39,979 nt of DNA from Ignavibacteriales bacterium (GTDB lineage: Bacteria > Bacteroidota > Ignavibacteria > UBA10030 > UBA8401), in NCBI GenBank assembly GCA_026390635.1, contig JAPLFO010000161.1:1-39979 (forward strand), in the 5' to 3' direction. Both the position numbers and the translations under genes were made by a program. Shown one piece after another: positions 1 to 39,979 of this stretch (the first letter of the stretch is position 1; each line of letters begins with the position of its first letter). Below the pieces are notes generated by a model, which ran no database searches, had not been told where the DNA came from, and saw only the letters and a list, made by a program, of their open reading frames with translations.

Positions 1-209
1 CGCACTTCGTCGATGCTCCGGGCAAGTTTCACTCCACCCCCTTTTCCGCGTCCGCCGGCATGGATTTGTGCTTTGACCACCCACACGCTGCCGCCGACCT
101 TCTGCGCTGCGGCGACAGCTTCGTTCGCGCTGAACGCCACTGCACCCTGCGGTGTCGGAACACCGAACGAGCGAAGAATTTCTTTCCCTTGATATTCGTG
201 TATTTTCAT
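1..209 (-). CDS. sucC: Succinyl-CoA synthetase (ADP-forming) beta subunit, 5' part only
   Basis: The first 69 codons of SucC are present; the rest lies beyond the left edge. The start [20 protein letters not shown] is the hallmark N-terminus of the ATP-grasp domain of succinate-CoA ligase beta, which conserves energy as ATP when succinyl-CoA is converted to succinate in the TCA cycle. The Gly-rich segment [12 protein letters not shown] (about residues 51-62) matches the nucleotide-binding region. An AGGAG ribosome binding site lies a few bases before the ATG at 209. It is co-directional with, and about 126 bp downstream of, the P5C dehydrogenase gene, so the two may be co-transcribed; glutamate made from P5C would feed the TCA cycle (inference). 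Confidence 0.95.
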
Positions 210-335
210 GCCGACTCCTGCTCTGGATGAGATACGAGACGCGCCACGATTGCCGGTGGACGCTCTTTAAAATAACGAACTTTCTTTCTGAGATTCAACT
301 TGCACTTCGCTGCAACTGCGAACAATACAAGCTTT

Positions 336-1889
336 CTACTTGATCTTTTCTGTAATCGACTTCGCCTGCATAAAGAGCTGCAGATAGTCCGTTCCGCCTG
401 CTTTGGAATCTGTCCCGGACATATTAAAACCGCCGAACGGGTGAACGCCGACCAATGCACCGGTTATCTTTCTGTTGATATAGAAATTGCCGACGTGAAA
501 TTCTTTCTTCGCGCGCTCTGCGTTCTTCCTGTCTTTGGTCCACACGCCGCCCGTCAAACCGAATTCCGTATTGTTGGCGATAGACAAGGCCTCATCGAAA
601 TTCTTCGCCTTGATGATGGCGAGAACGGGGCCGAAGATCTCTTCCTGCGCAATCGCCGCCTTCGGATCAACGTCTGCAAATACTGTCGGACGGATGAAGT
701 AGCCGTCACCTTTCGCTTTGCCTCCGCCCGTGACGAGGCGACTTTCCTGTTTTCCTCTTTCAATATAGCCGAGGATTTTATCTTCTGCGGCCTTGTTAAC
801 CACCGGACCCATGGTATGCGCGGGATTGTCCGAAATTCCGACGGTCCAACGCTCGGTCTTTTCTTTGACGAGCTGCACGAATTTGTCATACACCTTCGCC
901 GCAACAATGGCGCGGGACGCAGCCGAACATTTCTGTCCCTAGAATCCGAATGTCGATGCCACCGTTGCCTGCGCGGCTGCATCCAGATTTGCCTTTTCGT
1001 CGACGACAATCGAATCCTTGCCTCCCATTTCTGCAACCACCCGTTTCAGCCATTTCTGTCCCGGCTGTACTTTTGCGGCCAATTCGTAGACATGAATCCC
1101 GACTTCCTTTGATCCGGTGAAGGAAACGAAGCGCGTGAGGGGATGCGCCACCAGCGTGTCGCCGACGGCCGCACCGGAACCGGTGACAAAATTGATGACG
1201 CCTTTCGGAAGCCCGACGTCACGGAACAGATTGAATACCTTCCAGCCGGTCAGGGGAGCATCGCTGGAAGGTTTCAGTACTACCGTGTTGCCCGTCACAA
1301 CCGCAGCAGATGTCATGCCGGCGAGAATGGCATTGGCAAAATTCCACGGCGGCACGACAACACCGACGCCGAGCGGGATGTAGCGCAATTCCCCTTTTTC
1401 TCCCGGATGTTTCACCACCGGGTGCGGTCCGTCGAGGCGAAGCATCTCCCTGCCGTAGAACTCCAGGAAGTCAATAGATTCTGCAGTATCAGCATCTGCT
1501 TCAGGCCACGTCTTCCCGACTTCATATATCATCGCGGCAGAGAACTCATGTTTTCGCTTCCGCATCTGCGCAGCCGCCTTAAAAAGATATCCGGCGCGCT
1601 TTTTGCCGTCAACGCGTTTCCACGTCTCAAACGCGGCGGCAGCGGCCCCGATTGCTTTTTCCGCGAGCACGGCGTCGGCTTTCTGGAACGTGCCGACGGA
1701 TTGACTCGGCATGGAAGGATTATACGAAGTGATCTTCTGCTCTGTGTAGAGTTCATCTCCCGCAATGACCAACGGATATTCTTTCGCGAATTCTGCACGG
1801 ACCAGAGCCAGCGCTTTCTCCATTGCTTTCCGCTGTACGGGTTTGGAAAAATCTGTTAAGGGCTCATTGACGAACTTCTTCAGTGCCAT
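336..1889 (-). pseudogene. 1-pyrroline-5-carboxylate dehydrogenase (RocA/PruA type) with in-frame TAG
   Basis: This is an aldehyde dehydrogenase of the P5CDH class, which oxidises glutamate-gamma-semialdehyde to glutamate with NAD in proline and arginine breakdown. The frame is continuous except for one TAG at 939-941, codon 317 when counted from the ATG at 1889. PWNFA, the general base region EMGGKD (Glu287) and the nucleophile motif GQKCSAAS (Cys321) are all present, with the usual 34-residue Glu-Cys spacing. Homologues read FGFQGQKCSA here, so the TAG replaces a conserved Gln (CAG to TAG, one base). The start at 1889 is preferred over 1901 because AGGA lies 5 nt before it. The total of 517 codons is the normal family length. 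It is either a nonsense mutation, a base-call error or a suppressed amber codon; the sequence alone cannot tell. Confidence 0.9.
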
Positions 1890-2017
1890 AACGTTCCTCA
1901 TTGATAATAAGTTATTTCTGCAGCTCGACGGCAGCAGCGATATTCATTGGCTTCAGACATCATTGTCAGCTATCCACAATGGTCTAGGGATAGCGGGGAA
2001 TACACCGCATCATATGT

Positions 2018-4900
2018 TCACTCCTCTAGCGCACCCACGACTGCGTCATGGACCCTCGGACGCACACCGCCAAGCTTTCCATTCTCGCGCGTTGGATACA
2101 CACGATTGGTCAAGAGAATAATAATAAGTTTACGCTCTGGATCGACGGCCACCGACGTACCGGTGAATCCTGTATGCAGAAATGTCTTCTCCGATATCAG
2201 TTTTCCCGCCCAGGAGCCGCGAAGATTTTTTGTGTCCCAGCCGATACCACGTGTACTTCTTTCAGATTGACGGCGGGTAAACTCACGGATCGTTGCTTCT
2301 TGGACATAGCGCGTGCCATTGTACGTTCCGCCGTCCAATTCCATCTGCAAAAGAATCGCAAGATCGGATGCGGTTGAAAACAATCCGGCATGTCCCGAGA
2401 CGCCGCCCAGCACAGCTGCGTTTTCATCATGGACCCTGCCATGAACTGCAAGGCCGGTTTTTTTCCACTGTGTGTCGATCTCCGTCGGTGCAATGCGCGA
2501 CAGAAGCGATGTGGGAGGATTGTACATCGTGTTCGTCATGCCCAGGGGGTCGAAGAATTTCGTCTTCACATAGTGATCCAGCGGCATGCCGCTCACAGTC
2601 TCGATGACTTTCCCGATAGTAATCAAACCGAGATCACTGTAGATCATCGTGTCGCCAGTTCGGTATTCCAACGGCGTCGTACAAATCGAATCGAACAGCG
2701 CTTTGCCGTCGCTGACAAATTCGTAAAACTTTCTCCAACCCGGCAGCCCGCTGTTGTGCACCATCAGATTGTAGATGGTGATATTCTCTTTTCCCATCTG
2801 TCCGAAGGCCGGGATATACTTGACGATCGGATCACTGAGGGAGATTTTCTTTTCATCCACCAACCGCATTACTGCCGACGTCGTGGCAATCACTTTCGTG
2901 CAGGATGCCATGTCAAATATGGTTTGCGGAGTGACTACCGTGGAATCTGCATCATAGGTGAACTTCCCATAACCTGCATTCTTCACAATCATGCCGTCTT
3001 TTGCAACGAGCAGAACGGCACCGGGAAACGCTTTGTTCCGGACGGCCCCGTTGATGATCGTGTCCACGGACGCAAGTTTGGCCGCATCAAAACCCGCATC
3101 TTCGGGATCGGCTGTCCGGAGCACTTTGCCGGGGTACTCAACTCCTTCGCCATAGTTGTAGAATCCGGGAATGGTCACCGGCAGCTTTCCGTGCGGAGAT
3201 TCTTCGCCGAAAACAATCGCTGCCGCGGCACTCTGCATGTTGTCGTCATCCGAGTAGGCGCAGAGATATGCTGCAAGCGGCGGCATATCCATCACAACGT
3301 ACGGATTGCCGAAAGAGATCCCAAGCATCGGTTTTCCGAGTACACCGATTTCTGTCAGAAGGTCCAACTGTTTCTTGGGCAACGTCCCGGTGCCCTGACC
3401 CGAGCGCACTCGGTGGTACAATTGACAAACAACAAGATCCGCTTTCTTTGCTTGTTGCAGGACGGTTTCATAGTCAAGATCATTGCTGCGGGTATCGATA
3501 CGAAGAAGCTCGGCTCCACGACGGTGTCTCTTCAGTTGAGAATGGAAAAACCGGCCGTCCGAAGGATCTTCAGTATCGGCAAATACGATATCGACAATTT
3601 TCTTCTTGAGATGCGGTCCCAGCGGAAGCAGATTGGACTTGTTACCCAAAACCGTGACGGCCTGCAACGCAATCCGCTTTGCGAGCTCCTGATGCTCCGG
3701 AGAACCGACAACAGAAGCGACTGCATCCAGATTCACACGCCGGTTCGTATCCAGTCCGGCGCGGTATTTTTCTGCCAACAACTTGCGAACGGATCGATCG
3801 ACGCGTTCCATCGAAATCTCGTTCTTTCTCAGCGCCGACGCTATCGATTTCACCGCAGCGTCTGCATCCACCGGCATCAGAACGACATCGGCGCCGGCAT
3901 CTATTGCCAGGACAGGGGCTTCTGCCGGGGTATAGTGATCGCGTATGCTGCCCATCTCGAGCGCATCGGTCACCACGAGGCCGTTGAAACCGAGTTTCTC
4001 CACCAAAAGCGTTGTTGAGATGGAATGCGACAGCGTCGCAGGAATTCCGTTCGCCGTATCCAACGCCGGCACCGACATATGTCCGACCATGATCGACTGC
4101 ACGCCTTGGCGGATTGCTTCGCGAAACGGAAGCAGTTCCACCGAATCGAGCCGGGAGGCTGTCAGTGACAACGTCGGCAGATGAAGATGTGTATCAATTT
4201 CCGAATCGCCATGCCCCGGAAAATGCTTTGCCGTGGCCACAACGCCCGCCTCTTGCGTTCCCCGGATGAACGCGGACCCCAGCTCCGCCACCAACATGGG
4301 ATTGTCGCTGAATGCCCGCGTGTTGATTACCGGATTCCTGGGATTGGTATTGACATCCATCACAGGCGCAAAATTTTGATAAACACCGAGCGAGCGCGAC
4401 TCTTCCGCCGTTGCCTTTCCCGCCGCATAAGCCAGACCGGCATCGCGCGTGGCGCCGAGCGCCATGGCCCGGGGGAATCCTGTCGATCGCCTGACACGCA
4501 TCGCAGTCCCGTATTCGAAATCGCCTGCAATCCACAGCGGCAGGGTTGACGCCTGCTGCAGCGCGTCAATTTGTACAGCATATTCGTACACATCGCCAGT
4601 GGAAAAAACAAAACCGCCAATCTTCAAATCGCGCACAAGGTGGAGAAGAGTCTTCCATTCCTTTGAGTCCTTTGCCAGATACGATCCCGGCGCCCAGACG
4701 CTGACAAGCTGTGCTGCTTTTTCCTCCAGGGTCATCCGGCGCAGCGTTGAATCTATCCATGCGGTCGATCGCATTGGCGGCGGGGCAAGGACAGTATCCT
4801 TCGGCGGCGGCGGGAGAGAAACGGTGGTCACAGCACCACCGCAGCCGGAAAGAAACGCCGCGGCGAGAATAGTGAGGAAAGCGGGTCGGGTCATGTGCAT
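2018..4900 (-). CDS. GH3 beta-N-acetylhexosaminidase (NagZ-like) fused to a serine beta-lactamase-family domain; lipoprotein
   Basis: A 960-residue two-domain protein. Residues 1-20 form a lipoprotein signal ending in LSGC (Cys20), so it should be anchored in an envelope membrane. Residues about 45-390 are a GH3 TIM barrel with the NagZ-type motif KHFPGHG (225-231), Asp236/His238 and the nucleophile Asp312 in VTDALEM. A GH3 C-terminal domain fills about 410-580. Residues about 600-960 are a beta-lactamase/D-Ala-D-Ala-peptidase-like domain with SCTK (666-669), YSD (754-756) and HTG (909-911). It should release GlcNAc from cell-wall fragments; the second domain may act on peptides or esters, substrate unknown. 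The start at 4900 is chosen because the upstream kinase TGA ends one base before it (translational coupling) and it gives a clean lipobox. ATG at 4894 is the alternative. Confidence 0.92.
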   Translation of the reverse strand: MHMTRPAFLTILAAAFLSGCGGAVTTVSLPPPPKDTVLAPPPMRSTAWIDSTLRRMTLEEKAAQLVSVWAPGSYLAKDSKEWKTLLHLVRDLKIGGFVFSTGDVYEYAVQIDALQQASTLPLWIAGDFEYGTAMRVRRSTGFPRAMALGATRDAGLAYAAGKATAEESRSLGVYQNFAPVMDVNTNPRNPVINTRAFSDNPMLVAELGSAFIRGTQEAGVVATAKHFPGHGDSEIDTHLHLPTLSLTASRLDSVELLPFREAIRQGVQSIMVGHMSVPALDTANGIPATLSHSISTTLLVEKLGFNGLVVTDALEMGSIRDHYTPAEAPVLAIDAGADVVLMPVDADAAVKSIASALRKNEISMERVDRSVRKLLAEKYRAGLDTNRRVNLDAVASVVGSPEHQELAKRIALQAVTVLGNKSNLLPLGPHLKKKIVDIVFADTEDPSDGRFFHSQLKRHRRGAELLRIDTRSNDLDYETVLQQAKKADLVVCQLYHRVRSGQGTGTLPKKQLDLLTEIGVLGKPMLGISFGNPYVVMDMPPLAAYLCAYSDDDNMQSAAAAIVFGEESPHGKLPVTIPGFYNYGEGVEYPGKVLRTADPEDAGFDAAKLASVDTIINGAVRNKAFPGAVLLVAKDGMIVKNAGYGKFTYDADSTVVTPQTIFDMASCTKVIATTSAVMRLVDEKKISLSDPIVKYIPAFGQMGKENITIYNLMVHNSGLPGWRKFYEFVSDGKALFDSICTTPLEYRTGDTMIYSDLGLITIGKVIETVSGMPLDHYVKTKFFDPLGMTNTMYNPPTSLLSRIAPTEIDTQWKKTGLAVHGRVHDENAAVLGGVSGHAGLFSTASDLAILLQMELDGGTYNGTRYVQEATIREFTRRQSERSTRGIGWDTKNLRGSWAGKLISEKTFLHTGFTGTSVAVDPERKLIIILLTNRVYPTRENGKLGGVRPRVHDAVVGALEE

Positions 4901-4901
4901 T

Positions 4902-5818
4902 TCAACGTTGGCGTGAGGCGGACAAAGCCATGAGTGCCGCACCGAACGCGGGGGTTGCCATCGCTTCGATGCGCTGCACACCGCGAATTTCATCGCGAAT
5001 GTGCCGCTCTAGGAGATCGGAAAGGATCGTCGGGTTTGCGATCAATCCTCCGATGAACGCAATCGGAATTCTATTCTTTATGGATGTCCGCGGGGAAGTC
5101 TGCAGTTTCAAGGAGAGCGTGCCATACATGCTTCGTCGGATTTTGCGGCAACCTTGAAGACAAGCGGCGCAATAGAGGCAACATCAAAATTATTTCTATA
5201 GACGGCGGCAATCAAATCACTTTGCGTTTTCAATCCAAATTCCTTTGCCACCATCTTGGACAACAATGTCGCCGGGGACCTTCCATCCAGATGACGCGTA
5301 ATTGCCGTCAACCCGGACCGTCCAATGAAGAAACCACTCCCTTCATCTCCCAGAATGCGTCCCCAACCGCCGACACGATGAACGCGCCCCTTTGCATCCT
5401 TGCCGAAAGCGATCGAACCCGTACCGGCAATCAGGATAATCCCAGCCCCACCCTTGAACGCACCTTCGAGGGCAATGCGTGCGTCGCTCTCGACACTCAG
5501 TCTGGCAATTTTGACTCTGGCCGTTTTGGCGGCGGCGAGTACTGTTTTCCCGATCCGTTCCTGATCCGCAGGACGTCCGGCACCGGTCAGCCCGATGGTG
5601 ACAGCGTTGATATCTCCGGGTGAACACTGCGCAGAAGAGCAGCATTCGCGCACCAGTTCAACGATCACCTTTGCAGCTTTTTCGACTCCGATGATTTGAA
5701 AATTTGACGGCCCCGCCACATGTTCCGCCAGCGTACTGCCGTCCTTGTCAATAAGAACAGCGGCGGTTTTTGTCCCGCCGCCGTCCATTCCGATCACAAA
5801 TCTATTTTTTGGTTTCAT
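4902..5818 (-). pseudogene. N-acetylglucosamine kinase-like (BadF/BadG/BcrA/BcrD ATPase family), frameshifted
   Basis: ASKHA-fold sugar kinase. The phosphate loops DGGGTKT (about residues 11-17), IAGTGSIAFG and GDEGSG are visible, as in GlcNAc/MurNAc kinases of the BadF group. The first frame runs from 5818 to a TGA at 5108. The conserved C-terminal part (IPIAFIGGLIANP ... ATPAFGAALMAL) continues in another frame and stops at 4902. The span of 917 nt is not a multiple of three. Between them a third frame encodes ALLETADFPADIHKE, which also looks native, so the damage around 5085-5125 is probably more than a single base. About ten residues seem to be missing compared with the family. It lies between the MFS transporter and the GH3 lipoprotein, fitting phosphorylation of imported or released amino sugar. 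No clear Shine-Dalgarno sequence precedes the ATG. Confidence 0.85.
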
Positions 5819-5894
5819 GGGATTGAAAGGTACTAAGAAGAGGATAGAGAATCAAACCTGCTTTTTAATAATTTCAGCCATTTTCGCAAAAATA

Positions 5895-5917
5895 TTTTGC
5901 CACAGACACGTAGAACA
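5895..5917 (+). repeat. Partial copy of the dispersed TTTGCCACAGA element
   Basis: TTTTGCCACAGACACGTAGAAC lies just downstream of the MFS gene stop. It shares the TTTGCCACAGA head with longer copies near 10303, 18264 and 35421 but lacks the GAGCACAGAG tail, so it looks like a decayed copy. Confidence 0.5.
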
Positions 5918-5918
5918 A

Positions 5919-7196
5919 CTATGCTGCTTTCTTCTTCCCGAATTCCGGATCGATCTTCAGCCGCGATACAATAAGGAGCGCAGGAACAATTGATATGAGA
6001 ACGCTGATGAAGAATGTCTGATATCCAAGCGCTTCCTGCAGCTTGCCTGCGAACATTCCGGGGATCATCATTCCCATCGCCATGATGCCGGTGCAGATGG
6101 CATAGTGAGCTGTCTTGTGCACCCCTTCCGCCGCCCGGATCATATACATCATGTAGGCGGTGAATGCGAAGCCGTAAGTAAATTGTTCCATTCCGACAAA
6201 TCCGCACACCAGCGGAAAATTGTCCGGACGGACATGCGAAAGAAAAATATAGACCAGATCAGGAAAATGGATAATGAACACCATCGGGAACAGCCAGAAG
6301 CGCAACCCCTTTTTTGCGATCGCAATACCGCCGACAATCCCGCCACACAGCAGCCCTATCACTCCGAACGTGCCATAGGCAACTCCAACCTGCGCCGTCG
6401 AAAGACCGAGGCCACCCTTCTCCGGAGCATCCAGCAGAAACGGAGTAATCAGTTTAACCAGTTGGGATTCGTTGAAGCGATAGAGAAGCATAAAGCCAAT
6501 GGTAAGAAGAATTCCCTCTTTCCTGAAAAATGAGCCAAATGTTTTGAAAAATTCGGAGAAGAAATTTTTGATCTGACCGCTCTCGCCTTTCTTGTCAGCG
6601 ACCGGATAGGGCAGGAAGAACCGGTGGTAGACAAAGAGCGTCAGGAAAAGCGCTGCAACGATGAAGAACGTGAGAGACCATGCGAACTGGATGCCGCCAT
6701 GGTTTTCAAAATAGCCGGCGATAATGACAAGCACTCCCTGACCGGTCAGCATGGCGATGCGATAGAAGGTACTTCGTATTCCCACAAATTCCGCCTGTGT
6801 CCCGGCATCGAGTGCAAGCATATAGAAGCCATCGGCTGCAATATCATGCGTCGCTCCGCTGAATGCCATCAACCACAGAAAAGCCAGCGTGACCTGGAAA
6901 AAGCTCGGAAGATGAATTGTGAATGCAACACAGGCAAGAGCCGCACCGACTACCAATTGCGTCGAGACAATCCAGAGCCGCTTGGTTCTCAGAAGATCAA
7001 CCACCGGGCTCCACAGGGGCTTGATCACCCAGGGCAGGTAGAGCCAGCTGGTGTAGAGGGCGATGTCGGCATTGGAGATTCCCATCTTCTTATACATGAT
7101 GAGCGAAACGGACATCGCTATCGAATATGGAACGCCTTCTGCAAAGTAGAGCGTCGGGATCCACGCCCAGGGATTACGAAATATTTTTTTCTCCAT
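5919..7196 (-). CDS. AmpG-like MFS permease (putative muropeptide/anhydro-sugar importer)
   Basis: About 425 residues with roughly 12 hydrophobic segments. The opening RNPWAWIPTLYFAEGVPY and the later ATHDIAADGFYMLALD are typical of the AmpG/acetyl-CoA-transporter branch of the major facilitator superfamily, inner-membrane permeases that import GlcNAc-anhydroMurNAc peptides. The FTAYMMYMI ... HKTAHYAICTG ... MIPGMFAGKLQ block near the C-terminus is also family-typical. Neighbours that cut, phosphorylate or remodel cell-wall sugars support a recycling role, but the substrate is inferred. The ATG at 7196 has AGGA six bases upstream and is preferred to the ATG at 7202, where the same SD would be too close. 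It ends with a normal TAG. Reading frame intact. Confidence 0.88.
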   Translation of the reverse strand: MEKKIFRNPWAWIPTLYFAEGVPYSIAMSVSLIMYKKMGISNADIALYTSWLYLPWVIKPLWSPVVDLLRTKRLWIVSTQLVVGAALACVAFTIHLPSFFQVTLAFLWLMAFSGATHDIAADGFYMLALDAGTQAEFVGIRSTFYRIAMLTGQGVLVIIAGYFENHGGIQFAWSLTFFIVAALFLTLFVYHRFFLPYPVADKKGESGQIKNFFSEFFKTFGSFFRKEGILLTIGFMLLYRFNESQLVKLITPFLLDAPEKGGLGLSTAQVGVAYGTFGVIGLLCGGIVGGIAIAKKGLRFWLFPMVFIIHFPDLVYIFLSHVRPDNFPLVCGFVGMEQFTYGFAFTAYMMYMIRAAEGVHKTAHYAICTGIMAMGMMIPGMFAGKLQEALGYQTFFISVLISIVPALLIVSRLKIDPEFGKKKAA

Positions 7197-7259
7197 CTTC
7201 ATTCCTTCCTTGGTTTATTGCTGCAAGCTTACTACGTTCGATGTCGGGCATCGCCGGGG

Positions 7260-7331
7260 CGCGGTCTCTCGACTGCGCTCGAGAACCGCGCAGCCGAGGC
7301 GCGGTCATCTCGGCTTCGCTCGATGACCGCG
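7260..7331. repeat. Two adjacent intergenic hairpins (REP-like)
   Basis: Hairpin 1 spans 7260-7290: CGCGGT, a one-base bulge, TCTCGA, loop CTGCGC, TCGAGA, ACCGCG. Hairpin 2 spans 7300-7331: a 10-bp stem CGCGGTCATC/GATGACCGCG with loop TCGGCTTCGCTC. They sit between the SpoIID gene stop and the MFS gene start on the minus strand. A third relative is at 25408-25435 with the same loop type. They may act as REP-like elements or attenuate read-through; neither is shown. Confidence 0.75.
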
Positions 7332-7337
7332 TGTGCA

Positions 7338-8672
7338 TCAATACAACTTCTTCACTTCGGCGCCGGGAAAATAATGTTTCACGATCTGTTCCGGTTTAAA
7401 TCCCCTCACCGCCATCACCGCCGCACCGATTTGGCAGAGTCCCGCTCCATGTCCCCAGCCGGCTCCGCGCAGCGCAAACGTCAGTGGAACGTCGTTGCCG
7501 TCCCGTTCGGTATCGACAACAAATGCACCGCTGTAGAGATGGCTTTTGGACAGCCAGCGGCGGATTTCCAATTCCTTGCCGACGATGACCGATTTCTTTG
7601 TCCCGACAATTTTCAGGCGGAATATTCTTCCGGACGGACCCCGCTGGACCGGCACAAGATCCATGAGCGTGCCGAAATCGATGCCGGATTTCTTCGTCAG
7701 AATTTCCTCCAGTTCCTCCCGTTTGTACGTCACTGTCCAGCGGAAAAAGTCGGTTGTCTCCTGATCGAACGACGGCAGCACCATGCGTAAAACATTGCCA
7801 TCCCTTGTGTTGCAGTAGGCATCCGGATTCGAGCGAATCCATTGCTGTGCTTCTTCTTCCGTCGCAATCGGCGGGTGTTGATGTGCAGCATCGGAAACGC
7901 ATTCGATGTAGGGAACGTGAACGTTTTCCCAGGAATTTTCAAACAATTCGGTCAGGCCGCCACACGCTTTGTAAAACCGCGCATCGCAGATCGTATTATC
8001 GTACACCAGAAAAACACCGCGCGTCGCCTTGATAGCGGCTGCCGCATTGGCGGAAATGATTTTGGAGATGCCCTGATAACGTTGGCAGTGATCGTCCGCA
8101 CAGACGTCGAAAATATCATGATCCTCGCGGTCATACCAGCGGACAATCTCTCCCTCTTTTTCGATGCACCGCTGCGATGGCACGCCCACATTTTTCTCCG
8201 CCTGCTCCCGTTCCAGCATAGCGGCAAGCCAGCTGCGTGATGTGATAGCATGCGCTTCCAGCAGTTCCATCGGCGCCGTTGCGCTCATCTCGGAAGAAAT
8301 CACACTGGCGAGATATTGTTCCAGCGCCACTTCATTAATGACAGACAGTGTGCCGTCATCCCGCTGCACCAGGCGCAGCGCTCCCTGAAATGTCTGGTTC
8401 TCTTTTCGCTCCCAATGGAAATTCACACCGATGACAACATCAAAAACAGTAAAAGTTGCATCACCGACCGGCACACAGCGGATCATTTTCGCAGGCGCGG
8501 CAATTTCCTTCCCGCCGGATCGCAGCGAAATCCCCGCCGGCGTCGCGATTGCCTCGTATGCACCGGAACAATCACCGGCACCATCAATGCGGAACGTTCC
8601 ATGAAATTCTCCCCGCAGCGAGGGAAGATGTTCGATAATACCAACCGTGATAATGGGTTCAGTCGTGATCAT
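7338..8672 (-). CDS. SpoIID/LytB-domain protein without an export signal
   Basis: 444 residues of the SpoIID/LytB amidase-enhancer family. SpoIID itself is a lytic transglycosylase acting on stripped peptidoglycan glycan. Family signatures seen: LEQYLASVISSEM (about residues 122-134), ITSRSWLAAML (the place of the AxAARTYA motif), ARFYKACGGLTE, and the C-terminal GWGHGAGLCQIGAAVMA. The N-terminus (MITTEPIITVGIIEHLPSL) is not a signal peptide, so the protein may be cytosolic, unlike classical SpoIID. Its ATG overlaps the DUF4922 stop (ATGA), so the two genes are translationally coupled. Together with the MFS, kinase and GH3 genes it forms one minus-strand cluster. The role in cell-wall salvage is inferred from context. 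Confidence 0.88.
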   Translation of the reverse strand: MITTEPIITVGIIEHLPSLRGEFHGTFRIDGAGDCSGAYEAIATPAGISLRSGGKEIAAPAKMIRCVPVGDATFTVFDVVIGVNFHWERKENQTFQGALRLVQRDDGTLSVINEVALEQYLASVISSEMSATAPMELLEAHAITSRSWLAAMLEREQAEKNVGVPSQRCIEKEGEIVRWYDREDHDIFDVCADDHCQRYQGISKIISANAAAAIKATRGVFLVYDNTICDARFYKACGGLTELFENSWENVHVPYIECVSDAAHQHPPIATEEEAQQWIRSNPDAYCNTRDGNVLRMVLPSFDQETTDFFRWTVTYKREELEEILTKKSGIDFGTLMDLVPVQRGPSGRIFRLKIVGTKKSVIVGKELEIRRWLSKSHLYSGAFVVDTERDGNDVPLTFALRGAGWGHGAGLCQIGAAVMAVRGFKPEQIVKHYFPGAEVKKLY

Positions 8673-9649
8673 AGCGCTTCCACAATGGAGTGAATAAATT
8701 CCCGTGGAACGGACACTTCCCGGAAGATGCTCTGTATCAATGCCGCATCCACGCGATGAAAATCCTTTTCCAGCGGAGTGATAACGAGGCCGCCGATATC
8801 CACAGAGGCCGGACTGATCATCACTTTCTTGTCGCCTTCTTCAAAGAAAACATCCGGCCGGTGTTTCGCACGCGGAAATATTATCACCCGCCATGCTCCG
8901 TCGGCATACGAACAGATCACATTGATTTTCGGTTCTTCATCCACATTTTCCAGCCGCTGCATTGCGGTGATCGCTGCTGCAAGTTCTATCGACAACTCCT
9001 CGCGATGAGTGCTCTCTAAGACGAGCACTTCCCTGCCGAGCTTCGCAGCGCGGAGCATTGTGACACTTCCCATCGTTCGCAGCACTTCCCGCCGCTCCGG
9101 CTGACATACGTCGGTTTCGATCGGCATCATGTTCATCGGAGATGCTTGAAAGTGCATATGATCCGGCGCCGAGGCTCCGCATTTGGGGCCATTGTAGAAG
9201 ACCGAAAAGTGCGGCGCGAGGTCCTTCGCGAGATCAAGGAAAAGCTCGATACGGTCACGCAACGATTGCGGTGTATGTTCGGTGTTGGACAGCGTATAGT
9301 GCTCGTTAAAAATCGGGGCGGGATTACACAGCACGAGCGTCTCCGTGCCGTACAACACACCCTGCTGCTCCAATGGAAGATTTTCCCTGCAGAGAAAGCA
9401 TTTCCTCGCGGCAATGGATTTGGGATCGACTTTTGCGCTGCTGCTGACCAGACGTCCAGGATTGAACTGCATGCGGACGGAAAATCCATCGCAGGCAATC
9501 TCCCGCAGACGGATTCCTTCCAGCGACGCATAGCCGCTTGTCAATTGCGGCCAGGTTTTCTTTTGCTGCTCAAGAAGTTGAATGGAAAGAGTTGAGAGAG
9601 AAACAGCCGACGCTGCATCGTAGCGTGAGAAGAGTACCGGCTTATCCAA
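8669..9649 (-). CDS. DUF4922 protein, HIT/GalT-like predicted nucleotidyltransferase or phosphorylase
   Basis: 326 residues. It resembles the DUF4922 family, related to the HIT superfamily enzymes galactose-1-phosphate uridylyltransferase and GDP-galactose phosphorylase. The sequence shows a CFLC zinc-type knuckle (Cys84/Cys87), CNPAPIFNEHYTL (108-120) and the catalytic-type HMHFQ (His164, His166, Gln168). A cytosolic reaction moving a nucleotide to or from a sugar phosphate is the likeliest activity, but the substrate is unknown. The start is TTG at 9649, supported by AGGA seven bases upstream. The stop overlaps the SpoIID start by four bases. It appears to be the first gene of the salvage cluster. 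Confidence 0.82.
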   Translation of the reverse strand: MDKPVLFSRYDAASAVSLSTLSIQLLEQQKKTWPQLTSGYASLEGIRLREIACDGFSVRMQFNPGRLVSSSAKVDPKSIAARKCFLCRENLPLEQQGVLYGTETLVLCNPAPIFNEHYTLSNTEHTPQSLRDRIELFLDLAKDLAPHFSVFYNGPKCGASAPDHMHFQASPMNMMPIETDVCQPERREVLRTMGSVTMLRAAKLGREVLVLESTHREELSIELAAAITAMQRLENVDEEPKINVICSYADGAWRVIIFPRAKHRPDVFFEEGDKKVMISPASVDIGGLVITPLEKDFHRVDAALIQSIFREVSVPREFIHSIVEAL

Positions 9650-9713
9650 TAGTAAATCCTTTGGTGTTCATTGTAAGAGTTGCTTCATGTGCCTACTGAT
9701 ACCGAGGGTCACC

Positions 9714-9735
9714 GAGCGAGTCCCAAAGGGACGAG
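9714..9735 (+). repeat. Inverted-repeat element, copy 1 (downstream of the GNAT gene)
   Basis: A 22-nt palindromic unit whose core is GTCCC-AAA-GGGAC (9720-9732), flanked by GAGCGA and GAG. The same unit in reverse orientation, with loop GAA, is at 10346-10367. Between them lies the complete acetyltransferase gene. Confidence 0.7.
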
Positions 9736-9745
9736 CCGAGGGGCG

Positions 9746-10264
9746 TCACATGGCTTTCCTAATCTTCTCAAAGCCGATCAGATGCTGCACGGACGTTTTT
9801 CCCATCACAAACGGTTCTTCTCTCTCAAAAACGAAGCCGAGTTTTCTGTACCATGCCAGTGCATCCACATTTTGGATCATAACACCCAGCCAGATCTCGT
9901 CCAAACCCAGCGATTCAGCGCGGGATTCTGCCGCCTGCAGCAGGTGACGGCCTATTCCTTTGCCTTGATGATTCGGATGTATATAGAGTGACGAGAGATA
10001 TATCCGCCGCTCATGCTCATTATATTGCGTCCGGCCGAATCCGACAATGACTCCATCCAATTCCGCCACCGCGCAACGGACCGACTGTGAATACAACAAC
10101 TGCTCCATGTCCTGCAGTGTATAGTGCTCGTCAAAATACGCCTGCATATCTTCGATAGGAATGAATGAGCTGTATGTATCCAACCACGTGTCCCAGGTCA
10201 GTTGGCGCACTGCCGGAAGATCTTCGAGTTTCCAATCGCGTATTGTGATATCGGATGTCGGCAC
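9746..10264 (-). CDS. GNAT family N-acetyltransferase
   Basis: 172 residues with the Gcn5-related acetyltransferase fold. It opens with ITIRDWKLEDLPAVRQLT, carries the acetyl-CoA pyrophosphate loop HQGKGIGRHLL after the strand IYLSSLYIHP, and ends with the ALAWYRKLGFVFER motif. The substrate is not predictable. The start is uncertain: GTG at 10264 gives a typical family length. Longer readings up to 10372 run into a repeat-derived stretch (SLCSLCSLWQ) and are rejected. No strong ribosome binding site is seen. The gene is bracketed by an inverted pair of 22-nt palindromic elements and precedes the salvage cluster on the same strand. Confidence 0.85.
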   Translation of the reverse strand: MPTSDITIRDWKLEDLPAVRQLTWDTWLDTYSSFIPIEDMQAYFDEHYTLQDMEQLLYSQSVRCAVAELDGVIVGFGRTQYNEHERRIYLSSLYIHPNHQGKGIGRHLLQAAESRAESLGLDEIWLGVMIQNVDALAWYRKLGFVFEREEPFVMGKTSVQHLIGFEKIRKAM

Positions 10265-10302
10265 TTCAGGTATTCCGAATAATCTTCTGCAAATTGGAAG
10301 TG

Positions 10303-10340
10303 TTTTTTGCCACAGAGAACACAGAGAGCACAGAGAATGG
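10303..10340 (+). repeat. Dispersed TTTGCCACAGAG element, plus orientation
   Basis: TTTTTTGCCACAGAGAAC followed by ACAGAGAGCACAGAG. It faces an inverted partner at 10451-10482, so the pair can form a long stem around the hairpin-rich DNA at 10341-10450. It creates a spurious extension (SLCSLCSLWQ) at the front of the GNAT reading frame. Confidence 0.75.
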
Positions 10341-10345
10341 TTCGA

Positions 10346-10367
10346 CTCGTCCCTTCGGGACTCGCTC
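10346..10367 (-). repeat. Inverted-repeat element, copy 2 (upstream of the GNAT gene)
   Basis: Reverse complement of the 9714-9735 element; the only difference is in the loop (core GTCCC-TTC-GGGAC). Further hairpins follow directly: TCCCG-TTT-CGGGA (10410-10422) and GTCCGGC-GAAG-GCCGGAC (10426-10443). Confidence 0.7.
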
Positions 10368-10450
10368 ACCATGACAATATATTGTTGACGTCATCCCGAG
10401 TCCGAAGGATCCCGTTTCGGGACAAGTCCGGCGAAGGCCGGACGCGCCGA

Positions 10451-10482
10451 GGAACTCTGTGCTCTTTGTGGCAAATCTTTTT
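10451..10482 (-). repeat. Dispersed TTTGCCACAGAG element, inverted copy
   Basis: Read on the minus strand it is GATTTGCCACAAAGAGCACAGAG, the inverse of the 10303 copy. Its end touches the stop codon of the glycosyltransferase gene. Confidence 0.7.
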
Positions 10483-11951
10483 TACTTCTTCTTATTCATC
10501 GATTGCCGGGCACGGATTTCGATCGTGCGAATCTTGTCCTTGTACCAGTCATTCCGGTTGATCTTCTCAATCGGCAGTGCCGCGTCGGTATTCCCTTCCC
10601 AGCGGCGGCAAAGGTAGAGAGGTTCCATGATCCGGCCGATTTGGTACTCGCGGGAAAGACGAATGGCAACCGCATAGTCTTCGCCGTAGCTCGAATTGGG
10701 AAGTCCGATTTCGCGCAGCAGTTCCGTATTAAATGCACGAGGCGCGCCGAGACCATTGATGCGCAAGGCGTTGTTGCGGCCGTTGTCCCATGTCCATTCT
10801 TTATGATCGATAAGACCCGGGGGAATCTCTTCCAATTGCACATTCACCAATTTGTACGATCCGATCACCATCGCATAGTCGTCACTCCGGAAGAGATTGA
10901 CAATTTTCTGAAGCGTCTCCGGCCCATTGTAGATATCATCGGAATCGAGCTGGATGGCGTACTTGCCGCAGTATTCGGAGCCTACGCCTTCATTCCAGCA
11001 TCCGCCGATTGCCAGATCGTTCCGCTGCGGGATGAGATGGCGCACGCGGGAATCTTTCGCGGCGAGTTCCTGCAGAATCGACGTCGTCTCATCGGTCGAG
11101 TGATTGTCCACAATGATGACGTTGAATGGGAAATCGGTCTTTTGTGTCAACACGCTGTTAACGGCATCCGCGATTGTGCGCTCACGATTCCGTACGGGAA
11201 TGATGACGCTTGCCTCTACCGGAAAGACGGCCTTCGATTTGGGAAGCTTCTTGAATTTTGGTTTCAGATAGGCGCCAATACGTTTCAGATGGGCAGTTGC
11301 TATCACTTCCATTTCTTTCTGCAGCCCTTGATTGCGCGGATCGACATAGTCGAATATCTTTTCCCCGCTTGCGCGCAGATCCGATTCAACTTTTGTGTAC
11401 AGATATTCCTGAATATGAAAAATTTCGTGTGCGACAGAGACTTTCAGACGAAGATCGTACAAGCCGCCGAATTGGAGCTTTGGCGCTGTTCCAAATTTCT
11501 TCAGCGCATTTTTAACGGAGTGCATGGTATAGAACTGAACCCCGCCAAAATCAAAATTATCGCGGATACTGCCCACTTGGAACTCCGCCACCGGATGTTC
11601 GGAGCGAACGCCCTTCTTCAAATCATAGAAATCCGCATAGACCATTCCGGCACGAGTGTTCTCCGCCACCTGCAGCATGCGCTCCAGTGCGCGTTGCCCG
11701 AAATCAATTTCCTGCTGCTGAGTAATCAGCAGAAGGTAGTCCGACTTCACTATTTTGGGAATAGCAGCGACCGTCTTCCCGGAGATCAGGCTGTCCACTT
11801 GCCAGGAGCTGACCTTTGAGGAGGTGCTCGTAAATTCGCCCTTATTGGCGACAAAGATCTGCCGGACAAGCGGGGAGCCCGCGAGACGCTGCAGGACGGC
11901 ATCAAAGGAATCAATGGGGCTATAGGGTAGGATAACGGAAATAGATTTCAT
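10482..11951 (-). CDS. Family 2 glycosyltransferase with an extra N-terminal domain
   Basis: 489 residues. The C-terminal half is a clear GT-A fold GT2 enzyme: [13 protein letters not shown] (from about residue 248), [15 protein letters not shown], the metal-binding LDSDD (Asp336, Asp338) and the [10 protein letters not shown] acceptor-side motif. The N-terminal ~240 residues also begin like a GT2 fold ([20 protein letters not shown]) but lack an obvious DxD, so they may be a degenerate transferase domain (inference). It probably transfers a sugar to an envelope glycan or protein. The ATG at 11951 has GGAG seven bases upstream; a longer frame to 12020 has no such support. The gene ends inside an inverted repeat arm. 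Confidence 0.88.
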
Positions 11952-12016
11952 GAATTTGCTCCAAAAGTAAGGGTTCGGAAGATGCGGCCTTAATTTAGAA
12001 ATAACTTGCTCGGGAA

Positions 12017-12180
12017 GCAATCGGAGATTGCCCCTTTATCATCAGCCTTTCGATGGAACAATGTCCGGGAAGGCCAGTTTTAAGCAATCTCTGGATACGT
12101 CGTGGTCTTCCTTTCACGAACTCAAAAATATTAGAGAAAGACCGTCCTGCGATAATGGAGAGGGGCAATTTCGAATTGCC
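12017..12180. mobile_element. MITE-like element with hairpin ends, no transposase
   Basis: About 164 bp upstream of the glycosyltransferase. Each end is a hairpin: GCAATC-GGA-GATTGC at 12017-12031 and GGCAATT-TCG-AATTGCC at 12164-12180. Adjoining these, ATTGCCCCTTTATCATC and GATAATGGAGAGGGGCAAT are inverted repeats of each other. A 70-codon frame crosses it (11995-12207, minus), but I recognise no domain. The rest of the 276-bp gap (11952-12227) shows only the AT-rich lead to the glycosyltransferase start. Confidence 0.5.
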
Positions 12181-12227
12181 TATACCGGAATGAAAAAGGT
12201 CTATCAACGAATGAACTGCCCTAATTC

Positions 12228-14765
12228 CTAAAACTCACACGAAACCCCCACCATCACTCTTCGCAGATCGTAGTAAGCACTCGGGTCGTCCAGCTCTCCA
12301 CCGATCCTCCCGTTGGAATCGATCCATCGTACGTTCTTGGTGTTGAGCAGATTCCGAATATCGGCATAGACCATAATTTTCGCCAACTCAGCCACCGTGA
12401 CCGACTTCGATAGTTTCAAATTCACAAATACCACGTCCTTCATCCGGTAGTTATTCGGGATGAAGTCCTTTGTCGAATCGGCAGCCGTGAATCCATCCCG
12501 CGTCGGGAAGTATGTGTACGGTTTGGCGGAATTGTACCAGAGCACAAGGTTTGCCTGGACGTCATACCACATTTTTCCCGCAACGTCGAGTTTGACGGAG
12601 TGCCGCTGATCCCAGCTCAGGGGAAAGCTCACCGCCTTGATCGGAAATCCCCACTGCGCTTGATTGACCGCCTGGTTTGCGACCTCGCTCATTCCTTCGG
12701 TGATCATGTATGTGTATGAAATACTTCCGGAAAGTTTATCGTCGCGTTCCCGGCTGAGGACGAACTCAATTCCGCTGGCACTGGCTTCGGCATTGTTGAC
12801 ATACGTCGCAAATCCGTAGTCGCCGGCGAACTTGCTGTCGAATGCAACGAGTGTTTTCGAATCTATTTGGTTCTTGGCATTTTTTTGGAAATAGGTGACC
12901 GATCCGACAAAGAATTCATCAATAGCATGTTTGTATCCCAATTCCCAGGCAATTGTCCGCTCGGGCTCCAGATCGGGATTCCCGGCCATCACGCTTCGCG
13001 AACCGGATTGGATCTGCGCCGGTGTAATGCCGGAATAAAGATAGTCGAATAGTGGAAATTGAAAATAATAACCGAAGTTGACGTAGAACATTCCGCTCGG
13101 ACCTGTTGGTGCGGCAAAGGCAATGCGCGGACTGAATTGTTGTTTGAATGCTGCCTTCTTCGAGCCCGTAATATGCTGGACGAACTCCGCCGGATTGGCG
13201 ATGGAAGGGATGAACTCTACTGTCGGCCGTTCAGCCCGGGGATCCATAAAATCCCATCGCAGACCGAGACTGAGAATCGAGCCGTCGCGCGAGAATTGAA
13301 TTTTGTCCTGAATGAAAGCACTTCCCATCCTGGGAAGATAGTCATATAGGTTGCTGTAGTTGAGAAGCTGAGCATTCTCCATGGTCTTGCCAAAGTATGT
13401 ACGTTGCGGCTCGAACTTGACAAGATCTGAAAAGATGTCGTACTGCGAAACTTCAAATCCGAATTTGAGAAAATGATTCTTGTCCAGCTGCGACGTATAG
13501 TCTCCCTTGAGCGAATAGACTTCTTGCTGCACTTTTGCCCACCAGTTCTTCGACCCCGCAATAACATAGCGAAGAAAGATATCGTACCGGTACGGAGTGA
13601 TGAGCATGTCGGATTTGTTTCCCTCTCCAACCTGGTTCTTCAGATAATATCTGCTCAGGCTAAGAGAAAATGATGTGCTGGAAGTAAGCGTTTTCGTGAA
13701 ACTCAATGCGGTGCGAATCGACATCCTTGACCGCTTCGGAAGGCCGTCCAGATTATAGCGCCAGCTGAATTCATAATCGAGCCAATCCCGCAGCGTGTAG
13801 ATCGCCTGCAAGCTGAGGCGTGTTGTGGAAGTGGAATAGAAATCCAGTTTCGTAATACCTGAAAATTCCTTGTTGTTGGGAGAGGGATAGAAATTCTGCA
13901 TATCCTTCCACCAGCGGGTATTACTCAGCCGGATTGTTGCTGCGGTCATGTAGAAGAGGGAGTTTCTCAATAGCGGCCCGCTGGCGGTCAATTCCAATTC
14001 GTTCAGCTGATCGGTTTGCTCCACCCACTTTGACGGGATCCAGTTGTCTTTCTCGAATCGCACATTGATTTTGTGATCATTCTGCCCCGTGCGAGTAATG
14101 ACATTGACGATGGCGGACATTGCGTTGCCGTACTCCGCGTCGAAGCCGCCGGTCATGATGGTCATGCCGCCGATGGCGCTCTTCGGCAATTCGCTCCCGA
14201 GCCCGCCGGAGATGTAATCCTGCACGGGCATCCCGTCAATAAGAAAGAGCACTTCATTCGTTTTACCGCCGCGTACGTTTCCTTCCAGGGTTACTCCAGG
14301 CTGCAGAGAAAGGACATCCAGAAAACTCGTGACCGGCAGTTTCTCCAGCTTTATTTCCCCGATAGAATATGCCGTGGACGGCTGATCTTTCTGGATGAGC
14401 GGCTTTCGTGCGGTTATCTCGACCCCCTGCATTTCGACCGTCGAGACTTCCAGCACAACATCGAGACGTGTACGCAGGTCGGCAAGTACCGCGACTCTTC
14501 TTACCGTAAGCGTTTTGTATCCGACATAACTGAACCTCAGGTCGTACGTGCCAGCCGGGATATTATTCAATTGATACAGGCCTTCAATGTCGCTGACACC
14601 ACCCATCATGGTACCGATGATCTGCACATTGACAGCCGGCAATGGCTCTTTCGTATTCTTATCGATCACCTTGCCGTCTATGATGCCAACCGTTCCTGCA
14701 ATGCCGGATTGCATGATGATAAGGCAGAGAGCGAATTGTCTCCAGATGCTGCTGTGTTTGATCAT
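12228..14765 (-). CDS. TonB-dependent outer-membrane receptor with carboxypeptidase-regulatory-like N-domain
   Basis: 845 residues. A signal peptide (FALCLIIMQSGIAG) is followed by a CarboxypepD_reg-like domain (GIIDGKVIDKNTKEPLPAVNV ... GTYDLRFSYVGYKTL, about residues 25-110). Next comes a TonB plug domain (LPVTSFLDVLSLQPGVTLEG, VLFLIDGMPVQDY, GGFDAEYGNAMSAIVNVITR) and a long beta-barrel ending in Phe (VMVGVSCEF). It should import an unknown ligand, or act as a SusC-like pore, using TonB energy. The ATG at 14765 has AGAAGG seven bases upstream. It lies 34 bp after a lipoprotein gene, so the two probably share an operon. Ends with TAG. Intact. Confidence 0.9.
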   Translation of the reverse strand: MIKHSSIWRQFALCLIIMQSGIAGTVGIIDGKVIDKNTKEPLPAVNVQIIGTMMGGVSDIEGLYQLNNIPAGTYDLRFSYVGYKTLTVRRVAVLADLRTRLDVVLEVSTVEMQGVEITARKPLIQKDQPSTAYSIGEIKLEKLPVTSFLDVLSLQPGVTLEGNVRGGKTNEVLFLIDGMPVQDYISGGLGSELPKSAIGGMTIMTGGFDAEYGNAMSAIVNVITRTGQNDHKINVRFEKDNWIPSKWVEQTDQLNELELTASGPLLRNSLFYMTAATIRLSNTRWWKDMQNFYPSPNNKEFSGITKLDFYSTSTTRLSLQAIYTLRDWLDYEFSWRYNLDGLPKRSRMSIRTALSFTKTLTSSTSFSLSLSRYYLKNQVGEGNKSDMLITPYRYDIFLRYVIAGSKNWWAKVQQEVYSLKGDYTSQLDKNHFLKFGFEVSQYDIFSDLVKFEPQRTYFGKTMENAQLLNYSNLYDYLPRMGSAFIQDKIQFSRDGSILSLGLRWDFMDPRAERPTVEFIPSIANPAEFVQHITGSKKAAFKQQFSPRIAFAAPTGPSGMFYVNFGYYFQFPLFDYLYSGITPAQIQSGSRSVMAGNPDLEPERTIAWELGYKHAIDEFFVGSVTYFQKNAKNQIDSKTLVAFDSKFAGDYGFATYVNNAEASASGIEFVLSRERDDKLSGSISYTYMITEGMSEVANQAVNQAQWGFPIKAVSFPLSWDQRHSVKLDVAGKMWYDVQANLVLWYNSAKPYTYFPTRDGFTAADSTKDFIPNNYRMKDVVFVNLKLSKSVTVAELAKIMVYADIRNLLNTKNVRWIDSNGRIGGELDDPSAYYDLRRVMVGVSCEF

Positions 14766-14799
14766 GAAGGAACCTTCTTGAGCATCCTTTGTAAGAAGA

Positions 14800-16083
14800 T
14801 CACGGAACAATATATTCCTCATTCGTGAGCAACTTATCACCATTGGTAAAACTGATGAGGATGCGATAATAGTAATAATGAGGATGTGAAACGGTCGTAT
14901 CCACGTATGAGGTGATTGATTGATCCGTAATGGTCGCAATCACCGGGCTCTGCTTCGTCAATTTGGGAATGGTATCCCTCAACACCTTATAGCTTTGGAA
15001 GCCTGCACTTGAGTTCTTCGTCCACTGGAGCACTGCTGCATTGGACGCCATGGCTATTGGATCGAGTTTTATAAGTTGATACGCGTTCAGAATAAAATCT
15101 ACCGGGACCGCACTCTTGAAAGAAGATCGAACACGATACATTCCAGGTTTTTTTCCATATGTATAGGAATTGGCTTTTATCGCCGGCACATTGAGAGTAT
15201 CAAGCCAGCCTCCTGTAATTGTTCCTCCATCGAGGGGGGTAAAATAAACCTGTGCCAGTCCTCGTTGATAGTTTCCGTATTTATCTTTTGAGTAGACAAC
15301 GAGTGCATCGACCGCAGGAGTTTCCACGAAGCCGACCTGATTATTGCCTGAATAGATCAGCATTATTGCCGGAGAGGCCGGCACGACGCTCGCAGTGATA
15401 ATGTTCGGAACCGGCGTTGTATCCGCCAGTGTAATTCTTATCTGGGTGTATGTACCCGCTATAGTGTCCATCGTCCAATAATTTATAGCAACGCCGCTGG
15501 TGTCGGTAAGGACGCTCGGCTTGTCGCAGAAGGACCTTCCTGCTATCACTGTGAAATTCACTGTCGCTTGCGGCGAAGGATTAAGAAATTGATCCCGTAC
15601 AAGTACTTTTATCGGGTATCTTTCTCCGGCGGTAAGGTCCTTGTCAATCTTTCCCACATTAAACGACGCTCCGCTAGCGGCAAGAGCTTTCAATCGAAAG
15701 TCGATCGGAGATCCTTTGATGCCCTGATACACAGCCTGCACCACAAACGAGTCAGCCTTCATCCCATAGCTGTAATAGGCCTTGGCAATTCCATCGTTGC
15801 CGGTAGGCACAATCGACTGCACGAATTTTGCATTTCCGCCAATTGCCACAAATTCGATATAGACGCCCAAAGCCGGCCGGTTGTCCGATGTGAAGACCCT
15901 TACTGCCAGCGGTGAAGATGACGGCATGCCGCAGACTCCCGATTGAAGATTGCCGGAATACAGTTCCATCCGATCCGGCAAAGCAAGGCCTGTGCCATTT
16001 GCCGTGTTTTTGTCCATGCAATGAAACGAAGTGCAAACAACCACGGCAAGTGTCACAAGAACTAATCGGTATCGGGTGTTCAT
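14800..16083 (-). CDS. Lipoprotein with Ig-like (Big_1-type) repeats and a fibronectin-III-like C-terminus
   Basis: 427 residues. The signal sequence ends at FHC (Cys22), so it is probably an envelope lipoprotein. Residues about 35-330 contain three repeats of the bacterial Ig-like group 1 pattern (for example LAVRVFTSDNRPALGVYIEF, IKVLVRDQFLNPSPQATVNF, ALVVYSKDKYGNYQRGLAQV). The last ~90 residues look fibronectin-III-like (AVLQWTKNSSAGFQSYKVLRD ... YYYYRILISF). No catalytic motif is seen; an adhesin-like or receptor-accessory role is inferred from the receptor gene 34 bp downstream. AGGA lies seven bases before the ATG. Confidence 0.8.
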   Translation of the reverse strand: MNTRYRLVLVTLAVVVCTSFHCMDKNTANGTGLALPDRMELYSGNLQSGVCGMPSSSPLAVRVFTSDNRPALGVYIEFVAIGGNAKFVQSIVPTGNDGIAKAYYSYGMKADSFVVQAVYQGIKGSPIDFRLKALAASGASFNVGKIDKDLTAGERYPIKVLVRDQFLNPSPQATVNFTVIAGRSFCDKPSVLTDTSGVAINYWTMDTIAGTYTQIRITLADTTPVPNIITASVVPASPAIMLIYSGNNQVGFVETPAVDALVVYSKDKYGNYQRGLAQVYFTPLDGGTITGGWLDTLNVPAIKANSYTYGKKPGMYRVRSSFKSAVPVDFILNAYQLIKLDPIAMASNAAVLQWTKNSSAGFQSYKVLRDTIPKLTKQSPVIATITDQSITSYVDTTVSHPHYYYYRILISFTNGDKLLTNEEYIVP

Positions 16084-16154
16084 CTCTAGTTCCTCATGAC
16101 AATAGAAGCAATCAACACACGGGGACAGCTCTAGATAAAGAGTGCGGTGAGAAT

Positions 16155-16850
16155 CTACGGGAGGCTCTGGTAAAGTTCACACGTCCGCTGTGGATCATTG
16201 ATTGTTGCGCATGTTGAGATTGTTGTAGATTTATCTCGATACGGATAGATATAGCACGATGAGAACAACATCTCCGGTGCATACATGATTCCAGTCTGCT
16301 CAAAAAGGCGTACGTGTCCGGTGACTCTATACGCCTGAGGCTTGAAAAAAAATCGATAGCCTATACCCATACTCTCTTGCCATAGGCAATCCCATTTTCT
16401 ACCGTCATTAAAGGCAGGTTGATAAAACAGATATGTGCTGTCATCCATTTTCAAATTCCAGAAAAACAATAATGTTACAGAGTCTCCGGAGGTGATCGTC
16501 AGCGTTCCTTTTGACGGGTCATATTGTCGCGCTCCGTAAAAATTTGAATTGGTCAGTTTTACGGTACGCGTGGTTGCGATTTCCCCTATCAGGAAGCGCG
16601 GAATAAGCCATTCGATTTGAATTTCCCCATCGACAGCGGCCTTTGCCTGAATAGTCTCGGAATAATTGTTCTTCAATATGAGCTTGATGGCATATGTATT
16701 GTCTGTTTTGGTATAATTATATGCCCATGACAGATTCGCGGTGAAGAGATATGTCGGGTCATTGCGGTTTGGGAGTGGCTCTTTGCACGAAATGAACAAG
16801 AGAAGGAAGAAAGGAAGCGAACGTGTGAGGAATGAGATGCGAACGTACAT
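16155..16850 (-). CDS. Hypothetical lipoprotein
   Basis: 231 residues of no recognised family. It begins with a signal peptide and lipobox (SLPFFLLLFISC, Cys22), followed by an extended, aromatic-rich sequence suggesting an all-beta fold. Two cysteines near the C-terminus (SSCYIY, STCATI) could pair. The ATG at 16850 gives the clean signal peptide; an upstream ATG at 16901 would add 17 charged residues and has no ribosome binding site. It lies 94 bp after lysC and 72 bp before the Ig-like lipoprotein, all on the minus strand, so it probably belongs with the receptor operon. Function unknown. Confidence 0.75.
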   Translation of the reverse strand: MYVRISFLTRSLPFFLLLFISCKEPLPNRNDPTYLFTANLSWAYNYTKTDNTYAIKLILKNNYSETIQAKAAVDGEIQIEWLIPRFLIGEIATTRTVKLTNSNFYGARQYDPSKGTLTITSGDSVTLLFFWNLKMDDSTYLFYQPAFNDGRKWDCLWQESMGIGYRFFFKPQAYRVTGHVRLFEQTGIMYAPEMLFSSCYIYPYRDKSTTISTCATINDPQRTCELYQSLP

Positions 16851-16943
16851 AGACGAAGTCTCTTTCTCAAATTTGTTCCGCACTGTTGAGCGATCCGCCA
16901 TAGACGAAAGCAGGCTTCTTTGCGTGCCGCATCCTGGAGGATG

Positions 16944-18235
16944 TTATGATTCAAATATCTCCGTCATCGCATCCGCATCTGCAAACAATTCTGCATGCAG
17001 CTTCTGCACCACTTCATCAACATGCTCTTCATCAATCACAAAGCTGAGATTAATTTCCGAGGCACCTTGCGAAATCATGTTGATGTTGATATGAGGAATG
17101 GCGCCCAGCATCCGTGCTGCCATACCCGCACTGTTGCGCAGATTGTCGCCGACAACACAGATGATTGCCTTGGGCTTGCTCACCGTAACGGTGGCAAATT
17201 CACCTAAATCCTTTACGATGTTATCCAGCGCGCTCACGTTGTCAATAGTGAGAGAAATGCTGACTTCCGATGTGGCAACGGTGTGCACAACGGTGCAGTA
17301 CTTGTGGAATACATCAAACACGTTTTCCAGAAATCCATGCGCCAGGAACATGCGTGTGGAGACAATGCTGACCAGCGTCACACCTTCTTTATACGCAATG
17401 GATTTGACAACACAATGCGCTTTCGTCTCGGGCTTTGCCACAATGAGCGTTCCGCCGTATTCCGGGCGGCGTGAATTGAGCACGCGAACCGGGATGTTCC
17501 GTTCCACCGCAGGCCGAATCGTCTCCGGATGCAGCACTCGGGCGCCAAAGTACGCGAGCTCCGCCGCTTCATCAAAAGACATCACACGGATTTTTTTCGC
17601 ATCTTTCACCACCGTCGGATCGGCGGAGAGAATGCCGTCCACATCCGTCCAGATCTGAATCTCCTCGGCTTTGACAAGAGCACCGACGATTGCAGCGGAA
17701 TAGTCCGAACCGCCGCGTCCGATCGTGGTCGTGATTCCCTGTGGCGTGGATCCGATGAAACCCTGCGTCATTACCACGTCCGACGTTTTCAACGCACCGA
17801 CGACTAGCTCCGCCAGTTTCTGTTCGACGATATCAAATTTTGGGACCGCCTTTGTAAACGCACTGTCCGTTATCATAAACGAGCGGGCATCGACAAACGT
17901 CGAATGCAATCCGCTTTTCAGGAACTGGTGATGAATAATGAGTGACGACATCCGCTCGCCGTATGAGGCAAATGTATCCAACGAACGGGGCGTCAACTCC
18001 CCGAGAACAGACACGCCATTCACGAGGGCTTTTAACTCGTCGGCGAAGATCGAAATAGTATTCGAAAGTAATTGTGCGGTATCGCCGTCGAACTCAGAAG
18101 CTGATTCGTCACTCCGGAACAGGCAGAGACGAGAACGATGAGTTTCTTCCTATGATCCCGGCTCACAATTCCCGTCAGCCTGCGGATGGCTTCGGCACTT
18201 TCAACAGAAGTGCCGCCGAATTTCATGACAATCAC
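16944..18235 (-). pseudogene. lysC: Aspartate kinase, disrupted by a frameshift and probable internal deletion
   Basis: Aspartokinase phosphorylates L-aspartate at the head of lysine, threonine and methionine synthesis. The N-terminal piece (GTG at 18235, AGGA seven bases upstream) holds VMKFGGTSV and VLVSACSGVTNQLL, then runs to a TAA at 18032. The rest continues in another frame with DELKALVNGVSVLGELTPRS, GRGGSDYSAA, WTDVDGILSADP and two ACT domains (VSIVSTRMF ... INMISQGASEINLSFVI) that would sense end product. The 1292-nt span is not a multiple of three. Between VTNQLL and GVSVLGE about 30 residues fewer are present than in E. coli LysC or ThrA. The break is at about 18085-18100. It could be an assembly error or a real inactivation. 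Confidence 0.9.
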
Positions 18236-18263
18236 GGCGATATCCTGAATATGAGAGAAAATA

Positions 18264-18308
18264 TTTGCCACAGTAGAAAAGAAGAGAGCACAGAGAACTT
18301 TTTTCAAT
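18264..18308 (+). repeat. Dispersed TTTGCCACAG ... GAGCACAGAG element
   Basis: TTTGCCACAG, then GAAAAGAAGAGAGCACAGAG and AACTTTTTTCAAT. The copy at 35421-35502 has the same head and tail but carries an extra internal hairpin, so the two define the ends of the element. Confidence 0.75.
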
Positions 18309-18372
18309 CGCTTCGGCGGGTGCGCGCACCTTGAGCAACGTTCGTCAAGCAGTTCTTTTTGTGAAAAATTAT

Positions 18373-18390
18373 GTCACCCCTACGGGGTTC
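18373..18390 (-). repeat. Inverted single copy of the CCCC-hairpin repeat
   Basis: GTCACCCCTACGGGGTTC is the inverse of GAACCCCGAAGGGGTGAC in the tandem duplication at 18518 and 18605, apart from the loop. Confidence 0.7.
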
Positions 18391-18461
18391 ATTTAGAGAT
18401 TCGGTATCAACTACAACACTGTCATCCCTTCGGGATTTTGTCGCACTTGTATTGACGCAGA

Positions 18462-18635
18462 TAAGAACGCCGAAGGCGTGACATCATTGTAGAACCATGA
18501 CAATCCACTGGCAGATTGAACCCCGAAGGGGTGACATTGTTTTCCACGTAAGAACGCCGAAGGCGTGACATCATTGTAGAACCATGACAATCCACTGGCA
18601 GATTGAACCCTGAAGGGGTGACATTGTTTTCCACG
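18462..18635 (+). repeat. 87-bp tandem duplication (two copies)
   Basis: Unit 1 is 18462-18548 and unit 2 is 18549-18635. They differ at one base (CCCC versus CCCT). Each contains two small hairpins, CGCC-GAA-GGCG and CCCC-GAA-GGGG, followed by GTGACAT. The near identity points to a recent duplication. Confidence 0.9.
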
Positions 18636-18694
18636 CGCATCTGCGCTTCTATTATAAGGTAGCATTCAGCGGGAAAAAAGCAAGAATCCGGCCG

Positions 18695-21331
18695 TTACTC
18701 CTTCTTGAAACAGAGCACGCCTTCCCGTTCCAGCGTGACCGTGATCGAATCGCCGTCTCCAAATTCACCGGCAAGGATTTTTTCCGACAGACAATTGACG
18801 ATGTGCTTCTGGATCACCCGTTTCAACGGCCGCGCACCCAGCGTCGGGTCATATCCCAGCTGTGCAAGCCATTCCTTTGCATCGTCCGTCACTGTCAGTT
18901 TCATTTCCTTTCTCGCCAGAAGCTGCTGCACATTCTTCAACTGGAGATCCACAACCGCTGCAATGTCCTTTCGGGTCAGAGGCTTGAAGAGAATGATTTC
19001 ATCCACCCTGTTCAGAAATTCCGGACGGATGTTTTGGCGCAATAGATCCAACATATCGCCGCGCAGTTCGCCCACTTTGTCCGCCCACTCCTCGTCGTTC
19101 CGCAGTTCCGCCACTTTTTCCTGGATGAAATGTGATCCGAGATTGGACGTCATGATAATCAATGTGTTTTTGAAGTTCACCGTTCTGCCTTTGGAGTCGG
19201 TCAGGCGGCCGTCATCCAGCAGTTGCAGCAGAACGTTGAAAACCTCCGGATGTGCTTTCTCAATTTCATCCAGCAGTACGACCGAATACTGTTTACGCCG
19301 CACCGCTTCCGTCAGTTGACCCCCTTCCTCATAACCGACATAGCCGGGAGGAGCTCCGATCAGACGGGAGACAGAGAATTTTTCCATGTATTCGGACATA
19401 TCGATCCGCACCAGCGCATTTTCATCGTTGAAAAGAACGTGCGCCAGCGACCGTGCCAATTCTGTCTTGCCGACACCGGTGGTTCCCAGAAAAATGAACG
19501 AGCCGATGGGGCGTTTCTCATCCTGCAGTCCCGACCGGCTGCGGCGGACGGCGTCGCTCACAGCCTTCACCGCTTCTTCCTGATTCACCATCCGGTCGTG
19601 AATCTTCTCTTCCAGATGCAGCAATTTGGCACGTTCGCTTTCCAACATCCGCGTCACGGGAATTCCAGTCCATCGCGAAACGATTTCCGCAATATCCTCG
19701 GCATCCACTTCTTCCTTCAGCATCTTATGATCTTTTTGAATCGCGGATAGTTTTGCCGTTGCCTCTTTTATTTTCTTGTCCAATCCGATCAACACGCCAT
19801 AGCGGAGTTCGGCAACCCTCGCCAGATCGCCTTCGCGTTCTTTGCGGTCTGCCTCGGCTCTTGTGGATTCAATTTCCTCTTTCATCGATCGGATCGATTG
19901 AATGAGCTGCTTTTCATTCTGCCAATGCGTCTTCAGTGCGTCCCGCCCGGACTGCAATTCTGACACATCCTGTTTCAACTGGCTGAGGCGGGATTCGATC
20001 TGTGCCCTATCGGCAGCGTCGGCATAATCCGCGCTGAGTTCACGCTTGATCGCTTCGCGTTCGATTTCCAGCTGCTGGATCTTGCGCTCGGCGGTATCCA
20101 GCTCCTCCGGCATGGAATCAATTTCAATGCGGAGCTTGGAGGCTGCCTCATCCACGAGATCGATCGCCTTGTCCGGCAGAAAACGGTCGGCGATGTAGCG
20201 GTCGCTCAATTGCGCCGCAGCCACGATGGCACCGTCGGTAATGCGGACGCCATGATGCACCTCGTACCGTTCGCTAAGGCCGCGCAGAATCGAAATCGTG
20301 TCTTCCACCGACGGCTCGTTGACAAGCACAGGCTGAAAGCGTCGTTCGAGCGCCGGATCTTTTTCGATATATTTGCGGTATTCATCCAACGTCGTCGCAC
20401 CGATCGCGCGCAGATCGCCGCGCGCCAGCGCCGGCTTCAGCATGTTGGCGGCATCGACTGACCCCTGCGCTGCTCCCGCTCCGACTACCGTATGGAGTTC
20501 GTCGATGAACAGTATAACCTCGCCATTGGAATTTTCGACTTCCTTCAGCACGGCCTTCAGACGTTCTTCGAATTGTCCGCGAAACGTGGCGCCGGCAATC
20601 AGGGCCGCCATGTCCAGTGCAATGATGCGTTTGCTCTTAAGATTCTCCGGCACATCGCCGGTAATGATGCGATGGGCGAGCCCTTCGGCAATTGCCGTCT
20701 TTCCGACTCCCGGCTCTCCGATGAGGACCGGATTGTTTTTTGTGCGCCTCGACAGCACCTGGAGGACGCGTCTGATTTCTTCATCGCGGCCGATCACAGG
20801 ATCGAGTTTTCCTTTGCGTGCGAGTTCGTTCAGATCTCGGCCGAATTTATCAAGAGACTGGAACTTGTCTTCCGGCGTTTGATCGGTGACGCGCTGGGAA
20901 CCCCGCACGTCTTTCATGGCTTTCATGATGGCTTCACGGGTGACGCCCTGATCGAACAGGAGCTTCGCCGCGGCGTTCTGCTTCAATTCCAGAATCGCGA
21001 GAAGGATGTGCTCGGTGCTGACAAAATCATCCTTCAGCAGTTCGATCTCCTTCTGCGCCTGCTCGAGCAGCCGCTGCACCATCGGGGATGCAAACTGCTG
21101 ACCGCCCTGTATTTTGGGGAGCTTTTCGATCAGCTCGAGCATCTTGATTTTCACGTAGTCCACATTCGCGCCGATCTTCTGGAGGATGGGGATGACGATT
21201 CCCTGAGGGTCTTGAATCAGTGCAGCGACCAGATGTTCCGGTTCGATGGCCTGATTGCCGTAGTGGGAAGCAATTTCCTGTGCATTCTGCACCGCTTCCT
21301 GCGCCTTGATCGTAAATTTGTTGAGGTTCAT
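18695..21331 (-). CDS. clpB: ATP-dependent disaggregase ClpB
   Basis: 878 residues, full length. ClpB works with DnaK to pull aggregated proteins apart in the cytoplasm. It has the Clp N-domain ([18 protein letters not shown] ..., 1-145), the first AAA+ module with GEPGVGKT (205-212) and [12 protein letters not shown], and the long coiled-coil middle domain (about 405-530) that binds DnaK and marks it as ClpB rather than ClpA/C. The second AAA+ module has [22 protein letters not shown] and a C-terminal [17 protein letters not shown] lies eight bases before the ATG at 21331; an in-frame GTG at 21337 is less likely. It follows dnaK on the same strand, separated by a terminator and hairpins. Intact. 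Confidence 0.97.
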
Positions 21332-21387
21332 AATCACAATCCTTTAAACTCGTGTGTCTCCCTGTAGCCCGACTCCACAGCCTGTAG

Positions 21388-21473
21388 CTCGACTTCGTGG
21401 AGTCGAGTTCCAAAACAAATGCTGGTGCGCTATTGCTTTCGTAGTTCTGCGGCTCGACTCCTTAGAGTCGAGC
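21388..21473. repeat. Pair of CTCGACT hairpins between dnaK and clpB
   Basis: CTCGACT...AGTCGAG (21388-21407) and a 9-bp stem GCTCGACTC/GAGTCGAGC with loop CTTA (21452-21473). Both are flanked by GTAG or CTAC, and a third degenerate half-copy (TGTAGCCCGACTCC) lies at about 21363-21376. This is an intergenic palindrome family, distinct from the CACAGAG elements. Confidence 0.65.
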
Positions 21474-21527
21474 TACATTTATAGAATCGAGCGACAAATC
21501 GGCTGACTGTTGTCAATATCCCACTAC

Positions 21528-21556
21528 ACAAAAGGCGAGGAGTCCTCGCCTTTTGT
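21528..21556 (-). terminator. Rho-independent terminator after dnaK
   Basis: An 11-bp stem CAAAAGGCGAG/CTCGCCTTTTG with a 5-nt loop and a T-run on the transcript side, about 30 bp past the dnaK stop. It is nearly symmetric, but no gene points at it from the other side. Confidence 0.85.
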
Positions 21557-21585
21557 ATGATACTGCTCAATGCTCCGGGTTGTGA

Positions 21586-23517
21586 CTATTTATCATCAAC
21601 AACTTCGAAGTCGGCGTTCTCTACCTTTTTGTCATCTTTGCCGCCGGCACTCTGCTGTCCGGTGCTGGAACCCGGTTCGGGACCAGACTGCTGAGGTCCG
21701 GTGCCCGGCTGCTTCGCAGCTTCATACATGTGCGTCGAAGCGTCATTCCAGATGGCGTTCAGCGCTTCCATCTTTGCCTTGATATCCGCTACAACATTTG
21801 CCTTTATTGATTCTTCCAGTGCCGCAGCAGCTGCTTCCAGCTTCGACTTAACATCGGCCGGGATCTTATCTCCCAGCTCTTTCAATTGCTTCTTTGTTGA
21901 GAACACAAGATTGTCGGCATGGTTTTTTGCTTCGATATCTTCCTTGCGCTTGGTATCTTCTGCCGCATGCCGTTGAGCATCAGCCTTCATTTTTTCCACT
22001 TCATCCTTACTGAGACCGGACGACGATGTAATACGGATACTTTGTTCCTTGTTCGTCGCCTTATCCTTTGCCATCACATGCAGCATGCCGTTGGCATCGA
22101 TATCAAACGTCACTTCGACCTGCGGAACACCGCGCGGTGCAGGCGGAATTCCATCCAGATGAAATTTGCCGAGCGTCCGGTTGTCGCTGGCCATCGGACG
22201 TTCCCCTTGCAGGATGTTGATTTCCACCGAGGTCTGGTTGTCCGCCGCGGTGCTGAAGACTTCACTCTTCTTTGTCGGGATAGTTGTATTCGCATCGATC
22301 AATTTGGTCATGACGCTGCCAAGCGTTTCGATACCGAGCGACAGCGGAGTCACATCCAGCAGCAGGACATCCGTTACGTCGCCGGAGAGCACGCCGCCCT
22401 GAATAGCCGCTCCGATTGCAACGACTTCATCCGGATTGACGCCTTTGTGACCTTCTTTGCCAAAAATATCTTTTACCAACTGCATGACGCGCGGCACGCG
22501 TGTCATACCACCGACCATAATGACTTCGTCGATCTGACTCGGCTGCAGGCCCGCATCTTTCAGGGCTTTTTCTACCGGAGGGATACAGCGGCGGACCAAA
22601 TCGTCCACCAGTTGTTCAAATTTTGCGCGCGTGAGGTTCAAATTAAGATGCTTCGGTCCATCCGCCGTTGCCGTAATAAACGGCAAATTGATTTCAGTCT
22701 GGTTCAGCTGAGACAGCTCCATCTTTGCCTTTTCCGCGGCTTCGCGCAAGCGTTGCAGCGCCATCGGATCTTTCAGCAGATCGATTCCTTCAGTCTTCTT
22801 GAATTCCTCAGCGATATATTCCAGCAGACGCTGGTCAAAATTGTCACCTCCGAGATGCGTGTCGCCGTTCGTCGATTTCACTTCGAAGACGCCATCGCCC
22901 AGTTCGAGAACCGAGATATCGAATGTTCCGCCGCCGAGATCAAACACCGCGACCTTCGAGTCTTTGCCTTTCTTGTCGAGACCATACGCCAGCGCAGCTG
23001 CCGTCGGCTCGTTGATGATGCGGCGCACTGTCAATCCGGCAATCTCGCCGGCTTCCTTTGTCGCCTGGCGCTGAGCGTCGTTAAAATACGCGGGGACCGT
23101 GATGACAGCATCCGTCACCTTTTGTCCGAGATAATCCTCGGCAGTCTGCTTCATCTTCTGAAGAATCATCGCAGATACTTCCGGGGGAGAATAGACACGA
23201 TCGTCAATCTGCACACGGGCGGTATTATTGTCACCGGTCACCACTTTGTACGGAACAAGCTTCATTTCCTCATTCACTTCATTCATGAAGCGGCCCATGA
23301 AGCGCTTGATTGAAAAGACGGTATTCTGGGAGTTCGTCACCGCTTGGCGTTTTGCCGGCTGACCGACGAGGCGCTCTCCGTTTTTTGCAAATCCGATAAT
23401 TGAAGGGGTCGTCCGCATACCTTCTGCGTTCGCAATGACTACGGGATCGTTTCCTTCCATCACCGCAACGACCGAATTTGTCGTTCCAAGATCGATTCCA
23501 ATGATTTTTCCAGCCAT
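21586..23517 (-). CDS. dnaK: Molecular chaperone DnaK (Hsp70)
   Basis: 643 residues, full length. The ATPase domain begins with [18 protein letters not shown], with [29 protein letters not shown] and [11 protein letters not shown]. The substrate domain has [13 protein letters not shown] and [19 protein letters not shown], and the C-terminal tail ends in the EEVD-like FEVVDDK. It binds unfolded segments in an ATP-driven cycle with DnaJ/GrpE, which are not in the window. AGGAG precedes the ATG. No CIRCE operator (TTAGCACTC-N9-GAGTGCTAA) is seen upstream; instead a sigma-54-type promoter lies about 60 bp before the start. It is divergent from birA and followed by clpB on the same strand. Confidence 0.98.
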
Positions 23518-23576
23518 TTCCAGCTCCTGTTCTTCAGTTGTTTTTCACATGAGTATCAGTTTTCTGGCAACCATAC

Positions 23577-23593
23577 CGCAATAGCCGTGCCAA
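23577..23593 (-). promoter_or_regulatory. Sigma-54 (-24/-12) promoter for dnaK
   Basis: On the minus strand TTGGCACG-GCTA-TTGC-G matches the RpoN consensus YTGGCACG-N4-TTGCW at every position but the last. GG and GC are separated by exactly ten bases. The predicted transcription start is near 23566, giving a 5' leader of about 49 nt to the dnaK ATG. Confidence 0.7.
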
Positions 23594-23693
23594 CTAGAAA
23601 GCCCAAAAAAGAGCGAAAATCGCATCATCGTCTATGCCATAATGACTCATTAATCGGCAATTTTGGCGCACAAATCATTTGCTGGCAGTTTTC

Positions 23694-23726
23694 TGACATT
23701 TTGTCAAAAGGTGCGTTGGCAAAATG
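23694..23726. promoter_or_regulatory. Palindromes in the dnaK-birA divergent region; possible enhancer-binding-protein site
   Basis: TGACA-TTT-TGTCA (23694-23706) overlaps a second dyad, CATTTTG-N16-CAAAATG (23697-23726). They lie about 130-160 bp upstream of the predicted sigma-54 start of dnaK, where activators of RpoN promoters bind. They could instead serve birA: a loose TTG-N21-TACCTTG promoter-like string follows at 23732-23762. The rest of the 289-bp gap holds nothing recognised. Confidence 0.4.
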
Positions 23727-23806
23727 ATTCCTTGACTTTCCTTCAAACATTTACTTACCTTGTTACTCAATTGTACAACAGTCAACAGCGGTTTGAGATA
23801 AAAGAC

Positions 23807-24537
23807 GTGCAGAAACACAGCTTCGGGGCGAAGGTGTTTCAATTTGAGTCGATCGACTCAACGAATAGCTTTGCAAAAAGTCTCGAAGAGTCTGACGCTC
23901 CGCACGGAACGATTATTATTGCGGAGGAACAGACAGCCGGACATGGACGAATGGGACGGCGATGGCATTCTTCCGCAGGAGAAAACTTACTCTTCACGGT
24001 CATTCTGAGACCGGATGTAGCGGCGGACCGGCTGCTCCTCCTCCCCCTTGCCGCCGCCGTTGGAATCGCCGAGGGAATTGAACAGATGACCGGTGTTTCA
24101 CTTGAGACAAAGTGGCCGAACGACCTTCTCTATGACAGGAAAAAGATTTGCGGGATTCTAATTGAAGGCTCGATAGATTCAACCGGCGCGACAGCCATTG
24201 CACTGGGGGCGGGAATCAACATCAATCAAACTTTTTTCCCTCCTGAGATTGAGGCGTCTGCCGGCTCGCTTTCTCTGATTACCGGACATCAGTGGTCAAA
24301 GCAGGAGTTACTCGACACGATTCTTCTTTGCCTTGAAGAGAAATACAACGACCTGTGTACTTCATTTGCACCTTCAATCCTTGCCGCATGGAAAAAGCGT
24401 ACGACCATGCTCGGAAATGTGCATACGACGCCACAGCCGTCGATCTTGACCACCTGGGCGCACTCATCGTCCGCCGCCCGGACGGAACGCTTCACACCGT
24501 CTATGCCGGCGACGTTTCCGTGCACCCTCTGGAGTGA
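23807..24537 (+). pseudogene. birA: Biotin-[acetyl-CoA carboxylase] ligase, catalytic type without HTH, frameshifted near the C-terminus
   Basis: Biotin protein ligase attaches biotin to the carboxyl carrier protein. The sequence shows FESIDSTNSFAKSL, the biotinyl-AMP loop GHGRMGRRW, KWPNDLLYDRKKICGILIEG and GAGININQ. It has no N-terminal helix-turn-helix, so it is not a repressor. After AAWKKRTTMLG the original frame turns into unrelated sequence ending at 24547. The expected C-terminal domain (DATAVDLDHLGALIVRRPDG ... VYAGDVSVHPLE) is in another frame, ending with TGA at 24537. About 10-15 residues between the two seem absent; the break lies at about 24405-24432. The start is uncertain: GTG at 23807 is preferred, TTG at 23771 is possible. 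coaX follows 63 bp later, a common pairing. Confidence 0.88.
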
Positions 24538-24600
24538 ATCGCGATGAAGAAAACAAAGAAAATACAACGCAGCTCACTTCGTTCTTCGAAGGACAATCAT

Positions 24601-25377
24601 ATGATTCTCGCAGTCGACATCGGCAACACGCATACGGTATTCGGTATTTATGATAAGAAAAAACTCCTGGGCAATTGGAGGGTAACAAGCTTCGTCACGC
24701 GAACCGAAGACGAATTCGGCGCTCTCGTAACGAACTTTTGTGCAGACGCCGGCATCAGCACAAAGAAAGTCACGGCTGTCGGTATTTCCTCTGTGGTCCC
24801 CAGTCTGACGGATGCCATGCAGCGAATGTCCCGCAAATATTTCAATCTCGATCCTCTTATTATATCATCATCAGTTCCTCTCCCCATCAAGATTCTGTAT
24901 GAGGATCCCACGTCCGTCGGGGCCGATCGCATCTGCAATGCCGTTGCCGGTTATGAGAAGTACGGCGGTCCGCTGGTCGTCATCGATTTTGGAACTGCGA
25001 CAACATTCGACGTCATTTCGAAAGCGGGAGAATACCTCGGCGGAGCCATTGCTCCCGGGCTTGAAACGGCGGCAGGTGAATTGCATCGGCGCGCCGCAAA
25101 ACTTCCCAAAGTCGATCTCCACTTCCCGAAAAATATCATCGGAAAGAACACAGTGCAGAGCATGCAATCCGGCGTTCTCTATGGCGCTCTGGACAGCATG
25201 GAAACCATGGTGCGCCGCATTTCAAAAGAAATAGACGACTATCCCACTGTTGTCGCCACCGGCGGTTTTTCCGAATTGATGGCCAAGCATTCAAAACTGA
25301 TCAACAAACATGAGCCAACGCTTGTGCTGGACGGCATCCGACTCATCGTCGAGAAAACGATGTCGAAAAAGAAATAG
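24601..25377 (+). CDS. coaX: Type III pantothenate kinase
   Basis: 258 residues, complete. CoaX phosphorylates pantothenate in the first step of coenzyme A synthesis and belongs to the ASKHA fold. The motifs seen are MILAVDIGNTHTVFG (phosphate 1), DPTSVGADRICNAVAGYEKY, VVIDFGTATTFDVI (phosphate 2), GGAIAPGLE and VVATGGFS. The ATG at 24601 has AAGGA seven bases upstream; in-frame codons from 24544 are poorly supported. It sits directly after birA on the same strand, as in many bacteria. Confidence 0.96.
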   Translation: MILAVDIGNTHTVFGIYDKKKLLGNWRVTSFVTRTEDEFGALVTNFCADAGISTKKVTAVGISSVVPSLTDAMQRMSRKYFNLDPLIISSSVPLPIKILYEDPTSVGADRICNAVAGYEKYGGPLVVIDFGTATTFDVISKAGEYLGGAIAPGLETAAGELHRRAAKLPKVDLHFPKNIIGKNTVQSMQSGVLYGALDSMETMVRRISKEIDDYPTVVATGGFSELMAKHSKLINKHEPTLVLDGIRLIVEKTMSKKK

Positions 25378-25407
25378 CTCTGACCAGTACAACGGAGAGA
25401 ACCCACG

Positions 25408-25435
25408 TGGTCGTCTCGGCTGCGCTCGACGACCA
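25408..25435. repeat. Intergenic hairpin, relative of the 7300-7331 hairpin
   Basis: Stem TGGTCGTC/GACGACCA with loop TCGGCTGCGCTC. Compared with the hairpin at 7300-7331, the A-T pair inside the stem (GTCATC/GATGAC) is G-C here (GTCGTC/GACGAC), a compensatory change. It lies 31 bp after the coaX stop. Confidence 0.75.
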
Positions 25436-25544
25436 TTTCCACGCATTCCTTGCAAAAGTAGCCATCCTTTCGTACCATACCTGATACGATAAGGCCCTCT
25501 CCCCCGGCCTTCTTCATACCCATACGATTTTCTGAAAGAAACCC

Positions 25545-26831
25545 GTGATACTTAAAGACCTTGTCCCGATTCTGCTTAAAAGAAAGACTTTCGTCATACC
25601 AGCCGTTATTGGCATCCTTATACTTCTTTTTGTCTTCCTCTCTTCCGACGACAGCGGCAGCATCGCCACGACTGCGGTGAAAAAAGGTCAGTTTTCCGTG
25701 AGTATCATTGTCAGCGGAGAACTTCGCGCCAAACGATCCTTCACGCTCACGACCCCCCGTGTCCGCTACGGCCAGATGCAAATCGTCTACCTGATGCCGG
25801 AAGGAACATCCGTGAAAACCGGCGATGTCATTGTTCAGTTTGCAACAACAGACGTGGACAAGACGATTTCAGACCGCGACAACGATTTGAACATCCTACA
25901 GTCCGACTTTGCCACGCTCAAGGCCAACCAAAACCAGCGCATGGCAGACCTGGAACTCAATTTGAAAAATATCGACCTGGCATATCAGCAGTCCCTGTTG
26001 CAGGTTGAAAAGACGAAATTCGAAGCGGACGTGGACCGCAAAGCAGCCGAGATCAATGTTGAAAAGAACCGGCTTTCTGTGGAGCAAGCCAGGATGCGTA
26101 TTGAAACCCAGAAGATCATTGACAAATCCGATACTCAGAAAGCCAAACTGCGGATCCACCAGGTCGAAACAGATCTGCTCCGTGCCCGAACCGACCGCGA
26201 ACTCTACACCTTGCGGGCACCCTTTGCCGGACTTGCCGTCTACGAAATGAACGGAAGCACTAACCGCAAAATCGCCGTCGGAGATTCTCCCTATCCCGGC
26301 ATGCCGCTCGTCAGCCTGCCGGATCTGACGCAAATACAGTCGCTGACAAATGTGAACGAGGTGGACATCAGCAAAGTCGTTGCCGGTCAGAAGTCACATA
26401 TTCGATTGGATGCCTTCCCGGATCGCGTCTTTGACGCCACGGTAAGCACCGTCGGTACCATCGGACAACAGAAAGATCGTGCAACAGCAATCAAGACTTT
26501 TGAGGTGGTTCTGGACCTCGAGAGAGCGGATCCAATATTACGGCCCGGCATGACCACCAGCAATGAGATCGTTATGGAAAGAATTGATGACGTCCTTTCC
26601 ATTCCGTTGGAATCCGTGTTCGAGAAAGAGGGAAAGATCGTTGCTTACGTCGTCAAAGGATCTGCGTACAAGGCGCAGGAAATCCAACTGGGAGTGAAGA
26701 ACAGCAACTTCATCATCGTGAAATCCGGGCTCCAGACCGGTGACAAAGTAGCTCTGCGGAATCCGGAATCCAAAGAATCATCGCCCGCCGCCCCTGCAAA
26801 GGAACAATCGAAAAAAAACGGCAAGCGTTGA
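25545..26831 (+). CDS. MacA/HlyD-type periplasmic adaptor of an export pump
   Basis: 428 residues. An N-terminal membrane anchor (FVIPAVIGILILLFVFL, about 15-32) is followed by a lipoyl/barrel-sandwich half (VSIIVSGELRAKRSFTL, YLMPEGTSVKTGDVIVQF). A long coiled coil (about residues 105-215) is followed by the second half (LYTLRAPFAGLAVYEM) and a beta-barrel domain (VDISKVVAGQKSHIRLDAFP). The C-terminus is Lys/Ala/Pro-rich. Such adaptors link an inner-membrane ABC permease with a TolC channel. The start is GTG at 25545 after GAAAGAAA. Its TGA overlaps the TTG start of the permease gene, so the pair is tightly coupled. Confidence 0.9.
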   Translation: MILKDLVPILLKRKTFVIPAVIGILILLFVFLSSDDSGSIATTAVKKGQFSVSIIVSGELRAKRSFTLTTPRVRYGQMQIVYLMPEGTSVKTGDVIVQFATTDVDKTISDRDNDLNILQSDFATLKANQNQRMADLELNLKNIDLAYQQSLLQVEKTKFEADVDRKAAEINVEKNRLSVEQARMRIETQKIIDKSDTQKAKLRIHQVETDLLRARTDRELYTLRAPFAGLAVYEMNGSTNRKIAVGDSPYPGMPLVSLPDLTQIQSLTNVNEVDISKVVAGQKSHIRLDAFPDRVFDATVSTVGTIGQQKDRATAIKTFEVVLDLERADPILRPGMTTSNEIVMERIDDVLSIPLESVFEKEGKIVAYVVKGSAYKAQEIQLGVKNSNFIIVKSGLQTGDKVALRNPESKESSPAAPAKEQSKKNGKR

Positions 26832-28132
26832 ACTACCGAGAAAACATACTGATCGGGATCGCCGGATTGCAGGCGCATAAACTGCGTTCGGCCCTTACAG
26901 CACTCGGTATTATCTTCGGTGTTGCCGCCGTCGTCGCAATGCTTTCTATCGGCGAAGGCGCGCGGCAGGAAGCACTCGAACAAATCCGGTTGATGGGAAT
27001 GAATAACATCATCATCCGCACCAAAGCGCCGACCGCACAGAGCATGTCCGGAGCGAAGGCAAACTTTTCACCCGGGCTCGACATGATGGATGCACAAGCG
27101 ATCCTCGACATCTGTCCTCTGATTGAATCAGCCATCGGCCAGTGGGAAAAGACATCTCCTATCCAGTTCGGAACAAACCGCCGCGATGTCCGCGTGATAG
27201 GTACAACTCCGGATTTTCTTTCCACATTCGGGTACAGAGTGATCGACGGAAGTTTTCTGATGCCGTCGCACCTGACGAATCAGGATAACGTCTGCGTCAT
27301 TGGCAGCGACGTAAGAAAAAGCTTGCTGCAATTTGCCCAGCCGATCGGCGCGAAGGTGAAAATCGACGATCAATGGTTCACCGTTATCGGCGTCATGGAC
27401 CAGCAGTTGGCGCCAAACAAGAAAATGGAAAACGTATCGGTCCGCAATGTCAACGTGGATGTGTACATACCGCTGTCGACGGCACAATACAAACTTGACC
27501 ATGGCCGATCGGCAGCCCGTTCTTTCTCTATCGTCGGGCAAGGACGGCGCGACAATGCAACAAGTTCCTCCCCTGCGGACCGGTATATTCTGGACCAATT
27601 GACCATCAAAGTCGCCCGGGAATCCACGATCGAAGAAGCAACCACGGTGGTGCGGCGCATCCTGGAACGCCGCCATTTCGGGGTTGATGACTATGAAATC
27701 GTCGTTCCCGAAGCGCTTGTGCGTCAGAGCCAGGAGACTCAGCGGATCTTCAATATAGTGATGGGCGCCATCGCAGGCATTTCTTTGCTGGTAGGCGGTA
27801 TCGGCATCATGAACATCATGCTCGCCTCCGTGATGGAGCGAACGAGAGAAATCGGCATACGGCGGGCCATCGGAGCTACGCGGTCGGACGTACTCAGCCA
27901 ATTTCTTTTTGAAGCCGTTTTCCTCAGTTTTGTCGGAGGCCTGATCGGCATCATTCTTGGCTATACAATTACCATGGTCATTACGCTGTACGCCGGATGG
28001 CGTACGGTCGTTTCAATTTCCTCCATATTGCTTGCCTTCGGTGTTTCTGCAGCGGTCGGCATTGTCTTCGGATACTACCCGGCGCGTCAGGCTGCCTATA
28101 AAGATCCTATTGAATCTCTCCGATATGAATAG
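26828..28132 (+). CDS. MacB/FtsX-type ABC transporter permease (no ATPase domain)
   Basis: 434 residues. One N-terminal transmembrane helix (LRSALTALGIIFGVAAVVAML) is followed by a MacB periplasmic core domain (about 45-270). Three C-terminal helices of the FtsX domain come last (IFNIVMGAIAGISLLVGGIGIMNIML, MERTREIGIRRAIGAT, the PARQAAYKDPIESLRYE end). It lacks the nucleotide-binding domain of true MacB and must work with a separate ATPase, which is not in this operon. The start is TTG at 26828, overlapping the adaptor stop by four bases. The stop overlaps the TolC-like start by eight. Confidence 0.92.
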   Translation: MNYRENILIGIAGLQAHKLRSALTALGIIFGVAAVVAMLSIGEGARQEALEQIRLMGMNNIIIRTKAPTAQSMSGAKANFSPGLDMMDAQAILDICPLIESAIGQWEKTSPIQFGTNRRDVRVIGTTPDFLSTFGYRVIDGSFLMPSHLTNQDNVCVIGSDVRKSLLQFAQPIGAKVKIDDQWFTVIGVMDQQLAPNKKMENVSVRNVNVDVYIPLSTAQYKLDHGRSAARSFSIVGQGRRDNATSSSPADRYILDQLTIKVARESTIEEATTVVRRILERRHFGVDDYEIVVPEALVRQSQETQRIFNIVMGAIAGISLLVGGIGIMNIMLASVMERTREIGIRRAIGATRSDVLSQFLFEAVFLSFVGGLIGIILGYTITMVITLYAGWRTVVSISSILLAFGVSAAVGIVFGYYPARQAAYKDPIESLRYE

Positions 28133-29618
28133 ACTCTCCTTCATTGCAATATTTTTGATTCTCTTCACAATCCTTCCCCCGGCCTCAGCACAGCCGACAA
28201 CCGAACTCTCCGTGCGCCGCTGCATCGATCTCGCTCTGAAACAGGGATATGCAACCGGCAATGCAGCTTCCGACTATCAGAGTTCACGGAAAAACTATCA
28301 GGCCGCCCTGCGCCGCCTGCGTACAACCATTGACCTCTCGGTGGACCTCCCGAATTTCCGGGAATCGTTGACCAATCAATTCAATCCTGAAACACAGGCG
28401 TATCAATTTTATCAGACTCAAACAATGCAGATGCAGGCAACTTTGAACATCACGCAGCCGCTCGTCTTCACCGGCGGCACGCTGACATTTCGCGACTATG
28501 TTTTCCGGAGAGATCAGACCTCGGGACTGAGCGGTTCTTCGCAGACAACGCGCGACTATTTCAGCAATTTTGCCGTGGAATATCGTCAGCCGTTCTTCAC
28601 CGCCAACCAGCTGGGCATCGCTCACGAAAAGGCCCTCCTCGGATTGCAGCAGACGCAGACGTCCTACGTGCGGGATCAGTTGAATATTATCTACAACGTC
28701 ACCAATGAATACTACATTGTCTATCAACTCCAGCGGCGTGTGGCAATCGTGCAGGAACAGGTCGATCAGAACCAAGACTCCTACACCACAGCGCAAAGCA
28801 AATATGAAGCCGGGCTGATCGCCGAAGTCGAGGCACTCAAGTCCGAGGTGGACCTGGTGACCAGCCAGAATGATTTGCTGAACACTCAACGCGATCTTGC
28901 GCGGGAGAAGAATACACTGCGACTGATGCTCGGCATGTCTCTCTCTGATGAAATCGAAGTTCGCGATTCTCTCGTGTATCAGCCTGTCGCACTGGATACC
29001 GCCAGGGCAATCCAATCTGCACTTGAGCATCGCTCGGAAGTGAGCATCGGGGAAATGAATAAGCGGCTGCGCGAAATCGATATCGATCTTGCAAATACAA
29101 AGCGTGAATTCCGATTCGATCTGACAGCCTCGTACGGACTAAACCGGAACAATACCGATCCGGCCAGGGTGTTCCAGGATTTCGGAGCGACACGCAACGC
29201 GGCGTTGACGATTTCCGTTCCGATCTTCGATTGGGGCACCAACAGCCTGGAAGTGGAATCAGCCCACATTCAATACCGGAACGCGGTTGCCGCACAGGAC
29301 TACACCCAGCAACAGATCCGCCAGGAAGTGCTCGATCTGGTCAACAGGTTCCATGTTGCCGAATCGCGCATCAAGGTATTGGGGAAGGTGGTATCTGTCG
29401 CACAACGGGGATACGACATCAATCTTGAACGCTTCAAATCAGGCACCATCAATCGGGATGAGCTGGCACAGTCGCAGCAGCGTTTGACTTCTGCGAAATT
29501 GAACGATCTTGCCGCGCTGGTGGACTACAAACTTGCGCTGGAGGATTTGAAGAGAAAGACGCTCTGGGATTTTGAGAGGAATGAAGCGGTGAAAGTCGTT
29601 GAGGAAAGCGGAGAGTAA
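28125..29618 (+). CDS. TolC-family outer-membrane efflux protein
   Basis: 497 residues. A Sec signal peptide (MNRLSFIAIFLILF ... ASA) is followed by two outer-membrane efflux protein repeats with long amphipathic helices (VDLVTSQNDLLNTQRDLARE, VVSVAQRGYDINLERFKSGT, LAQSQQRLTSAKLNDL). The ATG at 28125 lies inside the end of the permease gene and gives a clean signal peptide; longer readings upstream are out of context. It completes an adaptor-permease-channel export operon. The cargo is unknown (drug, peptide or lipid). A bidirectional terminator follows. Confidence 0.92.
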   Translation: MNRLSFIAIFLILFTILPPASAQPTTELSVRRCIDLALKQGYATGNAASDYQSSRKNYQAALRRLRTTIDLSVDLPNFRESLTNQFNPETQAYQFYQTQTMQMQATLNITQPLVFTGGTLTFRDYVFRRDQTSGLSGSSQTTRDYFSNFAVEYRQPFFTANQLGIAHEKALLGLQQTQTSYVRDQLNIIYNVTNEYYIVYQLQRRVAIVQEQVDQNQDSYTTAQSKYEAGLIAEVEALKSEVDLVTSQNDLLNTQRDLAREKNTLRLMLGMSLSDEIEVRDSLVYQPVALDTARAIQSALEHRSEVSIGEMNKRLREIDIDLANTKREFRFDLTASYGLNRNNTDPARVFQDFGATRNAALTISVPIFDWGTNSLEVESAHIQYRNAVAAQDYTQQQIRQEVLDLVNRFHVAESRIKVLGKVVSVAQRGYDINLERFKSGTINRDELAQSQQRLTSAKLNDLAALVDYKLALEDLKRKTLWDFERNEAVKVVEESGE

Positions 29619-29700
29619 TCAGTTCGCAGAAGATCCAAGGGAACGCCTGCATCGCAGATTACGCTGATTAATGGATTTCGCAGAGACCAAGATTAGACTC

Positions 29701-29730
29701 AAAAAAGGCGCCGATCACTCAGCGCCTTTT
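29701..29730. terminator. Bidirectional terminator between the tolC-like gene and nuoN
   Basis: AAAAGGCGC (29703-29711), ten-base loop, GCGCCTTTT (29722-29730), with A-runs and T-runs on both sides. It serves the two convergent transcription units that end at 29618 and 29752. Confidence 0.9.
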
Positions 29731-29751
29731 CTATTGCACACTCAATACTTG

Positions 29752-31242
29752 TCACCGGACGCCGAACATGGCGACAGAATACTGCGCAAACTGCACAAGC
29801 GGAGTAAAATACAATCCCAGTACCAATGTCGGAATCAGCAGGAGGAACAGAATAATATTGTCGGACAGGGCAAACTTCAGCGGCTCGGTTGATCCTGTCC
29901 CTTCGCGCAGGAACATGTTGCGGAAGATCAACACGTAATAATAGAGTGACACGACACTGTTCAGCGCACCGACAATCGCAAGCCAGATCATCTTGGCATT
30001 AATCAGCGCAGCAAATAAATACAATTTTCCGATGAAGCCCGCCGTCGGCGGCAGACCGGTCAGCGAGACAAGGAAAATCGCCATGGCGACCGAGAGCAGC
30101 GGCGCGCGTGAACCAAGTCCTTTGTAGGTATCGATGTGCTCGCTTCCCGTCTTGTTGGACACGAGCATTACCACAAAGAAGGCGCCAAGGTTCATAAACA
30201 TGTAGATCACAAAATATATCAATACCGCGGCAAAGCCGTCATTGCCGAGAACCACCAACCCCATGAGCATATAGCCGGCATGTGCAATGCTGGAATACGC
30301 AAGCAAGCGTTTCACATTTTTCTGCCAGACCGCCACCAGATTTCCCAGCGTCATCGTCAGCACAGAGAGCACGATGAGAATATTGGTAAATTCGAAACCC
30401 GGAATCAATGCCCAGGTACCGACGGGACCGGCAAATGTGGAGTCGATGAAGGTCACCTTCATGAAGCGCATCAACATCGAAAATCCCGCCGCTTTGGAGG
30501 CTACGCTCAGAAAAGCAGTGATCGTCACCGGAGCACCTTCATACACATCCGGAGTCCAGAAGTGAAACGGCACCGCGGAAATCTTGTAACCGAATCCCGC
30601 CATGATCAGCACACCGGCGATGAGGAGAGCCAGCCGGTTGGCGCCCATGGTCATCAACACATGATTGATGGCATAGATATCTAAAGAGCCCGTCAATCCA
30701 TACAGAATCGAAATGCCGTAGAGCATCAATCCGGACGAGAGTGCGCCAAAGATGACATATTTCAGCGACGCCTCAGCAGACGCCGGGGCATTTTTCGTGA
30801 AGCCGGCAAGGATGTACGAACTCAGGCTTGTCAGTTCGAGCGACAGGTACATCATTAACATGTTGCTCGATCCCGCCATGAGCGTCATACCCAGCGTCAT
30901 CGCAACGATCAGTGCATAATACTCGCCAACCCGCAGACGCGGATTGTTTATTTCGACCGAGGAAAGCGAGAACAGCACCACAAACATCGCTGTCACCAGA
31001 ATGACCCCGCGGAAATACACCGAGAAGGGATCAACCGCCAGCATATGCGAAAATGCGGGAGCGCTCACGCCATATTGCTCCATCAAAAGTACGCCGCTGG
31101 CCAACAGCCCGCCCAGCACGACACCCGCCACGAGTGCCTTCCGTTTAAAGAAGACGTCGGCGAGAATCGCGGCAAGACAGGTGATCGTAAGCGCGATCTC
31201 CGGCCGGATGTACCACATGTTAGAGAGAATTTGTTCTATCAT
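29752..31242 (-). CDS. nuoN: NADH-quinone oxidoreductase subunit N
   Basis: 496 residues with about 14 hydrophobic helices, one of the three antiporter-like proton-pumping subunits of complex I in the inner membrane. Family signatures: MLMMYLSLELTSLSSYILAGF, SAEASLKYVIFGALSSGLMLYG, FHFWTPDVYEGAP, VKRLLAYSSIAHAGYML and LTGLPPTAGFIGKLYLF. Conserved Glu and Lys residues of the proton path lie within these. It is the last gene of the nuo operon, 17 bp after nuoM, followed by a terminator. Confidence 0.97.
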   Translation of the reverse strand: MIEQILSNMWYIRPEIALTITCLAAILADVFFKRKALVAGVVLGGLLASGVLLMEQYGVSAPAFSHMLAVDPFSVYFRGVILVTAMFVVLFSLSSVEINNPRLRVGEYYALIVAMTLGMTLMAGSSNMLMMYLSLELTSLSSYILAGFTKNAPASAEASLKYVIFGALSSGLMLYGISILYGLTGSLDIYAINHVLMTMGANRLALLIAGVLIMAGFGYKISAVPFHFWTPDVYEGAPVTITAFLSVASKAAGFSMLMRFMKVTFIDSTFAGPVGTWALIPGFEFTNILIVLSVLTMTLGNLVAVWQKNVKRLLAYSSIAHAGYMLMGLVVLGNDGFAAVLIYFVIYMFMNLGAFFVVMLVSNKTGSEHIDTYKGLGSRAPLLSVAMAIFLVSLTGLPPTAGFIGKLYLFAALINAKMIWLAIVGALNSVVSLYYYVLIFRNMFLREGTGSTEPLKFALSDNIILFLLLIPTLVLGLYFTPLVQFAQYSVAMFGVR

Positions 31243-31259
31243 ATCAGTCGTTTCTCAGA

Positions 31260-32867
31260 TTATCTGCCAAGAAGTGCGAGGCCGCTGCCGCTCTTCACAA
31301 AATCCACAAGAGCGTTGGCGGACGAATTCATAATATCAAGCATCGGAGACGGATACACGCCAAGCACCAGCACAATGATGCCGAGCGGAATAAGCGCAAC
31401 CATTTCGCGACCGTTGATGTCCGGAAGATCTTTCCATTTTTCCGGCAACGTCCCGAGGAAGACACGTTGCAGCGTCCAGAGCATGTACGCCGCGGTGAGC
31501 ACGATGCCAAGCGTGGAAGCAATTGTCACCCAGCGGAACGTCTGGAACGCGCCGAGGAACGAGAACGCTTCGGAAACAAATCCGCTGAGGCCCGGAAGGC
31601 CAAGCGCCGCAAAGAATGCGACCACCATGATTGCGGAGTATTTCGGCATCTGATTCATCAAGCCGCCGAAGTCATCGAGGCCGCGCGTGTGGGCACGGTC
31701 ATAAATAACGCCGACAATCAAGAAGAGCATTGCGGTGATGGTACCATGATTGAACATCTGGAACATGGCACCGACCATGCCCTGGGTATTCATTGCCGCC
31801 ATTCCGAGAATCACAACACCCATGTGGCTGACAGAAGAATACGCGATGAGCTTCTTGAAATCCTTCTGCGCCATGGCGCACAGGGCGCCATAGACAATGT
31901 TAATGAAGCCGACAAATGCCAGCGGATAAAGGAAGTAGATCGCCGCATCGGGAAAAATCGGGAAGGCGATACGCATCAAACCGTACGTTCCCATTTTCAG
32001 GAGGACACCCGCCAGAATAACGCTGATCGCCGTCGGGGCTTCCACGTGCGCATCGGGCAGCCATGTATGGAACGGGAAGATCGGCACTTTGATCGCAAAG
32101 CCGATGAAGAGTCCGACGTACGCCACATAGCGCCAATAGGTGTTCAGTCCTGCCAGAATCGATCCGGGTTCAAAATTCGCCGGGTTCATCATTGCGAGCA
32201 TGTTAAACGTGTGCATCTTTTCACCGGTGGCCGGATCCACGATTGCCACACTGAAGTACAGGGCCAAAATCACGAGCAGCATGAGAACGGAGCCGAGCAG
32301 TGTGTAAATGAAGAACTTGATCGCGGCATACTCACGACGCGGACCGCCCCACACACCGATCAGGAAATACATCGGCAGCAGCATCACTTCCCAGAATACA
32401 TAGAAAAGGAAGAAATCGAGCGACACGAAGACGCCCATCATGCCGGTGTCCAGCAGCAGCAGCAATGCAAAGTAGCCCTTCACCGATTTTTCGATGTTCC
32501 ACGATGAGAGTACGGCAATAAAGGAAATTAAAGCCGTAAGCAGAACCATCGGAGTGCTGATGCCATCTATGCCGACGAAGTAGTCGATATGAATGCGGCC
32601 AAACCAGGAAACACTCTTGATGTCGATCCACGTTGCGAGCTCTTTGAACTGCATGCCGTCCAGCGAGTTGACGCCCGGAATGCCGCGACCGAAGTTCATG
32701 AAGATGACGCCCGCCAGCACCAGTTGCAGCGCCGTAAAGGCAAGAGATGTCCACCGAGTAACGGATTTGCTGTCTTTCGGAAGCGCAAGTACCACGATCA
32801 TTCCGAGGACAGGCAGAAACGTTATCCATGTCAGAATCCCGATACCGAGTATTTTGAATTCCATCAT
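31260..32867 (-). CDS. nuoM: NADH-quinone oxidoreductase subunit M
   Basis: 535 residues, antiporter-like membrane subunit of complex I. Signatures include YVFWEVMLLPMYFLIGVWGG (lateral helix Glu), FPFHTWLPDAHVEAPT, DFKKLIAYSSVSHMGVVILG, MFNHGTITAMLFLIVG and LGLPGLSGFVSEAFSF. AGGA lies seven bases before the ATG. It is between nuoL and nuoN with short gaps. Intact. Confidence 0.97.
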   Translation of the reverse strand: MMEFKILGIGILTWITFLPVLGMIVVLALPKDSKSVTRWTSLAFTALQLVLAGVIFMNFGRGIPGVNSLDGMQFKELATWIDIKSVSWFGRIHIDYFVGIDGISTPMVLLTALISFIAVLSSWNIEKSVKGYFALLLLLDTGMMGVFVSLDFFLFYVFWEVMLLPMYFLIGVWGGPRREYAAIKFFIYTLLGSVLMLLVILALYFSVAIVDPATGEKMHTFNMLAMMNPANFEPGSILAGLNTYWRYVAYVGLFIGFAIKVPIFPFHTWLPDAHVEAPTAISVILAGVLLKMGTYGLMRIAFPIFPDAAIYFLYPLAFVGFINIVYGALCAMAQKDFKKLIAYSSVSHMGVVILGMAAMNTQGMVGAMFQMFNHGTITAMLFLIVGVIYDRAHTRGLDDFGGLMNQMPKYSAIMVVAFFAALGLPGLSGFVSEAFSFLGAFQTFRWVTIASTLGIVLTAAYMLWTLQRVFLGTLPEKWKDLPDINGREMVALIPLGIIVLVLGVYPSPMLDIMNSSANALVDFVKSGSGLALLGR

Positions 32868-32911
32868 GACACAATCCTATTGTTACGGTTACGAAAAATG
32901 CGCGAGGTTTT

Positions 32912-35057
32912 TTAGATCGCGCGATACATAAAAAAGATCATCATCACACCGAAAATCACAAATAATACATACGTTTGCACACGGCCGGTCTGTATGCGGC
33001 GCAGAACAAGTCCAAAGAATCCGGCCAGATAGGCAGTCAGGTTAACCGCGCCGTCGACAATTTTGTTGTCAAATCCGCCCACTCCGGCATGCAGCAAAAA
33101 ATACACGCCGCCAGCAATCAGCAGACCGAGAACACCGTTGCCGGCGATTGTCCAGAAACCGGCGCCCACGTGCGTCATGGCACTGGTCGCAGAGTATCCG
33201 GTGAAGAGCGCAATCACCATGCTCACGCCCATGTAGATCAACGATTCTGCGCCCCCCTCCTTCCAATTCTGTTTGCGTCCGAGCGTCAGGCCCATCGTCC
33301 AACGGGCGGTTCCGTTTACCATGCCCTCGACTACTTTGCCGTCAAACCAGGCAAGCAGCCGCGCAAGTCCCATCGTTCCGCGGACAGCCGTGGCGTCGTA
33401 GAGTTCGTCGAAGTACCATTTGTTGGAAAGGAACCGGTGCATCGGAGCCAGTGCCGACGCAACCGCGTCCGCATTGATCTTCTTCCAATAGTACGTCATG
33501 AAGGCAAGCAGAATGCCGATCCCTGCGACGCTCAGCGAAAGATACATCGCTGCCGCGTGTACATGATGGAGCGCTTCCTCGAACGGTTCAATGCCGGTTG
33601 CCGCGACAATTGCCGGCACAACACTCTCCGGGCGTTCAATGGCACCGGTCTGCATCCGCGTGGGTTCCCATGAAGGCAAGAATCACGATGCGGAACATAT
33701 AGAACGCGGTCAATCCGGCCACCAGAAATCCGACAATCGGAATAAACACATGGCCGGTAAGATTTCCGTATGCGAGCGTGCCCGCCAGGATCTCATCCTT
33801 GCTCATGAAGCCCGAGGTCAGCGGTACTCCGGAAATCGCCAGGGTATAAATCAAAAATGTCCAGAACGTCACTGGCATCTTGCTTCGCAGTCCGCCCATA
33901 TTTCTGATATCTTGAGGATCCGTATGGTGATCACCCTGATGATGCAGCGCATGATGCATCGCATGGATCACCGAACCGGCGCCGAGGAATAGGCCTGCTT
34001 TGAATGCTGCATGGGTGGCCAGGTGAAAGAATCCGGCCGTGTACGCTCCAACGCCAAGCCCCATCACCATGTATCCCAATTGGCTGACGGTGGAATAGGC
34101 GAGCACTTTCTTGATATCGTTTTGCGCGATGGCGATGGTTGCGGAAATGAATGCCGTGATCGCACCGACATAAGCGATGACCATCAGCGCATCAGCCGTC
34201 ATCATGGGGAATGTACGAGCGATAAGATACACGCCCGCCGCCACCATCGTTGCCGCATGGATCAAGGCGCTGACAGGTGTCGGGCCTTCCATCGCATCCG
34301 GGAGCCAGACATGCAGCGGGAACTGGGCGGACTTGCCGACGGCGCCGCAGAAAATCAGGATGCCGGCAGCGGTCAACCACGGATTGCTCTCAAACGGGAT
34401 GTGGCCGGCTTTCATCGCGCCGAAGACGCCCTCGAACGTGAGCGTATGGAAATTCGTCCAAAGGATATTGATACCGATGAACATGCCGACGTCGCCGACC
34501 CGGTTGACAATAAACGCCTTCTTACCGGCATCAGAAGCAGATTTCTTTTCATACCAATGGCCAATCAACAGATAGGAGCTGAGTCCCACCAGTTCCCAGA
34601 ACACATACATCATAAAGAAGTTGTTCGTGATCACGATCCCGAGCATCGAAAACGTGAAAATTCCGAGATACGCAAAGTAGCGCGAGTAGCGGACATCGCC
34701 ATGCATGTATTCGACGGAGAAGAGGTGCACCAGGAAGCTGATCAGCGTCACCACCACGAGCATGACTGCAACGAGGTTATCCACCATGATGCCGAGCTCA
34801 AGCTTGAGATGCCCGATGCCGGTGACCTTGCCGAAGTCCACCCAGGTAAACGTGTAGCTGATGGTTTCCGCATGGAATAACGTTAGTTTTCCGATGAGGA
34901 TCGCGAATGCCGACGCGAGAGCCAGTCCGACCAGCGAAAGGCTAACAATATCGCCCTGCCGCGGAAGTTTTTTTCCGAAGAAGATGATGATCAGAAAGCT
35001 GAGCAGCGGCAGGAACAGGATCGCCGTGGCAAGCTGAAGGAGTAATTCTTGAGTCAT
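32912..35057 (-). pseudogene. nuoL: NADH-quinone oxidoreductase subunit L, frameshifted in the last third
   Basis: The first 465 or so residues form the antiporter-like core: FMMYVFWELVGLSSYLLIG, KSAQFPLHVWLPDAMEGPTP, VLAYSTVSQLGYMVMGLG, ATHAAFKAGLFLGAGSVIH, and ending in RIVILAFMGTHADA. This frame stops at 33636. From about 33665 another frame continues with IERPESVVPA, EEALHHVHAAAMYLSLSVAG, KWYFDELYDATA and a long C-terminal membrane region ending FGVMMIFFMYRAI. The 2146-nt span is not a multiple of three. The segment that normally follows GTxxD (a HAHESP-like motif and a transmembrane helix, roughly 45-50 residues) is missing. Loss would remove the long lateral helix that couples the pumping subunits. 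Assembly error is the main alternative. Confidence 0.9.
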
Positions 35058-35063
35058 ATCGGA

Positions 35064-35378
35064 TCAGTCCTTTAACGAATGTACTTCGTCGACGTTGACG
35101 GTGTTGAACTGGTGGAACATGTTCAGCACGATTGCCAGAGCGACGGCCGCTTCGCATGCTGCAAGGATGATGACAAACACTGCAACAAGCTGTCCGTCAA
35201 GATTTGTCCCGCTGTATCTAGAGAATGCGATAAAATTGATATTGGCGGCATTCAGCATCAGTTCAATTCCCATCAACACAAGGATGGCATTGCGCCGCGT
35301 CACGACGGCGTATATGCCCAGCGAGAAAAGAACCGCGCTGAGAAGAAGATAATGAATCAACGAAATGTGAAAAGTCAT
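35064..35378 (-). CDS. nuoK: NADH-quinone oxidoreductase subunit K
   Basis: 104 residues with three transmembrane helices. The signature VLMGIELMLNAANINFIAF carries the membrane Glu of the proton path, and a second Glu is in AACEAAVALAIVLNMF. It ends six bases before nuoL. Upstream it is separated from nuoJ by an unusual 231-bp gap full of repeats, while other gaps in the operon are under 50 bp. No clear ribosome binding site. Confidence 0.97.
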   Translation of the reverse strand: MTFHISLIHYLLLSAVLFSLGIYAVVTRRNAILVLMGIELMLNAANINFIAFSRYSGTNLDGQLVAVFVIILAACEAAVALAIVLNMFHQFNTVNVDEVHSLKD

Positions 35379-35420
35379 ACGGTTGCTTTCAAAAAAGTGT
35401 CAAACCTAGATAGAAAAGCG

Positions 35421-35502
35421 TTTGCCACAGAGAACACTCGCCTCGCTGAGCTCGGCGAAGCGGGCAGAGGAAAAGAAGAGAGCACAGAGGAACTTTTTCA
35501 AT
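35421..35502 (+). repeat. Dispersed TTTGCCACAGAG element with internal hairpin
   Basis: The head TTTGCCACAGAGAAC and tail GAAAAGAAGAGAGCACAGAG plus AACTTTTTCAAT match the 18264 copy. In between is an extra hairpin TCGCC-TCGCTGAGCTC-GGCGA. It lies in the nuoJ-nuoK gap. Confidence 0.75.
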
Positions 35503-35526
35503 AGTCCCCCATGCGCATCTACATAT

Positions 35527-35568
35527 AAAAATCTCTCTGTGTTCTCATTTTTTCTCTGTGTTCTTCCG
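35527..35568 (-). repeat. Inverted CACAGAG arms facing the 35421 element
   Basis: On the minus strand it reads GAACACAGAGAAAAAATG and GAACACAGAGAGATTTTT, two partial inverted copies of the element head, so the nuoJ-nuoK gap can fold on itself. Confidence 0.6.
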
Positions 35569-35591
35569 AATGATGCCTGCGGCATCATTCG
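35567..35591. repeat. Perfect 11-bp hairpin in the nuoJ-nuoK gap
   Basis: CGAATGATGCC-TGC-GGCATCATTCG, 19 bp past the nuoJ stop. It has no T-run on the nuo transcript side, so it may stabilise or process the message rather than end it. Confidence 0.8.
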
Positions 35592-35609
35592 AGATCCTCC
35601 GGACTGTGG

Positions 35610-36125
35610 CTAATTTTGCTTTCCCGTGTCGCGGCGGGCGATCATGGCTGCACCGATCATTGCCACCAGCAACACAACGGATGCGACCTCAAACGGCAGT
35701 ATGTATCCCGTCATCAACGCCATGCCGATCGCCGGTGCCGTACTGGTCGGCACAACTTCCGATGGTCGAACGGTCCATTGCGTAAAGAAAAAGATTCCGC
35801 AGAGCACTCCCGCCATCACTGCGGTCAGCACCAGTGCCGGCAGCGTTTTAATCGAGCCGGTCTTGATGTCAACATTGAAGACATTGTTCGTCAGCATGAC
35901 GCCGAAAAGGATAAGCACCAGAATCCCGCCAACGTACACCACCAACTGCGTAATCGCCAGAAAATCCGCTGTCAGAAGCACATACAACCCCGCCACTCCG
36001 ACAAACGTGAAGAGCAATGAAAAAGCGGAATACAAAATATTCCGTGAGAAGACGACCACCGATGCGGACGCAATGACCACGATCGCCAGGAAGTAGAAGA
36101 TAATATCGATCAATTCAATGTTCAT
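35610..36125 (-). CDS. nuoJ: NADH-quinone oxidoreductase subunit J
   Basis: 171 residues with five predicted helices. The motif YSAFSLLFTFVGVAGLYVLL and TQLVVYVGGILVLILFGVMLTN (the helix with the pi-bulge that opens and closes with quinone chemistry) are diagnostic. It starts 11 bp after nuoI and ends with TAG before the repeat-filled gap. Confidence 0.96.
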   Translation of the reverse strand: MNIELIDIIFYFLAIVVIASASVVVFSRNILYSAFSLLFTFVGVAGLYVLLTADFLAITQLVVYVGGILVLILFGVMLTNNVFNVDIKTGSIKTLPALVLTAVMAGVLCGIFFFTQWTVRPSEVVPTSTAPAIGMALMTGYILPFEVASVVLLVAMIGAAMIARRDTGKQN

Positions 36126-36136
36126 ACTCTTGCCAC

Positions 36137-36826
36137 TTATGGTTGTTCGGATTTCGGGGGCTCGACGGCAGCACTCGCCGGCGCGGAAGGGATGTCCACG
36201 ACGGGTGCGGGCGGCGCCGGAGCTGCTTCGACAGCAGCCTTTGCAGCGGCTTCAGATGCTTCACGAGCTTTTGCCTCGGCAGCAGCTTTTGCAGCCGCGG
36301 CGGCAGCCGCTTTTTTCGCCGCAGCTTCTTCATCCGCTTTTTTGGCTTTTGCTTTTGCTGTTTCGATTTCTGCCGGCGTCATAGTGCTGAAGCTGTAGAT
36401 CAAATTGTGCCGATCATATTCTGAAAACTCGTAGACGTCAGTCATCTTGATGCAGACAGTCGGGCATGGCGGCACGCATAGTCCACAGTAGCAACATTTG
36501 CCGATGTCAATCGTGAATTCGGAAACGTAGAGACGCTTCTTCTGTCCGGTAGAGGTTGTTCCGAGATTATCTTCCGGCTGCGACTTGATCGTCTCGACGT
36601 TGATGCAATCCACCGGGCACGCCATAGCGCACTGGTTGCAGCCGATGCAATCGTCCATATTCACATAGAGGCGGTTGCGTGCGCGCTCCGGAAGTTTCAG
36701 CTTCACGTCCGGATATTGGATCGTGATGGCGGGAGTGAAGAGATGCTTCATTGTGATGCGCATCCCTATCATCGCCGTCTTGACGCCTGAATAGATATCA
36801 TCAAAATATTCTGCAACAGGATTCAT
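36137..36826 (-). CDS. nuoI: NADH-quinone oxidoreductase subunit I with a long Ala-rich tail
   Basis: 229 residues. Two ferredoxin-type 4Fe-4S motifs are visible: CIGCNQCAMAC (Cys60, 63, 66, 70) and CCYCGLCVPPC (Cys111, 114, 117, 121). They hold clusters N6a and N6b in the quinone-reducing arm. After about residue 150 comes an 80-residue tail of Ala, Lys and Glu and then Pro (AKAKKADEEAAAKKAAAAAA ...), absent from typical NuoI. The ATG at 36826 is chosen for its GAGGAG ribosome binding site; a frame from 36844 would overlap nuoH. The nuoH stop is seven bases upstream. Confidence 0.96.
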   Translation of the reverse strand: MNPVAEYFDDIYSGVKTAMIGMRITMKHLFTPAITIQYPDVKLKLPERARNRLYVNMDDCIGCNQCAMACPVDCINVETIKSQPEDNLGTTSTGQKKRLYVSEFTIDIGKCCYCGLCVPPCPTVCIKMTDVYEFSEYDRHNLIYSFSTMTPAEIETAKAKAKKADEEAAAKKAAAAAAAKAAAEAKAREASEAAAKAAVEAAPAPPAPVVDIPSAPASAAVEPPKSEQP

Positions 36827-36833
36827 ACTCTCC

Positions 36834-37865
36834 TCACCAGACAAGAATCAAGCCGATTGCCAGCACACACGCCATGGCAAACGGCGTCAGGACTTTCCAG
36901 GACATATACATCAGCTGGTCGACGCGGAAACGCGGCAGGGTCCAGCGAAGCCAGATATTTAACACCACAAATACCATACACTTTGACACGAACCAGAAGG
37001 AATCCCACCAGGGACCCGAGGCCGTCGCACCGAAGGGGCTCGTCCAGCCGCCAAAGAAAAGGAAAGTCACAACGGCCGAAACAATGAAGAGATTTGCATA
37101 TTCTGCAAGATAGAACATTGCGAATTTCATTCCGCTGTACTCGGTGTTGTATCCCTGCACCAGCTCTGATTCGGCTTCGGGAAGATCGAACGGATTGCGG
37201 TTCGTTTCCGCCATCGACGAGATATAATAGATGAGGAACATCACAAACATGAACGGAATCAGCGCCAGCTTTTTCGCCAGCGGAAACGCACCGCCCAGGA
37301 TCAGCCAGTTCTGGACACCGCCTTCCTGAAACTTCGAGATGACGTTGAAGTTCATCGAACCCGTCACCATCACCACGCTGAGAATGACAAACGCGCTCGG
37401 GATTTCATAGCTCATAATCTGTGCCGCGGATCGGACTCCGCCGTAGAGCGTCCACTTGCTGTTGGCTGCCCAGCCGCCCATCAGAATGCCGGCTACTACG
37501 AGCGATGAGACGCCAAGCAGGTAGAGGACACCAAGATCGATGTTACTTCCGATGTACGCACTGGAGAATGGAATCACCGCAAATGCGGCATACGTTCCTG
37601 TGAATACCAGATAGGGTGCGAGAATGAACAGCCCCCTGTTTGCGTCCGTCGGGATGGTGTCTTCCTTCTGCAGCAGTTTCAGCATATCGGCAATCGGCTG
37701 CAACACACCATGCCATCCGGTACGCATGTATGCAAGCCGGTTCTGGATATGCGCCGCCATTTTCATTTCGACATAAATGGTCACCAGCGCATAGACGAGT
37801 ACGAACACCAGCGGCACAAGAGCCAGCAGGATGTTGGTAAGAATCGAGAGAAGATATGGGTCCAT
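36834..37865 (-). CDS. nuoH: NADH-quinone oxidoreductase subunit H
   Basis: 343 residues, eight or more membrane helices. It forms the quinone chamber with NuoB and NuoD. Diagnostic blocks: AYMRTGWHGVLQPIADMLKLL, RSAAQIMSYEIP, MAETNRNPFDLPEAESELVQGYNTEYSGMKFA (the Glu-rich loop) and LRWTLPRFRVDQLMYMSWK. It starts 23 bp after nuoD, with no nuoE, F or G in between. Complete. Confidence 0.97.
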   Translation of the reverse strand: MDPYLLSILTNILLALVPLVFVLVYALVTIYVEMKMAAHIQNRLAYMRTGWHGVLQPIADMLKLLQKEDTIPTDANRGLFILAPYLVFTGTYAAFAVIPFSSAYIGSNIDLGVLYLLGVSSLVVAGILMGGWAANSKWTLYGGVRSAAQIMSYEIPSAFVILSVVMVTGSMNFNVISKFQEGGVQNWLILGGAFPLAKKLALIPFMFVMFLIYYISSMAETNRNPFDLPEAESELVQGYNTEYSGMKFAMFYLAEYANLFIVSAVVTFLFFGGWTSPFGATASGPWWDSFWFVSKCMVFVVLNIWLRWTLPRFRVDQLMYMSWKVLTPFAMACVLAIGLILVW

Positions 37866-37888
37866 ATAAACAGTCTATGTATGTTCGA

Positions 37889-39049
37889 TTAACGGTCCAC
37901 TTCGCCGAGCACAATGTCCGTGCTGCCGGCTATAGCAATCATATCAGCAATCATCGCGCCGCGGGAAATTTCCCCGATGACGCTCAAGTTTGAAAATGCC
38001 GGAGCGCGCCCCTTCACGCGGTACGGTGTTGCCGTACCGTCGCTGACAATGTAGAAACCGAGTTCGCCGCGCGGCGATTCGGTACGGGCGTAGACCTCGC
38101 CGGGATTCGGGCGGATACGCTTCGGAATCGCTGCCTGCACATCGCCCTCCGGCAGTTGCGCCAGCGCCTGTTCGATGATGATCAGGCTCTGTTCCATTTC
38201 GCGCATGCGCACGATGTGACGGTCCCAGCAGTCACCGACAGTTCCCATTTCGCCCTTGCCCACGCAGACTTCCCACTCGATTTTGTTGTACACAGAATAC
38301 GGATCGTCACGACGGAGATCCCAGTCGACACCGCTGCCGCGAAGCATCGGACCTGAGCAACCGTAATTGATTGCGACATCTTTCGGAAGTACGCCGACGT
38401 TGGCCGTCCGTTTCACAAAAATCTTGTTGAAGGTGAGCAGGTTGTTAAACTCTTCGATGCGCTTGCGGTAGTAGGTGCAGAACTCTTTGGTCTTCGGGGC
38501 GAACTCGGGAGGAAGATCGTGCGACAGTCCGCCGATCCACATATAATTGTAAAGCAGACGGGCGCCGCAGGTCATCTCGAACAGATTGAGAATCATTTCC
38601 CGGTCGATGAAACAGTAGAGGAACGGCGTGAAGGCGCCGATGTCTATGCCGTACGTTCCGATGGCAATCAGATGACTGGCGATTCGATTCAGCTCTGCCA
38701 TGATGACGCGGATATACTGTACGCGTTCCGGCACCTCGATCTTCAGCAGCCGCTCTGCCGCCACCACATACGAGAATTCGTTGTTCATTGCCGCACAATA
38801 GTCCATGCGATCCACATAGGGTATGACCTGCTGATAATTGGTCATATGTTCGCAATGCTTCTCGAAGCAGCGATGCAGGTAGCCGATGTGCGGGATCACT
38901 TCGTGAACGATTTCGCCGTCCACTACCAGTTCCAGCCGGAGCACACCGTGCGTTGCCGGATGCTGGGGGCCCATGTTGATAATCATCTCTTCGGTGCGAA
39001 GAGTGCGGCCGCTGGATGTCGTCGTTTGTGTAGTCGTCGAGTCTGTCAT
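37889..39049 (-). CDS. nuoD: NADH-quinone oxidoreductase subunit D
   Basis: 386 residues, 49-kDa-type subunit descended from the NiFe-hydrogenase large subunit and lining the quinone site. Seen: [70 protein letters not shown] and [18 protein letters not shown]. It is a stand-alone NuoD, not fused to NuoC. The ATG at 39049 lies seven bases after the nuoC stop and is preferred over 39079, which would overlap nuoC. The first ~18 residues are Thr/Ser-rich. Confidence 0.97.
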
Positions 39050-39056
39050 AGGTCGC

Positions 39057-39542
39057 TCAGTACGGCACTCGCATGCCATTATAGAATTCTGGTACTTGAT
39101 AATCTTTTCTGAGGGGATGTCCTTCCCAATCGTACGGCATCAGAATACGTCGCAAATCGGGATGTCCGGTAAACACGATTCCGAACATGTCAAACGCTTC
39201 GCGCTCGTGCCAGTTGGCCGTCTTCCATACAGATTCCAGAGACGGCACGGTCGGAGCATCGGCAGGGACTTCCACCCGAATCGTGATCTTGTGCTTCCTG
39301 GTCAGGGAGGCGAGCTGATACACCACTGCGAACTTCCCTTTCAAGTCCACACCGGAAAGGCAGGAGCAATGCTCGAACTGCAATTCCTCGTCGTCGCGGA
39401 GAAAGAGCGCAATCGACTTCAGATGAGTAGTGGACACTTTGATGCAGGGATCAACTGGAGCATCGAGTTTCGATTCGATGCCGGCGTCGGAGACAGCGCC
39501 GAACTGCGCGTTCAGCCTGTCGAAGATCTCTTGAGATGTCAT
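39057..39542 (-). CDS. nuoC: NADH-quinone oxidoreductase subunit C
   Basis: 161 residues, 30-kDa-type subunit of the peripheral arm. Signatures: [43 protein letters not shown] and [23 protein letters not shown]. The ATG overlaps the nuoB stop (ATGA), indicating translational coupling. Confidence 0.97.
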
Positions 39543-39979
39543 GCGGTTTTCTTTTTTGCTAGGCTTTCGTTGCGGACTTTTTCTTGCAGCTTCATCAGGC
39601 CTTCCAGCAGCGCTTCGGGGCGGGGCGGACAGCCCGGAATATACACATCGACAGGGATAATGCGGTCAACGCCTTTCAGCACGTGATAGCCATGTTCCCA
39701 GTATGGTCCGCCGCAATTTGCACAGCTTCCCATGGAAAGCACGTACCGCGGCTCGGCCATTTGATCATACAATCGTTTGATGCGCGTTGCCATTTTCAGC
39801 GTTACGGTGCCGGACACAATCATCACGTCCACCTGCCGGGGCGTTGCACGGGGAATGACGCCAAAGCGCATCATGTCGAACGTGGATGCGGAGGCGGCCA
39901 TCATCTCGATGGCACAGCATGCCAAGCCGAACTGCAGCTGATACAAAGAAGAAAGGCGCGCCCAATTCAACAGCGAATC
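39539..39979 (-). CDS. nuoB: NADH-quinone oxidoreductase subunit B, 3' part
   Basis: 146 codons are visible; the 5' end lies past the right edge, since the frame is open to 39979 ([18 protein letters not shown]). The N2 cluster ligands are seen in [21 protein letters not shown] and [18 protein letters not shown]. The TTG at 39970 could be mistaken for a start, but the conserved NWAR segment and the upstream residues show the gene continues. nuoA would be expected outside the window. Confidence 0.96.

Follow-up and report, generated by a model that had tools for sequence, protein, structure and literature searches.

A predicted sigma-54 promoter and putative enhancer dyad upstream of dnaK in an Ignavibacteriales bacterium, with a candidate activator

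We analysed a 40-kb window, comprising the whole stretch G000:C53:1-39979, from the genome of an Ignavibacteriales bacterium (G000; 4.0 Mb in 202 contigs). The window contains dnaK (21586..23517, minus strand), whose 643 aa Hsp70 product matches PF00012 with 892.6 bits and scores above cut-off for the NCBIfam DnaK equivalogs; the relatives of this dnaK are found in Ignavibacteria and Bacteroidota MAGs, which places the organism within or close to the class Ignavibacteria. Located 3' of dnaK, and on the same strand, is clpB (18695..21337, minus strand; TIGR03346 ClpB, above cut-off). A sigma-54 promoter of its own was considered for clpB and discarded, as no site occurs in the clpB upstream region of the window. 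The divergent side of dnaK contains a gene for a type III pantothenate kinase and a birA-type biotin ligase ORF (TIGR00121), listed at 23663..24547 of the plus strand. The true start of birA is probably downstream of the listed TTG, so that the putative dnaK enhancer described below would fall within the divergent intergenic region. No Rfam families were detected in the 40-kb window.

Upstream of dnaK, the minus strand contains a putative sigma-54 -24/-12 element, TTGGCACG-GCTA-TTGC (23578..23593), identified by its consensus match and its conservation. The minus strand sequence from 23593 to 23578, TTGGCACGGCTATTGC, matches 11 of 12 consensus positions, the sole mismatch being a G for A/T after TTGC, and has the -24 GG and -12 GC elements at their fixed spacing (TGGCAC-N5-TTGC). 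The -12 TTGC ends 60 nt upstream of the dnaK ATG at 23517 and, from sigma-54 promoter geometry, transcription is predicted to start approximately 12 nt past the -12 element, at 23566..23568 of the minus strand. Recomputing this geometry, with a start near 23567, returned the leader of around 49 nt that an earlier note on this DNA had proposed. The same note made its proposal of RpoN control depend on the presence of rpoN, and the gene is indeed encoded in G000, on contig C85 (188.7 bits); RpoN was also found in 38 of 41 relatives, including all 34 of those with good-quality genomes.

A single -24/-12 match proves little, because chance matches are common in the window (8 with at most two mismatches vs 6.8 expected) and G000 as a whole shows no enrichment of the exact consensus, with 5 matches against 10 in the control, an uninformative count. 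A second exact match to the sigma-54 consensus (TGGCACAGGCCTTGCT; 15997-15982, minus strand) lies inside the ORF at 14800-16083, and is likely due to chance. The lack of enrichment would fit a scenario in which the -24/-12 match and the palindrome upstream of it both arose by chance within a single intergenic region, but this is hardly credible, being refuted by the conservation across the order and by the composite genome search described below. Likewise, the frequency of chance matches in the window, together with the basal expression that dnaK usually needs, would be compatible with transcription by a housekeeping sigma factor, the dyad then being an ordinary repressor or activator operator and the -24/-12 likeness incidental. 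However, we consider this very improbable, because the N4 spacing is kept exactly, controls giving 0-1 matches, because neither a TANNTTTG-type element nor a sigma-70-like promoter on the dnaK strand was found, and because start mapping in a related class has assigned sigma-54 starts to dnaK (PMC9723704). An additional sigma-A promoter serving basal dnaK expression is possible.

The conservation of the element was evaluated in two sets of loci. Among 98 deduplicated dnaK loci, searched from -130 to -20 for TGGCACG-N4-TTGCW with at least 10/12 positions, the motif was present in 34, as compared with one on the reverse strand; shuffled sequences gave 0.5 on average, with a maximum of 3. When at least 11/12 positions were required in these 98 loci, the N4 spacer yielded 18 matches and any other spacer two at most; at 10/12, spacers of 0 and 1 gave 11 and 13 matches, respectively. 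The order-level set comprised 57 loci, which are not all independent because a few genomes were present in both source collections, and was searched for the core TGGCAYR-N4-TTG in upstream regions of up to 1.7 kb. The core occurs before dnaK, or before an hsp20-dnaK operon, in 50 of these 57 loci, and within 180 nt in 35 of them; controls yielded 0-1 matches for every alternative spacer length between 1 and 8, and 0-1 on the reverse strand. Two of the seven loci without the core correspond to genomes whose site sits more than 1 kb upstream (L012=L033 and L023=L042).

The position of the element varies with the organization of the operon. Where hsp20 genes are found ahead of dnaK, the -24/-12 lies around 477-626 nt upstream of dnaK, a distance that rises to around 1.1-1.55 kb with two or three hsp20 genes (719 nt in L061), where the element heads the operon. 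In the MAG of Melioribacter roseus (L104), a cultured member of Ignavibacteria, the site preceding the hsp20-dnaK unit matches 12/12 positions. The site thus moves to the head of the hsp20-dnaK unit, which is the behaviour of a promoter and not of a sequence bound to the dnaK leader. The element also precedes dnaK, often accompanied by dyads, in loci recorded as Calditrichaeota, Caldithrix and KSB1 (L092, L101, L069, L102 and L107), and further classes of the phylum have it before dnaK, several of them in all (e.g. L295, L316, L319 and L326). This conservation across loci indicates that the dnaK -24/-12 is real, and we conclude that the predicted dnaK promoter is a sigma-54 -24/-12 element and more than a chance match. 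The near-perfect RpoN promoter described in the earlier note is therefore borne out, both by its 11/12 match and by a core that relatives throughout the order keep at the start of the transcription unit, be it dnaK or hsp20-dnaK.

The putative enhancer is the dyad TGACA-AAA-TGTCA (TGACAAAATGTCA; 23694..23706, minus strand), which belongs to the class TGMCA-N3-TGKCA. It is the only strict dyad in the 40-kb window, for which shuffles gave a mean of 0.1, and its centre is approximately 130 bp upstream of the predicted dnaK start. Two additional TGCCA half-sites were identified on the minus strand, one upstream of the dyad (23717..23721, inside CATTTTGCCA) and one downstream (23683..23687). The TGACA-TTT-TGTCA palindrome and the nested CATTTTG/CAAAATG dyad noticed previously are both present, at the distance then given; CATTTTG occupies 23726-23720 and CAAAATG 23703-23697 of the minus strand, and this nested dyad is accounted for by the upstream TGCCA half-site.

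In the regions preceding 99 sigma-54 sites we counted 18 occurrences of TGMCA-N3-TGKCA, with no more than two for any other half-site spacing and 0-1 for a mirror control. In the Ignavibacteria-related loci, the dyad is located 58-119 bp from the -24 element, compatible with the activator site at about 80-200 bp that characterizes sigma-54 promoters. Helical phasing between dyad and promoter in these loci gave R=0.60 at 10.5 bp (p=0.0035), with the best period near 10.0 bp (p=0.00025 after scanning), and p values of 0.05 and 0.01 after adding two further Bacteroidota loci, all of these p values being optimistic because related loci were treated as independent. The strict dyad is absent from many conserved promoters. 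The fixed spacing of the half-sites, their recurrence before other chaperone genes and the roughly helical register that they keep with the -24 element agree with the role of enhancer suggested for the palindrome and, from these comparisons of sequences, we propose that the TGMCA-N3-TGKCA dyad is an activator binding site.

Across 98 genomes of the order, we searched blindly for a composite pattern consisting of TGNCA-N3-TGNCA, 48-108 nt and TGGCAYR-N4-TTGC. This yielded 11 matches, and none with the reversed pattern. Eight of the matches correspond to dnaK, two to hsp20 operons (one of them hsp20-hsp20-lon) and one to another locus; dnaK was the sole match in G000. The one non-chaperone match (L197, in G067:C199) lies between a bEBP gene and a stand-alone receiver-domain gene, and its dyad, TGGCA-CTG-TGCCA, is of a different orientation class.

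In other bacteria, dnaK is also the target of HrcA/CIRCE and of sigma-32, and HrcA is encoded in most genomes of the order, including G000. Unlike in those systems, no CIRCE was found upstream of dnaK in G000, where the best match covers 10 of 18 positions, in agreement with the earlier note, and no convincing CIRCE was found upstream of dnaK in around 100 dnaK loci. CIRCE occurs instead on the groES genes of relatives, with near-perfect copies in most of the 30 groES loci from the order. Neither a sigma-54 site nor a dyad was found upstream of groES in any of these 30 loci, even in relatives without HrcA. Three genomes of family f3 (G023, G033 and G038) have no HrcA match, and the groES loci of G023 and G033 contain neither CIRCE nor a sigma-54 site. 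The occurrence of CIRCE at groES and of the sigma-54 site at dnaK and hsp20 suggests that, in this order, groESL follows HrcA and that dnaK and hsp20 follow sigma-54. In G000 itself we found no strong GroES match, with only a 42.6-bit match on contig C79, which probably reflects an assembly gap; the groESL/dnaK split for G000 is thus read from its relatives.

G000 encodes 14 bEBPs (PF00158 proteins). The earlier note suggested checking for an adjacent bEBP gene; there is none next to dnaK in G000, where the best candidate lies elsewhere in the genome. A bEBP gene near dnaK in relatives was also sought and discarded, as none occurs in the flanks of their dnaK loci. The candidate activator, L119, is a receiver-less bEBP (contig C116:102760-103893, minus strand; L237:7758-9005) with matches to PF00158 (234 bits) and HTH_8 (45 bits). 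It is flanked by lptE on one side and, on the other, by a SPOR-domain gene that follows miaB, an arrangement kept in every genome of the order examined. All L119 orthologs have the GSFTGA/GAFTGA loop, L119 contains a Fis-type HTH, and the family shows a nearly invariant recognition helix, IS(E)RTLYRK, and a family-specific linker. The L119 family branches as a single clade separate from the remaining bEBPs sampled (support 0.96), and is single-copy in 154 of 158 genomes of the phylum (E<=1e-85). PspF is a receiver-less bEBP working from upstream sites. L119 resembles it in lacking a receiver and in its proposed upstream sites, but its match to the NCBIfam PspF equivalog (275.6 bits) is below the cut-off of 443.6, and it has no psp context.

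Two relatives with reduced genomes of 1.7 Mb, G007 and G014, keep rpoN and the dnaK sigma-54 site, with 11/12 and 12/12 positions, respectively. Each contains one strong PF00158 protein, the L119 ortholog, the remaining matches being weak, ClpB-like or below. The strict dyad was not found in G007 or G014, which contain only looser TGTCA/TGACA half-sites; among the exact consensus sites examined in these two genomes, besides that of dnaK in G014, none had a clear promoter position. The dnaK frame of G007 (C34:20060-21946) has one in-frame TGA, which could reflect either an error in sequencing or a true lesion.

Of 20 Bacteroidota sampled, six have groESL immediately downstream of the L119 ortholog, and in all six the region ahead of groES contains a TGNCA-N3-TGNCA dyad followed by a TTGGCAT element. 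Four of these six dyads overlap terminator-like hairpins (L334, L336, L337 and L345), with the hairpin coming from the upstream gene; the overlapping sequences are possibly a shared terminator and operator. Because such hairpins could themselves produce the repeat, and because the half-sites in G007 and G014 are loose, we infer the connection between this bEBP and the dyad indirectly. No dyads were found upstream of the bEBP genes of G000, and autoregulation of the miaB-bEBP unit was rejected, as neither dyads nor sigma-54 sites were found for it.

These observations bear on whether the predicted sigma-54 promoter could depend on a dyad bound by a different activator, for instance one among the other 13 PF00158 proteins that G000 encodes, most of which have receiver domains. 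The number of bEBPs in this genome leaves room for it, and so does the failure to find strict dyads in G007 and G014, where the receiver-less bEBP is alone. Nevertheless, the other bEBPs have no strong counterpart in these two genomes, which keep the dnaK promoter, and the L119 family is near-universal in the phylum and adjoins groESL with dyads in several Bacteroidota; a different activator is thus unlikely. We consider that the L119-type bEBP probably binds the TGMCA-N3-TGKCA dyad, and that the receiver-less miaB-lptE bEBP is the most likely activator of dnaK. The predicted promoter, the dyad, their gene specificity and the conservation of this bEBP are all supported by comparison among genomes.

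Together, the comparative evidence makes it highly likely that dnaK is transcribed from a sigma-54 promoter opened by an AAA+ bEBP on upstream dyads, with the miaB-lptE bEBP as the leading candidate, in a circuit of the order that would control dnaK and hsp20(-lon) and leave groESL to HrcA/CIRCE. In the proposed mechanism, sigma-54 RNA polymerase would wait as a closed complex at the -24/-12, and the receiver-less AAA+ activator, on dyads some 60-120 bp upstream of the -24, would open the complex via looping. Since it lacks a receiver domain, the activator would probably be controlled by a partner or by its own abundance. Its activity would be set by protein-folding stress, and a reasonable guess is that this may occur through chaperone titration.

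RpoN control of dnaK was regarded as unusual in the earlier note, a view that needs tempering for Bacteroidota in light of start-site mapping in Flavobacterium psychrophilum. In this member of the same phylum, sigma-54 (SM4) starts were mapped for dnaK, groESL, grpE-dnaJ, lon, htpG and clpB, with -24/-12 motifs upstream of these genes (PMC9723704). The two cases differ in that groESL is sigma-54-dependent there, whereas here the groESL of relatives has CIRCE, and in that the accessible text notes three PF00158 proteins and assigns none of them as activator, nor any enhancer, whereas we propose a dyad and a candidate activator (PMC9723704). For Bacteroidota and Planctomycetota, a 2025 survey (PMC12316311) predicted a cluster of chaperones under sigma-54, with sigma-54 promoters for the DnaK, GroEL, GroES, GrpE, DnaJ and IbpA orthologue groups, as here for dnaK; unlike in our case, the enrichment was in Flavobacteriia, Bacteroidia and Cytophagia, and a text search of the survey returned neither Ignavibacteria nor Calditrichota. 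In Myxococcus xanthus, the NtrC-like activator HsfA, of the HsfA/HsfB pair, directly regulates the heat-shock gene lonD (cited in PMC9109919); HsfA is a phosphorylated response regulator, whereas our candidate is receiver-less and would target dnaK and hsp20. The literature found, from a search covering few subscription journals, names no activator for the Bacteroidota sigma-54 chaperone promoters. Although earlier reports may exist in such journals, what is new here is the extension to Ignavibacteria, the split between groESL and dnaK, the proposed operator and a candidate for its activator.

Little is understood of how Bacteroidota control their heat-shock response, and a specific operator together with a near-universal, single-copy activator candidate makes the proposal directly testable in tractable Bacteroidota. 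More tentatively, and leaning slightly towards doubt, we suggest that Bacteroidota and neighbouring phyla may share an ancestral sigma-54 heat-shock circuit, in which the miaB-lptE bEBP would be a chaperone-titrated master activator of protein-folding genes via TGMCA-N3-TGKCA, with groESL handed to HrcA in Ignavibacteria. If true, the phylum would gain a sigma-54 counterpart to the sigma-32 circuit.
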